A stretch of 52,010 nt of DNA from Spirochaetota bacterium (lineage in GTDB: Bacteria > Spirochaetota > UBA4802 > JAGODF01): contig JAOAAF010000007.1 in assembly GCA_026419015.1 (NCBI GenBank), positions 305 to 52,314 on the forward strand, given 5' to 3'. Below, in pieces: positions 1 through 52,010 of this stretch; the stretch's first letter is position 1; every line of letters begins with the position of its first letter. A program made the position numbers and the translations under genes. The notes under the pieces are model-generated. The model had not been told where the DNA came from and made no database searches. It was given only the letters and a program-made list of their open reading frames with translations.

Positions 1-716
1 CCATGGGGTTGGTAATGGAGAACGATCGCTATTGCGTCTTAAGCGATATTCAGGGAATCGAAGATCATCTTGGCGACATGGATTTTAAGGTAGCGGGGAC
101 GGAAACGGGAATCACCGCTTTCCAAATGGATATTAAAATTGAGGGGATTACTCCAGCAATTATGCGCGAAGCGCTTGAACAAGCTCGTGAAGGTCGCCTT
201 CATATTTTAAACATTATGAAGCAGGTTGCAAAAGAGCCTGAAAAACAGCTTTCGCCTTTTGCGCCTCGAATAATGATAATCCAAATTCCGGTTGAAAAGA
301 TAGGCGACATTATTGGACCAGGTGGAAGAGTAATTAAAGGTATTGTTGAAGAAACCAAAACGGATATAAATATCGACAATAATGGAACAGTTACTATTTC
401 AGGTCCCGATCAAAAATCATTAGAAACAGCAGTCGAGATTATTCGTTCCATCACAGAGGAAATCGAAGTTGGTAAAATTTATCGTGGAGTTGTAAAGCGG
501 GTGATGGAATATGGTGCGTTTGTGGAGATTTTAAGGGGGAAGGAAGGATTGGTGCACATTTCGAAACTCGATCATAGGAAAGTGAATAATGTTAGCGATG
601 TATTAAAAGAAGGCGATACGGTCTATGTAAAGGTTGTTGGAATAGATAAATTAGGAAGAATTGATTTGAGTCGGAAAGATGCATTGGACTACAAAGGCCC
701 TAAAAATAAAATGTAA
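1..716 (+). CDS. pnp: Polyribonucleotide nucleotidyltransferase, C-terminal part (5' truncated by window)
   Basis: 3'-to-5' phosphorolytic exoribonuclease of the RNA degradosome. The frame is open to the window edge, and the first Met (base 3) lies inside a conserved PNPase stretch, so the gene begins upstream. Visible are the end of the second RNase PH-like domain (GIEDHLGDMDFKVAGT), a KH domain with IIGPGGRVIK (about residues 95-155 of the visible part), and an S1 RNA-binding domain (GKIYRGVVKRVMEYGAFVEI to GRIDLSRKDAL). It ends shortly after S1, as usual. The M16 protease follows after 58 bp, a pnp-M16 order known in many bacteria. Confidence 0.96.
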   Translation, partial: MGLVMENDRYCVLSDIQGIEDHLGDMDFKVAGTETGITAFQMDIKIEGITPAIMREALEQAREGRLHILNIMKQVAKEPEKQLSPFAPRIMIIQIPVEKIGDIIGPGGRVIKGIVEETKTDINIDNNGTVTISGPDQKSLETAVEIIRSITEEIEVGKIYRGVVKRVMEYGAFVEILRGKEGLVHISKLDHRKVNNVSDVLKEGDTVYVKVVGIDKLGRIDLSRKDALDYKGPKNKM

Positions 717-774
717 CAATGCTTCATTATGTTATAATCCGATTTTGTTGAAGGGATGACGGGAGAGGTGATTA

Positions 775-2031
775 ATGGTTGAAAAATACGCAACCGACAG
801 CGGTATGACCGTTATCCTTGAACCTATCGATGGTGTAATGTCCATCTCTGCAGGATTATGGGTAAAAGTTGGTTCACGCCATGAAGAGCCTTCGTGCTTT
901 GGGTATGCGCATTTTATCGAACACATGCTCTTTAAAGGAACAGAGCGATATAGCGCACATGATATTGCGCGTATGGTTGATAGGGTTGGAGGACAGCATA
1001 ATGCGGCAACAAACAGGGAATATACGTGCTATTACATCAATGTGATAAACGAACATTTGCCCCTTACTGTTGAGCTTCTTGCTGATATGTATTATTGTTC
1101 TCTTTTTGATTCGGAAGAGATTGAAAAAGAAAAGAATGTAATTCTCGAAGAAATTCGCATGTACGAAGATACCCCCGATGAACTTATCCACGATTATTTC
1201 ATAGAATCGGTACTTTCTGGTCATCCTTTAGCCCATCCTATTGTGGGCAATAGCGAAAATATAAGAAAGATCACAAAGAAAAAATTGATTGATTTTTTTA
1301 GCAATTTTTATTTCGATAAAAATTGCCTGTTTGTAATTGCAGGAAATTTTAATGTTGATCAGGCGAAGAGGGAAATAGATCGGAATTTTAATAAAAAGCA
1401 TGAGAAAAAATCTATAACCTTACTTCCAACGAAAATTGCAAGAGGGAAATCGTGGCGCCATATTCAGAGAAAACTTGAACAGGTGCATTTTTGTATAGGT
1501 GGCGAAGGCGTTAATCGAAAAGATGATGATAGATGGGTGTTGTATGTATTGAGCACTTATCTGGGTGGGAGCATGTCATCGCGTTTGTTTCAAATTATTA
1601 GAGAAAAAGAAGGATTGTGCTATTCTATTTATTCATTCCACTCAATCTATGAAGACACAGGGCTTTTTGGAATATATTGCGGCACGTCGCCGCAAAATTT
1701 CGATAGGGTTATAGATCTCATTCTCAATGAGTGCAGGAATGTGATAGAGAAAGGAATTCCGAAACAAGAATTGGAAGATACGAAAAGCTATATAAAAGGA
1801 AATATTGCGCTAAGCCTCGAAAGCACAGAAGTTCGGATGGGACAGTTAGCTCGAAATGAAATGAATTATGGGCGCTATATTTCGTTTCAGGAAATTGTTG
1901 AATGCATCGATCGGGTAACAGAGGATGATGTACTTCGGGTGGCTCATCGGCTATTACGCGAAAAGCCACTTACAATGGTATCAATAGGTAATCTCAATTT
2001 TAAAAATACTAATTTTGAATTTAGAATATAG
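775..2031 (+). CDS. M16 family zinc metallopeptidase (insulinase/processing-peptidase type)
   Basis: 418-residue M16 peptidase. The inverted zinc motif HxxEH is present as HFIEH (46-50), with a downstream Glu (E126 in NVILEEIRMYED) about 76 residues later as third ligand, so it should be active. The C-terminal half carries the usual second M16 lobe with SSRLFQIIREKEGLCYSIYS. The start is supported by a strong ribosome site, gggagaggtg, just upstream of ATG. No clear signal peptide is seen, so it is probably cytoplasmic, as are pnp-linked homologues (YmxG/PqqL-like). The substrate cannot be told from sequence. Confidence 0.93.
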   Translation: MVEKYATDSGMTVILEPIDGVMSISAGLWVKVGSRHEEPSCFGYAHFIEHMLFKGTERYSAHDIARMVDRVGGQHNAATNREYTCYYINVINEHLPLTVELLADMYYCSLFDSEEIEKEKNVILEEIRMYEDTPDELIHDYFIESVLSGHPLAHPIVGNSENIRKITKKKLIDFFSNFYFDKNCLFVIAGNFNVDQAKREIDRNFNKKHEKKSITLLPTKIARGKSWRHIQRKLEQVHFCIGGEGVNRKDDDRWVLYVLSTYLGGSMSSRLFQIIREKEGLCYSIYSFHSIYEDTGLFGIYCGTSPQNFDRVIDLILNECRNVIEKGIPKQELEDTKSYIKGNIALSLESTEVRMGQLARNEMNYGRYISFQEIVECIDRVTEDDVLRVAHRLLREKPLTMVSIGNLNFKNTNFEFRI

Positions 2032-2114
2032 TACATGCGAAATGTTACGCAGAGATTTTTTGTTGAGTAAATTTTCGTATTTTACAGGTTAATAATTTTT
2101 TTGAGGTAAACGCA

Positions 2115-2519
2115 ATGGCGGGAAAAGGCGATGGCATCAATAGCACAATAGGTGAGGGATCCGTTTTTGAAGGGAAATTCTACATTAGCGGTTCCCTTCG
2201 GATTGACGGAAAATTTGAGGGTGAAATTAAAACAGAGGATGAACTCGTTGTTGGTGAAACGGGTAAAGTGAAAACGAATATCAATGCAAAATCGGTAGTG
2301 GTAGCAGGGACGGTAATTGGAAATATCAATGCGGAAGAAGAAGTGAGACTTCTTGAAACAGGCAGAGTGTTAGGAGATATTGTGACCCCAGTGTTAACTA
2401 TTCAACGAGGGGTAATTGCTCAGGGACATATTACTATCACTGGAGGGCAAAAAAAAGATGTTAAAAAGCTCATTGAAGATTCGTATGGATTAGAAAAAAA
2501 TTCCGAAAAAACAAAGTAA
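2115..2519 (+). CDS. Bactofilin cytoskeletal protein
   Basis: 134-residue bactofilin: a central right-handed beta-helix of short hydrophobic repeats (ISGSLRIDGKFEGEIKTEDELVVG and onward) flanked by short polar tails. Members polymerise without nucleotide and position cell-wall enzymes or shape factors at the membrane. The start has a purine-rich ttgaggtaa upstream. The next gene encodes a membrane-anchored LysM-M23 peptidase; bactofilin/M23 pairs are widespread and function together in cell shape (for example CcmA with Csd1 in Helicobacter), so a shape or localised wall-remodelling role is inferred. Confidence 0.93.
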   Translation: MAGKGDGINSTIGEGSVFEGKFYISGSLRIDGKFEGEIKTEDELVVGETGKVKTNINAKSVVVAGTVIGNINAEEEVRLLETGRVLGDIVTPVLTIQRGVIAQGHITITGGQKKDVKKLIEDSYGLEKNSEKTK

Positions 2520-2593
2520 AGTATTAACGCTGATCGATAATATAAATAAAATGGTGTATTATTGGAGGGCAAGATTTTTATTTTTCAAAAATT

Positions 2594-3640
2594 ATGAAAA
2601 AATTATTTATTAAAAGTTTTACTATCAGAAAACTTACCATTTCGTTCATGTTCAATGAGTTATTGCTGGTATATCGCGGAAGTCATAAGATATATATAAA
2701 GCGATATCCCATTTTCGGAAAATTTAGTATTAAAGCGGCGATTTACGTATTGGTATGTTGTTTTGCATTCATGGGACTTTATGCATTTTCATCGATATTT
2801 CGAACAACACATATAAATGGAAATGAAATGATAAAGGAGCAGGCGCAGGTAGAAAGCGATCAAGAATTAATGCAAAAAATCGTACAGTCGCGCGAGACTG
2901 AGTATAGCGATCCAATAGAAATTCCTAAAAAGGTGGAAGTAAAACTTCATCGCGTAAAATCAGGTGAAACATTGAGCAAAATAGCTCGCATGTATGGTGT
3001 TTCAATGGAAACTATTTGTGGAAGCAATAATTTACAGTCATTTGATCTTGTTCCCGTTGGGTTGATGCTCAAAATACCATTGAAAGAAGGGATTTTATAT
3101 CGGGTGAAGAATAATGAAAATTTATCTTCTATTGCATCGCGTTTTAAGTTACCGGTTGAAAGAATAATAGCAGCAAATGAAATAAGAAATGTTGACTTCC
3201 TTCAACCCAATATGGATATTTTCATCCCTGATGCGAAACCCCAAAATTTAGTGCGCGGTTTTATTTGGCCAACGCTTCAAAAGCATGGAATTACAAGCGG
3301 TTATGGTTGGAGAAATCATCCAATTTTTGATGAGAAGCATTTTCATACTGGCTTGGATATATATTGCAAGTATGGCTGGATTCGAGCCGCGAAATTTGGC
3401 AAAGTGACGTATACAGGGTGGCTTGGGGGTTATGGGAAAACGATTATTATATCGCATCCCGGAGGATGGAAAACGCTGTACGGACATTTATCGCGGATTT
3501 CGGTAAAAACGGGGCAATATGTCAAACAGGGACAATTCATTGGAAAAAGTGGCAATACAGGGAACTCTACTGGGCCGCATTTGCATTTTGAAATTATCTC
3601 CAACGGAGAATACAAAAACCCACGTAAAATGATAAAATAA
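2594..3640 (+). CDS. Membrane-anchored M23 peptidase with two LysM domains
   Basis: 348 residues: short cytoplasmic N-terminus, one transmembrane segment (about 47-69), two LysM peptidoglycan-binding repeats (about 117-162 and 168-212), then a LytM/M23 endopeptidase domain. Metal and catalytic residues are intact: H251xxxD255, YGH (296-298) and H329xH331 in GPHLHFE. It should cut peptide crosslinks in the periplasm. The best ribosome site, ggaggg, lies about 25 nt before this ATG with no usual start codon at ordinary spacing in frame, so initiation may be unusual or weak. It probably works with the upstream bactofilin. Confidence 0.92.
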   Translation: MKKLFIKSFTIRKLTISFMFNELLLVYRGSHKIYIKRYPIFGKFSIKAAIYVLVCCFAFMGLYAFSSIFRTTHINGNEMIKEQAQVESDQELMQKIVQSRETEYSDPIEIPKKVEVKLHRVKSGETLSKIARMYGVSMETICGSNNLQSFDLVPVGLMLKIPLKEGILYRVKNNENLSSIASRFKLPVERIIAANEIRNVDFLQPNMDIFIPDAKPQNLVRGFIWPTLQKHGITSGYGWRNHPIFDEKHFHTGLDIYCKYGWIRAAKFGKVTYTGWLGGYGKTIIISHPGGWKTLYGHLSRISVKTGQYVKQGQFIGKSGNTGNSTGPHLHFEIISNGEYKNPRKMIK

Positions 3641-3695
3641 GAATGATTGCTTGAAAAAATTAATTTCTTCCCATGCGGGTGTGATGTTTAATGAT

Positions 3696-3717
3696 AAACG
3701 TATAATTTTATACGTTT
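3696..3717. repeat. Perfect 22-bp inverted repeat (AAACGTATAA-TT-TTATACGTTT)
   Basis: Two perfect 10-bp arms separated by TT lie 56 bp after the M23 gene and about 185 bp before the FecR-like gene. The palindrome is AT-rich and lacks a long T-run on either side, so it looks more like a dimeric regulator's operator than an intrinsic terminator. No cognate regulator can be named. The rest of the 261-bp gap shows no gene. Confidence 0.5.
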
Positions 3718-3901
3718 TGTATAAATGAATGCGCGTTTTGCGGTAGTGAAATAAAAATTATTTGCCTTTCCGGTTGCTCGCAGAAGTACATTGTAATGAA
3801 AAAGATGTTAATGTTCCACTTAAATAAAAATAAGGCAATGGTGTGGGATTGCAAAGGGAGAGTACCAGGAATTGTAAAATGAGCGCTGAGGAGTGGAGTG
3901 C

Positions 3902-4996
3902 ATGAAACATTTTATATTAGCAGGTATTCTGGTATCTTTACTGACAGTTTCATGTGTATATTTAGAAGAAGTTGATGAATTCGCAATAATTAGCTTTTTT
4001 ATGGGAGAGGTTAAGAAGAATGATATCCAAGTCAATATTGGGGATATCTTAAAAGAAAACGATGTAATTGTAACAGGAAAAAATTCGTTCTGCGATCTTA
4101 AAATAGGTTCGTCGATGATAAGGGTAAAAGAAAATTCTACGCTGCATCTTTCACGAATTTTGCGAAAAGAAAGCGCAGAAAATACGTTGTTGAGATTGGA
4201 CGTTGGAAAGCTTTTGTGCAAACCGAAAAAACTTGCAAAAAATGAGAGTTTCATAGTCACCACGCCAACTGTGGTTGCAGGAGTAAGAGGGACTTTATTT
4301 GCAGTTGAAGCTGATGTAAAAAAAACAACGCGTATAAAGGTTTATCGTGGGAGTGTGAAAGTATCGCTGCGAATTGAACCAATGGAAACGAAACTTGGAA
4401 TTGAACGCATCTACGAGGATGGTTCTACTCTTGAACAAAACGAAAGGGCAATTATTACCGAAGATGAAGTTAAAGCTGCAGAATCAAAAATTGAAAAAGA
4501 AATTGCGTTGTTATCAAATAAAAAGATTCTCGATGAAGATATCTTACTGCAAAAAATTCGCTCGTACATTGTATTGGAAAAGAGGAACATACAAAAATTC
4601 AGACCTGAGGATTTTGTAAAGGAACAAGAAGATTTAATTGCAGTTGAAAGTAGAAGTCCAGAAATAATGAAGGCGATACGAAAAGTAATTCGCCGTGAGC
4701 GAGATGAGCCAATGCCTGATGGCAGTTTGCTTATAACTCGATATGATTTTTATCTTATTAAAAATGGAAAAGTCGAAGGTGAATGGAAAATAATTGGCGA
4801 GCCTGTCCAATGGAGAGATAGAATATACATTGCGTCGAAAGATTACGTGTTTTGCGCTTCTGTGGATGGTCCACTTCGCTGGAGGAGAAAAATAAAAAAT
4901 AATGGAAGGGTTGAGTTAAAGGAAAATAATCTAATCGTGAATACCCCCGAAGGTGCAAAAAAATTAGATCTCATTAGTGGTGCGATAATCGAATAA
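3902..4996 (+). CDS. FecR-domain lipoprotein, probable
   Basis: 364 residues. ATG at 3902 is preferred to GTG at 3893 because gaggag lies 8 nt upstream. An N-terminal hydrophobic segment ends LLTVSC, a relaxed lipobox, suggesting lipidation. A FecR-like domain follows (about 25-145), including VVAGVRGTLFAVEAD and KVYRGSVKVS. The middle is charged and helical; the C-terminus has a PQQ/Kelch-like flavour (DYVFCASVDGPLRWRRKI) that I cannot assign. In spirochaetes and related phyla such FecR proteins are often not tied to iron uptake, and no TonB receptor or sigma factor is nearby. Function unknown. Confidence 0.78.
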   Translation: MKHFILAGILVSLLTVSCVYLEEVDEFAIISFFMGEVKKNDIQVNIGDILKENDVIVTGKNSFCDLKIGSSMIRVKENSTLHLSRILRKESAENTLLRLDVGKLLCKPKKLAKNESFIVTTPTVVAGVRGTLFAVEADVKKTTRIKVYRGSVKVSLRIEPMETKLGIERIYEDGSTLEQNERAIITEDEVKAAESKIEKEIALLSNKKILDEDILLQKIRSYIVLEKRNIQKFRPEDFVKEQEDLIAVESRSPEIMKAIRKVIRRERDEPMPDGSLLITRYDFYLIKNGKVEGEWKIIGEPVQWRDRIYIASKDYVFCASVDGPLRWRRKIKNNGRVELKENNLIVNTPEGAKKLDLISGAIIE

Positions 4997-5074
4997 TCTG
5001 AAATCCACGATTTGGTAAATTTATCCCAGCTTGTATACGAGGGATGAATTTTTATGTGTGCATTCAGTAAACAT

Positions 5075-5104
5075 TTGACAATTTGGTGGTATGTTTTTTA
5101 TTGT
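5075..5104 (+). promoter_or_regulatory. Candidate sigma70 promoter for the cimA operon
   Basis: TTGACA (5075-5080), an 18-nt spacer and TATTGT (5099-5104) lie about 56 bp before the cimA start. It is the only good match in the 163-bp gap and suits a six-gene operon running to 11685. Confidence 0.45.
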
Positions 5105-5159
5105 TTTATTTTTCTGATAATTTTTTGAAGGGTATTGCGAAAAAATAAAAATTGGGAAT

Positions 5160-6755
5160 ATGGAAAAAAGATCGATCATCATTTACGATACTACACTGCG
5201 GGATGGTTCTCAAAGCCTTGGAATTTCGTTTTCGCTGCATGACAAGCTTCGCATTACGAGCGAATTAGATAAACTAAAGATCGATTATATCGAAGGGGGT
5301 TGGCCGGGTTCTAACCCGAAGGATGACATTTTTTTTAAAGAAGTTCACAAATTAGAACTTTCCCACTCAAAGATATGTGCATTTGGTTCAACGAAACGTC
5401 CCAAAATCAAATATGAAGAAGACGGTCTCTTAAAAGCTTTGGTTTCTGCAGGTGTTCCAACGGTAACCATTGTGGCGAAATCATGGGATTTTCAGGTTAT
5501 CGAAGCACTTAGCATTAGCCTTGAAGAAAATTTGGAACTGGTGTATGGAACTGTTGCATTTTTGAAAGATAAGGGGTTAGAAGTATTTCTCGATGCGGAG
5601 CATTTCTTTGATGGTTTTCTTGCAAATCAGAATTATGCGATTGAAGTATTAGGCGCGGCACAGCGCGCAGGTGCTGATATGCTCGTGTTGTGCGATACAA
5701 ATGGTGGAACTATGTTGGGGGATGTGGCGCGGATTGTAAAATCTGTGTGTGAGACATTGACCACACCAATTGGTGTTCATTTCCACAACGATTCAGGGAT
5801 TGCTGTGGCAAATTCAATCTTAGCAGTGGAAGTGGGAGCAATTTCTGTTCAGGGAACAATGAATGGACTTGGTGAGCGTTGTGGAAATTGCGATTTAACC
5901 ACACTTATTCCAAATCTTGTATTAAAATTAGGATATGCATGCCATGCAGCGGATTCATTGGTGCATCTTACAGAAACAAGTAGGGTGATTAGCGAAATTG
6001 CAAATATTGCGCACAACGAACGCGCGCCGTATGTGGGAGATAGTGCATTTGCGCATAAGGGCGGCATACATGTATCGGCTCTGAGCAAAAACACAAAGAC
6101 GTATGAACACATTGATCCTGCGTTGGTGGGCAATCGCCGAAAAGTGCTCATTTCAGAACTTTCGGGCAAAAGTGCAATTGAATTTAAAGCGAAGGAAATG
6201 GGCATAAAAATGCCAAGCGATGTGCATCTTACAAAGGATATTCTGCGGCGCATTAAATGCCTTGAAGATAAAGGGTACCAGTTTGAAGCTGCAGAAGGTT
6301 CGTTTGAACTTATCATTCGCCGTGCAACAAAAGAATATGTGCCTTTTTTTATCCTCCACGGTTTTCGTGTCATCACCGAGAAACGGGAAAATAATGAAAT
6401 GGTTTGTGAAGCAACGATCAAAGTGGAAGTTGATGGTGTTGTGGAACATACTGCAGCGAATGGAAAAGGCCCTGTCGAGGCGCTTGATAATGCTGTACGA
6501 AAAGCGTTAGTGAAGTTTTATCCAACTATTCGCGAAATTCAACTGACCGATTATAAGGTCCGCGTGTTAAATGAAAAAGCTGGAACAGGTGCTGCGGTTC
6601 GAGTGCTCATCGATCAGAAAGGGAGGGGAAAACATTGGGGAACGGTAGGAGTATCGGAAAATATCATAGAAGCATCATGGCAAGCATTAATCGATGGAAT
6701 TGAATATATGCTGCTTAAAGAACTCGTGGATGGAAAAGATGGAAAAGAACACTAA
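5160..6755 (+). CDS. cimA: (R)-citramalate synthase
   Basis: 531-residue member of the HMG-CoA lyase-like/isopropylmalate synthase family, which condenses pyruvate with acetyl-CoA to citramalate, the first step of threonine-independent isoleucine synthesis. The N-terminal TIM barrel has YDTTLRDGSQ (9-18), GGWPGSNPKD typical of CimA rather than LeuA, and metal-binding HFHND. The C-terminal third is a LeuA-type allosteric domain (regions VEHTAANGKGPVEALDNAVR and GTGAAVRVLI), so isoleucine feedback is likely. The ribosome site is weak (ttggga). It overlaps murI by 17 nt. Confidence 0.93.
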   Translation: MEKRSIIIYDTTLRDGSQSLGISFSLHDKLRITSELDKLKIDYIEGGWPGSNPKDDIFFKEVHKLELSHSKICAFGSTKRPKIKYEEDGLLKALVSAGVPTVTIVAKSWDFQVIEALSISLEENLELVYGTVAFLKDKGLEVFLDAEHFFDGFLANQNYAIEVLGAAQRAGADMLVLCDTNGGTMLGDVARIVKSVCETLTTPIGVHFHNDSGIAVANSILAVEVGAISVQGTMNGLGERCGNCDLTTLIPNLVLKLGYACHAADSLVHLTETSRVISEIANIAHNERAPYVGDSAFAHKGGIHVSALSKNTKTYEHIDPALVGNRRKVLISELSGKSAIEFKAKEMGIKMPSDVHLTKDILRRIKCLEDKGYQFEAAEGSFELIIRRATKEYVPFFILHGFRVITEKRENNEMVCEATIKVEVDGVVEHTAANGKGPVEALDNAVRKALVKFYPTIREIQLTDYKVRVLNEKAGTGAAVRVLIDQKGRGKHWGTVGVSENIIEASWQALIDGIEYMLLKELVDGKDGKEH

Positions 6756-7551
6756 TGCGATTGGTATATTCGATTCGGGTGTTGGTGGATTAACCGTCTG
6801 CAAGTCGCTAAAGGACATCATGCCAGCAGAGAACTTAATTTATTTTGGCGATACTGCACGATTCCCCTATGGAACTCGATCGAAAGAAACAATTATACGG
6901 TATTCGCGGGAAATTGTTTCGTATTTGGTATCGCGAAATGTAAAAATGGTCGTTATTGCATGTAACACTTCATCAGCAGTTGCACTCGATGTGTTGAAAG
7001 AAGAATTTGAGGTTCCAATTGTTGGTGTCATTAAAGCGGGTGCGCGCGCTGCATGTCGAATACAAACAAATGGCATTATTGGAGTAATCGGAACGCGTGC
7101 CACAGTCAATAGCCGTTCATATGAAAAGGCTATTTGCGAAATAGATCCGACCATTCAAGTATATCAACAGCACGCAACGATTTTTGTAGCGCTTACTGAA
7201 GAAGGATGGGTCGATGATGAAATCACGAGATTAGCTGCAAAAAAATACATTAGCGAAATGTATAACAAAAATGTTCGCACCCTTATATTGGGATGTACTC
7301 ACTTTCCACTTCTTAAAAAAGCCATTCTTGATGTATTTCCCGATCTTGTTCTTGTTGATTCTGGATACGAGGTTGCACTCGAAGTGCAACAGATGTTAAA
7401 AGAAAAAAATCTTGAAAATTCGGGAAATATGGGAAAAGTTGAACTCTATGCATCAGATATTACCGATACCCTTCAAATGTTGAAAAATATGTTTTTTGGG
7501 GAAAATGGGGCATCGATAAATAAACTTACTCTCAGCGGTGGAAAATTATGA
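6739..7551 (+). CDS. murI: Glutamate racemase
   Basis: 270 residues from the chosen ATG at 6739, which places the conserved AIGIFDSGVGGLTV at the usual distance; ATG 6730 and the ORF start 6694 would add non-conserved residues inside cimA. It makes D-glutamate for peptidoglycan. Both catalytic cysteines are present: C75 in VVIACNTSSA and C186 in LILGCTHFPLL. It sits between cimA (17-nt overlap) and the SurA-like gene (ATGA overlap), so translation is probably coupled. Confidence 0.95.
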   Translation: MEKNTNAIGIFDSGVGGLTVCKSLKDIMPAENLIYFGDTARFPYGTRSKETIIRYSREIVSYLVSRNVKMVVIACNTSSAVALDVLKEEFEVPIVGVIKAGARAACRIQTNGIIGVIGTRATVNSRSYEKAICEIDPTIQVYQQHATIFVALTEEGWVDDEITRLAAKKYISEMYNKNVRTLILGCTHFPLLKKAILDVFPDLVLVDSGYEVALEVQQMLKEKNLENSGNMGKVELYASDITDTLQMLKNMFFGENGASINKLTLSGGKL

Positions 7552-8519
7552 AAAATAAACTCGCATGGAGCGCGGTGTTTTTATGCCTATTGCCAGTAAA
7601 AGGTGAGGGGTGGGAGCTTTTTGATAGAGTTATTGCAGTGGTAAACGATCGCCCCATTCTCGAAAGTGAGGTACACCAGCGTTTTGAGAGATTTATCCAA
7701 ATTCAACAGAAGAAAGGGAAAAAAATCCCACCATCAAAATTTTCGTATCATAAAAGCCGAGTGCTTGATTCGTTTATTGAGGATTCTCTTTTTGAACAGA
7801 TGGCAGAAGAGGAATCCATAATTGTGAGCGATGAGAAAATTGACGATCATATTGAAAAACTTATGAAGCGCTATAATATTAGTTCATTGAATGAGTTCAA
7901 AAATAAGATAGAAAAAAGTGAGAATATGAGCTTTGAGGAATATCGAGAACAGGTGCGCAAATCCATTATCCGAGAAATGGTGATGTCGCTGGCAGTAGGG
8001 GTCAATCCCCCTTCCGAACAACAAGCGCAGGAATGGTATAAGAAAAACATCGATAAAGTTGGATACGAATTTAATATTAACCATATCTTTCTTCGTTTGC
8101 GCAATAAGACGATAGCTGAGGAACGAAGAGTGAATAATGAGATGAAAGCGATTTTAGCAAAAATAAATAGCGGCATGTCTTTTGAAGAGGCTGCGAAGCG
8201 ATTTTCAGAAGATGTGAGTTCTAAGGGGAAAGGTGGAGCTTTAGGATGGGTGAAATTACATGAGATAGATCGCTTATTGGCAATGCAGATATTCGGGATG
8301 AATAAAGGAGGACAACTTTCTGGGATCATTAAATCGGGTGAAGGGTATCACATTGTAAAGTTCAATGGGAAAAGGCCGGTACCTTTTGAATCGATTAAGG
8401 ATATTATCTTTAGCATACTCTATAACGAAAGAATGAACGAACAAATGGAAAAATGGGCAGAACATAAACGCAAAGAATCCGATGTAAAAATTTTTATGGA
8501 TGACTATGTCTTAAATTAA
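7548..8519 (+). CDS. SurA-like periplasmic peptidyl-prolyl isomerase/chaperone
   Basis: 323 residues with a short signal peptide (MKNKLAWSAVFLCLLPVKG), a SurA N-terminal domain starting at DRVIAVVNDRPILESEV, and one parvulin domain (about 175-280: NINHIFLRLRNK to SGEGYHIVKFNG). E. coli SurA has two parvulin domains, so this is the shorter form common outside Proteobacteria. Likely role: chaperoning outer-membrane proteins in the periplasm. The ATGA overlap with murI implies coupled translation. It supports a diderm envelope. Confidence 0.88.
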   Translation: MKNKLAWSAVFLCLLPVKGEGWELFDRVIAVVNDRPILESEVHQRFERFIQIQQKKGKKIPPSKFSYHKSRVLDSFIEDSLFEQMAEEESIIVSDEKIDDHIEKLMKRYNISSLNEFKNKIEKSENMSFEEYREQVRKSIIREMVMSLAVGVNPPSEQQAQEWYKKNIDKVGYEFNINHIFLRLRNKTIAEERRVNNEMKAILAKINSGMSFEEAAKRFSEDVSSKGKGGALGWVKLHEIDRLLAMQIFGMNKGGQLSGIIKSGEGYHIVKFNGKRPVPFESIKDIIFSILYNERMNEQMEKWAEHKRKESDVKIFMDDYVLN

Positions 8520-8551
8520 CTGTTTTTAGAACTCCACCGGGGAGGTTTTGC

Positions 8552-10033
8552 GTGAAAATTGGTGCGATAGTGTTGTTCCCGAAATCCATAAAAAAAGAAG
8601 AATTGTTTTTTCGTGGAACGTATATCCCAGAGGACATCCTTTTGAAATTAAAACGCATATCGAAAGTACGAGAAGTTTTTATGGTCGTTGGCAATGATTA
8701 TGATGGAGAAGTTCCGGTGGGCAGTGTAAAGATTGTTGGTAGTGAAGAAGGAGAAATGTTATTTTTAAAGAAGTTTTTTCGCAATTCTGATTTCGATCAC
8801 GCTCTGGTTGTCCATGCCGATTCGCCCTTTTTAGATTCTGAAATACTGCACGAAATGCTCCAGTTACATACCACATACCTTCCGGAATATACGTACTCTG
8901 AAAATGTCCCACCAGGATTTTGCGGAGAAATTGTCTCGAAAACGTTGATGGAAAGCGTACCAGATGAGGTGCAACCATCGATTTCGATTTCGTCGCTCAT
9001 TAAAGCGAATTTGCACAAATTCGATGTAGAAATATACTATTCCCACCCCGATATTCGCGACCGACGCGTTTCTTTTCGATCATCGGATCCCCGCGATAGG
9101 CGCATAATGGAAAGAATTGTCGAATTTTATGGAAGAATTCCACGATACAAGGACATTGGGGAAGTATTTCGTCAATTTCCGCAAGTCTTATATGTTTCTC
9201 CTTCGTATGTGGAAGTCGAGCTCACAGGAAAATGCGAGTTGGAGTGCATTTTTTGTTTTCGAAAGTCCTTTTCTGCCGAACATGGCAATATGGATCCTTC
9301 TATATTTCAAAAAATATTACAGGATATGCGCTATTTTCAATTGCCGTATCATATTTGCATTGGTGGTTCTGGCGAGCCGCTACTCCACCCACAGTTTTAC
9401 GAATTAATGGAGATGGCGCTGGCAGAAGAATCTGTCGCAACTGTAATAATAGAAACCAATGGAGTGTTAGCTGATGCAAATTTTGCACATTTTATTTCGA
9501 GAGCAAAAGAAAGAATTCGCGTAATTGTGAATCTTAATGGAATCGATGAAAAAACATATCTTTCGCTTCATGGAAAAGATTATTTTTCGAAAGTTGCATC
9601 AAATGTGGAACTTCTTCGAAATACCATACTGGAACCTGAGTGCCTTTATGTGCAAATTATGAAGATTAATGAAACGGAAAAATTTTTGGATGCCTATTAC
9701 GACATGTGGGAACAAAAAGGAGTGCCTATTATTCTCCAAAAACAAAATACATTTTTAGGCAGAATTCAAGATCGAAGGTATTCGGATCTTTCTCCAATTG
9801 AGAGAATTCCGTGTTGGCATTTACAGCGCGACCTGTATATCCTTTATGATGGGAAGGTATCATTTTGTAAGCAGGATGTAGAAGGTAAATTTAACCGCGG
9901 GAATGTGAAAGAGGTTTCATTAAAGGAAATTTTTGAAAATGGGATGTCGCATTTCGTTGAGAATTTTAAAGGAAACCTTTCCAAAAATCCCGATTGTGCC
10001 ATCTGCGATGAATGGTATACTTTTAATCTGTAA
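8552..10033 (+). CDS. Radical SAM/SPASM protein with N-terminal nucleotidyltransferase-like domain (spiro-SPASM type)
   Basis: 493 residues, GTG start with a strong ggggagg site. Residues 1 to about 165 resemble a degenerate cytidylyltransferase/GT-A fold (VVHADSPFLDSEIL echoes the DCPLxDxxxI motif of SpsF proteins). Residues about 215-430 are a radical SAM core with C228xxxC232xxC235 and GGSGEPLLHP. The C-terminus is a SPASM-type cysteine region (CWHLQRDLYILYDGKVSFCKQD and CAICDEWY) expected to bind an auxiliary Fe-S cluster. From memory this layout matches the NCBI 'spiro-SPASM' family of spirochaetes; the reaction is unknown. Downstream SpsF-like and PseG-like genes suggest modification of a nucleotide sugar or surface glycan. 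Confidence 0.82.
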   Translation: MKIGAIVLFPKSIKKEELFFRGTYIPEDILLKLKRISKVREVFMVVGNDYDGEVPVGSVKIVGSEEGEMLFLKKFFRNSDFDHALVVHADSPFLDSEILHEMLQLHTTYLPEYTYSENVPPGFCGEIVSKTLMESVPDEVQPSISISSLIKANLHKFDVEIYYSHPDIRDRRVSFRSSDPRDRRIMERIVEFYGRIPRYKDIGEVFRQFPQVLYVSPSYVEVELTGKCELECIFCFRKSFSAEHGNMDPSIFQKILQDMRYFQLPYHICIGGSGEPLLHPQFYELMEMALAEESVATVIIETNGVLADANFAHFISRAKERIRVIVNLNGIDEKTYLSLHGKDYFSKVASNVELLRNTILEPECLYVQIMKINETEKFLDAYYDMWEQKGVPIILQKQNTFLGRIQDRRYSDLSPIERIPCWHLQRDLYILYDGKVSFCKQDVEGKFNRGNVKEVSLKEIFENGMSHFVENFKGNLSKNPDCAICDEWYTFNL

Positions 10034-10042
10034 AGTGGTGCG

Positions 10043-10795
10043 ATGACGAAACCACGTGTGGTTGCAATAGTGCAGGCGCGCATGGCTTCGACGAGATTGA
10101 GCGGTAAAGCGCTACTCCCCCTTGCAGGGAAGCCAATTGTATATCGCGTGCTTGAGCGCGCAATGAGCATTCCGTCTGTGGATTGCGTTGTGTTAGCAAT
10201 ACCCCAAAAAAAAGAAGATGAAAAAATCATTGAAGCAGTTACCGACCTTTCGATTTCAATTTTTCAGGGTTCTGAGGAAAACGTTCTGGAAAGATTTTAT
10301 CTTGCTGCCGAAAAATTTTCTGCTGATATTGTGGTGCGCATTACCGCGGATAATCCTTTTACAGATGTCGAGTATGGCAATGAAACAGTTTTATGCGCAA
10401 TCGAAAATAAAAGCGATCTTTGTGCACCCCTTGGTCTTCCACTTGGATGTGCAGTTGAGGTGATTTCATTTGCTGCGCTTGAAATTGCACATCGATTGGG
10501 ACATCTGCCCTATCATCGGGAACATGTGAGCCCATACATAAAAGAACGGCCAGAAGAGTTTTCGATTGTTCGTTTTCCCGTTGCCATTGAACCCCGGTAT
10601 GCATCCTTGCGGCTTACGGTTGATACAGAGGAAGATTATCGACTTGCTTCGCTTCTATACGATGCGCTCTATAAAGGAAAGCCATTTCCATTACAACAAA
10701 CGCTTTCCTATTTGGATGCGCACCCGGAGTTGATTGAAATTAACAAACATGTCGCGCAACGGCCAATGACACATTATTCAGGCGGCTTCACGTGA
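10043..10795 (+). CDS. SpsF-like cytidylyltransferase family protein
   Basis: 250-residue nucleotidyltransferase of the SpsF/CMP-sugar synthetase type. The N-terminus VAIVQARMASTRLSGKALLPLAGKP is the nucleotide-binding signature, and RITADNPFTDVEY holds the metal-binding Asp. Such proteins activate acidic or amino sugars (KDO, nonulosonic acids, spore-coat sugars) as CMP derivatives, but the substrate is open. It starts 10 nt after the SPASM gene and its stop overlaps the next start, so the three genes form one translational unit. Confidence 0.85.
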   Translation: MTKPRVVAIVQARMASTRLSGKALLPLAGKPIVYRVLERAMSIPSVDCVVLAIPQKKEDEKIIEAVTDLSISIFQGSEENVLERFYLAAEKFSADIVVRITADNPFTDVEYGNETVLCAIENKSDLCAPLGLPLGCAVEVISFAALEIAHRLGHLPYHREHVSPYIKERPEEFSIVRFPVAIEPRYASLRLTVDTEEDYRLASLLYDALYKGKPFPLQQTLSYLDAHPELIEINKHVAQRPMTHYSGGFT

Positions 10796-11685
10796 TGTGG
10801 GATGTGTGGATTGTTACAGGAGTGAATGAGAATTTAGGAAGCGGCCATTTCCAGCGAATGGCAGCTCTTGCGTGGCGCCTTCGGCATCGATATTGCATGC
10901 GCGTTTGCATGCGGGTGATGCCATGCGTAGGAACAATCCCTCACGAAATACAGGAATTTATACAAAACGACGTGGATGGCGCACAACTCATCCTTCGCGA
11001 TATGCGCGATTCGTCAATTGAAGAAATTGCTTGGTTGAAAACGAAAGGGAAAGTATGCGTAATAGACGATAGAGGGATGGGAAGAAAAATAGCAGATTTT
11101 CGCATTGAGATATTGCCCCATTATGTAAAAACGGATGACATAATCGAAGGAAATTTTCTTTACGGATTTAATTTTATGAGGAGTCTTGAATTGATAGACG
11201 CTGAAACCGTTGAAAAAAATATCGATATCGCAATTTATGGGGGGAACAAACGTACAAAGGAACTGTTAATCTCACTTATTCCCGAGAATGCGAGGTATTG
11301 TCTGGTAGGAGGAGAAAAAATTTTTTTAGGCGAAAAAGGGATTTATGAACGCGCGGAGAATATCAACTATGCTTTTTCGCTATGTGCTTCGAAAGTGGCG
11401 CTAAGCCATTTTGGAATTTTTTTGTATGAGGCATCTTTGACAAAGTGTCATGTGGATTCGATTAATCCGACTGACTATCACTCGAGGCTCTCAGATTGTG
11501 CCCAAAATCGGATACGAATTACCAATTTTGGAACTTGGAATTCGCTTAACGTAAACGAAGCGCAAAAAACAATTCGATTGCAGATACAAAGACCAATATC
11601 ATGCGAAATATTCCCATCGCAGATTTTATCCACGGCGCTGGGGAGCATCGATGCATTTATTGAAGGGTTATTTGGAATGCTTTGA
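10795..11685 (+). CDS. PseG-like (GT-B fold) sugar-nucleotide hydrolase/transferase family protein
   Basis: 296 residues from ATG 10795 (TGATG overlap with the previous stop; GTG 10792 is the alternative). The N-terminus has NLGSGHFQRMAALAWRLR, the glycine-rich GxGHxxR motif of PseG and MurG-like proteins, followed by VCVIDDRG. The second half has CLVGGEKIF and a SHFGIFLYEAS-like acceptor loop. PseG removes UDP from the pseudaminic-acid precursor; here identity is low enough that only the family is claimed. Its last 18 nt overlap the convergent TPR gene. Confidence 0.65.
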   Translation: MWDVWIVTGVNENLGSGHFQRMAALAWRLRHRYCMRVCMRVMPCVGTIPHEIQEFIQNDVDGAQLILRDMRDSSIEEIAWLKTKGKVCVIDDRGMGRKIADFRIEILPHYVKTDDIIEGNFLYGFNFMRSLELIDAETVEKNIDIAIYGGNKRTKELLISLIPENARYCLVGGEKIFLGEKGIYERAENINYAFSLCASKVALSHFGIFLYEASLTKCHVDSINPTDYHSRLSDCAQNRIRITNFGTWNSLNVNEAQKTIRLQIQRPISCEIFPSQILSTALGSIDAFIEGLFGML

Positions 11686-12387
11686 GTGATTTTCTAACGC
11701 TTTGTTTACCATTGCAAGATGAATAGAAATATCGTTCGATTTTGGGTCAATAGCATGAGCTTTTTCGAGGTATTCCTTTGCCCGCGCAAAATCGTTCATA
11801 CAAAAGAGGACAAATCCAAGGGTATCTAAATATGCAGCATTTTGGGGATTTGCCGCGACAGCATCTTTCGCGAGCTGATATGCTTCTTTAATATTGCGAT
11901 TTGCTTTGGCATAGAGGTATGCAAGTGAATTTTTTGCAGAGATGTCGTAAGGATTAATTTCCAAAATTTTTCGATATAAATTTATTGCAGTCTCGCGTTT
12001 TCCTGCCACATCGTATGCATAGGCTGTTAAGTGAAGCAACACAAGGTCATCGGGTTGAAAATCCAAACCGCGTTCGCTATAGAGAATGGCTTCTTCGTAC
12101 ATTTGAAGTTTAATGAGAGAAAACGAAATAAGGCGTAGAATTTGAAGTATATCCACAGAAGTGTATTTGAGTTCTAAAACTTTGCGGAAATAGTCGATTG
12201 CTTCAATGTAGTTTTCCACACGGCACGAGGCGACACCTAAGTTGTACAGGATTTCTGGGTTTTGGGGATCAAGCGATAATGCGCTTTTAAGTTTTGCAAT
12301 TGCGGAGGTGAAATTTTTATTATTGAATTCTTTTAGTGCCGAAGAGAGAAATTTTTTCAACTGTATATTGATTTGTGCTTCGCTCAT
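11668..12387 (-). CDS. TPR-repeat protein
   Basis: 239 residues made almost entirely of tetratricopeptide repeats, for example NFTSAIAKLKSALSLDPQNPEILYNLGV, and six further copies to the C-terminus. There is no signal peptide, so it is probably cytoplasmic. It follows surE by 4 nt and is presumably co-transcribed. The partner is unknown; TPR arrays are protein-binding scaffolds. Its 3' end overlaps the PseG-like gene on the other strand by 18 nt, leaving no room for separate terminators. Confidence 0.85.
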   Translation of the reverse strand: MSEAQINIQLKKFLSSALKEFNNKNFTSAIAKLKSALSLDPQNPEILYNLGVASCRVENYIEAIDYFRKVLELKYTSVDILQILRLISFSLIKLQMYEEAILYSERGLDFQPDDLVLLHLTAYAYDVAGKRETAINLYRKILEINPYDISAKNSLAYLYAKANRNIKEAYQLAKDAVAANPQNAAYLDTLGFVLFCMNDFARAKEYLEKAHAIDPKSNDISIHLAMVNKALENHSKHSK

Positions 12388-12391
12388 TGTG

Positions 12392-13120
12392 TTACCTGAT
12401 GATTCTTAAAAATTCGTGATCTGTACAATCGAGCGAAAGGGGGGTAATTGAAATATATCCGTTTCGCAATTCAAATACATCGGTATTATCCAAGCCAATG
12501 GATTCAATAGATCCCGATAATTGTACGATTTTCGAAGAGTTGTTTTCGTTGTGCAGCAGGTATGTGTCGTTATATTTTCTCCTTCCAAGTGTGGTATATT
12601 TTATGCCTTTTATTTCATGTGATGGGATATTTGGGTAATTAATGTTAAAGAAAAAGGGAAGGCGACTGCGGTAACGCGTAATATCGCTAATAAAATGAAG
12701 TACAAATTGAGCTGCTTCGGAAAAGTAGCTCGAAGAGGTGAGGCAATCGAGAGAAACGGCTATACCATGAATGCCAAATATGCATGCTGTTCGCGCACCT
12801 GCTACGGTGCCAGAAAAATAAACATCGTCTCCGAGATTGGGACCATGATTTATTCCAGCAATAACGATATCGACGGGAGGGATAAAACCACCATTTAATC
12901 CAATGTTAACACAGTCTGCGGTATATCCATCTACGGCAAATTGGCGTTCGTGTATCGTATGGACGGCGATGTTTGTACGAACAGTAATTGCATTTGAACA
13001 GGCACTGCGCTCTTCGGTAGGTGCCACGACGAATACGTCATGTTCTTGCGAAAGGGCATAGTGAAGCGCTTGGAGCCCTTCTGCATTTATACCATCATCG
13101 TTAGTCAGTAAAATTGTCAT
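12392..13120 (-). CDS. surE: 5'-nucleotidase/survival protein SurE
   Basis: 242 residues from ATG 13120, giving the family-typical start MTILLTNDDGINAEGL with metal-binding D8-D9; the longer GTG start at 13156 would add 12 non-conserved residues, although ttggag lies upstream of it. Further conserved segments: VVAPTEERSACSNAIT (metal/phosphate loop) and GINHGPNLGDDVYFSGTVAGA (Asn ligand and substrate loop). It hydrolyses nucleoside 5'-monophosphates and is linked to stationary-phase survival. It heads a two-gene minus-strand unit with the TPR gene. Confidence 0.94.
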   Translation of the reverse strand: MTILLTNDDGINAEGLQALHYALSQEHDVFVVAPTEERSACSNAITVRTNIAVHTIHERQFAVDGYTADCVNIGLNGGFIPPVDIVIAGINHGPNLGDDVYFSGTVAGARTACIFGIHGIAVSLDCLTSSSYFSEAAQFVLHFISDITRYRSRLPFFFNINYPNIPSHEIKGIKYTTLGRRKYNDTYLLHNENNSSKIVQLSGSIESIGLDNTDVFELRNGYISITPLSLDCTDHEFLRIIR

Positions 13121-13231
13121 TGCAAATATATCAATTGTTTGGAATATGAGGTGCACAGGCTGTTGTGCTCCAATGACAATGTGGCAGGAGAAGGCTATTC
13201 ATTGCAAGATTAATATGGTGTATTCCTAACC

Positions 13232-14035
13232 GTGAAACGAATTATTGAACAGTTGCGAAGCATTGAAAAATTGCTTCATCGTTATGAATCTCTCGCGGTT
13301 GCTGTTTCTGGCGGGATGGATTCATCGTTTTTGGCATATTTAGCAAAAAATGCATTAGGCTCAAGGATGATTGCATTAATGGCGCACACACAATTTGGTA
13401 TTGCCCATGAAATGAATAATTTTGCCTCTTTTGCACAAAGAAATGACATTCCTTTATCTTTGGTTCATGTTGATATTTTTGCAAATGAGGATGTAATTCA
13501 AAATAATATCAATCGGTGTTATTATTGCAAGAAAGAGATTTTCAATGCGATTATTGCTCACGCCCGGCAAAAGGGATTTCATACGATTGCTGATGGCACT
13601 AATAGTTCTGATGAAAAGGATTTTCGGCCTGGGCGAAAAGCAATTGAAGAACTCAATATCGTTTCACCGCTTGCTGAGGTAGGCTTCACAAAGGAAGATA
13701 TAATCAATGCGGTGAATTATTTGCAGATTGAAATCCCAACCCGATATTCGAATTCTTGTTTAGCAACAAGAATCGAATATGGGACCAGAATAACTCATGA
13801 ACTGTTGCAGATAGTTCATGAAAGCGAAAGTATGCTTTGGAAGTTGGGGATTGAACCAGTACGCGTTCGCATTCACAGGGAAATTGCGCGGATTGAAACT
13901 GTGCCCCAAAATATACAAAAAATCGTTAATGACAATGAGATGCGAAAAGCTATAGTTTCTGAACTAAAATCTCGCGGGATTAAGCATGTAACCATAGATA
14001 TTGAAGGTTATCGCACTGGAAGTATGAATCGATGA
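13232..14035 (+). CDS. larE: LarE-type ATP-dependent sulfur transferase (nickel-pincer cofactor synthesis family)
   Basis: 267 residues, GTG start with a poor ribosome site. The PP-loop is SGGMDSSFLAY (about 27-37). The NRCYYCKK CxxC pair and the Cys in YSNSCLATRIEYG are conserved in LarE. The last corresponds to the sacrificial Cys of Lactobacillus LarE; presence of CxxC plus this Cys raises the possibility of a cluster-dependent, non-sacrificial mechanism as proposed for some LarE proteins. Known role: sulfur insertion into the nickel-pincer nucleotide of lactate racemase-type enzymes. larB, larC and larA are not in the window. Confidence 0.85.
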   Translation: MKRIIEQLRSIEKLLHRYESLAVAVSGGMDSSFLAYLAKNALGSRMIALMAHTQFGIAHEMNNFASFAQRNDIPLSLVHVDIFANEDVIQNNINRCYYCKKEIFNAIIAHARQKGFHTIADGTNSSDEKDFRPGRKAIEELNIVSPLAEVGFTKEDIINAVNYLQIEIPTRYSNSCLATRIEYGTRITHELLQIVHESESMLWKLGIEPVRVRIHREIARIETVPQNIQKIVNDNEMRKAIVSELKSRGIKHVTIDIEGYRTGSMNR

Positions 14036-14066
14036 AAAGAAAGTTACATCTTTAGAAGTATTTTAC

Positions 14067-14094
14067 TTGACGCGAATAAAGTTTACAATAATAT
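14067..14094 (+). promoter_or_regulatory. Candidate promoter for the secreted coiled-coil protein
   Basis: TTGACG (14067-14072), a 16-nt spacer and TAATAT (14089-14094), about 79 nt before the next gene's start. A reasonable sigma70-like match in a 137-bp gap. Confidence 0.35.
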
Positions 14095-14172
14095 GATGAT
14101 AGAATATTTTCATGGTTTATTAGCACAGATAGAAGGTGCGTACAAATAAAAACGTTAAAAGGGGTAAGAAAA

Positions 14173-14925
14173 ATGGGAAAGAGAGTTTTTGTTTTTGTGC
14201 TTGTAATTGCGATGTGTGGTAAGATGGAAATTTATGCACAGCAGGGGGAACCAAAAAAGACGTTTAATGAATTGTATCAACCATTGCCCGTGATTTTGAG
14301 ATTAAGTTACGAAAATTTTAGGAATATAAAGTTGTTACATGCAGCGATTTTAAATTATGGAGGCGGAGAAGAGGAGTTTGATCGACTCGTCGATGAGTAT
14401 GCTGAAGCAAGTTCGTTGTATTTCCGTAATGAATACATTCTTTCTGCGAACAAATTCACCGAAAATGAAAAAAATATTGCACAGGTAGCAGAAAAACTCG
14501 CAAAAAAGTATAAGGAAATAGCAGAAGAAATAAACAAAAAAACAATAAAAATGAAAGTGGCAGCAGATTTTCGATTTTCTTTGTTAGGCAGAAAAGGGGA
14601 TCTCCATGAAGGCGTTGATGAAGCAATAAGGAATGGTGGCTTTAGCCTTACAAAGGCGAACGATCTTTTTGCGCGTGCCCGATATATCGATGCGATTTAT
14701 TTCTATCGTCGTTCGAAAGAAAATAATTTCAAGGTATACGAAATTTTAAGTAAGCATTTTGAACAAAAGAAAAATGAAGCCATAAGGAGAGGGAAAAAAG
14801 AGGATATCGCATTTTTTGAGCGCGAAGAAAAAAGGTATCAACTTCCTGAAGAATATAAAAAGGATGTTATTGATAACAAAAATAAAGTATATCTCGCAGG
14901 TGGGGAGAGAGAGAAAGAAAAGTAA
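14173..14925 (+). CDS. Secreted helical protein of unknown function
   Basis: 250 residues with a clear signal peptide (to about YAQQ, residue 25) and a good ribosome site (aaaggggtaag). The mature protein is helix-rich and charged, with a probable coiled coil (about 88-120: IAQVAEKLAKKYKEIAEEINKK) and a Lys/Glu-rich C-terminus. A TPR-like segment (LFARARYIDAIYFYRRSKENNF) is possible. I do not recognise a family. It is monocistronic between a promoter candidate and a bidirectional terminator. Confidence 0.8.
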   Translation: MGKRVFVFVLVIAMCGKMEIYAQQGEPKKTFNELYQPLPVILRLSYENFRNIKLLHAAILNYGGGEEEFDRLVDEYAEASSLYFRNEYILSANKFTENEKNIAQVAEKLAKKYKEIAEEINKKTIKMKVAADFRFSLLGRKGDLHEGVDEAIRNGGFSLTKANDLFARARYIDAIYFYRRSKENNFKVYEILSKHFEQKKNEAIRRGKKEDIAFFEREEKRYQLPEEYKKDVIDNKNKVYLAGGEREKEK

Positions 14926-14955
14926 TAAAAGCTGAAATCTTCTATTGAAGGTTTT

Positions 14956-14990
14956 AAAAAAAAGGCATGCAGGATAAATCTGCATGCCTT
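14956..14990. terminator. Bidirectional intrinsic terminator
   Basis: A perfect 11-bp stem AAGGCATGCAG/CTGCATGCCTT with a 7-nt loop lies between convergent genes. An A8 run on the 5' side gives a strong U-tract for the minus strand (SET gene, ending 15 nt away), and cgctttt on the 3' side serves the plus strand less well. Confidence 0.85.
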
Positions 14991-15004
14991 CGCTTTTCAT
15001 TTTG

Positions 15005-15526
15005 TTATATTGCGAGTTGAAGGTGTTGGCGGGAATGTCGAAGCACAAAATCGGGTACTATCCCGAGCCGTATATATTTTTCCTGCAATGCAGAGGGCAA
15101 ATGCTTAAAATCGCGAATTTTTCCTCTGCAGTTTTTTGACCCACAACGGCAATCCATCTCCCAATAGTCTTCTGCCATCGTTGTGGAATAGTCAAAAGTA
15201 ATTTCTTCGCCTTTATGGATGTGTTTGATTGCAAAGAGAAGGACTGAATTTCCAAAGATTTTAATCCCTGCGTTTGGGTTACAGGAATGATTTATGTAGT
15301 TATCGGGAGTACGGGTGGGTCCTAAAAATAGATTTTCGCTAATTTGGAGATAGTGATTGTTTTTTGGATTTAATCTTTTCTTATACTCCTCCATTGTGTA
15401 GATTTTTCCTCGGAATTCAATAATAAACGCATTCGGCTCAAAGTTCCTATTTGCAAAAACCGATTTGCCTTTATCGGTTATTTTTAGAGTTAGGTACGAA
15501 ATGTCAATGGACTGCTCACTATCCAT
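15005..15526 (-). CDS. SET-domain protein (lysine methyltransferase-like)
   Basis: 173 residues from ATG 15526, chosen because ggggta lies 5-6 nt upstream; the tracked ORF starts at TTG 15601, inside tandem hairpins. A compact SET domain shows KGKSVFANRNFEPNAFIIEFRG at the start, NYINHSCNPNAGI (77-89; cofactor pseudoknot NHSCNP) and GEEITFDYS (active-site Tyr). A post-SET Cys cluster follows (C126, C128, C133: CRCGSKNCRG), which should bind zinc with a SET cysteine. SET enzymes methylate protein lysines in eukaryotes; bacterial ones are sporadic and mostly uncharacterised. Target unknown. Confidence 0.88.
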   Translation of the reverse strand: MDSEQSIDISYLTLKITDKGKSVFANRNFEPNAFIIEFRGKIYTMEEYKKRLNPKNNHYLQISENLFLGPTRTPDNYINHSCNPNAGIKIFGNSVLLFAIKHIHKGEEITFDYSTTMAEDYWEMDCRCGSKNCRGKIRDFKHLPSALQEKYIRLGIVPDFVLRHSRQHLQLAI

Positions 15527-15558
15527 ATATACCCCATTGTTTCTTGTGTAAGATTCGC

Positions 15559-15593
15559 GTCTTTGTTTTAAAGACTGTTGGGTATTCCCAACA
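15559..15593 (-). promoter_or_regulatory. Two adjacent hairpins in the leader of the SET gene
   Basis: On the minus strand a 7-bp stem TGTTGGG/CCCAACA with a 4-nt loop (15576-15593) is directly followed by a 6-bp stem GTCTTT/AAAGAC (15559-15575). They lie about 33 nt before the ATG and its ribosome site. Upstream on the same strand an 11-codon ORF (15604-15636, MILTFLLTFF) has a good aaagaggt site. Together this looks like a structured leader, with attenuation or translational control possible but unproven. Confidence 0.4.
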
Positions 15594-15769
15594 CATAACA
15601 AGTTAAAAAAACGTCAATAAAAAAGTTAAAATCATCAAATACCTCTTTGCCGATTGCACCTCCTTTATATTAAATCTAATATGACATAATTTTTTTCCTG
15701 TATTTTATAGTAAAGTATAATAAAAAAATTGAAAATGGGTCACATTTTTTTTAAAAAATTTAAATTTTT

Positions 15770-16588
15770 TTATTTCACGGCATATATTTCCAACGTATCA
15801 GAAAAAGAAAGCCAATGAGAGACCTTTGCGTATATCCAGTTGAAAGGGTAAACTGAAGCAAGGTGGGGAAGAAAAAATCGTTCAGGGTGAATTCCACCTG
15901 GATATGTCATTATTTTAGAAAATTGTAATGATCGCAACAGGATGCGGACGCATCGTGGAGTAAAATTTATTCGATGATCAAGCGGATGGTTTTTAAACCA
16001 ATCGTTTTTATGGAAAAAAAACTGAGGGCCAAATGCAGAAGGGACAGAAAAGGCAAAAACCCCTCCTTTTTCTATTGCATCGCTTATTTTGGTAATTGCT
16101 CCTAATGGATTAGATAAATGTTCAATAAAATACCATGCGGTAATGACTGAATATTTTTTAGAGAGTTTCACATTTTCAAAACGGTCGTTTATTACGGGGA
16201 TGGCGTATTTTTTTTTACAATAATTGGCAGCTTCATGCGATATTTCGATTCCTGAAAGATTGGTAATGCCTTCGTCCATTGCCGATTTTAGGAAAAATCC
16301 GTATGCACAGCCGATATCCAATAAACTCGATATGTTCTTTGTAAGTGCTTTGATCCGTTGAATGCGTTTGCGAGAAAGATTATAAATGTTGTTGAAGTCT
16401 TCTACATATGTTTTTCCGTATTGGGCCTTATATTCGTCGGTAAAATATTTTTTGTCGTATTTGATTTCTCGATGAGTTTCATTGAATATCGCCGTGCAAA
16501 AGGTGCATTTGAAGAGAATCACATGGCCATTGTATAAGGGTTTAGTTTTTTTACTTTGGCAAATTGGGCATTCTTTTTGAATTTTCAT
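15770..16588 (-). CDS. Class I SAM-dependent methyltransferase with N-terminal zinc ribbon
   Basis: 272 residues from ATG 16588; the longer tracked ORF overlaps the upstream gene in another frame. An N-terminal zinc ribbon (C7xxC10, C28xxC31) precedes a Rossmann methyltransferase with motif I LLDIGCAYGFFLKSA and the acidic SGIEIS. A post-motif IITAWYFIEHLSNP is typical of Methyltransf_23-like enzymes that often act in surface-polysaccharide or lipid pathways. No glycan cluster is adjacent, so the substrate is unknown. It starts 4 nt after the RNA-binding protein gene. Confidence 0.85.
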   Translation of the reverse strand: MKIQKECPICQSKKTKPLYNGHVILFKCTFCTAIFNETHREIKYDKKYFTDEYKAQYGKTYVEDFNNIYNLSRKRIQRIKALTKNISSLLDIGCAYGFFLKSAMDEGITNLSGIEISHEAANYCKKKYAIPVINDRFENVKLSKKYSVITAWYFIEHLSNPLGAITKISDAIEKGGVFAFSVPSAFGPQFFFHKNDWFKNHPLDHRINFTPRCVRILLRSLQFSKIMTYPGGIHPERFFLPHLASVYPFNWIYAKVSHWLSFSDTLEIYAVK

Positions 16589-16592
16589 TGGT

Positions 16593-17087
16593 TTATGTAT
16601 TTTTTTTTCGCTTTTTTGCAGGTTCCACAACGATGTTGACTCCGCGAATTTTTGCTTTATCGAGCGATACGATAACGAGTTCGGCAAATTGTTCTGGCAC
16701 TTCGATAAAAGAGTAGGTGGAATGAATATCAATTTTTCCAATGTTTTTCCCATCGATCCCGGAACGCTTTACAATTTCACGGATGAGGTCTCCCGGTGTT
16801 ATTTTGTGATTTTTGCCAATGTTTATGAAAATGCGCGCGCGACCATCTTTTACATCTTCAAAAATTAGCTTTCCTGCCGGAGGATTGATAAAAATTTCTG
16901 AAGGATCAAAATCAAGGTCGGCGATATCGCCTAAATGCTCTTTAAGCAATGCAGCAGCGAGGAGGGTTTTTCCCTTAAAAAAGGGGAGATGTTTTGCCAA
17001 TTTTTTTACAAGCCTCACGTATTGCGACAGGTCGTCAGAAATGGCTGATTGCATAATTTTTTCAATTTTCCTTTTACTGTTTTTCAT
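16593..17087 (-). CDS. Stand-alone DbpA-type RNA-binding domain protein
   Basis: 164 residues from ATG 17087 (AAGGAG 9 nt upstream; ATG 17093 would leave only 3 nt). The C-terminal part (about 82-157: RIFINIGKNHKITPGDLIREIV to RGVNIVVEPA) matches the RNA-binding domain found at the C-terminus of DEAD-box helicases DbpA/CsdA, including the typical IGKIDIHSTYSFIEVP. No helicase motifs exist. The N-terminal 75 residues are helical (LVKKLAKHLPFFKGKTLLAAALL). It could be a helicase cofactor, rRNA-binding protein or remnant; the gene looks intact. Confidence 0.8.
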   Translation of the reverse strand: MKNSKRKIEKIMQSAISDDLSQYVRLVKKLAKHLPFFKGKTLLAAALLKEHLGDIADLDFDPSEIFINPPAGKLIFEDVKDGRARIFINIGKNHKITPGDLIREIVKRSGIDGKNIGKIDIHSTYSFIEVPEQFAELVIVSLDKAKIRGVNIVVEPAKKRKKNT

Positions 17088-17245
17088 CAGCATCGGCTCC
17101 TTTCGATGATAGCTTTTTTATTACAATTCTTATGTGCTCGCATGAATAAAAGAATGGGTTTTTTCAATTTACTAGAAAAATAATAAAAAATATTTCAAGC
17201 ATAATAATTATTTTGTCAAAAAGATATTTAATAAAATGGATTGTA

Positions 17246-17902
17246 TTAATCCTGTTTGCACCGATAACCAACATTTCGTACTGTCTCGATAATGGTGCTA
17301 AATTCTTCACCCAATTTACTTCGCAAACGCCGGATATGAACATCTACAGTACGGGTACCTCCAATATAATCAACACCCCAAATTTTATTCAACAGTTCTT
17401 TTCGAGATATTACAATTCCCTTGTTTTCAACGAGATATCGCAATAGTTCGAATTCTTTGAAGGTGCATTCAATTTTTTCATCATTCAAGAAAACAGAATA
17501 TTCTCGTGTGTTTATCATGATATTTCCAGCAATCAAGATGTTTTCATCATTTGCAATATTTGCACGGCGAATGGCGATATTAATTCTTTCTTTGAGTTCC
17601 GTGCTTCTAAAAGGATATAAAATAAAATCTGTAAAAAACCATTCGGGTTTAATTTGTTTTTCTGATCCCTCAAAAACAATGAGCAGAACTGGAATTTTAA
17701 GAAGCTTTTTTCTTATTTTTGAGAGATAAAATTGTATGTTGTCGTACGAATTAAAAATTTCAATATCAACGAGAAGAATAATAATTTCATAAATGTTAAT
17801 TTTATCGATTGAAGAATATTCAACAGCGTCCAAATCGGATATTTTTTCATAAAAATCCTTTAAAAAATTCTTGTTATTCGATAAAATTCCAACTTTTTTC
17901 AT
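17246..17902 (-). CDS. OmpR/PhoB-family response regulator with atypical receiver domain
   Basis: 218 residues from ATG 17902 (GTG 17911 is possible). The C-terminal half is a clear winged helix (TFKEFELLRYLVENKGIVISR and VDVHIRRLRSKLGEEF to IETVRNVGYRC). The N-terminal receiver is degenerate: the acidic pair after strand 1 is replaced (GILSNN), D46 in LLVDIEIF may sit at the phosphorylation position, and the Lys before Pro-Phe is Tyr (ILYPF). Phosphorelay control is therefore doubtful, and no histidine kinase is adjacent. It may be an orphan regulator of the divergent CsgG-like operon. Confidence 0.88.
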   Translation of the reverse strand: MKKVGILSNNKNFLKDFYEKISDLDAVEYSSIDKINIYEIIILLVDIEIFNSYDNIQFYLSKIRKKLLKIPVLLIVFEGSEKQIKPEWFFTDFILYPFRSTELKERINIAIRRANIANDENILIAGNIMINTREYSVFLNDEKIECTFKEFELLRYLVENKGIVISRKELLNKIWGVDYIGGTRTVDVHIRRLRSKLGEEFSTIIETVRNVGYRCKQD

Positions 17903-18338
17903 TATTAACACTTTTGTAACGTTATAGAAACCACTTTTTTGGTGAACAGTAAATAAAAATGGTATTAGTATAATATGAATTACGTTGGTTTACACTGAAA
18001 TACCTTTTGCAATTTATAAATTCTTATATTGATAAGTTGATGGGATATGCAGAAATTTTTCAAGCTTCTTTTTGTCTTGTATATCAATATGTTAATTTGT
18101 ATAAGTTTATCTCAATTGTAATTGACATTGCTTTGTGGTGTTTGTATATTATATCCCATGTTGTTCGAAAATAGTGTGTGTTAGAAAGGCTGTTTTTTCT
18201 CTATAAATTTAAAGAGGAATCGACTGAGTTTTTCTGAATTTTGTGTGCATATCATATTTAAGAAAAAACGAGCATGTATATTAAAACTGAGGCTGAGAAG
18301 AAAGTGAAAATATGTCATGCAGAAAGGGGGTAATGTAA
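17903..18338. other. 436-bp gene-free divergent regulatory region
   Basis: No credible ORF or RNA gene is seen between the response regulator (minus) and the CsgG-like gene (plus). It is AT-rich and holds the strong promoter at 18122-18150 followed by a leader of about 180 nt. The length leaves room for operators of the neighbouring regulator, but I see no clear long palindrome. Confidence 0.6.
18122..18150 (+). promoter_or_regulatory. Strong sigma70-like promoter for the CsgG-like/beta-barrel operon
   Basis: TTGACA (18122-18127), exactly 17 nt, then TATATT (18145-18150). Predicted transcription starts near 18157, leaving an untranslated leader of about 180 nt before the ATG at 18339, which is long for this window. 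Confidence 0.6.
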
Positions 18339-18971
18339 ATGAAAAGATTTACAATTTTTGTAAGTTTTTGTTTGATGTGGTATGTGAGCTGTTCAACGAT
18401 CGATGTTGCGATTAATCAGCGAGTTGATGTGTCGAAGAAATTGGATAAGATAGTGGTGTTCCCATTTGAAATAAGAAATGCCCCGTGGGGTGATGAATTT
18501 TCAGATGCGGTAACACATCATCTGTTTAAAACTGGTCGAGTGGAAGTTGTCGAACGACAGGAATTGGAAAAAATATTAAAAGAACAAAAACTTTCCATGA
18601 CAGGAATTTTGGATTCAGATAAAACTGTAAAGATAGGAAAACTTTTAGGGGCAGATGTGATCGTAATTGGGAGGGGAACCGCTCTGGATTTGGGGAATGA
18701 TAGCCTCGAGAAAAAACACCTTATTGATACCTTTATGTTAAAAGTTGTCAGCGTGGAAACTGGTACACTGTTGATTACTGTCCGCAAAGAGCCAGGTATT
18801 GCATGGACGTGGTGGTATCGATTAAAGTATTGTTGTAGCCTAACTCTTTTCTACAATCGTTATGATGCATTGCTTGAAAGTTCTCGGTACGATGAAATTT
18901 CGCGCCAAATCGCCTCAAGGATTGTAGAAGCGTTGCAGGAAATCGAAATGAAACGACAAACGAAAATATGA
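18339..18971 (+). CDS. CsgG-family lipoprotein, probable
   Basis: 210 residues with an excellent ribosome site (gaaagggggtaa). A hydrophobic leader ends WYVSC, a non-canonical lipobox of the relaxed kind seen in spirochaetes. The body matches the CsgG/GNA1162-like fold: IVVFPFEIRNAPWGDEFSDAVTHHLF, VEVVERQELEKILKEQKLSMTGI and IGKLLGADVIVIGRGTAL. Curli CsgG is an outer-membrane secretion pore, but many short relatives only share the periplasmic fold, and no curli genes are present. It is coupled by an ATGA overlap to the beta-barrel gene. Confidence 0.82.
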   Translation: MKRFTIFVSFCLMWYVSCSTIDVAINQRVDVSKKLDKIVVFPFEIRNAPWGDEFSDAVTHHLFKTGRVEVVERQELEKILKEQKLSMTGILDSDKTVKIGKLLGADVIVIGRGTALDLGNDSLEKKHLIDTFMLKVVSVETGTLLITVRKEPGIAWTWWYRLKYCCSLTLFYNRYDALLESSRYDEISRQIASRIVEALQEIEMKRQTKI

Positions 18972-19750
18972 AATGCGGTGATTTTCACAACTGCTGGCTG
19001 AAATTAGCACTTTTGCTTTTTCTAATTTACATTCCGTTTTTTGTGTATGCAATTGATTTTGATGAACTTGATCTTCCCCCAGCGGGAGCTCATAGTGGGC
19101 AAATGCTTTTAGGTTTTTTTGTGACTGCTGGCTTTGCAAGTGGTTCGCTCATTGATGCAGAGAAGGATTTTATTCGCAATTCAACATTTACGTTTGAAAA
19201 TGAAACGACGAAGCTCATTGAAGTATCGCATCTCCCTCTTTCGGTTGGACTCTTTTGCGAGTATATGCCCATCGATTATGTTGGTCTGCGGTGTCGGTTT
19301 CGCCGCAATTGGATCATCCAGCGGTCAACATTTGGCACTGAATATGCGAATGTACGTGAAATATTTTTTTCCGATTATTCGATTATCCTTGCACCAGCTT
19401 TTCATGTGACAAATAGAAAGCAATGGGACGTTAGCGTTGCGCCAATCGTCGGCTATGCATTTTATCAGTACCAAGCTGCGGCAGTTGCAGGAGAATTGCT
19501 TGAAAATACTGCAAGCCAAAAGCGTAAGGGTAAAGGGGTGGTGTATGGTTGTGAAATAGGTGGAACTATTTTCTTTAGTGGTGGTTTATTCGTTTCGCTT
19601 GGTTATGAGTGGATCAGAAATTCGGTTGAATACGCGGAAACTTTTTACATTAGCAATCCCCAAACTTCAGCAATATACCCCGATACATCTGGTGGAGATA
19701 TCCAGACTCATTCTGTGCTTATCGTTGTGGGATATGCATTTTCAAATTAA
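18968..19750 (+). CDS. Outer-membrane beta-barrel protein, putative
   Basis: 260 residues: signal peptide (about 1-28, ending FFVYA), then alternating amphipathic strands rich in aromatic residues with the repeated G-x-aromatic pattern (LPLSVGLFCEYMPIDYVGLRCRF; VAPIVGYAFYQY; GGLFVSLGYEWI) and a C-terminal strand VLIVVGYAFSN. This fits an eight- or ten-stranded OmpA/OmpW-like barrel. Translation is coupled (ATGA) to the CsgG-like lipoprotein, so the two probably act together at the outer membrane. Exact role unknown. Confidence 0.75.
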   Translation: MKCGDFHNCWLKLALLLFLIYIPFFVYAIDFDELDLPPAGAHSGQMLLGFFVTAGFASGSLIDAEKDFIRNSTFTFENETTKLIEVSHLPLSVGLFCEYMPIDYVGLRCRFRRNWIIQRSTFGTEYANVREIFFSDYSIILAPAFHVTNRKQWDVSVAPIVGYAFYQYQAAAVAGELLENTASQKRKGKGVVYGCEIGGTIFFSGGLFVSLGYEWIRNSVEYAETFYISNPQTSAIYPDTSGGDIQTHSVLIVVGYAFSN

Positions 19751-19857
19751 AGCGCATTCCCAAGTTATGTTTTGGGATAACAAAAAAGATAATTGAATAT
19801 AACAATAATTAAATTTTTTTATTGAAAATTTAAAGTGGCAAAGGGATGAACTAATTT

Positions 19858-20133
19858 ATGACGGAACTCATTTTAAGGGGCAGAGTTCAAGGCGTTTTTT
19901 GTCGTCATTATTGCAGCCAAACTGCGAAACGATTCGGATTACACGGATCAGCAACAAACTTATGGGATGGCAGCGTTCAAGTGATATTGGCGACCGATGA
20001 TGAAACGCTGATTTCTCAATACATTCAGGCGTTACAGAACAATCCATTTGGGATTCGGTTTTTTGGGAAAATAACTGATATTGAAGTGCACAGAAATTAT
20101 CAGGGAAGAATTGAAGGTGATTACGAGTTTTAG
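19858..20133 (+). CDS. acyP: Acylphosphatase
   Basis: 91 residues, the usual acylphosphatase length. The phosphate loop is GRVQGVFCR with catalytic R16, and N34 in ATNLWDGSVQV is the second catalytic residue at the canonical 18-residue spacing. The loop differs slightly from the usual VQGVGFR. It hydrolyses acyl phosphates such as acetyl phosphate and 1,3-bisphosphoglycerate. Its last 4 nt overlap the convergent metallopeptidase gene. No strong ribosome site is evident. Confidence 0.88.
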   Translation: MTELILRGRVQGVFCRHYCSQTAKRFGLHGSATNLWDGSVQVILATDDETLISQYIQALQNNPFGIRFFGKITDIEVHRNYQGRIEGDYEF

Positions 20134-20744
20134 TTTAGTTCATTACTTTGAACTACTATGGGGCGTGGAACTTTCAATTTGTGTGAGAAGACGCGGGCGT
20201 ATTTCGTGAAAAGCTGATTGGTAGTAAGATGTAAAAATTCATCGAATTCCGTTTTTTGGACTAATTTCATATATTCATGTACTGCCATTTCAAAGTTTGT
20301 ATCGAAGGTTTTTTTGGAATGTCCATGGGCGCGCCCTTTTTCTCCAAATCGTCGAATATCTCCGTTAAAGAGGGGATGAATATGGTACAGTTCGTGAAAA
20401 ATGACACGCAATTTATCGATGCAAGGTAGATCTGTAAATCGGGGAATGTAAAAGTAGATGACGTAAAGAATGTGAATGCCATTTACTTCAATACGTGGCA
20501 TCGTATAGTATTTCCCATTAAAGTACATTAAATCTTTTCCATTTTCAAATTTCAAGGGGACAAGTTTTCCAAAGGTTGCCCCTTGGCTGCCAGCTCTGTT
20601 AGAAGCAGTGCATACGTGTAATTTTTCTGGAACGATGTGTGAAAACATATTGAAGTTTCGAACAATATCGGCAATAATTGCGTGAAGTGTTTCTGAAAGG
20701 TTGATGCTGCGAGGAGTTGAACGCATTTCAATGGATCCACTCAT
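20130..20744 (-). CDS. Putative zinc metallopeptidase (HExxH)
   Basis: 204 residues. The signature is VIFHELYHIHP (HELYH), with a later HG-H-like region RRFGEKGRAHGHSKKTFD that may supply a third ligand. The N-terminus begins near recN's stop (ATGA overlap), so it is translationally coupled to recN. No signal peptide. Such small putative metallopeptidases occur in several phyla and I cannot name the family with certainty. Coupling to recN raises, but does not show, a DNA-repair link. Confidence 0.75.
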   Translation of the reverse strand: MSGSIEMRSTPRSINLSETLHAIIADIVRNFNMFSHIVPEKLHVCTASNRAGSQGATFGKLVPLKFENGKDLMYFNGKYYTMPRIEVNGIHILYVIYFYIPRFTDLPCIDKLRVIFHELYHIHPLFNGDIRRFGEKGRAHGHSKKTFDTNFEMAVHEYMKLVQKTEFDEFLHLTTNQLFTKYARVFSHKLKVPRPIVVQSNELN

Positions 20745-22447
20745 AGTTTTTCTGCATTGCTTACCAATTCTTCGGCATGTTTAATGGTGATGTCAGTTAT
20801 TTTTTCACCGGAAAGCATGCGCGCAATCTCTTTTATTTTTTCATTTCTGTCTAACCGACGCACTTGTGTTATTGTGCGATTGCCAGAAGTTATCTTGGAG
20901 ACGTTGAAATGAACATCAGACATTGCTGCTATTTGTGGTAGATGAGTGATGACCAGTACCTGTCGATTTTTCGAGAGAGATTTTAGCTTTTTCCCCACAA
21001 TTTCAGCAGTTCGACCACCAATACCAGCATCGACCTCATCGAACACTAAGCTTTCGACAATATCCGATGAAAGAAGCACATTTTTCAGCGCAAGCATAAT
21101 GCGGGACATTTCACCACCCGAAGCGACTTTACGCAATTCTTTAAGCTCTTCCCCTTCATTCGCCGCAATGAAAAATTCGACGCGATCGATGCCGTGTGGA
21201 TATAGAACATACCTCTTGCTATCTGCTTCAATATCGCCATCGGGATGGGTTTCACGACTAATGGAGACGCGGAAAGAGGTTCCGGCCATTGCAAGGTCTT
21301 TTAGCTCTGACATGACGCGCGATTCGAGCAATGCCGCCGCTCTTTTCCGCGATTCAGAAAGCTCTAACGCAACAGCCTTTGCTTCGCGTACGGCGTGCTG
21401 GTATTCAGTTTTAATGGTTTCCAACTGCTCTTCGCTGTGTGAAATTGCTTCAAGTTCTCTGCGCGATTTTTCTCCAAATTCGATTATTTCCTGAATGGTT
21501 GCACCATATTTCTTTTTCAATGAAGAAATAAGTGCTAACCGTGATTCTACTTCGTTTGCCCTTTCGGGAGAGAAGTTGATGCTGCGGGCGTAATCGCGTA
21601 AAAACGATGCAGCATCTTCTAATGAATACAGCGCTGAACGAATGCTATCGAGGGTATCGAGAATATTCGGGTCGTATTTCGAGACTGATGAGAGGGAATG
21701 TTCAACTTTTTTCAAGGAAGAAAGAATCCCGCCTTCACTTTTCAAAAGATCTGAAGCAAGGCGAATGTCGTTGAAGATTTTTTCGGCATTTGCTAATATT
21801 TGCGATTCGTTTTTTAGTTCTTCTTCTTCGTTAATTGAGAGATGTGCCGATTCTATCTCGTTTATTGCAAAGTTGAGATATTCGATGCGGCGCGCTTTTT
21901 CTCGTTCATCGGTCATTTGAGTGTTGAGCGCTTCTTTTAAACTAAAAAGTTTGTTGTAGAGTGCATTTATTTTTTCTAATAACTTTTGATGTCCCGCAAA
22001 GGCATCTAATATTTCGCGGTGTTTCGCTATGCGTATGATGTTTTGATGTTCGTTTTGTCCGTGAATATCAACTAAGTAATCTGAAATTTCCTTTAACCTG
22101 TTTATGGGAATTTGCATTGCATTAACAAAGCATCGGCCTTTGCCAGAAGAAAAAAGCTCTCGGCGCAATACCAATGTGTTGTCTTCACATTCAACGCCCA
22201 ATTCTTCTAATATTGCATTTACCTGTGGAGTTGAAGAAACATTAAACACAGCTTCGATTACTGCTTTGTCAAATCCGCTCCGAATCATATCGGTGGTCAT
22301 TTTTTCACCTAATACTGCGGAGAGCGCATCGATGAGAATTGATTTGCCTGCACCAGTTTCACCTGTAAGGACATTGAAACCATAATCAAATTTTAGTGCC
22401 AAATCTTCAATTAGCACAAAGTTTTTGATTCGCAGTTCCTCAATCAT
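20741..22447 (-). CDS. recN: DNA repair protein RecN (SMC-like ATPase)
   Basis: 568 residues, full length. Walker A GETGAGKSILIDAL near the N-terminus, long central coiled coils (about 160-380), the ABC signature SGGEMSRIMLALK and Walker B VFDEVDAGIGGRTAEIVGKKL. RecN holds broken DNA ends together during recombinational repair. It lies after nadK (15-nt gap), an order known in many bacteria, and is followed by the overlapping metallopeptidase. The ribosome site is weak. Confidence 0.96.
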   Translation of the reverse strand: MIEELRIKNFVLIEDLALKFDYGFNVLTGETGAGKSILIDALSAVLGEKMTTDMIRSGFDKAVIEAVFNVSSTPQVNAILEELGVECEDNTLVLRRELFSSGKGRCFVNAMQIPINRLKEISDYLVDIHGQNEHQNIIRIAKHREILDAFAGHQKLLEKINALYNKLFSLKEALNTQMTDEREKARRIEYLNFAINEIESAHLSINEEEELKNESQILANAEKIFNDIRLASDLLKSEGGILSSLKKVEHSLSSVSKYDPNILDTLDSIRSALYSLEDAASFLRDYARSINFSPERANEVESRLALISSLKKKYGATIQEIIEFGEKSRRELEAISHSEEQLETIKTEYQHAVREAKAVALELSESRKRAAALLESRVMSELKDLAMAGTSFRVSISRETHPDGDIEADSKRYVLYPHGIDRVEFFIAANEGEELKELRKVASGGEMSRIMLALKNVLLSSDIVESLVFDEVDAGIGGRTAEIVGKKLKSLSKNRQVLVITHLPQIAAMSDVHFNVSKITSGNRTITQVRRLDRNEKIKEIARMLSGEKITDITIKHAEELVSNAEKL

Positions 22448-22462
22448 CGTTATATAACCCTA

Positions 22463-23338
22463 CTATCCTTTTTGGATGCCCCATCCTAATTTTTCGCGTA
22501 AGATTGAATAATAACATCTATCGGGATGGTCAACAATTTTGAGAGCATGTTTCGCTTTTTGTATGATTATTTTATCTTCCCCTTCGATTCTGAGAGCCTC
22601 TTGGCCATCAATTGTCAAAAGCAGAAATTCAAATTTGGAAATAACCTGCGCACTTACTATCGAAGAGATTGGAATAATCATGGGTCGAATTCCAAGCATA
22701 TGGGGGCATACGGGATTGACGATATATACGTGTGGAATGGTAGGCAAAATGATCGGACCGCCTGCAGAAAGAGAATATGCGGTGGATCCCGTTGGAGTGG
22801 CTATGATAATGCCATCGCCGTAATATTTGTTTAAAAAATTTCCATCTATTTCTATCGATAACTGGATTGGTCGCGAAAAAGCTCCTTTCGAAATCACCGC
22901 ATCGTTTAAAAATACATTTCGGCTGATTTCTTGTCCGTACCGAATATGAATGGCTTCAAGCATTATTCTTTCGCTTACAGTGAGTTCACCATTTAAAAAT
23001 TGGCTAAGGTAATGCGGTGCTTCGTGCGGGTTAAATTCGGTAAGGAAACCAAGTCTGCCTCTATTGATTCCAAAAATTGGTTTTTCAAGTTTATAAAAAT
23101 ACCTGCTCGCGCGCAGGAAAGTGCCATCGCCGCCTATGACGATAATAAAATCGGGATTGTTTGCATAATCGTCGGGATGTGCAATATTGTTTGCTAAACG
23201 CGCATCGTGTTGAATGATATCGTGATCGGGGAGCATTGTGATGATGGAGTACGATTCAAAAAAGTTAATGAGTTCTTTTATTAAATCTAACGAATTGCGA
23301 TCATCGGGGCGTATGAAAATTGATGTTTTTTGAGGCAT
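22463..23338 (-). CDS. nadK: NAD kinase
   Basis: 291 residues. Phosphorylates NAD+ to NADP+. Characteristic motifs: VIGGDGTFLRA (GGDG), FGINRGRLGFLTEF, FLNDAVISKG (NE/D motif) and YYGDGIIIATPTGSTAYSLSAGGPI. It lies 6 nt after purD and 15 nt before recN, so it is the second gene of the four-gene minus-strand operon. Confidence 0.96.
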   Translation of the reverse strand: MPQKTSIFIRPDDRNSLDLIKELINFFESYSIITMLPDHDIIQHDARLANNIAHPDDYANNPDFIIVIGGDGTFLRASRYFYKLEKPIFGINRGRLGFLTEFNPHEAPHYLSQFLNGELTVSERIMLEAIHIRYGQEISRNVFLNDAVISKGAFSRPIQLSIEIDGNFLNKYYGDGIIIATPTGSTAYSLSAGGPIILPTIPHVYIVNPVCPHMLGIRPMIIPISSIVSAQVISKFEFLLLTIDGQEALRIEGEDKIIIQKAKHALKIVDHPDRCYYSILREKLGWGIQKG

Positions 23339-23344
23339 GGCGAT

Positions 23345-24589
23345 TTATGCTAAGGCACGATGGGCAATATCTTTTCGGTAAAATGCGCCATCGAAATTAA
23401 TTTTTTTAATTTCTTCATAAACCTTGTTACGCGCAATTAAAAGCGACTCCGCGCATGCTGTCACGTTCAGAACTCGCCCTCCTGAGGTAATAAGATGGCC
23501 ATCTTTTTGAGTAGTGCCGGCGTGGAAAATAAGTATGTCGGGGGAAAGGTTGTCGAGTCCCGTAATTATTTTCCCTTTTTCGTACGAACCAGGATAGCCG
23601 CCGGAGGCCATTACGACCGTAATTGCGTGGTAGGGTAAAAACTCAAGATTGAAATTTTTTAAAGAACCATTGATAGAAGATTCAAATAATGCACCGAGTT
23701 TGTTTTTAAGAAGGGGAAGCAATACTTGAGCTTCGGGATCGCCAAACCGAGCATTGAATTCGAGCACCTTTATTTCATCGCCCTTTACAATAATTCCTGC
23801 ATATAAAATTCCCTTAAACGGATAACCTTCATTTTTCATCCCTTTCACAATTGGGGTAAGTATTTCATTGTATACTCGTTCAAGGCGATCTTTCGTAATT
23901 ACGGGGGCGGGTGCGTAAGCACCCATTCCTCCCGTATTTGGGCCCTGATCGCCATCGAAAGCTCTTTTGTGATCTTGTGCGGCAATAAACGGTAGCACCG
24001 TATCGCCGTCACAAATTCCAAGCACCGATGCTTCCTCGCCTTCTATATAGTCTTCGATGAATACATCAGTATCATCAGAACAGTTTTCGAATATGAATTT
24101 AGTTGCTTCATCGCGATTAGTCGCAACGCATACGCCTTTACCCGCAGCGAGCCCGTCGAGTTTTATGACGATTGGGAAATTTTTTATTGATTTTATATGG
24201 GAAAGAATTTTATCGCGGCCTTTAAACTCGCAATAGGAGGCAGTAGGGACAGCGTATTTTCCCATTATTTGTTTTGCATATAGCTTGCTTCCTTCTAACA
24301 TCGCAGCATGCCGCGTTGGCCCAAATGTGGGAATCTTTTTTTCAGTTAGATAATCGACGATACCTGCCACAAGCGGTGCTTCAGGACCAATGATGACCGC
24401 ATCGATTTTCTTTTCGATGCACGCATTGGCAATCGATTCAAAATCAAAGGGGTCTAAAGGAATTCGATATTCGAGTGCTATGCCACCATTTCCAGGGGCT
24501 ACGTAAACTTCTTTTGCGCTTCCATCCTGCAAAAGTTTCCATGCAATGCAGTGTTCCCTTCCCCCAGAGCCGATAACTAAAAATTTCAT
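23345..24589 (-). CDS. purD: Phosphoribosylamine-glycine ligase
   Basis: 414 residues from ATG 24589, chosen because it gives MKFLVIGSGGREHCIAWKL at the N-terminus and has ggagaa about 6 nt upstream; the tracked ORF adds 8 residues. ATP-grasp motifs include KLDGLAAGKGVCVA, DGDQGPNTGGMGAYAPAP and VLEFNARFGDPEAQVLLP. Second step of de novo purine synthesis (GAR formation). First gene of the operon driven by the promoter at 24640-24669. Confidence 0.96.
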   Translation of the reverse strand: MKFLVIGSGGREHCIAWKLLQDGSAKEVYVAPGNGGIALEYRIPLDPFDFESIANACIEKKIDAVIIGPEAPLVAGIVDYLTEKKIPTFGPTRHAAMLEGSKLYAKQIMGKYAVPTASYCEFKGRDKILSHIKSIKNFPIVIKLDGLAAGKGVCVATNRDEATKFIFENCSDDTDVFIEDYIEGEEASVLGICDGDTVLPFIAAQDHKRAFDGDQGPNTGGMGAYAPAPVITKDRLERVYNEILTPIVKGMKNEGYPFKGILYAGIIVKGDEIKVLEFNARFGDPEAQVLLPLLKNKLGALFESSINGSLKNFNLEFLPYHAITVVMASGGYPGSYEKGKIITGLDNLSPDILIFHAGTTQKDGHLITSGGRVLNVTACAESLLIARNKVYEEIKKINFDGAFYRKDIAHRALA

Positions 24590-24639
24590 ACAATTCTCCG
24601 CTAATGAATGCAAGCTATTAATACTTTTTCGTTAATACA

Positions 24640-24669
24640 ATTATCTATTTTCGTATTGTTCCTTGTCAA
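24640..24669 (-). promoter_or_regulatory. Promoter for purD-nadK-recN-metallopeptidase
   Basis: On the minus strand TTGACA (24669-24664), an 18-nt spacer and GATAAT (24645-24640, 5 of 6 consensus), about 50 nt before the purD ATG. It is one of the best sigma70-like matches in the window. Confidence 0.55.
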
Positions 24670-24810
24670 AGAAAATTTTGTGCAATGATGATGTTCAGTT
24701 GGATCGAAATGCATTTCTGCAAGAAAGATTCGTATAAGAAAAACAATTGTCGGTACAAAAGAAAAGACCCTACAATTGATTTTATCGAATTTGATGATGG
24801 AAAGATACAG

Positions 24811-26373
24811 TTATTCTGCCATTTTGGCAGTGAGATTTGAAAGCTGTGCTGTGAGATTCATAATAGTATTACTTGAATGCGATATTTTTTCAGCGATGGT
24901 AACAATCTCCTGGGCGCTTTTCGCAATATCTGAAGTTGTTTGGCTTGATTCATTTGTTGCAATTTTTTGTTCAGAAGTTGCAGTTTCAATCGTTTTGCTC
25001 GATTCGTGAATGCGAATATTTAGATTTTTAATTGTTTTTATTGTCGTATCGATGTCCGAAATGAGATTCCTTACCCCAATGATCTCATTTTTTATTTTTT
25101 CGATAGCCACATTAAGCTTTTCCATCATTTCAACGGATCGAGTGATTTGGTTGTTGCTCTCATCGATGAGCGACTGATTTTCTTTAATAATCTTTTCAAT
25201 TTCCTTGGAGTTTTGTGTCGTTGCATCGGCAAGCTTTGATATTTCATCGGCAACAACGGCGAAACCGCGGCCTGATTCACCAGCGCGCGCTGCTTCGATC
25301 GCGGCATTAAGGGAAAGCAGGTTCACCTGGTCAGCAATGTCATTTATCACTTGAACAAACGAAGACATTTCTGCACTTTTATTTTTTAGTGTTTGGAATC
25401 TCTCCCGTGTTGACTTGAGGTGAGAGGACGATTGGCTTGAAAAATCGGTAACTTCGTTGAGGGTTTTGTTAATTTCCGATGAACTTTCTTGAACTTTATC
25501 GTTTACGAGTTTTAAATCGTTTACAGATTCAACTGTGATTTCGAGTTCTTCGTAAAGGGAACGCGCAATTTTGCTAATTGATTCCGAATTCGCTGCTAGT
25601 TCTTCAAGAGAAGCAGAAATCTGCTGCAGGGCGGATGCTTGATGTTGCGAAATATCGTTCATCGTATGTGTAATTTGTTCTTGTTCAGTTGCTTGAGAGT
25701 TTAGAATGGAGATAGATTCTCTTACTGCATGTGCGATTTCGCGAAGTTTAGATAAATTGTTTGCGGATTCGTTTTGTTTGTTAATAGCTAAAATGAGCAA
25801 AGCTTTAGTTGCACCAGCTCCCGATGCGGCTCCAAGACCGACCATAAAGAAAACAATAAAACGAACTAAAGTGTTACTTTTGGGCCCAGGTGGAATTAGT
25901 TCTGGTTTTACAATAAGTATTGCGATTTGTGTGATGATAATGAAAATTACAGTATAAATTGTAATTTTCCGATCAAAGTAAAAAACGCTTAATGCAAGCG
26001 CAATGTATGCAGAAGCAAAAAGCTCAGGAGCACCGAAAAATGAGTATTGAAAGACAAGTATAGATGTTAATGTACCTGTGATTGCGATGTATCCCGAAGC
26101 AATTTTCCCTTTAAATTTATTTGATAAGAGGTATGATAGCGCAAGAATTGAACTTGAAAGAATAAATTCAATGAGAATATCAGTGTAGGTAAGATACTGA
26201 GAACCTATTCCGCGCCATTTAATAACGGTCACAGCAATGTTTGCTAAGATCATGATAATTGCATATGTGATAAAAAGCCGTTTGTTGTTTTGGATGATGG
26301 TTTGAGAAAAAATTTCCGAATGTGTTAACGCATCGGAATTGTTTAATGATGCGGTTTCTCCATTTTGTCTCAT
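24811..26373 (-). CDS. Membrane-bound methyl-accepting chemotaxis-like protein
   Basis: 520 residues. After about 30 polar residues come roughly six transmembrane helices (about 33-185) with almost no periplasmic domain. A long coiled-coil cytoplasmic signalling domain follows, with the hairpin tip [31 protein letters not shown]. There is no HAMP domain. Such receptors may sense within or near the membrane (energy, lipid or small molecules). The ribosome site ataggaac precedes the ATG. It implies a Che system and motility, but no che genes are in the window. Confidence 0.92.
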
Positions 26374-26601
26374 GATGAGTTCCTATGGTTTAATGTTGAA
26401 ATGTTAGATATAAAAAAATTGTCAGACCAGAAAACTTAAATACATTTTCAAATTTTGTATTATTTTCTCAATGCTTTTTTTAATTTCAAGAAAAATTTAA
26501 ATAAAGATTACCGATAATTAAATATATATTATTATTTTGTATGGAAATGATAAAAATATATTGTAATATTATAAATAAAGTTTGTCATGAGTGAATAATT
26601 G

Positions 26602-27537
26602 ATGAGCACAACAACACCACAACGATTTCCACTTGCAGGGCTTTTTGTAATTTTCGCGGTTATGCTCATTGGCTCTTCGTTTATCACCGTGGGCTATTTT
26701 TATTTTGCTGTGCGCGACAGAATTACAACGGCGGTTGAAACCATAAAAAGCGTGGCAATACCATTGTGTGAGTCTCTTGTTGAGTTGGCAGCAATGAGTT
26801 ACAAATTGCGAGATTATTCTTCATTCAAGAGTCTTGTTCACACAAAAATTCATGAGAATATCATCGATGAGGCCTTTTTTGTATTAAAGGACGGAACAAT
26901 TGTTGCGCATTCAAAACGCGGGGTTGAAAATGAACTAAAGGGGAATATTTTATATGATGAATTTGCATATAATATTGATCTTATTTTAGCACCGCTTAGG
27001 GATAATTCGAAAGAAATGCGGATAATTAACTACAATATAATTGGTAAAGAAATACCATTTAAGCGGTACCAACGAATATTTTTGAAACATAAAATATATC
27101 GCGATATCGATTCGACGGGATGGTTGGTGACGAAGGCGGTGTTTATAGCGCAAAAAGGGAAAGAAGAACCTATCGGAACGGTGAATTTCCTGATAAGCAA
27201 AGAACGAATTTATAAAGAAATTTTTATTGTCGCGGATCATTCCAAAATGCTTATGGGAGCGTTGAGCATACTCTCGTTTATCGGTGCGTTAATTATATCT
27301 CTCTACATGTATGTGAAATATAGAAAATTAAAATTGTTCGTGGCAGATAAAAAAATAGATGATAAGATACCCCAAAAAGTAGAGGAAGTTGTTGCTTTTC
27401 CGCTTGATGAAAGTATTCTTGATGTATCATTTTCTGAAGAAAAAAACCGTGGTTTTGAGGAAAAGCCAATTAATATCGCAAAACCAATAAGGGATGCAAT
27501 TCCCGTGCGGAAACGCGCTTTTGGAGTACGGCAATGA
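26602..27537 (+). CDS. Two-TM membrane sensor-like protein lacking an output domain
   Basis: 311 residues from ATG 26602 (TTG 26599 is adjacent). TM1 about 11-37, an extracytoplasmic domain of about 190 residues resembling a single Cache/dCache-like module (EAFFVLKDGTIVAHSKRGVENELKGNILYDEFAY), TM2 about 213-236, and a short charged cytoplasmic tail. No kinase, HAMP, GGDEF or MCP domain follows, so output must pass through a partner. The next gene, a STAS protein, overlaps by ATGA and is the obvious candidate. Family unknown beyond the Cache-like inference. Confidence 0.75.
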   Translation: MSTTTPQRFPLAGLFVIFAVMLIGSSFITVGYFYFAVRDRITTAVETIKSVAIPLCESLVELAAMSYKLRDYSSFKSLVHTKIHENIIDEAFFVLKDGTIVAHSKRGVENELKGNILYDEFAYNIDLILAPLRDNSKEMRIINYNIIGKEIPFKRYQRIFLKHKIYRDIDSTGWLVTKAVFIAQKGKEEPIGTVNFLISKERIYKEIFIVADHSKMLMGALSILSFIGALIISLYMYVKYRKLKLFVADKKIDDKIPQKVEEVVAFPLDESILDVSFSEEKNRGFEEKPINIAKPIRDAIPVRKRAFGVRQ

Positions 27538-28217
27538 TTCTTATTGATCATCAAGACATATCAGGGGGAAAAATTGCTCAGCTCACACTCCGCGGAAAGT
27601 TAGATACAGAAACTGCGGGGGATTTTGAATCGTTTGTTGCAGAACTGATCCGCAAAGGGCGCCGCTATTTTCTTATAAATATCGAGGAACTTGATTATTG
27701 TAGCTCTGCGGGAATTGGACTTTTGTTGTATTTGCAAAAGAAGGTAATCTCACATGGGGGATTGATAACAATTTCTGGCGCTTCGGATGAATTCATTACC
27801 ATTTTTTCGATATTTGGGCTCGATCGGATCATTGCGCTAACGGAAAACCCACAAGAGGGGATTTCGCTTCTTGAAAAAAATATTCAATTTAATCGAAGCA
27901 GCGGAAAGGAGAAGATGAATTTCCCTTCCTCCATAGATGGAATTCCGAGAAAAGTAGAAGTATATGAAATAAAAGATGAAGAGGAAAGTAAACTCTACAA
28001 TGAGCAGAGAGGAGATTACAATGGAAGAACACCTGTGGAACTCAAAGAAGTTGTTGTCGATGTTGAGCAGAAAGGAAGCGTCGATTTTGCTTCCCCCTTG
28101 ATTGTTGAGTGTGCCGAATGCGGTACCTTCACAAGAGTTGTGCGAAGCGGAGCATATCTTTGCCCTGAATGCCATGCGGAGTTTACTGTGGAAAAAGATC
28201 AGACGATTATTTTTTAA
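27534..28217 (+). CDS. STAS-domain protein (anti-sigma antagonist-like) with C-terminal zinc ribbon
   Basis: 227 residues. The N-terminal STAS domain (about 1-115) has LRGKLDTETAGDFESFV and LDYCSSAGIGLLLYLQK, where S57/S58 is the site phosphorylated in SpoIIAA-type proteins. A linker of about 65 residues leads to a zinc ribbon (CAECG to CPECHAEF, two CxxC pairs, about 188-213). STAS proteins relay partner-switching signals; the fused zinc ribbon is uncommon and could bind protein or nucleic acid. The ATGA overlap with the sensor gene indicates a dedicated two-protein signalling unit. Confidence 0.85.
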   Translation: MILIDHQDISGGKIAQLTLRGKLDTETAGDFESFVAELIRKGRRYFLINIEELDYCSSAGIGLLLYLQKKVISHGGLITISGASDEFITIFSIFGLDRIIALTENPQEGISLLEKNIQFNRSSGKEKMNFPSSIDGIPRKVEVYEIKDEEESKLYNEQRGDYNGRTPVELKEVVVDVEQKGSVDFASPLIVECAECGTFTRVVRSGAYLCPECHAEFTVEKDQTIIF

Positions 28218-28243
28218 TTATTTTAAGTAAAACAAAAATTAAT

Positions 28244-28273
28244 TTGACGTTAATCGGTTTACAGTGATACATT
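28244..28273 (+). promoter_or_regulatory. Candidate promoter for the charged coiled-coil gene
   Basis: TTGACG (28244-28249), an 18-nt spacer and TACATT (28268-28273), about 44 nt before the start. The spacing is one base long and the -10 is a 4/6 match. Confidence 0.35.
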
Positions 28274-28316
28274 AACAGCAAAGGGAAGTAATTGATTTTA
28301 TGTTAAGAGGGATATT

Positions 28317-28883
28317 ATGAAAGTGGTACACGTTTTAAAAAAAATTGAAAGCATCGATGAAGATATTCGCGAACTTCGAAAGCTTGAAAAATCGCTGGCG
28401 AAAAACAAATCATTTACCACGCCAATTTATATGTCAATAGAGAAGCAAATTAACATACTTTTAGGTGAGAAAATAAAGCTTATGGAATTGAAGATAGCAA
28501 ATCCACCAAAAGAATTTGCAGAGGAAGTAGAAGCAGAAACCCCATTGATTGGATTTCAGGAGGAAAAGAAGTCGACCAATGAAAAAAAACAAAAAGATTT
28601 ACAGTTAAAAGAAAAAAAAGTAAAGCAAAGAGGGAAAGTCGAGAAGGAAAAAGAGATTTCAGAAGAGTCGATACCCTTAGTCACGCAGGATTTTATTGAC
28701 CAGAAGATGAAAACCATTGAAGAATCGATTAAAAAAGAAAAAGAAGAGCCTGAAGGTGGCGATGTGCATATAAAGCTTCTTGATATTGCACTTGAAAAAG
28801 GCAGTATCAGCAAAAATGATATCGAAAATGAAAAAAAGAAAGTACGTTTTTTCAAAGATAATTTTCCTGGTGGGGAATATTGA
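28317..28883 (+). CDS. Highly charged coiled-coil protein of unknown function
   Basis: 188 residues, good ribosome site (aagaggg). Two predicted helices at the N-terminus (about 1-66, KKIESIDEDIRELRKLEKSLA), then an extremely Lys/Glu-rich low-complexity segment (about 80-150) and a short ordered tail (DVHIKLLDIALEKGSISKNDIENEKKK). No signal peptide or known domain is recognised. The gene stands alone, 20 bp from the convergent adenylate cyclase. Function unknown. Confidence 0.75.
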   Translation: MKVVHVLKKIESIDEDIRELRKLEKSLAKNKSFTTPIYMSIEKQINILLGEKIKLMELKIANPPKEFAEEVEAETPLIGFQEEKKSTNEKKQKDLQLKEKKVKQRGKVEKEKEISEESIPLVTQDFIDQKMKTIEESIKKEKEEPEGGDVHIKLLDIALEKGSISKNDIENEKKKVRFFKDNFPGGEY

Positions 28884-28903
28884 AACTGAAAATTATTCCA
28901 CGT

Positions 28904-31690
28904 TTATAAGTTCAATTGCGTTTGAGAAAAGCATTTCTCAAGAATGTATTCAACTTTAAATTTTTCAAAAAAGTATTGTGTGCTTGTTGTAGGAGGGATC
29001 TCAGTCCCTCTGAATGCAATCTCGCGTATAAGGGGATAAATGACAAATCTTTCCTTTTGTAATTCTAAGATTTTTTTCGCAACAAGAGATATTTCTTTTA
29101 ATATATATGGACCGCATGTGTGTTTTCCTGGAAGTGTAAATTGATAACGTAAAGGTTCTCCTTTTTTTTGATATACAACCAAACTGATTTGATCATCGGT
29201 TTCAAATTTTCCAATAAATTCTGCTTCGATGAGTTTTGTAATATCAGTGAAATTCGCATTTTCAAATTTATCTGTTTTTAGCTTAATAATTTTAAAATTG
29301 TCTTTTATAAGAATATCCCTTCCATGGGCCTTATTGATGGTAAGGCTAATTTTGTTGCAAAAATTGAAAAGGTTGAGCAAGCAAATGTCTTTATATTTTA
29401 TTGATTTGGTGCAAAAAAAGAGATTTCCTTTTTCATTTATAATATAAAATGAGATTGCCTGTGATGTTTCTTCTACTATAATTGTAAGTGCAAAAGGTTT
29501 GTAGTGTTGATATGTTGTTTGCAAAGTATTTAATCGTTGATCGTCACCATAAAAACGGTATGATATTTCAGCTTTTGGTTTTAGCGAAATAGAAGTGAGA
29601 AGTGCGGGAATAGAATTGAAGGATTCATAATTTATTGAGTTCCCGTCTTTTGTAAAAAGATAGTATCTGTTTCCAAATCGCGTAATAAAGCGGGTGTCGG
29701 ATTTCGAGCAATGTTCAATGAGATGATTGTAAGCGTCTTTGAAAGTTGCAATTATGTTTTTATAAAACTTTTTATAGGTTTCAGGTGAACAAATGAGTAA
29801 ATAATCATCAAAAGATTTATTAATTTTCATCGCATCTGAAAGGATTGTTTTTAATATATTTGGAAAATCTTGTTCCGAGTTATATTCTTTTAAAAATGAT
29901 TCACCCCAGCTCGTAACATAGAGGTGGTGTATTGTTTTTATTTCATCAGCATTTTCGATGTTGAAATTGATAATTAGCATGTTTACAAGATTAAAAGCTT
30001 CAGAGAGGTAATATTCATTTTTAATTTTTATTTTTTCGTTGGTAAAAAACGTCGAAATTAAATTGAGCAGTTCTATTACCGCATTTTGGTTTATGCGATG
30101 GTAACCGGATTGAAGGTTTAACCGGGTATATGAAGGAATGTAGATTCTGTTGAGCGCAGCCCATGCCAGAAGTTTAAGTAAGTTTGAATCTGTTTTAATC
30201 GTAGTAGCTACGAACGTATCGGATTCGCTTCGATCTCGCTTATAAAGTCTCCATTCAGGATTTTGGACACCATGGTTTAATGGTTCAATGTATAGGATTG
30301 GTTCGCCTGGGGTATCTTTAAAAGTGATATGGTGATCGATTTTGTCTTTCTCTCGCCGAAAGTGTGTTTTTATTTTTCGCGATAAGAGCATAAAATCCGA
30401 TTCCGAAATTTTTGTTTGAAGGTTCAATTGTGGGAGCTGTTGCGAAATATTTTGATAACTCAAAATCATAAATCGGGTAACTCTATCCCAGAATTCCATT
30501 ATTTTATTGAAATCCCAGTTATCAAAATTATCGAGATCTTTGATTTCTTTCATTGTCCATTTCCACTCTTTCGCATAGGAAAGCATTACTTTCACTTTAT
30601 ATGGGATATTTTTGGGATCTTTCACCCCAGCGTATTTTGAAATTTGTGGGTCTGCTTTTAAGTAGAGGTTAATTTTTAAAATATCAAGCAATGAAGGTTC
30701 GGAAATTGTTTTTGAATAATAGTCGTAGACTTCTCGAAACATGAAAAGATAGGAGTCCAATATCGTATCATCTATTTTCCCATCGAGTACATTTATTTTG
30801 ATTTTTTGAGAGAGAAGCGATGATCCTCCGCCAAAGAGGTATTTTTCAAGAACCCCAAGTTTGATTATCGATTTAAAAGGATTTCCCAACGATTTTATTA
30901 TTTGGAAAAGAGCTGATCCAAGAAAATCTTCTTTTGATATTTCATAAAGATTACCTAAATCGATGAAATCGTTTTCTTTCATCTCGGGAGGAAGTTGTGC
31001 ATATAATTTGTCGTATTCCGCATTTGTATTGTAAGGAACTACCCACCAGAATGGTATTTTCCCCGCAATAATTATTGAACTTCGAAAGAATTCGTCTTTC
31101 AATACAGCACCAATGGTGGTACCGAATGCTTCTTCTTCGTCTTCGGCAAAAATGTTATTGCGTATGCTTTCAATGTCATTTACAAAAAGGTGAACTGGTA
31201 CTTCGAGTTCGCTTGTTGCCCACTTTTGAATTGCTTCTACTTTTTGGGTAAATAGCAAAAGTTGCTGTGAACTAGTGCTGGATTTATCAATACATACCCA
31301 ATAATCGAAATCGGATTTTTTATTGTATGCAACAGTGCCAATGCTGCCCATCACCGCGAGCATTTGAATAAATGGGTGACGAGTATCAATCTCAACTTTC
31401 ACGGTAGGATATTTTGCTTTTATAAACTTTTTTGTCTCATCATCGGGGGTATAACCGACAATGCCTATAGGAACATCTCCTTCAATGTAACCGGGTAACT
31501 TTTTATGATTTATACTTAAAAGAAATGGGATAGCATTTACGATTCTTTTTACATTAATATTCGGCAATAATTCTTGAAATCTCTGGAATTTCAAAGAATT
31601 GAAATGCAAAAATTTTGATTTATTTTCTTGTATGATTTGTAAGACGTCCATTGAAATAAAATTATCAAATATTAATGAGTTTATGTACAT
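28904..31690 (-). CDS. cyaA: Class I-type adenylate cyclase
   Basis: 928 residues, similar in size to the enterobacterial CyaA. The N-terminal nucleotidyltransferase-like catalytic core has GSIGTVAYNKKSDFDYWVCID (G115-S116, metal-binding D127 and D129), the class I signature, followed by LLLFTQKVEAIQKWA and GKIPFWWVVPYN as in CyaA. The remainder lacks an obvious known regulatory domain, and the EIIA-Glc contact region cannot be judged. It makes cAMP, probably sensed by the double CNB protein at 37596-38990. The start is uncertain: Met14 (31651) is the alternative and neither has a clear ribosome site. Confidence 0.85.
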   Translation of the reverse strand: MYINSLIFDNFISMDVLQIIQENKSKFLHFNSLKFQRFQELLPNINVKRIVNAIPFLLSINHKKLPGYIEGDVPIGIVGYTPDDETKKFIKAKYPTVKVEIDTRHPFIQMLAVMGSIGTVAYNKKSDFDYWVCIDKSSTSSQQLLLFTQKVEAIQKWATSELEVPVHLFVNDIESIRNNIFAEDEEEAFGTTIGAVLKDEFFRSSIIIAGKIPFWWVVPYNTNAEYDKLYAQLPPEMKENDFIDLGNLYEISKEDFLGSALFQIIKSLGNPFKSIIKLGVLEKYLFGGGSSLLSQKIKINVLDGKIDDTILDSYLFMFREVYDYYSKTISEPSLLDILKINLYLKADPQISKYAGVKDPKNIPYKVKVMLSYAKEWKWTMKEIKDLDNFDNWDFNKIMEFWDRVTRFMILSYQNISQQLPQLNLQTKISESDFMLLSRKIKTHFRREKDKIDHHITFKDTPGEPILYIEPLNHGVQNPEWRLYKRDRSESDTFVATTIKTDSNLLKLLAWAALNRIYIPSYTRLNLQSGYHRINQNAVIELLNLISTFFTNEKIKIKNEYYLSEAFNLVNMLIINFNIENADEIKTIHHLYVTSWGESFLKEYNSEQDFPNILKTILSDAMKINKSFDDYLLICSPETYKKFYKNIIATFKDAYNHLIEHCSKSDTRFITRFGNRYYLFTKDGNSINYESFNSIPALLTSISLKPKAEISYRFYGDDQRLNTLQTTYQHYKPFALTIIVEETSQAISFYIINEKGNLFFCTKSIKYKDICLLNLFNFCNKISLTINKAHGRDILIKDNFKIIKLKTDKFENANFTDITKLIEAEFIGKFETDDQISLVVYQKKGEPLRYQFTLPGKHTCGPYILKEISLVAKKILELQKERFVIYPLIREIAFRGTEIPPTTSTQYFFEKFKVEYILEKCFSQTQLNL

Positions 31691-31855
31691 TATTTAGAAT
31701 TAACGGATAATTTTGCAATAAAAAAGAAAATTTGGAGCATATTTTATATTTTATTTTGCTTTGTATGAGAGCTGTAGGCTACTATTTTTGTTAAAATTAG
31801 AATGCATTTAAAATCGTATTCTTAACAATTTGTAAAGACTCTTAAACACAAGGTG

Positions 31856-32869
31856 TTATTGAGATATTCGATTAAGATATGGTATGGGATCGACAAACTC
31901 TGTTCCAATTTGAACTTGGTAAAAACACTGATGCCGGGATGATTTACCCGTTTTTCCGACATATCCTATTATTTCCCCTTTTGAAACTTTATCACCTACT
32001 TCAACCGTAACCCGCTGGCAATGGGAATAGTGGGTCATAAATCCGTATTTATGATTTATAGAAACCGTGAGACCTAAAACCGGATCCCATCGAACATCAG
32101 TTACTTTGCCGGGTGCAGTTGCCCTAATTTCAGTTCCAGGAAATGCTGCAATGTCAATTCCAGGGTGAAATTCATTGCGGAAATTTAATGGAGAAGATCT
32201 CATACCGAAACGGGATATGATGTATCCATCCACTGGCCACGAAGAAGGTGTATTGTTAAGAATTTTTTTCCGCGTTTCAAGAAAGATTTTTATTTTTTTC
32301 AGAACATCTTTTGTTATTTTAAGTTCTCGTTCAATTTCTTCGATATTGAGAATCTCAATTGGCGGCGAGTTGGGATCTTCTATTTCATGTGGTGGTGAAG
32401 AGAGAGGATTGCCTCCTTTTGCCCAGAGGGAGTCGACATTGTTTTCTGGGGTTAAAGAATAGAGATAGGTGATTTCTGGTTTAAATTTTTGGAATATTTC
32501 ATATAATTTGTTTATCTCTTCGCGATATTTTTGAATTTGAATTTTGGAATTCGATTTATACATTTTTAACTTTGATACTTCCTTTACAGTAGACGTATGT
32601 TTCACAATCGCGATGGAAGTAATGGTGATTGAAAAAATTAATGTGACAAGTATAAAAGAGATGGTAAATTTCGTTACATGAAAATTAACGATTTTCTTTT
32701 CGGAATGGGGGATGAACATGATGGTGATTCGTTCATTCCCCTTTTTTTTAAATGATTCCCATAGAAGGAACAGTTTTCTTCTCTTTTCGTCAAAATGACG
32801 GTGAAGAAAATCGAGTATATTCGCTTGAAGATCTTTTAGATTCGATTCTTTAAATGGATTTAGTGCCAT
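31856..32869 (-). CDS. Membrane-anchored M23/LytM-like protein, probably catalytically inactive
   Basis: 337 residues: cytoplasmic segment of about 66 residues including RITIMFIPHSEKKIVNFHV, one TM helix (67-89), a coiled coil (about 95-130 and 175-205), then a LytM domain (about 210-325). The first metal motif HPGID (H235, D239) and a YSH histidine (283) are kept, but the canonical HxHxE is replaced by Gln and Phe (positions 314 and 316, SRHQCFYQVQ), so both C-terminal histidines are missing. It is likely a non-enzymatic activator or scaffold like EnvC/NlpD. It lies 165 bp upstream of cyaA on the same strand. Confidence 0.85.
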   Translation of the reverse strand: MALNPFKESNLKDLQANILDFLHRHFDEKRRKLFLLWESFKKKGNERITIMFIPHSEKKIVNFHVTKFTISFILVTLIFSITITSIAIVKHTSTVKEVSKLKMYKSNSKIQIQKYREEINKLYEIFQKFKPEITYLYSLTPENNVDSLWAKGGNPLSSPPHEIEDPNSPPIEILNIEEIERELKITKDVLKKIKIFLETRKKILNNTPSSWPVDGYIISRFGMRSSPLNFRNEFHPGIDIAAFPGTEIRATAPGKVTDVRWDPVLGLTVSINHKYGFMTHYSHCQRVTVEVGDKVSKGEIIGYVGKTGKSSRHQCFYQVQIGTEFVDPIPYLNRISQ

Positions 32870-33296
32870 TTTCTCATCAACCGCGTATTTACAGAATCAC
32901 ACTGCATCCGATTTATAAATGTATTTTCCCCCAAGTGCACAATTATTCTCACCTTACGAATTACCCCAACGATTTATTATAAATGTATATATTTTATCTT
33001 ACATCAATATTTTCGGATTTTATAATAGCGTCAATAATTTTTTTATTGGTTAAATCGCTGTAATGTATTGTGGATTACGTGAAACCGCAAATGGTATTAT
33101 TGGGAATCTATTATGAAATAATTTTATAATAAGTGGTTGACATTAAATGTGAGCATTGGGGGCATATTATTTGTATGGATCGGATATGTAAATATTATCG
33201 AAATAAGTATATGACAGAAAAAATAAAAGTTTTCTTGAAAAATGAGCGGTATGGGGTTGGGGTTTTTTATCGATTTAATAAAGCATGGTGGGAATT
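32870..33296. other. 427-bp gene-free divergent region
   Basis: Very AT-rich, with no ORF of note on either strand. It holds the minus-strand promoter candidate at 33006-33034. A TTGACA at 33137-33142 has no -10 at proper spacing (TATTAT is 22 nt away), so no plus-strand promoter is called for the acyl-CoA synthetase genes. Confidence 0.55.
33006..33034 (-). promoter_or_regulatory. Candidate minus-strand promoter for the LytM-like gene
   Basis: TTGACG (33034-33029), a 17-nt spacer and AATATT (33011-33006, 4/6 match), about 137 nt before the ATG at 32869. Confidence 0.3.
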
Positions 33297-34769
33297 ATGA
33301 AGGATCTTACAAAACTTTTCTATCCTACGTCTGTAGCGGTAATCGGTGCATCGGAACATATCCTTAAATGGGGGTCTATCATCATTTCAAATATTATGGC
33401 TGGCGGTTTTCAAGGCGAAGTATATCCTGTAACAACGAGCAGTGAATTGGTATATGGGAAGAAAGCGTATAAAACAATAGCGGAAATTGGCAAGCCAGTT
33501 GACTTGGTGGTTATTACCATTCCAGCCCATTCGGTGCAAAGCGTCATCGAACAATGTGCCTCTGTGGGAATAAAAAATGCGGTGATTGTGTCATCGGGTT
33601 TTAGCGAAACAAATGAAGAGGGGAAAAAGTTAGAAAGGCAATTAGCAGAATTTGCGCATGCAAAAGGAATGAACATTGTAGGTCCCAACACGATGGGGAT
33701 GGCAAATTTTAAAATCAATCTCCATGCGATGTTTTCACACGTACGCCTTTTTGCAGGTGGGATTTCTCTTATGGCACAAAGCGGTAATGTTGGGAATCAA
33801 ATTATGTATTGGGCAGAACAACAGCACATTGGTCTTAGTAAATTTGTTGGTTCTGGAAATGAAGCTGTTTTGCGCTGTGAGGATTATCTTGATTATTTTT
33901 ATCAGGATGAGGATACATCTGTCATCATTATGTATGTTGAGGGGGTAGATGATGGAAGGTCGTTTATGGAAGCGGCTCGAAAAACAACTGCTAAAAAACC
34001 AGTGGTGCTTTTGAAAGGTGGGAGAACAAGTATTGGTTCAAAAGCAGCGATGTCGCATACTGGAGCCTTAGCGGGGAGCATCCAGATTTTTCGTTCAGCA
34101 ATGGCACAGTGCGGAGTGTGTATGGTGGATACGCAATCGGAGCTTCTTACGTTGGCTGCTGCTTTTGATTCGATGCCATTGCCAAAAGGGAATCGTGTTG
34201 GAGTAGTCACATTAGGTGGCGGATGGGGGGTAATTACCGCAGATGAATGCGAAGAACACGGATTGTTGCTTCCACCGCTTTCAAGGGAATTAATGGCGAA
34301 GCTTGATGAGCGATTGCCGCATTTTTGGAGCAAAGGGAACCCTGTGGATTTGGTTGGCCAGCCCGATCCGCAGTTGTATAAAGATTCTGTTGAAATAATG
34401 GCTAGCTCTGATCTATACGATGCAATTATTGTATTGGGCATTATTAATTCGTTTAAATCGGTATTGCGGTTATATGAAGCTGCTATTCGGCTTGGGAAAG
34501 AAGTGAAAATGGATTTTGTGGAAATGGATAAACACCTCGATGGAATGCAATCTGCCTTTCTCGATAACATTGCAGAACTTATGGAAAAATACGAAAAGCC
34601 AATTTATCCCGTTGCACTTATTTCTCCCCCAGACCAGCCCGTGATCCATCGTTCTGAGAAGAAAGGGAAATACAGCGCAATGATTTTTAAAACACCAGAA
34701 GAAGCGGTAAAATGCTTGGCAAAGCAATTTCGTTATGCCGCATATTTAAAAAAATTAGGGAGGCTATGA
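33297..34769 (+). CDS. ADP-forming acyl-CoA (acetate-CoA) ligase, alpha subunit
   Basis: 490 residues from ATG 33297 (ggtggga upstream; ATG 33285 has no ribosome site). A CoA-binding domain (FYPTSVAVIGASEHILKWGS), two succinyl-CoA-ligase-like domains and phospho-acceptor His in MSHTGALAG. It couples acyl-CoA hydrolysis to ATP synthesis together with the beta subunit encoded next, as in archaeal and fermentative ADP-forming acetyl-CoA synthetases. In most bacteria alpha and beta are fused; here they are separate genes. This is a substrate-level energy gene suited to fermentation. Confidence 0.92.
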   Translation: MKDLTKLFYPTSVAVIGASEHILKWGSIIISNIMAGGFQGEVYPVTTSSELVYGKKAYKTIAEIGKPVDLVVITIPAHSVQSVIEQCASVGIKNAVIVSSGFSETNEEGKKLERQLAEFAHAKGMNIVGPNTMGMANFKINLHAMFSHVRLFAGGISLMAQSGNVGNQIMYWAEQQHIGLSKFVGSGNEAVLRCEDYLDYFYQDEDTSVIIMYVEGVDDGRSFMEAARKTTAKKPVVLLKGGRTSIGSKAAMSHTGALAGSIQIFRSAMAQCGVCMVDTQSELLTLAAAFDSMPLPKGNRVGVVTLGGGWGVITADECEEHGLLLPPLSRELMAKLDERLPHFWSKGNPVDLVGQPDPQLYKDSVEIMASSDLYDAIIVLGIINSFKSVLRLYEAAIRLGKEVKMDFVEMDKHLDGMQSAFLDNIAELMEKYEKPIYPVALISPPDQPVIHRSEKKGKYSAMIFKTPEEAVKCLAKQFRYAAYLKKLGRL

Positions 34770-35449
34770 TGAAAGAAATTATTATGAATGCAATTCAGAA
34801 AAAACAAAAGGCTCTTTCTGAATACGATTCGAAGCGCGTGCTATCCGATGTGGGTGTAACAATCACGAAAGAAATCCTTGTAAAGACCAAGGATGAAGCA
34901 TTAAAGGCTGCACGTGAAATAGGTTTTCCAGTTGCGCTGAAGGGATGTTCGGCCGAACTGATGCACAAAACCGAATATGGGATGGTGAAGATAAATCTTC
35001 ATACGGATGAAGAAGTCGAGCGAGCGTTTGATGAGCTTGTGAGCAAGGGAATGGAACTCGATGGCATATTGGTTCAGGAGATGGTAGATGGAGATCGACA
35101 ATTCGTGATTGGTCTTACCAGAGATGCGCAATTTGGTCCGTGTGTAATGTTCGGTCTGGGAGGAATTTTTACTGAGGTTCTTCATGATGTGAGCTTTCGC
35201 GTTGCTCCGATTACAATGGATGATGCATTGGAGATGATCGAAGAAATACGCGCCAAGGAAATTTTGGGTCCTTTTAGAGGAAGTCCTGCAGTTAATAAAG
35301 AAATGCTCGCAAAGGCTTTGGTGGGAGTAGGGAATTTAGGGGTAAAATATGACGAAATCGCCGAAATTGATATTAATCCCCTCATTGTTTGTGGCAATCG
35401 ACCCATTGCAGTAGATGCATTAGTGGTATTAAAACAATTGCCAAAGTGA
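34769..35449 (+). CDS. ADP-forming acyl-CoA ligase, beta subunit (ATP-grasp)
   Basis: 226 residues from ATG 34769 (agggagg 5 nt upstream; it overlaps the alpha stop by one base as TGATG). ATP-grasp_5 domain: LSEYDSKRVLSDVGVTITKE, FPVALKGCSAELMHKTEYGM, DGILVQEMVDGDRQFVIGL, FGLGGIFTEVL and the metal-binding EIDINPLIV. It binds nucleotide and completes the enzyme with the alpha subunit. The overlap suggests fixed stoichiometry by translational coupling. Confidence 0.93.
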   Translation: MKEIIMNAIQKKQKALSEYDSKRVLSDVGVTITKEILVKTKDEALKAAREIGFPVALKGCSAELMHKTEYGMVKINLHTDEEVERAFDELVSKGMELDGILVQEMVDGDRQFVIGLTRDAQFGPCVMFGLGGIFTEVLHDVSFRVAPITMDDALEMIEEIRAKEILGPFRGSPAVNKEMLAKALVGVGNLGVKYDEIAEIDINPLIVCGNRPIAVDALVVLKQLPK

Positions 35450-35509
35450 CAATAATTTTTTTATTGCAAAAAAAAAAGAACCAATTTATGTGTCCATCCC
35501 GTGCGACTA

Positions 35510-35542
35510 AATATTGATGGTTTTTTAAAAGTCATCAGTATT
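35510..35542 (+). promoter_or_regulatory. Hairpin in the leader of the PPi-phosphofructokinase gene
   Basis: A 10-bp stem AATATTGATG/CATCAGTATT (one G-U pair) with a 13-nt loop lies 28 nt before the start codon. It is not followed by a T-run, so it is not a standard terminator. A leader structure or weak regulatory element is possible. Confidence 0.25.
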
Positions 35543-35570
35543 AAAAAATGTTTAAAGAGGTTGTGGCGAG

Positions 35571-36770
35571 ATGAGCAAAAACCTTAAAGGAAATAGAGTG
35601 GGAATACTGTTTTCAGGTGGTCCTGCCCCAAGTGCAAATACAGTCATTTCTTCAACTGCACTCAATTTCCTCGATCATAATATTCCGGTAATTGGGTTTT
35701 ACCGTGGCTATGAGTTTATTCAAGATTTCAATATTTCCAATCCTCGGTTACGGAAAGGCACGCATTACGAAGAAATCACCTATGAAATCACCCGATTCAG
35801 AAACGATAGAGGAATTTATTTAAAAACATCAAGAGCCAACCCCGGAAAAGACATAAAATCAATGGAAGATTTAAAAAATCCTGAAAAAAACCAACGATTG
35901 AGAAACATCATCCAAGCATGTGAGTATTTGGATATTGGGGCTCTCATTTCGATTGGTGGTGATGATACGCTAAAAACAGCAAATTATTTGTATTTGATGG
36001 GTATGCCCATCATTCATATTCCTAAGACAATCGACAACGACTATTACGGTATTGCATGGACGTTTGGTTATTGGACTGCAGTGGATACCGCACAAAAAAT
36101 TATGTTGAATCTTAAGGCTGATGCACAGGCAACTGATAGTTTTTTTATTGTAGAACTTATGGGTAGGAAAGCGGGATGGATAACTTACGCCGCAGGTATT
36201 GCAGCAGAAGCTATTCTCATGATCTCGAGTGAAGATATTGATTCGGATGTTATGAATATCGATGAAGTGGTTGAGAAAATCACAGATACCATTATTGCCC
36301 GCGAGAATAACCGCCGTCCATATGGGGTAATTGCTATTGCGGAAGGCCTCGCGGATAAGCTACCGGATGGGTTAAAACCGACAGAAACAGATCGTCATGG
36401 GAATGTGATTTTTTCTAAGGCAAACATTTCTCAAATATTAGCTGATCGCGTGAAAAAACTTTATAAAGAAAAAACAGGGCTTGAAGTAAAAATTGTTGCG
36501 AAGCAAATTGGATACGAAACCAGAGCAGCAGCGCCAATAAGTTTTGATGTGGTTATGGGAAGCATGCTCGGATACGGAGCGTATAAATTTTATCGGGAAA
36601 ATATTTTTGGGGTAATGGTTTCGGTAACCGATAATTTCGATCTCAAAGCGGTTCCGTTTAATCAACTCATCGATGAAAAAACACTAAAGACAAAGCTGCG
36701 GCTTGTTCCAAAGGGAAGTGACTTTTTTACTTTAAAAGAAAGGCTTTCATATCGAAAAATTTGGGACTAA
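35571..36770 (+). CDS. pfp: Diphosphate-dependent 6-phosphofructokinase
   Basis: 399 residues. The phosphate-binding loop is GILFSGGPAPSANTVI. GGDD (129-132) and PKTIDND (151-157, Lys in place of the Gly of ATP-PFKs) are diagnostic of PPi as donor, so the reaction is reversible and saves ATP. MGRKAGWITYAAG and GYETRAAAPISFDVVMG complete the substrate site. An agagg-like site precedes the ATG. This fits an energy-limited fermentative metabolism, along with the ADP-forming acyl-CoA ligase next to it. Confidence 0.92.
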   Translation: MSKNLKGNRVGILFSGGPAPSANTVISSTALNFLDHNIPVIGFYRGYEFIQDFNISNPRLRKGTHYEEITYEITRFRNDRGIYLKTSRANPGKDIKSMEDLKNPEKNQRLRNIIQACEYLDIGALISIGGDDTLKTANYLYLMGMPIIHIPKTIDNDYYGIAWTFGYWTAVDTAQKIMLNLKADAQATDSFFIVELMGRKAGWITYAAGIAAEAILMISSEDIDSDVMNIDEVVEKITDTIIARENNRRPYGVIAIAEGLADKLPDGLKPTETDRHGNVIFSKANISQILADRVKKLYKEKTGLEVKIVAKQIGYETRAAAPISFDVVMGSMLGYGAYKFYRENIFGVMVSVTDNFDLKAVPFNQLIDEKTLKTKLRLVPKGSDFFTLKERLSYRKIWD

Positions 36771-36843
36771 ACCGGCGACATTAGTGCATAAATAAAAATT
36801 TATTAAATTAACAAAGAAGAAAAGAAAATTCTTGTTAAGCATT

Positions 36844-37470
36844 TCATTGTGCTCGCCGTTTACTTTCGTACTCTTTCATGTATTCATCGATAAGACGGCG
36901 ACTTCCCGCAGGTTCTTCTATTGGACGAAGTTTGAATTTTCGAACTATGTACTCTGCAACGGTTCGAACTGGAGAAGTTATGACTCGTTTGATTGCAGCG
37001 AAGAATTCTTGAAGTATTTCCAAAAATTTTCTACTCAATGGAGTTTTGATTCCAGATGGCCTGTTTGATAGTTTTTGTACGGTTGCAGAAATTGTTTCTT
37101 TGACTGTCTGCGATGGAGTAGCTGCTGGTTTTATTGGTGCATTTGATGTTTTTTTCCCGTAGATGCTTGGAATGGGATTGTAGATGTCGCGCACATAAAC
37201 CTTCGAGGGCATATAGGGGACTCGTTTTGGAATACGCCTTCTAAAAAAGAATAAAAAACCAGATTGACTCGATTTGTCAATAACGAAAAGGAAAAGATAG
37301 TAAATGTAGAGATAGAGGTTTGAAAATATTTGGAAAAAAGTTACCCAAATGTCTAAGAATGCAAAGAAAACTTCAGCGAGAAGTTTAAAGAAGTCCACCC
37401 ATTTGTAAAAGAAATTGAAAAAATTATCTATTGCATTGTTCGCAAACTGTTTTACGAGCGTGTAGTTCAT
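36844..37470 (-). CDS. Membrane protein of unknown function
   Basis: 208 residues with a good ribosome site (aaaggtggg). The N-terminal 65 residues are strongly hydrophobic and aromatic (repeated FF and YLYIYYLFLFV), giving one or two membrane helices or an amphipathic membrane anchor. The rest is basic and Pro/Ser/Thr-rich with a Lys/Arg-rich helical tail (EEPAGSRRLIDEYMKEYESKRR). No domain recognised. It lies downstream of the CNB gene on the same strand with a 125-bp gap. Confidence 0.7.
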   Translation of the reverse strand: MNYTLVKQFANNAIDNFFNFFYKWVDFFKLLAEVFFAFLDIWVTFFQIFSNLYLYIYYLFLFVIDKSSQSGFLFFFRRRIPKRVPYMPSKVYVRDIYNPIPSIYGKKTSNAPIKPAATPSQTVKETISATVQKLSNRPSGIKTPLSRKFLEILQEFFAAIKRVITSPVRTVAEYIVRKFKLRPIEEPAGSRRLIDEYMKEYESKRRAQ

Positions 37471-37595
37471 AACCCACCTTTTATTGAGAATAAGTTATCA
37501 CTTTTTGCTTCAGATTAAAATCTTCCTATCAAGTGAATATAGAAACCAATTTTTGCGTCAATACATTTTCTTGTAAGGTTGAATTTTTACTGGCC

Positions 37596-38990
37596 TTAAT
37601 CTATCTTAATTTCCTGCGATGGCAACTTAAGTTCGTCATTCGCATCGGAAGATTCAACTGATGGGAGTTGATTTTCTGGTTCGCGAATTTTTGCAATTTC
37701 TTCTTCTGTTTCTTCTTTCACGGTTATTTCCTGCACTTCCTCAGATGGAGTACTAATTTTTTTTGCTTTTTCTTTTGTAGCGGTTGCCTCAAGTTCTACG
37801 TGTACCAGATCTCGCGATTTGTAGAAGTTTGCTTTTGACACTAAAAGGCTTGGATTTCTTATAGTAAGTTGTCCAAAATTAAATTCAAGATTTGTATCTT
37901 CTAATAATAATTCTGCCGTTTGGTCTTTTTGTGCTAATGTCACTCCTGCCGCTCGCAAGAGGTCTTCCACGGTGAAATTCAGTACGACAGGTTCTTTGCT
38001 TTTAAGAGAGATATTATCCTGGAGGAGTTTGTTTTCAATTAAGGCATATACGCGAGTAATTGGTTTGTTATACAATTTTGCTTCGAGATTTGTATAAGTA
38101 AACCATATTCGTTGGCTGATTGCCATAAATATTTTGTTAATTATCGCTGGAGATTTTGAAAGCACCCATGGGAGCGTTTCCTTGCGTATTGGTAGAAGTG
38201 AAGTTTTTCCTATGCAAATAGCCGATGCATTTCGCGGTTTTTCAGATACAATTGCAAGTTCTCCAAAAATATCTCCTTCACGAAGTACGGATAAAAGTAT
38301 TTCATTATTTTCATTTACTTTTGTAATTTTTACTTTACCTTCTTTTATGATATAAAGTTCTTCTCCTGGTTCGTGTTCACAGAAAATCATTTGACCATCT
38401 TGGTAAAGTTTGTACACACCACTTTTTGCTGGCGGTGTAAGTTTGGTAAGGCCACTTTTCGCAATTTCATTAATCATTGTTTGCGCCACATCTCTTTCAG
38501 AGCCGGTCGGATAAAGTTCAAGATAGCGTGTGAGCACGTATAGCGCGTGTTTATAAGCTTTCGTATTAAAATAATATTCACCAATGTTGAATAATTTCAA
38601 TTCATCGGGAACCAAAGATGTTTCGGTTTCTTTAAGCGAAAACATCATTTCATCGTACAAACGGAGTTCTTCTGCAAAGTAACGGATTATCTTGAGAGCA
38701 ATATCTGGATTTTTTTGAACCAAATAGATAAAGCGAGAACGGTTAACCGAAATGACGATTGAGTCTTTAAGCGCGAATGCCGATTCCATACGTGGACGGC
38801 GAATGAGTGCGCTGATGAAGCCAAAAATTTCACCATCGCTTATAGTGGTTTTGTATCGCTTAATTTTTTTGTTTTCTGTGACTAGTTCAATGGCACCTCG
38901 TTCGACGATGTATACCTCATCAACATCTTCATCGCCTTCCACATACACGTATGCGCCTTTTTTGAATAAGCTTTTTTTGGTTTCGCTCAA
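37596..38990 (-). CDS. Protein with two cyclic-nucleotide-binding domains
   Basis: 464 residues from TTG 38990, chosen because gaggtg lies about 5 nt upstream, just after the DJ-1 stop; TTG 39011 is the ORF-track start. CNB domain 1 (about 8-115) is degenerate. A helical TPR-like linker (NIGEYYFNTKAYKHALYVLTRYL) leads to CNB domain 2 (about 190-300) with a good phosphate cassette, GEIFGELAIVSEKPRNASAI. After it, VEDLLRAAGVTLAQKDQ to FGQLTIRNP resembles a Crp-type winged helix but is divergent. The tail is acidic. It is the likely cAMP receiver for the class I cyclase in this window. Confidence 0.85.
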   Translation of the reverse strand: MSETKKSLFKKGAYVYVEGDEDVDEVYIVERGAIELVTENKKIKRYKTTISDGEIFGFISALIRRPRMESAFALKDSIVISVNRSRFIYLVQKNPDIALKIIRYFAEELRLYDEMMFSLKETETSLVPDELKLFNIGEYYFNTKAYKHALYVLTRYLELYPTGSERDVAQTMINEIAKSGLTKLTPPAKSGVYKLYQDGQMIFCEHEPGEELYIIKEGKVKITKVNENNEILLSVLREGDIFGELAIVSEKPRNASAICIGKTSLLPIRKETLPWVLSKSPAIINKIFMAISQRIWFTYTNLEAKLYNKPITRVYALIENKLLQDNISLKSKEPVVLNFTVEDLLRAAGVTLAQKDQTAELLLEDTNLEFNFGQLTIRNPSLLVSKANFYKSRDLVHVELEATATKEKAKKISTPSEEVQEITVKEETEEEIAKIREPENQLPSVESSDANDELKLPSQEIKID

Positions 38991-38998
38991 TGTGCACC

Positions 38999-39550
38999 TC
39001 ACAGATTCCAATACACTTGGAGATTGCTTTTGAGAGTATTTTTTATAGTTTCGCCTTTTAAAATTCCCACAATTTCAAGGGCAAAGGGAATCGCACATCC
39101 TGCTCCACGACCTGTAACAACTTTGGAATCGATAACGACAGGCTTATCTACTACCTGTGCACCTCGCAGTTCCGTTTCAAATCCAGGATAACAGGTAGCT
39201 TGCTTCCCGTGTAAAATATCCGCGTATCCCAACACCATGGGCGCAGCGCAGATGGCTCCCACAAGCTTTCCCCCTTTGTATATTGTTTTAAGAAATGCAA
39301 TGACATTCTCGTTGTTTTTCAAATTTTCGCTTCCCGGCATTCCTCCTGGCAAAATCATTGCGTCGAAAGTTTCCGGAGTACAATCATCGAGCGATAAGTC
39401 TGCGATTAAAGGGATATTATGTGAACCGTTCACAGGATTTTTTCCGATATGGGCAGTAACCACTTCGATGCCAGCGCGGCGCAACACATCGATAATTGAA
39501 ACCGCTTCAATTTCTTCAAAACCTTCGGCAAGGGGGACAAGTGCTTTCAT
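38999..39550 (-). CDS. DJ-1/PfpI family protein
   Basis: 183 residues. The nucleophile elbow is VGAICAAPMVLG (Cys about 100) with Glu in LAEGFEEIEAVSIID (E15-like partner) and the conserved GGMPGSENLK. Members of the DJ-1/YajL/ThiJ group act as chaperone, glyoxalase III or redox protein; which applies here is unclear. Ribosome site gggaga. It lies 8 nt upstream of the CNB gene, so the two are likely co-transcribed. Confidence 0.93.
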   Translation of the reverse strand: MKALVPLAEGFEEIEAVSIIDVLRRAGIEVVTAHIGKNPVNGSHNIPLIADLSLDDCTPETFDAMILPGGMPGSENLKNNENVIAFLKTIYKGGKLVGAICAAPMVLGYADILHGKQATCYPGFETELRGAQVVDKPVVIDSKVVTGRGAGCAIPFALEIVGILKGETIKNTLKSNLQVYWNL

Positions 39551-39749
39551 ATTGATCTCCCATTTTTATAAAAATATCGTACAAGAATAATAATTTATCG
39601 AGTAATATTTTATTGGCAAACTCGCAGAAACGCAATTCATTTTTGAAAAAACTTTATAAAAAAGAATAGATTTGTGAAATAAAATCGCTTGCAAATTAGC
39701 TTCCTTGTTTTACAGTGATGAAAACAGTTGCGGTGCTGAAAGCTTGCTT

Positions 39750-40382
39750 ATGGCCGAACAAAAATTAAAAAACAGAGTCAGAAGTTTTGTAACCATCATC
39801 GGTGGCGTTGCATTTTTTATAGTATTAAAAACAGTTCTTGCGTATGGAACATTTCTTTCTATGATATTAGCATTGCTCGTGTTTATCGCACTTCGCATCG
39901 TGTGGCCAAAAAAGAAAAAAGAAAGCAGTGAAAAATCAGAAGTTGCAAACGATACTGGGATAAACCCGCGAGAAGCTCAGCGAATTATTGATGAATGTGC
40001 GGACAAAGTGCGCGAAATACGCGCAATGACCATTCGCATACGAAACAATGCGGTTGCAGAAGAAGTACGCGGCATTGCTCGGGCTGCGATGAATATCATC
40101 GATAATTTTCGTAAAGATCCAAAGGATATAAAGCGTGCGCGGCAATTCATTAATTATTATTTGGATGCTACTGTAAAAATTGTCACGCGGTATGTGGAGC
40201 TTTCAAATTCGTCATCAATTACTCCAGAAATCGAGAAAAGTTTAAAGAAAGTTGAGGACATTATGCATACTGTACGTCACACATTTGAGAAACAATATGA
40301 AATGCTTTTGCAAGATGATTTGTTGGATTTGGATACTGAGGTTGAGGTGTTGAAGAAGACGATGAAGTTGGAGGGAATGTAA
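39750..40382 (+). CDS. XpaC-like protein (5-bromo-4-chloroindolyl phosphate hydrolysis family)
   Basis: 210 residues from ATG 39750 (TTG 39705 in the ORF track is less likely). A short N-terminus, two close TM helices (about 13-51), then a cytoplasmic helical domain (GINPREAQRIIDECADKVREIRAMT onward) ending in coiled coil. Family named from Bacillus XpaC; the biochemical role is not established. It precedes a TelA-family gene, the usual partner, with a 189-bp gap. Confidence 0.75.
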   Translation: MAEQKLKNRVRSFVTIIGGVAFFIVLKTVLAYGTFLSMILALLVFIALRIVWPKKKKESSEKSEVANDTGINPREAQRIIDECADKVREIRAMTIRIRNNAVAEEVRGIARAAMNIIDNFRKDPKDIKRARQFINYYLDATVKIVTRYVELSNSSSITPEIEKSLKKVEDIMHTVRHTFEKQYEMLLQDDLLDLDTEVEVLKKTMKLEGM

Positions 40383-40571
40383 AAGTAAATGGAGTTTTTG
40401 TTTTGACGAATTAAAAGGATGCTGGTGCGATTATATGATGGGGTAATTTTTATTGCGAGAGTATATTTATAATTTAAATGTCTTTCTTTATGAATCAATG
40501 TGAGATTTGCATATAGTTTTTTATTAAGTGCGTTTTAAGCAATGTATCCAAAAATTCAATAGGAGGAACCT

Positions 40572-41660
40572 ATGGAACTTGCAGCAATGTCGTCGAAAGA
40601 AGTGGTAAGTTTCGACAAGCTTACTCCCGAAGAAAAAGCGAAGGTGGAAGAAATAAAAAAATCGATCAATATAGAGGATTCGCAAGAAATCATTCAGTTC
40701 GGTGTGGGCACTCAAAGCAAAATCTCAAGCTTTGCCGATTCAATCTTAGAACAAATTCGAGCAAAGGATGCAGGAATTGCTGGCGAATTGCTTTCAGAGC
40801 TTATGGTGAATGTAAAAGAACTCGATGTGGAGAGCCTCTCGGAAGAGAGCACGCTTTCAAAAATACCCATCATTGGGAATCTTATGGACAAATTTAAGCG
40901 CTTTGCGGCTCGCTATGAGAAACTCAGCGTCCAGATTGAGAAAATAGTCGATGAACTTGCAAAAGCGCGGATGCAGCTTTTAAAAGATGTGACGATGTTC
41001 GATACGTTGTACGAAAAAAATCTTGAGTATTTGAAAGAACTCGATTTACACATTATTGCAGGCGAGTTGAAACTTAAAGAAATTCAAGAAAAAGTGCTCC
41101 CCGAGCTAAAAGCAAAAGCCGAAGCATCGGGCGATCCTGTCGATGCGCAAAAATTTCAAGATGTAAACCAGATGGTTAATCGCTTTGAAAAAAAGCTTCA
41201 CGATATGAAGCTTAGTCGAATGGTTGCCATTCAAACAGCACCGCAAATTCGACTCATTCAAGGGAATAACCAACTGTTGGTCGAGAAGATTCAAAGTTCA
41301 ATTCTCAATACAATACCTCTTTGGAAAAATCAGATCATTATAGCGATTGGTCTTTTTAAACAAAAGAAAGCGCTGAGATTACAGCAAGAAGTATCGAAGA
41401 CCACCAATGAACTTTTGGAAAAAAATGCAGAAATGCTTAAAACTTCAAGCTTGGAAGTTGCACGGGAGTCTGAGCGTGGAATTGTGGAAATTGAAACTCT
41501 TAAAAAAGTTCATAATGAGTTGGTTAGTACAATTGAAGAGACGCTGAAAATCCAAGAAGAAGGAAGGCAAAAGCGCAAGCAAGCAGAAGCTGAGCTTGCT
41601 CAGCTTGAAAGCGATTTAAAAAAGAAGCTCATCGAAATAAAAAGCGGAAAAAGCATATAG
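40572..41660 (+). CDS. TelA/KlaA toxic-anion resistance family protein
   Basis: 362 residues, perfect ribosome site (aggaggaacct). All-helical TelA fold: NIEDSQEIIQFGVGTQSKISSFADSIL near the N-terminus, PIIGNLMDKFKRFAARYEKLS, and a central NQMVNRFEKKLHDMKLSRMVAIQTAPQIRLIQGNNQLLVEKI that is the most conserved segment. Named for plasmid tellurite resistance, but the chromosomal XpaC/TelA pair is linked to envelope stress and its true substrate is unknown. Confidence 0.93.
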   Translation: MELAAMSSKEVVSFDKLTPEEKAKVEEIKKSINIEDSQEIIQFGVGTQSKISSFADSILEQIRAKDAGIAGELLSELMVNVKELDVESLSEESTLSKIPIIGNLMDKFKRFAARYEKLSVQIEKIVDELAKARMQLLKDVTMFDTLYEKNLEYLKELDLHIIAGELKLKEIQEKVLPELKAKAEASGDPVDAQKFQDVNQMVNRFEKKLHDMKLSRMVAIQTAPQIRLIQGNNQLLVEKIQSSILNTIPLWKNQIIIAIGLFKQKKALRLQQEVSKTTNELLEKNAEMLKTSSLEVARESERGIVEIETLKKVHNELVSTIEETLKIQEEGRQKRKQAEAELAQLESDLKKKLIEIKSGKSI

Positions 41661-41740
41661 TTAATCTGGTGGTGCATTTATATTTTAAAATTGCTTGTTA
41701 TGCTTATTTATAGTTTCAATGATGAAAGGGGATGGAAATT

Positions 41741-42331
41741 TTATCCTTTGAAAAGCGAGTTGATATATTGCACTAAAAGAAGCGGATCGAATTCAAGCGG
41801 GTCAACCGATTCAAAAATACCTGCACTGAATACAATAAGTTGCGCAATTCTCCCAATAAAGAGTGGTTCGTAATCTGTTTTTCGTCGCGCAGGGTTATTG
41901 GCACGGGCATCGGAAATAATGGTGCTAAAAAGATTTAAGTGTTTTCGTAAATAGGTGCGCAACATTTCCATAATCCGCGGATCTTCGTATCCATAGAGAA
42001 GCAGGTTTATAAAAATACGAGAATTCTTTTTATCGAACACCAATTTCTCAATTACAAAAAGGGCAGAGATGCCAGCTCGTTCATCAGATTGGAGATTCCC
42101 TCGAATGACTTCCTCATGATCGCGCTCTAAGCTGGTAAAAAAATCTTCGATGAGGTCAATATACAAACCTTCTTTTGTTGGATAATAGTACAAAAGACCA
42201 CCCTTAGAAAATCCTGCTTCATCTGCAACATCCTGAACGGTAATTTGCGAATATACATTTTTTGAAAGGCAATTCTTTAATGCTTCGATGATATGTTTCT
42301 TTTTCGCCTGGATTTTTTCTTCTTTTGTCAT
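41741..42331 (-). CDS. TetR family transcriptional regulator
   Basis: 196 residues. N-terminal helix-turn-helix ITVQDVADEAGFSKGGLLYYYPTKEGLYIDLIEDF is typical of TetR. The C-terminal ligand domain is helical; its ligand cannot be inferred. It ends about 80 bp from the TelA stop and starts next to a perfect 14-bp palindrome (42361-42374), suggesting autoregulation and possible control of the divergent FN3/TPR operon. Confidence 0.94.
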   Translation of the reverse strand: MTKEEKIQAKKKHIIEALKNCLSKNVYSQITVQDVADEAGFSKGGLLYYYPTKEGLYIDLIEDFFTSLERDHEEVIRGNLQSDERAGISALFVIEKLVFDKKNSRIFINLLLYGYEDPRIMEMLRTYLRKHLNLFSTIISDARANNPARRKTDYEPLFIGRIAQLIVFSAGIFESVDPLEFDPLLLVQYINSLFKG

Positions 42332-42647
42332 TTGATGTCAATTGTATTGAATTTAAAATAGAAGTTATAACTTCAAACAGTAAAAAATATTTAGTATAGA
42401 TTTTCAATCATTTTTTTCTAATTTTTGATTATATTTTCCCCGTGTATGAAATAAATATAGAAAATTTTGTGGTTTTAAATGCTCTTTATTATTAATATTT
42501 TTCGTGATTAAAGAGATATTATCCGATAAAAGTTTATAAAATTTTATTGATTAAGGGATAGTTTTTTGTTACCGATTATTAATAATGTATTTTTGTGAAA
42601 GAAATTATTTTAAAATTTGTAACAAATACCAAAAGTGGCGCAATAGT
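42332..42647. other. 316-bp gene-free divergent region between tetR and the FN3-like gene
   Basis: AT-rich, no ORF on either strand with a credible start. It contains the palindrome at 42361-42374 close to the TetR gene. No confident -35/-10 pair is seen. Confidence 0.5.
42361..42374. promoter_or_regulatory. Putative TetR operator, perfect palindrome GAAGTTATAACTTC
   Basis: A 14-bp perfect inverted repeat lies 30 bp upstream of the TetR start codon and includes TATAAC, a possible minus-strand -10. Position, symmetry and length fit a TetR-dimer half-operator pair. Confidence 0.5.
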
Positions 42648-44459
42648 ATGAAAGGGTTAAACAAGAGTGGGTTGATCGGTTGCATAAGTCTTATGGTGCT
42701 TTTTTCTTATGGGATTGTCATGTCGCAGTTTTTGGAGTTGGATATTGAACGCATACCTCAGGAAGAAAGCAAAACTGCGAAGGATGAGCAAAAAAAAGAA
42801 AGAAGGCTTCCAGTATACGTTGCGCGCAATATAAAGGCTGAGAGAATTCCACAAATAGTTGGTGCGATAAAGATTACATGGGAAGCGGATCCGGGGTTTG
42901 ACGATGAATTTATTGTGGGAAGATCGCTAGAAGTTCCTCATTCTATGGAGAAGGCTCTCAATGCGAAATCGATTAAAGTGGTGCCCGCAGGAGCTGAAAT
43001 GAGTGCAATCGATTCAAATCTTCCCCCTGGCAATTACTATTATGTGGTGCTCGCGAAGCAAAAAGTGCAGGATCGCGATGTGGAATTGTTCCCAAATGTG
43101 AATTACACCACAGTCCCGGTTGTAATTGAACAAGAAAAAATCGAAATCCCAAAAGTTAAATATCCCGAACAGGTAACGCTCATTCATGCGATGGTAATTA
43201 ATCGAAACCAAGTACTCATCACGTGGAAAGGTATTCACCAATCAGGGGTGGTGTACAATGTGTATAGGGGGACAGAAGCTCTCAATTCTCCGTCCAAAAT
43301 AAAGAATGCAGATGTTATTGCACAATTGCCTGCAAATAAAACGAGCTATATCGATACGGGTATAAAAAAAACGGGGAATTATTTTTATGCAGTAACCACG
43401 AAGGATGTCGAAGGGAATGAGGATTTACAACTTGTTCCAGATCAAAGTTATACTGTTAATGGCGTTTTTGTCGCGATGCAGGCCCAGTATTTGGTTACAA
43501 ACATCTCTGCACAAATAATGACAAAAAAACTAGTAAAAATTAGTTGGAAGGAAAAAGTTCCAGAGCAAAAGGGCAGGTATTTGATTTATAGAGATAATAA
43601 GCCGATTTCTACTTCGGAAAAACTCGCAATGTCTGAACTTATTGGAAATACCTCAATGGGAAGAACTGAGTATATCGATGAAAATCCGCGAGAAGGGGAA
43701 AATTATTATGCAGTGTTAGGCAAGCTCGATGATGGCACGCTCGATAATGTGCTTATTGCAAAGGAAAATTATACCGTGGAACCAGTAATTGTTGGATTGC
43801 AATTACAAGTGGAATCGATTCGCGCAGAAGCAAAAGAGGGGAAGGTTGCTGTGCAATGGAATGTGAAAGGGAAAGGTGGAGAGAGAGAATATGCGTTAGC
43901 CCGCCTGGAAAATTTGGTTGAGAAAGCATCCGATATAAAACAAGGCAACATTATTGCTCACATTGATATCAATCAAAAAAAGTTTATAGATACTCCGCCA
44001 CCAGGAAAGTACTACTATGCGTTGGTGCCTAAGGAGAAACTGAAATGGGATGTCTATGAATTAGTTGAGGGATCGAATATTACCGATGAAGCGGTAATTG
44101 TAAGAGAAGATCAAAAGGAGAAATTACCAATTTTTGAAGAGAAAAAGATTGAAAAGACAATTTCTAAATCAGAACAAAAGAAATTTCCTCGCGTTGATGT
44201 TGATTCTGTTATACGAGACACTTTTTTCCAAGGAAGGTATAACGCTGCAATACGTAAGCTCGATTCATTGATAAAGGAAGGAATTGATGAAAAGGATGCG
44301 GCGAAGGCGCGGCTTTTTATTGGGAGGTCCTATATTGAAAAAGGCAGATATCGGAAATCGCTCGAATATCTTTTAAGAAGCGATGTAAAAGAGTATTACC
44401 CCGATGAAGCCAAATTCTGGAGTTCTTTTGCTATATCGAAGTTAAATGGAAGACGATAA
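42648..44459 (+). CDS. Secreted protein with FN3-like repeats and a C-terminal TPR-like region
   Basis: 603 residues from ATG 42648 (Met22 of the ORF), which begins the signal peptide MKGLNKSGLIGCISLMVLFS. About four beta-sandwich repeats follow (each about 100 residues, with VxITWK-like openings and a shared exit such as NYTTVPVVIE, SYTVNGVFVA, NYTVEPVIVG). The C-terminal 85 residues form TPR-like helices (FFQGRYNAAIRKLDSLIKEG; FIGRSYIEKGRYRKSLEYLL). The next gene, a membrane TPR protein, lies 39 bp downstream. Role unknown; a periplasmic scaffold is inferred. Confidence 0.78.
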   Translation: MKGLNKSGLIGCISLMVLFSYGIVMSQFLELDIERIPQEESKTAKDEQKKERRLPVYVARNIKAERIPQIVGAIKITWEADPGFDDEFIVGRSLEVPHSMEKALNAKSIKVVPAGAEMSAIDSNLPPGNYYYVVLAKQKVQDRDVELFPNVNYTTVPVVIEQEKIEIPKVKYPEQVTLIHAMVINRNQVLITWKGIHQSGVVYNVYRGTEALNSPSKIKNADVIAQLPANKTSYIDTGIKKTGNYFYAVTTKDVEGNEDLQLVPDQSYTVNGVFVAMQAQYLVTNISAQIMTKKLVKISWKEKVPEQKGRYLIYRDNKPISTSEKLAMSELIGNTSMGRTEYIDENPREGENYYAVLGKLDDGTLDNVLIAKENYTVEPVIVGLQLQVESIRAEAKEGKVAVQWNVKGKGGEREYALARLENLVEKASDIKQGNIIAHIDINQKKFIDTPPPGKYYYALVPKEKLKWDVYELVEGSNITDEAVIVREDQKEKLPIFEEKKIEKTISKSEQKKFPRVDVDSVIRDTFFQGRYNAAIRKLDSLIKEGIDEKDAAKARLFIGRSYIEKGRYRKSLEYLLRSDVKEYYPDEAKFWSSFAISKLNGRR

Positions 44460-44498
44460 AATTAATGATGAAATAATGGTTATCGCAAAGGAGAGGTA

Positions 44499-45821
44499 AT
44501 GATGAATTGGAAAATGATTTTTGGCATTATGCTTGTAATAATGGGTGTAGGACTTTTTGCATATTATGATCGATACATTCGCCCCGAGCGCGAAGCGCGG
44601 GAAATGCTCGCGGAAGCAAAAATTATCTTTGAACGAGGTGATGAAACTGCGGATAGGGAATCTATAAATCAAGCAATTGGTACGCTTTCGAAACTCATTG
44701 CGCGGTATCCCGATGCAAAAGTTGTTCCTGAGGCTTATTTTTACATCGGGCGTAGTTATGAGCGGCTCAATCTCTATCGTCTCGCACATTTAAAATATTC
44801 GCTAATTATACGAAATAAAGTTGGTAAAGTTTCTCCGGAACTCCGCGAAAATACTCTTGTGCGATTGGCTCATATTAATGTTCTCAAACGATATTCTGAG
44901 GAAGGCATCCATCAACTTTACACGTTGCTCAATAATTCATCGAATGGTGAACTGCGCGGTAGAATTTATTCAGAGTTAGGGCATGCCTATTTAAACATGG
45001 GTAAGTACGAACAGGCAAAGAGGATGTTTGATATTTCGCTTGCAGAGCATGGGGGGAATGAAGAGGCAATTTTAGGAAAAGCGCGCGCTTACAAACGAAT
45101 GGGTCACGATGTTGCGGCGTATAACATGTACGAGTATTTTCTAAGGTATTTTGGAGGCATAAGCCCTTATGCGGCAGATGTGAGGCGCGCATATAAAGAA
45201 CAAGCGTATTGGAGCGGGTTGAGAGAGTACCGCCATGGTCGTTATGATGGGGCAATCGGGTTTTTTGAACGAATTCTTCGGAATTTTCCAGATGATAGGA
45301 AGTCGGAATATGCCCTTTACTGGACAGGTGAATCGTATTTTGCGAAAAAAGATTATAATCGAGCAATTATGCATTTTGACCGTGTGCTGAATAATGGTTT
45401 CTACGAGAAAGATCAGGACGCACGGATAAAAAAGGGATATGCATATTTTATGAGCAAGCGATTTGATCTTGCAGCAAGGGAATTTCAAACATATCTGCGC
45501 GATTATCCGCGAGGGAAATACAGCGAAATCGCTCAGGAATGGAAAAACATGAGCACTAAAGAACTCCTTTATAAAATTGAATCACAAAAGTTACCAGAAA
45601 GTGTGGAAAGAGACGCACATATTCAGTCGAAGAAATCAGTTCCACGTCCTCATGAAGATGAGTTATTTGAAGAGGAAAAGGTAATTGAACCAAAAGTGGA
45701 AAAAGACAAGATGCCTGATTCGAAAAAAATTCAAGAACGATTCGATGACGATGAAGAGGTTGGTGGTTCGATTTTGCGCAATGGAAGAAAAATTGAATTG
45801 GATATCGTCACTGAATTGTAG
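44499..45821 (+). CDS. Membrane-anchored TPR protein (YbgF/BamD-like repeats)
   Basis: 440 residues. Strong ribosome site aaggagagg; start is ATG 44499 or 44502. One N-terminal TM helix (about 4-24), then TPR repeats: Sel1/YbgF-like IARYPDAKVVPEAYFYIGRSYERL, KYEQAKRMFDISLAEHGGNEEAILGKARAYKR and YDGAIGFFERILRNFPDDRKSEYALYWTGESYF. The C-terminus is a charged, disordered tail. It probably acts with the preceding FN3/TPR protein as a periplasmic assembly or tethering pair. It ends 3 bp from the convergent TPR gene. Confidence 0.85.
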   Translation: MMNWKMIFGIMLVIMGVGLFAYYDRYIRPEREAREMLAEAKIIFERGDETADRESINQAIGTLSKLIARYPDAKVVPEAYFYIGRSYERLNLYRLAHLKYSLIIRNKVGKVSPELRENTLVRLAHINVLKRYSEEGIHQLYTLLNNSSNGELRGRIYSELGHAYLNMGKYEQAKRMFDISLAEHGGNEEAILGKARAYKRMGHDVAAYNMYEYFLRYFGGISPYAADVRRAYKEQAYWSGLREYRHGRYDGAIGFFERILRNFPDDRKSEYALYWTGESYFAKKDYNRAIMHFDRVLNNGFYEKDQDARIKKGYAYFMSKRFDLAAREFQTYLRDYPRGKYSEIAQEWKNMSTKELLYKIESQKLPESVERDAHIQSKKSVPRPHEDELFEEEKVIEPKVEKDKMPDSKKIQERFDDDEEVGGSILRNGRKIELDIVTEL

Positions 45822-45824
45822 AAA

Positions 45825-46739
45825 TTAGTTGTGGCCATTATCAATCTCCTCTATTTTTTTGTATAGTTTTTCTGCCTCTGCCAACTTCCCAGATTTATAA
45901 TATATATCGGCCAGCAAGAGCAGAGCATCTTTGTTGTGAGGATTCAGCGACAAAGCGTTGTTTAAATTTAAAATTGCCATATCGAATAGGAACTTTTTAT
46001 TTTTGGAAAGAGGTGCAGTATAGTATAGGTTTCCAAGGCGGACAAATGCTAGTTCACAATCGGGACGGATATATGTTACTTTTTCAAGCCATCGAACTGA
46101 CTTTTGGTAATCCTTCATGCGAAGGTAAATTTCTGAAATTTTAAAATAAACATCCAGATGTGCAGGATTTTCTTTGACAGCTTTTCGATAACGTTCCAAA
46201 GCTTTCAGTTCGTTGCCTTCTGCATATGCTCGCTCTGCTTCAGTTAAAAATTTTGTAGCTTTTTCTTTTCCCAGATTATAACTTTTTTCGAAAAAGCGAT
46301 TAGCGGTTAGTGGGTCTTTTTGCAGCAAATAATATCGTACAAGCTTTAATAGCGCATATCGATGAGTGGGGTTAAGTTCAACTGCCTTCGAATAATGTTT
46401 TACGGAATTTGTGCTGGAATAAAAGTAGTCGTATAGGGTGCCAACTGCATAGTGTATGTCTGCTTGGGAAGGATTTATGGAAAGCGAAAGGAGGTAATAG
46501 TCAAGTGCAGTTTTCATCTGTTTTTTCTTCCGGTATATTTTACCTAACATATTTGCTGCCCGATAGTTGTTTGGGTTTGCCTTTAACGCTTTTTCAAAAT
46601 CTTCAATTGCAAATTGAAATTGTTTGTTGCGGTATAGTTCCATCCCTCTTCTGAAGAAAAATTCATCTTCTGTTTCTGTAGCAGCGAATGGATGAATAGA
46701 AAAAAGAATAATGCCAATTAAACAAATTTTCGAATTCAT
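45825..46739 (-). CDS. Exported TPR-repeat protein
   Basis: 304 residues. Signal peptide MNSKICLIGIILFSIHPFAA, then at least six TPR units, for example QFQFAIEDFEKALKANPNNYRAANMLG, DYYLLSLSINPSQADIHYAVG and DYQKSVRWLEKVTYIRPDCELAFVRLG. Periplasmic scaffold of unknown partner. It is the third TPR protein in a 4-kb stretch, on the opposite strand, starting about 98 bp from the tRNA gene. Confidence 0.88.
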   Translation of the reverse strand: MNSKICLIGIILFSIHPFAATETEDEFFFRRGMELYRNKQFQFAIEDFEKALKANPNNYRAANMLGKIYRKKKQMKTALDYYLLSLSINPSQADIHYAVGTLYDYFYSSTNSVKHYSKAVELNPTHRYALLKLVRYYLLQKDPLTANRFFEKSYNLGKEKATKFLTEAERAYAEGNELKALERYRKAVKENPAHLDVYFKISEIYLRMKDYQKSVRWLEKVTYIRPDCELAFVRLGNLYYTAPLSKNKKFLFDMAILNLNNALSLNPHNKDALLLLADIYYKSGKLAEAEKLYKKIEEIDNGHN

Positions 46740-46799
46740 TTAAGTTTTACCAAGAAAAATAGCGGTTATATAAAATATACTGCCTTTGTAATTTTTTAT

Positions 46800-46827
46800 T
46801 TGACAATTCTCAAGTAGAAAAAATACT
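46800..46827 (+). promoter_or_regulatory. Promoter of the tRNA-Phe gene
   Basis: TTGACA (46800-46805), a 16-nt spacer and AATACT (46822-46827), ending 10 bp before the tRNA. The perfect -35 and close position suit a tRNA promoter. Confidence 0.5.
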
Positions 46828-46837
46828 GGAAATGTGT

Positions 46838-46910
<73 letters not shown>

Positions 46911-47011
46911 CATAATCTTTTGCGATTTTGTATAACCAAAACAAGCTGTGATCATGAAATGCGCAAAATTATATTAAAATATTAAAAAACTAATAAAAAG
47001 GAGCGGTTCGT

Positions 47012-47152
47012 ATGAAAAAAATTCTTTTTCTTATGTTGGTAGTTCTCGTCATTTCGGTAATTGGTTGCAAGCAACAACCACAACAACCTCCTGCAAATGA
47101 GCCTGCACCGGCAGTTGAGCAAGTTCCTTCTGAAGAAGCACCCGCAAAGTGA
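47012..47152 (+). CDS. Small Pro/Gln-rich lipoprotein (46 residues)
   Basis: Too short for the ORF track. Strong ribosome site aaaaaggagcgg, ATG, then MKKILFLMLVVLVISVIGC: a textbook lipoprotein signal with canonical lipobox VIGC (Cys19). The mature part is only about 28 residues, KQQPQQPPANEPAPAVEQ-type, unstructured. A strong hairpin terminator follows 26 nt after the stop, so this is a single-gene unit. Possibly a small structural or spacer lipoprotein; function unknown. Confidence 0.85.
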   Translation: MKKILFLMLVVLVISVIGCKQQPQQPPANEPAPAVEQVPSEEAPAK

Positions 47153-47177
47153 TTTAGTTATAACGTGATATTGCTAT

Positions 47178-47216
47178 AAAAGGGGAATTATTGAAAGGAA
47201 TTCCCCTTTTTATTTT
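47178..47216 (+). terminator. Intrinsic terminator of the small lipoprotein gene
   Basis: Perfect 12-bp stem AAAAGGGGAATT/AATTCCCCTTTT with a 9-nt loop, followed by tatttt. The A-rich 5' arm and T-rich 3' arm could also terminate in the other direction. Confidence 0.85.
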
Positions 47217-47336
47217 GTAATGTGGATTTGAAAAATTTGATTTATCGTAAAATAGTTAATAGAACTTCCCATAGGTCAATATTAAGTATATTTTTTGAAG
47301 GATCTTGTAATAATTTTGTTGACGATGAAGCGAACA

Positions 47337-47356
47337 ATGTGATGTTACTGTCACAT
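47337..47356. promoter_or_regulatory. CRP-like palindrome (ATGTGA-N8-TCACAT)
   Basis: Perfect 6-bp arms ATGTGA/TCACAT with an 8-nt spacer; E. coli CRP uses TGTGA-N6-TCACA. It lies 23 bp before the start of the 47380 gene, where a bound factor would repress or, with an upstream promoter, regulate it. Suggestive because the genome encodes a class I cyclase, but the spacing is non-standard. Confidence 0.3.
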
Positions 47357-47379
47357 AACAAGCAAAGTTAAACTTGTAC

Positions 47380-47745
47380 ATGGAAGAAAAAATTGAAAAA
47401 ATTTCTGCGGATGAATCAACAGTAATAAATTACGTTGAGGAACTCCTCGCGCAAGATGATATCACTGCCACCAATGATATCGCAGGCTCTGAAAATTCTG
47501 AAAAACAAATTGCATTAGAGTTTATAAAATCGTATGTTCAATTTTTGCAGGAACTTGTGGAAAATGACTTAAAAAATAATCTCATCAGAAGCGATGTGGA
47601 AATTCGCGACCTTATCTCGCATGTGAACATCATGATGAAAAAAAGGTATGAAACGCCTTTTATAGTAATGGTGCGTTATAGCGTTTCCCATTATCGGAAT
47701 ATGCAATCTCGCTTGTTAGCAGAATTGGGCAAAGATAAACAATGA
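47380..47745 (+). CDS. Small helical protein of unknown function
   Basis: 121 residues from ATG 47380 (TTG 47374 is upstream). Acidic, helical, with no signal peptide or TM. The C-terminal half has IALEFIKSYVQFLQELVENDL and KKRYETPFIVMVRYSVSHYRNMQSRL, perhaps an amphipathic helix. No domain recognised. It lies 44 bp upstream of the serine acetyltransferase on the same strand and may be co-transcribed with it. Ribosome site weak. Confidence 0.65.
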   Translation: MEEKIEKISADESTVINYVEELLAQDDITATNDIAGSENSEKQIALEFIKSYVQFLQELVENDLKNNLIRSDVEIRDLISHVNIMMKKRYETPFIVMVRYSVSHYRNMQSRLLAELGKDKQ

Positions 47746-47789
47746 GCGCTATATTTTACTTACTAATGTTCAAAAACTTATAAAATCAT

Positions 47790-48731
47790 ATGTCCCGAGT
47801 AAATTTTTTAGAAAAGCAAGAAAGGATATTTAAAAATATCATTTCAGAACTTTGCTTGCCACAATCATATAAAGTTGTCTATCACCGTTCGACTCACGAG
47901 GTGCCAATGCCATCGGTTGATGCAATTTCCGATATTGTGGAAATGCTTCGTACAGTAATATTCCCGGGTTATTTTGGCAATTCGGAAATTCGGCTTGAAA
48001 CGATGCCGTATCATATTGGTGCAACTCTCGATCGAGTATTTTTGCTTTTTTCTGAACAAATAAAAAGAGGGTATTGCTTTTCATGTACTGAAAAAAACCA
48101 ACATATCACATGTGAAGAATGCGAAATGAAAGCGAAGGAAACAACGCTACGTTTTCTTGAAAAGCTACCGGAAATACGACGCCTTTTGACTACTGATGTG
48201 GTTGCCGCGTATGAGGGAGATCCTGCAGCTAAAAGCTATGGTGAAACCATTTTTTGCTATCCGAGCATTTATGCGCTTACGAACCATCGCATTGCGCATG
48301 AATTGTACAAACTCGATGTTCCCATCATTCCGCGCATAATAAGCGAGATGGCGCATTCGCGAACGGGGATCGATATTCATCCAGGAGCACAAATCGGAGA
48401 GCGCTGTTTTATCGATCATGGCACAGGGGTGGTGATAGGGGAAACCTCGATTATTCACAATAATGTGCGCATTTATCAAGGAGTAACGCTTGGCGCAAAA
48501 AGCTTCCCGCTCGATGAGAATGGAAATCCAATTAAAGGGATTCCGCGCCATCCAATTGTGGAGGACGATGTGATCATTTATTCAGGAGCAACTATTTTAG
48601 GCAGAATCACAATTGGTAAGGGTTCGGAAATCGGTGGAAATGTATGGCTTACGCATGATGTGCCTCCAGGGACGCGGGTTATCCAAGAAAAACCGGTTGA
48701 AAGCTTTTTTGGTGACGGTGCGGGAATATGA
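47790..48731 (+). CDS. cysE: Serine O-acetyltransferase with N-terminal cysteine-rich insert
   Basis: 313 residues. The C-terminal left-handed beta-helix shows hexapeptide repeats and the family signature GIDIHPGAQIGERCFIDHGTGVVIGE plus QGVTLGAKSF, making O-acetylserine for cysteine synthesis. The N-terminal helical domain carries two CxxC pairs (C96/C99 and C108/C111: YCFSCTEKNQHITCEECEM), a likely zinc-binding knuckle not found in E. coli CysE. The domain order suits EpsC-type SATs. The following gene overlaps by ATGA. No clear ribosome site precedes the ATG. Confidence 0.93.
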   Translation: MSRVNFLEKQERIFKNIISELCLPQSYKVVYHRSTHEVPMPSVDAISDIVEMLRTVIFPGYFGNSEIRLETMPYHIGATLDRVFLLFSEQIKRGYCFSCTEKNQHITCEECEMKAKETTLRFLEKLPEIRRLLTTDVVAAYEGDPAAKSYGETIFCYPSIYALTNHRIAHELYKLDVPIIPRIISEMAHSRTGIDIHPGAQIGERCFIDHGTGVVIGETSIIHNNVRIYQGVTLGAKSFPLDENGNPIKGIPRHPIVEDDVIIYSGATILGRITIGKGSEIGGNVWLTHDVPPGTRVIQEKPVESFFGDGAGI

Positions 48732-49189
48732 AAAAGGGATGCGATGAGATAAAAATTATAGAACAGTTTTGTGCGCTTCCCAATGAATCGCCTTTATCTC
48801 GTGATGAGTTTGCGCTTTTTTATGAATCGTTTGTGGATAGAGATGATTCGATGTTGCTTTCAAATGGCAAATCGTCCCACGTCTTTTATTTTACTTCGTA
48901 CGATCTCGTCGAAGAAATTATCGATGAGGATCCCCTCGTTTTTTTTGAAAATTTTGAAAACCGCGTACGATGTATAATAGTTTTTAACCCCCAAAAGGAC
49001 CACGTAACGGCATTTCTGGTGTTAGATCTGAAAGACGAAGAGCATAAACGATTTTTAAAAGAGCTATGCATAATGCAAAAGATCAATTTTCATTTTATTT
49101 CGTTGCTTTATGGCGACCTTTATAAGATGAAATCGTTCCTTATTGCCGTTCCTCCGTCTGCTCTTGAAATTGTCGAGAACGTTTTGTGA
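48728..49189 (+). CDS. Unknown protein translationally coupled to cysE
   Basis: 153 residues, starting within cysE's stop (ATGA). Acidic alpha/beta protein with no TM or signal peptide; motifs such as VRCIIVFNPQKDHVTAFLVLDL and INFHFISLLYGDLYKMKSF suggest two beta-alpha units. No family recognised. The coupling implies a role in cysteine or sulfur metabolism or SAT control, but that is inference only. Confidence 0.72.
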   Translation: MKKGCDEIKIIEQFCALPNESPLSRDEFALFYESFVDRDDSMLLSNGKSSHVFYFTSYDLVEEIIDEDPLVFFENFENRVRCIIVFNPQKDHVTAFLVLDLKDEEHKRFLKELCIMQKINFHFISLLYGDLYKMKSFLIAVPPSALEIVENVL

Positions 49190-49537
49190 TATGAACGGTA
49201 TAGTTTCATTATGATGATCAGCTTTTAATTTGTTCGCATACGGTGTCGTGAAGTTTCGCCTCGAATCCCTCTTTATTTCATCGATTGACCTAAAGGTAAA
49301 TCGTTCATCAATAAGTCTAGTTTTGTTCGTTTATGTCGATTAAGCAAAACTGGAATTAAGCTCTATTCAGAAAATAGTTCAATAACTTAGAACTATCATT
49401 TTTTAAAATAATTCATTTAATAAATATTCAAAATATTTAATATTGTGTAAAATATAAAAAATTATGTCACAAAAAAGCTAAAATGATTAATTTTTTTACG
49501 AAAATTTTAAAAAAAGGTAATTAGTCATTAAATTCCA
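49190..49537. other. 348-bp gene-free region after the cysE unit
   Basis: Contains the terminator candidate at 49374-49404, another short stem (AGTTTTG/CAAAACT, loop about 20 nt) and a very AT-rich stretch before the VKOR-DsbA gene. No ORF or RNA gene is seen, and no confident promoter. Confidence 0.5.
49374..49404 (+). terminator. Weak intrinsic terminator candidate for the cysE unit
   Basis: 7-bp stem ATAGTTC/GAACTAT, 9-nt loop, then catttttt. The stem is AT-rich and weak, but the following T-run and position about 185 nt after the last gene fit. Confidence 0.4.
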
Positions 49538-50797
49538 ATGAAAAGCCAACGGTGGTGTGCAGTTTTATTGTTATTGTGTGCATTAATTGGAACTGGTGCA
49601 ACCTTTCTCATTGCATATGAGCGCCACTTTCGTGAAATTATTTGGGAATTGAAATACCAAGAAAATTTTGTGTTATCAATGGCAAGCGCTCTCTGTGGCA
49701 AAAGGGATTCGTATGTAAGCTGTGAGCGCGTCGATAAATCGACCTATTCACATTTTCTATCGATTCCCCAGACGTCATGGGGAATGATGTATTTTACGCT
49801 GCTTTTGTGTGGAATCATTCCGTTGTTTGTGTTTCGAAATTCGCTTTATAATGATTATATACGCGTGCTTTTTTGGATGCTGCTAATTGGCACCGCGTAT
49901 AGCCTTTACATGTTTGCCGTAAGTATAATTTTTATTCGCGCGCTTTGTCCATTGTGTGTTGTGACCTATTGTGCGAATTTGACTTCTTTAGGTTTGGTGG
50001 TGAGCTATTTATGTCGTTGGAAATTGAACCCATTTTCATTGCGGGAAGCAGTGAGAGAATTTGGTGAAAAAATTTCATTACAAAGCTTGCGCGCGCTGGT
50101 GGCATTCAGTGCACTTTCCATAGGTGCTGCAATTCTTGTTGGGCTATTTTTGGATTATTGTGTTATAAAACTTAAGGAGAATGTTATTGAGGAAAGGAGG
50201 AATGCAATTATTGATAAAATAATTGATGAATTTTTGGCCGAGAAGGTTCATGATGTTCAACCTTCGTTTGTGTGTTCTTTCGGGAAAGCAGGTGCTCCGA
50301 TACTGATTGTTGAATTTTCCGATTTTTTATGTGGTCATTGTAAGAAAGCATCAGAAATCATTACGAAAATCGCTCAAGAATTTGGCGATTCTGTCCACGT
50401 AGTTTTTATGAATTTTCCGCTGGATTCGACATGCAATCGTGGTGTAAACAAGAATGTACATCCTGGCGCATGCCTCTTGGCAAAGGGTGCCATTTGTGCG
50501 TCAAAGCAGAACGAATTTCCAGTGTATTTGGAACATGCGTTTAATTTAGCTCCCAAAAATACTGATGTCATGCATATGCGTCAGCTTGCAGTGTTGTCGG
50601 CTCTCGATGTTCCACTGTTTGAAAGCTGCCTTGTGGCTCATGAAACGGAAATCGAGCTTCAAAAACAGATTGCTGAAGCGCAACGCTTAAATGTTCATGC
50701 AACCCCAACCATTTTCATAAATGGGAGGCACTTGAAAAAGTGGGGAAGCGTTGAAATTGTTCGAAAAGCTATACGGAAAGTTTTGGAAAATAAATAA
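49538..50797 (+). CDS. VKOR-DsbA fusion: disulfide-bond-forming membrane protein
   Basis: 419 residues. The N-terminal VKOR domain (about 1-160) has about four TM helices, shuttle cysteines C53 and C62 in the periplasmic loop (ALCGKRDSYVSCERVDKSTYSHFL) and active-site C137PLC140. A fifth TM (about 184-209) leads to a periplasmic thioredoxin/DsbA domain with C265GHC268 (FSDFLCGHCKK) and cis-Pro ATPTIFINGRH. The fusion combines quinone-linked oxidation (DsbB role) with thiol transfer (DsbA role) in one chain, as known in some bacteria. Ribosome site aaaaggtaa. Confidence 0.93.
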   Translation: MKSQRWCAVLLLLCALIGTGATFLIAYERHFREIIWELKYQENFVLSMASALCGKRDSYVSCERVDKSTYSHFLSIPQTSWGMMYFTLLLCGIIPLFVFRNSLYNDYIRVLFWMLLIGTAYSLYMFAVSIIFIRALCPLCVVTYCANLTSLGLVVSYLCRWKLNPFSLREAVREFGEKISLQSLRALVAFSALSIGAAILVGLFLDYCVIKLKENVIEERRNAIIDKIIDEFLAEKVHDVQPSFVCSFGKAGAPILIVEFSDFLCGHCKKASEIITKIAQEFGDSVHVVFMNFPLDSTCNRGVNKNVHPGACLLAKGAICASKQNEFPVYLEHAFNLAPKNTDVMHMRQLAVLSALDVPLFESCLVAHETEIELQKQIAEAQRLNVHATPTIFINGRHLKKWGSVEIVRKAIRKVLENK

Positions 50798-50925
50798 ATG
50801 AAGATTTTTAATAACATTGTTGATGAACAAAAAAAATGATTTTAAGCCCATTTAATTGTTCATATGGAATAATTAGCTGATTCGCGCTGTGAGGTGGCTT
50901 TATACGACATGATTTATTGCATCGC

Positions 50926-50957
50926 AAAAAATTGGGGTGGTTACGCAAACCACCCCA
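50926..50957 (-). terminator. Intrinsic terminator of the acyl-CoA dehydrogenase gene
   Basis: Perfect 10-bp stem TGGGGTGGTT/AACCACCCCA with a 5-nt loop, 13 nt past the gene's stop on the minus strand, followed there by AATTTTTT. One of the clearest terminators in the window. Confidence 0.85.
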
Positions 50958-50969
50958 GTATTTTCCCGA

Positions 50970-52010
50970 TTATTGTTCCAATGCTCCAGTAAATATTGGG
51001 CTCGATGCCTTAACCACCGCAGATTCATCGGAGAGGATATAGTCGCACAGCGCAAAGAACTTCGTAAATTCAGCACCAAGCATAAACTGACCCGAGAGCA
51101 CTCTGCCCACATAGAACGCCGCTTCGCTGTTTTCTGCAATGAGAGCATCGAGTTCTGCACCTTTTTTATCGCCGATAAGCTCTTTCATTTTAGGTATTGC
51201 TACGGAAAGACCCCATAGGTGCATCCATGCGTGGGTAAGCGCTGTAAATGCTTTTTGAAGTGGGGTTGCGTTTGCGAAAATCATGAGAAATTTTCCATCA
51301 GCCATGTACTTTTTCATTTTTTCGACGGTTTCATCAATCTTCGCAAGGCCTTTTTTCATGTTTTCAACGTATTTTTCGTCAACAATACCCGTTGCCTTTG
51401 CGATGGTTTCCTGAATGCGCTTTTTGTACACACCATAGTTGTACTGATCTTTGTTCATTAAAAGTTTACGCATGGTAAGATCCATCGATTGGATGCCATT
51501 AGTGCCTTCGTAAATTTGTAAGATTTTCGCGTCTCGCGCATATTGTTCCACAGGATAGTCAGTGCAATAACCGTATCCGCCGTAAACCTGAATCGCTTCG
51601 CCTGTCACTTCCCATGCGGGATCGGTATTGCCCGCTTTGCAAATTGGAATAAGGAAATCGAGCAACCCTTGTGCTTCGTTCTTTGCTTCACCTTCTTCGA
51701 CATGGGTAAGATCTTCAAGCATTGCGCAGTAATACGTGAGGGTGCGCATTGCTTCCACTTTCGATTTCATCGATAAAAGCATGCGCTTCACATCGGGGTG
51801 ATTGATGATAGTAACTTTTGGTGCATCGGGATTAAGCATTTGGGTCACATCGGAACCTTGTACGCGGTTTCGCGCATAAGTAACCGCATGCATGTACGCA
51901 GCGCTTGATACTGACATCCCTTGGCTTCCCACATAAAGCCGCGCTTCATTCATCATCTGGAACATAATTTTCATCCCTTGCCGCTGTTGGCCCATTCGTA
52001 GGCGGTTACA
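50970..52010 (-). CDS. Acyl-CoA dehydrogenase, C-terminal part (truncated by window)
   Basis: 346 codons open to the right edge, so the start lies beyond the window. Visible are the C-terminal helical FAD/acyl-CoA domain with GYGYCTDYPVEQYARDAKILQIYEGTNGIQ, where the Glu of YEGTN is the catalytic base, and an extra C-terminal helical domain of about 130 residues (ENMKKGLAKIDETVEKMKKYMADGK onward). This large layout matches the DmdC/AidB-like three-domain acyl-CoA dehydrogenases. It removes hydrogens at the alpha-beta positions of acyl-CoA; substrate not determinable. Confidence 0.92.
   Translation of the reverse strand, partial: CNRLRMGQQRQGMKIMFQMMNEARLYVGSQGMSVSSAAYMHAVTYARNRVQGSDVTQMLNPDAPKVTIINHPDVKRMLLSMKSKVEAMRTLTYYCAMLEDLTHVEEGEAKNEAQGLLDFLIPICKAGNTDPAWEVTGEAIQVYGGYGYCTDYPVEQYARDAKILQIYEGTNGIQSMDLTMRKLLMNKDQYNYGVYKKRIQETIAKATGIVDEKYVENMKKGLAKIDETVEKMKKYMADGKFLMIFANATPLQKAFTALTHAWMHLWGLSVAIPKMKELIGDKKGAELDALIAENSEAAFYVGRVLSGQFMLGAEFTKFFALCDYILSDESAVVKASSPIFTGALEQ

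Follow-up and report, generated by a model that had tools for sequence, protein, structure and literature searches.

Bacterial receptors normally signal via an enzymatic domain or via a response regulator. In the window analyzed here (the whole 52,010-nt stretch of contig JAOAAF010000007.1 from the metagenome-assembled genome of a Spirochaetota bacterium), the gene of a membrane protein with no recognized output domain overlaps a gene coding for a STAS protein with a zinc-ribbon tail, which raises the question of how such a receptor could pass a signal into the cell. A sequence-only reading had proposed a compact signaling pair in which the STAS protein receives the signal directly, unlike the usual partner-switching modules. 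We found that the two genes are a real, strictly conserved two-gene module and a variant of STAS signaling. The relevant features are as follows (plus strand throughout).

26602..27537 (alternative start 26599), plus: output-less sensor, 311 aa (ORF list, TM prediction, model, Foldseek)
26635..26691, plus: TM1, sensor residues 12-30 (Kyte-Doolittle)
26809..27201, plus: core of the predicted periplasmic Cache/PDC-type domain, approximately residues 70-200 (AF2 model, Foldseek)
27247..27303, plus: TM2, sensor residues 216-234 (Kyte-Doolittle)
27487..27507, plus: conserved motif IRDAIPV, residues 296-302, proposed docking peptide (tail alignment)
27534..28217, plus: STAS and zinc-ribbon protein, 227 aa (Pfam, alignment)
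27573..27851, plus: STAS domain, residues 14-106, RsbV/SpoIIAA-type (PF01740, structure matches)
28086..28214, plus: C-terminal ribbon PLIVEC-x2-C...CP-x-C...F with C193, C196, C210, and C213 (alignment)

The sensor consists of TM1, a periplasmic Cache/PDC-type domain, TM2, a variable cytoplasmic linker, and a motif near the C-terminus. The expected two-TM protein with an outside domain and without an output domain was thus confirmed by Kyte-Doolittle analysis, Pfam/NCBIfam searches, and the AF2 model: no Pfam or NCBIfam family scored above cut-off in the sensor and no kinase, phosphatase, or GGDEF domain was recognized; a SpoIIE (PP2C) domain had no match in the sensor or in 19 aligned relatives. 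A PDB search with the sensor sequence gave nothing relevant. In the AF2 model, the domain between the two TM helices has pLDDT values mostly >90, and its best Foldseek match is the WalK extracellular domain (4ywz, E 5e-5, TM 0.75 by target length), with further matches to DctB and Tlp3. The predicted fold and its position between two TM helices qualify the protein as a probable Cache-domain receptor. It resembles WalK/YycG and DctB in the predicted fold of their extracytoplasmic Cache/PDC domains, but it carries no histidine kinase and its sequence falls below the Pfam Cache cut-offs.

The downstream protein, without TM segments by Kyte-Doolittle analysis, contains a clear STAS domain (PF01740, E 6.7e-14, 52 vs. 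22.6 bits cut-off; TIGR00377, 57.7 vs. 53.45 bits cut-off), and its closest PDB structures are of the SpoIIAA/RsbV type (1th8, 1tid, and 1vc1). Residues S57, S58, and G60 are invariant in the STAS alignment (A1), and S58, judged by where it stands ahead of that Gly, aligns with the phospho-serine in the (D/x)S(S/T/A)G motif of this family. Conservation in the protein is highest in the tail, a putative zinc ribbon whose four Cys are invariant in a 17-row alignment; a STAS protein with a terminal two-CxxC ribbon is therefore what the gene encodes, as the sequence-only reading had stated. The ribbon scores below every Pfam cut-off. It shares with MJ0042/TIGR02098-type ribbons the CxxC...CxxC arrangement followed by an F-x-V strand, but differs from them in its sub-threshold score (TIGR02098, 19.6 vs. 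20.9 bits), its C-terminal location on a STAS protein, and its own PLIVEC strand. Tandem zinc ribbons (two) occur on the STAS proteins of loci L085, L093, and L095-L098 (genus g13) and L094.

Next, we examined how strictly the two genes travel together. In the window both ORFs lie on the plus strand with a 4-nt overlap (ATGA). A sensor homolog is present in exactly one copy in 44 of the 46 genomes of the order, the genome of the window included, and the two genomes without it are 66 and 72% complete. In all 44 genomes with a sensor, the STAS-ribbon gene adjoins the sensor gene on the same strand, one copy each. With so many of the order's genomes keeping the pair, a chance arrangement is ruled out. 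The same organization was found beyond the order at 25 loci in six further spirochaete families (f11, f22, f34, f38, f41, and f46) with more diverged sensors; at one of the 25 loci (L203), the contig end cuts the STAS gene before the ribbon. The intergenic gaps are mostly -14 to +35 nt, larger apparent overlaps being due to upstream alternative start codons. This synteny supports the proposed compact pair. A promoter search gave 18 matches, where shuffled sequences gave 10.2 on average, with no clear candidate, and a terminator search gave none that was informative.

The part of the sensor that could reach a cytoplasmic partner is its tail, and here the sequence-only reading overlooked a conserved motif. 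A linker variable in length and sequence is followed, near the C-terminus, by the pattern [I/V/L]x[D/E]AI[P/Y/L][V/I/L], which in its loose form 63 of 64 sensors carry within their final 35 residues (4% of shuffled tails and 3% of other ORFs). The variants are DAIP(V/I) in the order, DAIYLD in f11, DAIL(I/V) in f22 and f38, and DAIPL in f34. The sole non-matching sensor (L232) ends with the near-variant PLDALYLGE, and a sensor added after the count of 64 tails (L244) ends with SLDAVYLD. The genome of the window has seven DNA matches to the motif. Only the one in the sensor falls close to the C-terminal end of a long ORF, and the idea of a general docking signal in this genome was accordingly rejected.

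We also constructed a tree of 84 STAS-ribbon proteins: 64 linked to the sensor, 13 without a recognizable sensor, and 7 encoded directly behind a SpoIIE phosphatase. All 64 sensor-linked proteins fall on one side of a branch with 100/99 support and the other 20 on the opposite side. Sensor linkage requires a single change on this tree, and none of 500 shuffles was as low. In the sensor-linked clade, 97% of the proteins have Glu at STAS position 86; in the other clade, 85% have Lys. S58 is kept in 97-100% of both. Frequent STAS homologs without the sensor had been named as evidence against a dedicated pair. Such proteins do exist, alone or behind SpoIIE, which counts partly against the proposal, but only outside the sensor-linked clade. 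Since the ribbon is also present in the sensor-less and SpoIIE-linked clade, it predates the output-less sensor or is independent of it, and therefore belongs to the ordinary makeup of a broader family of spirochaete STAS-ribbon proteins; the idea that it marks the pair was not upheld.

Can the tail motif contact the STAS-ribbon protein? Some relatives, locus L077 among them, have both genes in the same reading frame, so that reading through the single stop codon gives a tethered model of both proteins. In the L077 readthrough model (AF2, alignment of 38 rows only), the linker has pLDDT 42-54 and the motif block 77, with strands predicted at R286-D287 and I289-I291 within that block. In the control, the window sensor modeled alone (a different ortholog from L077), the tail has pLDDT 50-61 and the motif approximately 60, with no strand. 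In the L077 model the motif is tethered four residues before the start of STAS, and a tether this short can create false contacts. The prediction is indicative, not proof, that the sensor motif docks on the STAS-ribbon protein, and the motif could bind something else. The claim that the STAS protein receives the signal directly thus holds in part: a direct link via the conserved tail motif is plausible, but docking is indicated by one structure prediction.

The sequence-only reading had further set the pair apart from partner switching. This is true for the immediate neighborhood, where no RsbW, RsbU, or sigma factor gene was recognized near the pair, but not for the genome, which has 29 matches to STAS, 23 to SpoIIE, and 10 to HATPase_c_2, of which 5 HATPase_c_2 matches exceed the cut-off. 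The HATPase_c_2 and SpoIIE genes lie elsewhere and the STAS serine is kept, so that a partner-switching network is available in trans. In the mechanism that we propose, a receptor with a Cache/PDC domain outside, two TM helices, and no enzyme inside would end its variable linker with the I-x-D/E-A-I-P/Y/L-V/I/L peptide, which may dock by strand addition on the STAS-zinc-ribbon protein, presumably translationally coupled to it. Ligand binding outside would shift the STAS-ribbon protein between membrane-held and free states; its STAS part would act as a phosphorylatable RsbV/SpoIIAA-type switch relaying the signal to a serine kinase/anti-sigma protein from another part of the genome, and one of the numerous SpoIIE phosphatases could reset the phosphate. 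We consider this model, in which an RsbV-type protein that still works in trans partner switching is docked on and gated by the receptor, the most likely reading and give it an even chance as a whole. The likeness to RsbV/SpoIIAA antagonists lies in the STAS fold, the invariant serine before Gly, and the best PDB matches; the differences are the long variable linker and C-terminal zinc ribbon, the receptor partner, and the lack of a nearby RsbW or sigma gene.

Three other readings must be weighed against this model. With RsbU-type Cache-HAMP-SpoIIE proteins, too, the gene immediately before a STAS gene encodes an extracytoplasmic sensor, whereas the sensor described here has a short conserved tail motif instead of HAMP and SpoIIE. 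In the first of these readings, the sensor would be an RsbU-type receptor that has lost its SpoIIE domain or had it split off, with the motif recruiting a separate SpoIIE phosphatase that acts in trans on the neighboring STAS protein, as in ordinary partner switching. In f10, f28, f9, and f18, a SpoIIE protein is encoded ahead of the STAS-ribbon gene, and several of these proteins match the sensor profile in the part preceding HAMP/SpoIIE (L106, 6e-12; L213, 9e-9; L216, 5e-9); at L201, without STAS, the profile matches as well (6e-14). These matches would fit such an origin, as would the many SpoIIE matches in the genome. But the profile matches are weak and partly TM-driven, no SpoIIE gene was seen beside the pair, and the motif strand arises in a model that holds only the STAS-ribbon protein as partner. 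We consider this origin unlikely. As a separate observation, loci L212-L216 encode proteins of ∼1150 aa with a sensor-like segment before SpoIIE, directly upstream of the STAS-ribbon gene.

A murJ-like gene lies directly after the STAS-ribbon gene, often overlapping it, in six f34 loci (L211 and L239-L243) and two f11 loci (L210 and L244), which hints at an envelope role of the pair in these two families. The pair could then control envelope synthesis directly (e.g., through the lipid II flippase MurJ) with no sigma factor, the STAS-ribbon protein being a receptor-released adaptor; the top fold match of the sensor, the cell-wall sensor WalK, points the same way. We regard this as very unlikely, however: murJ is not beside the pair in its own order or in f22, f38, and f41, the WalK match reflects a generic Cache fold, and the STAS domain retains its phospho-switch serine. 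Degradation or targeting signals often sit near the C-terminus, as the motif does, and it might serve stability, sorting, or assembly and have nothing to do with the STAS protein, with co-transcription being historical only. This is quite improbable, since the pairing is strict and involves a single STAS-ribbon clade, and since the predicted strand forms when the STAS-ribbon protein is present.

To return to the docking and gating model, in many lineages of the phylum a receptor that has just a short peptide inside appears to be tied to a single STAS protein. In the open-license PMC literature, we found no paper that describes a STAS protein with a zinc ribbon or a sensor pair of this kind. 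If the model is true, partner switching gains a direct receptor input, the STAS-ribbon family, for which no description was found in the literature searched, gets explained, and the short motif may be used to find or rewire such pairs. That enzyme-free receptors throughout the spirochaetes control an anti-anti-sigma-type protein by peptide docking, an input step without kinase or phosphatase, is a more tentative and somewhat doubtful generalization.

The gene that follows the pair (28317-28883) was considered as a third member of the module and rejected: in 27 of 30 loci its neighbor is a class I adenylate cyclase gene, and in f5 and f7 it is separated from the pair. It encodes a 188-aa protein with no Pfam match above cut-off and ∼50-70% identity across the order, and it adjoins the cyclase gene (28904-31690 in the window) even where both are far from the sensor pair. 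Elsewhere in the window, a 71-aa ORF on the minus strand (46740-46955) lies over a tRNA-Phe gene (46838-46911) and is probably spurious.
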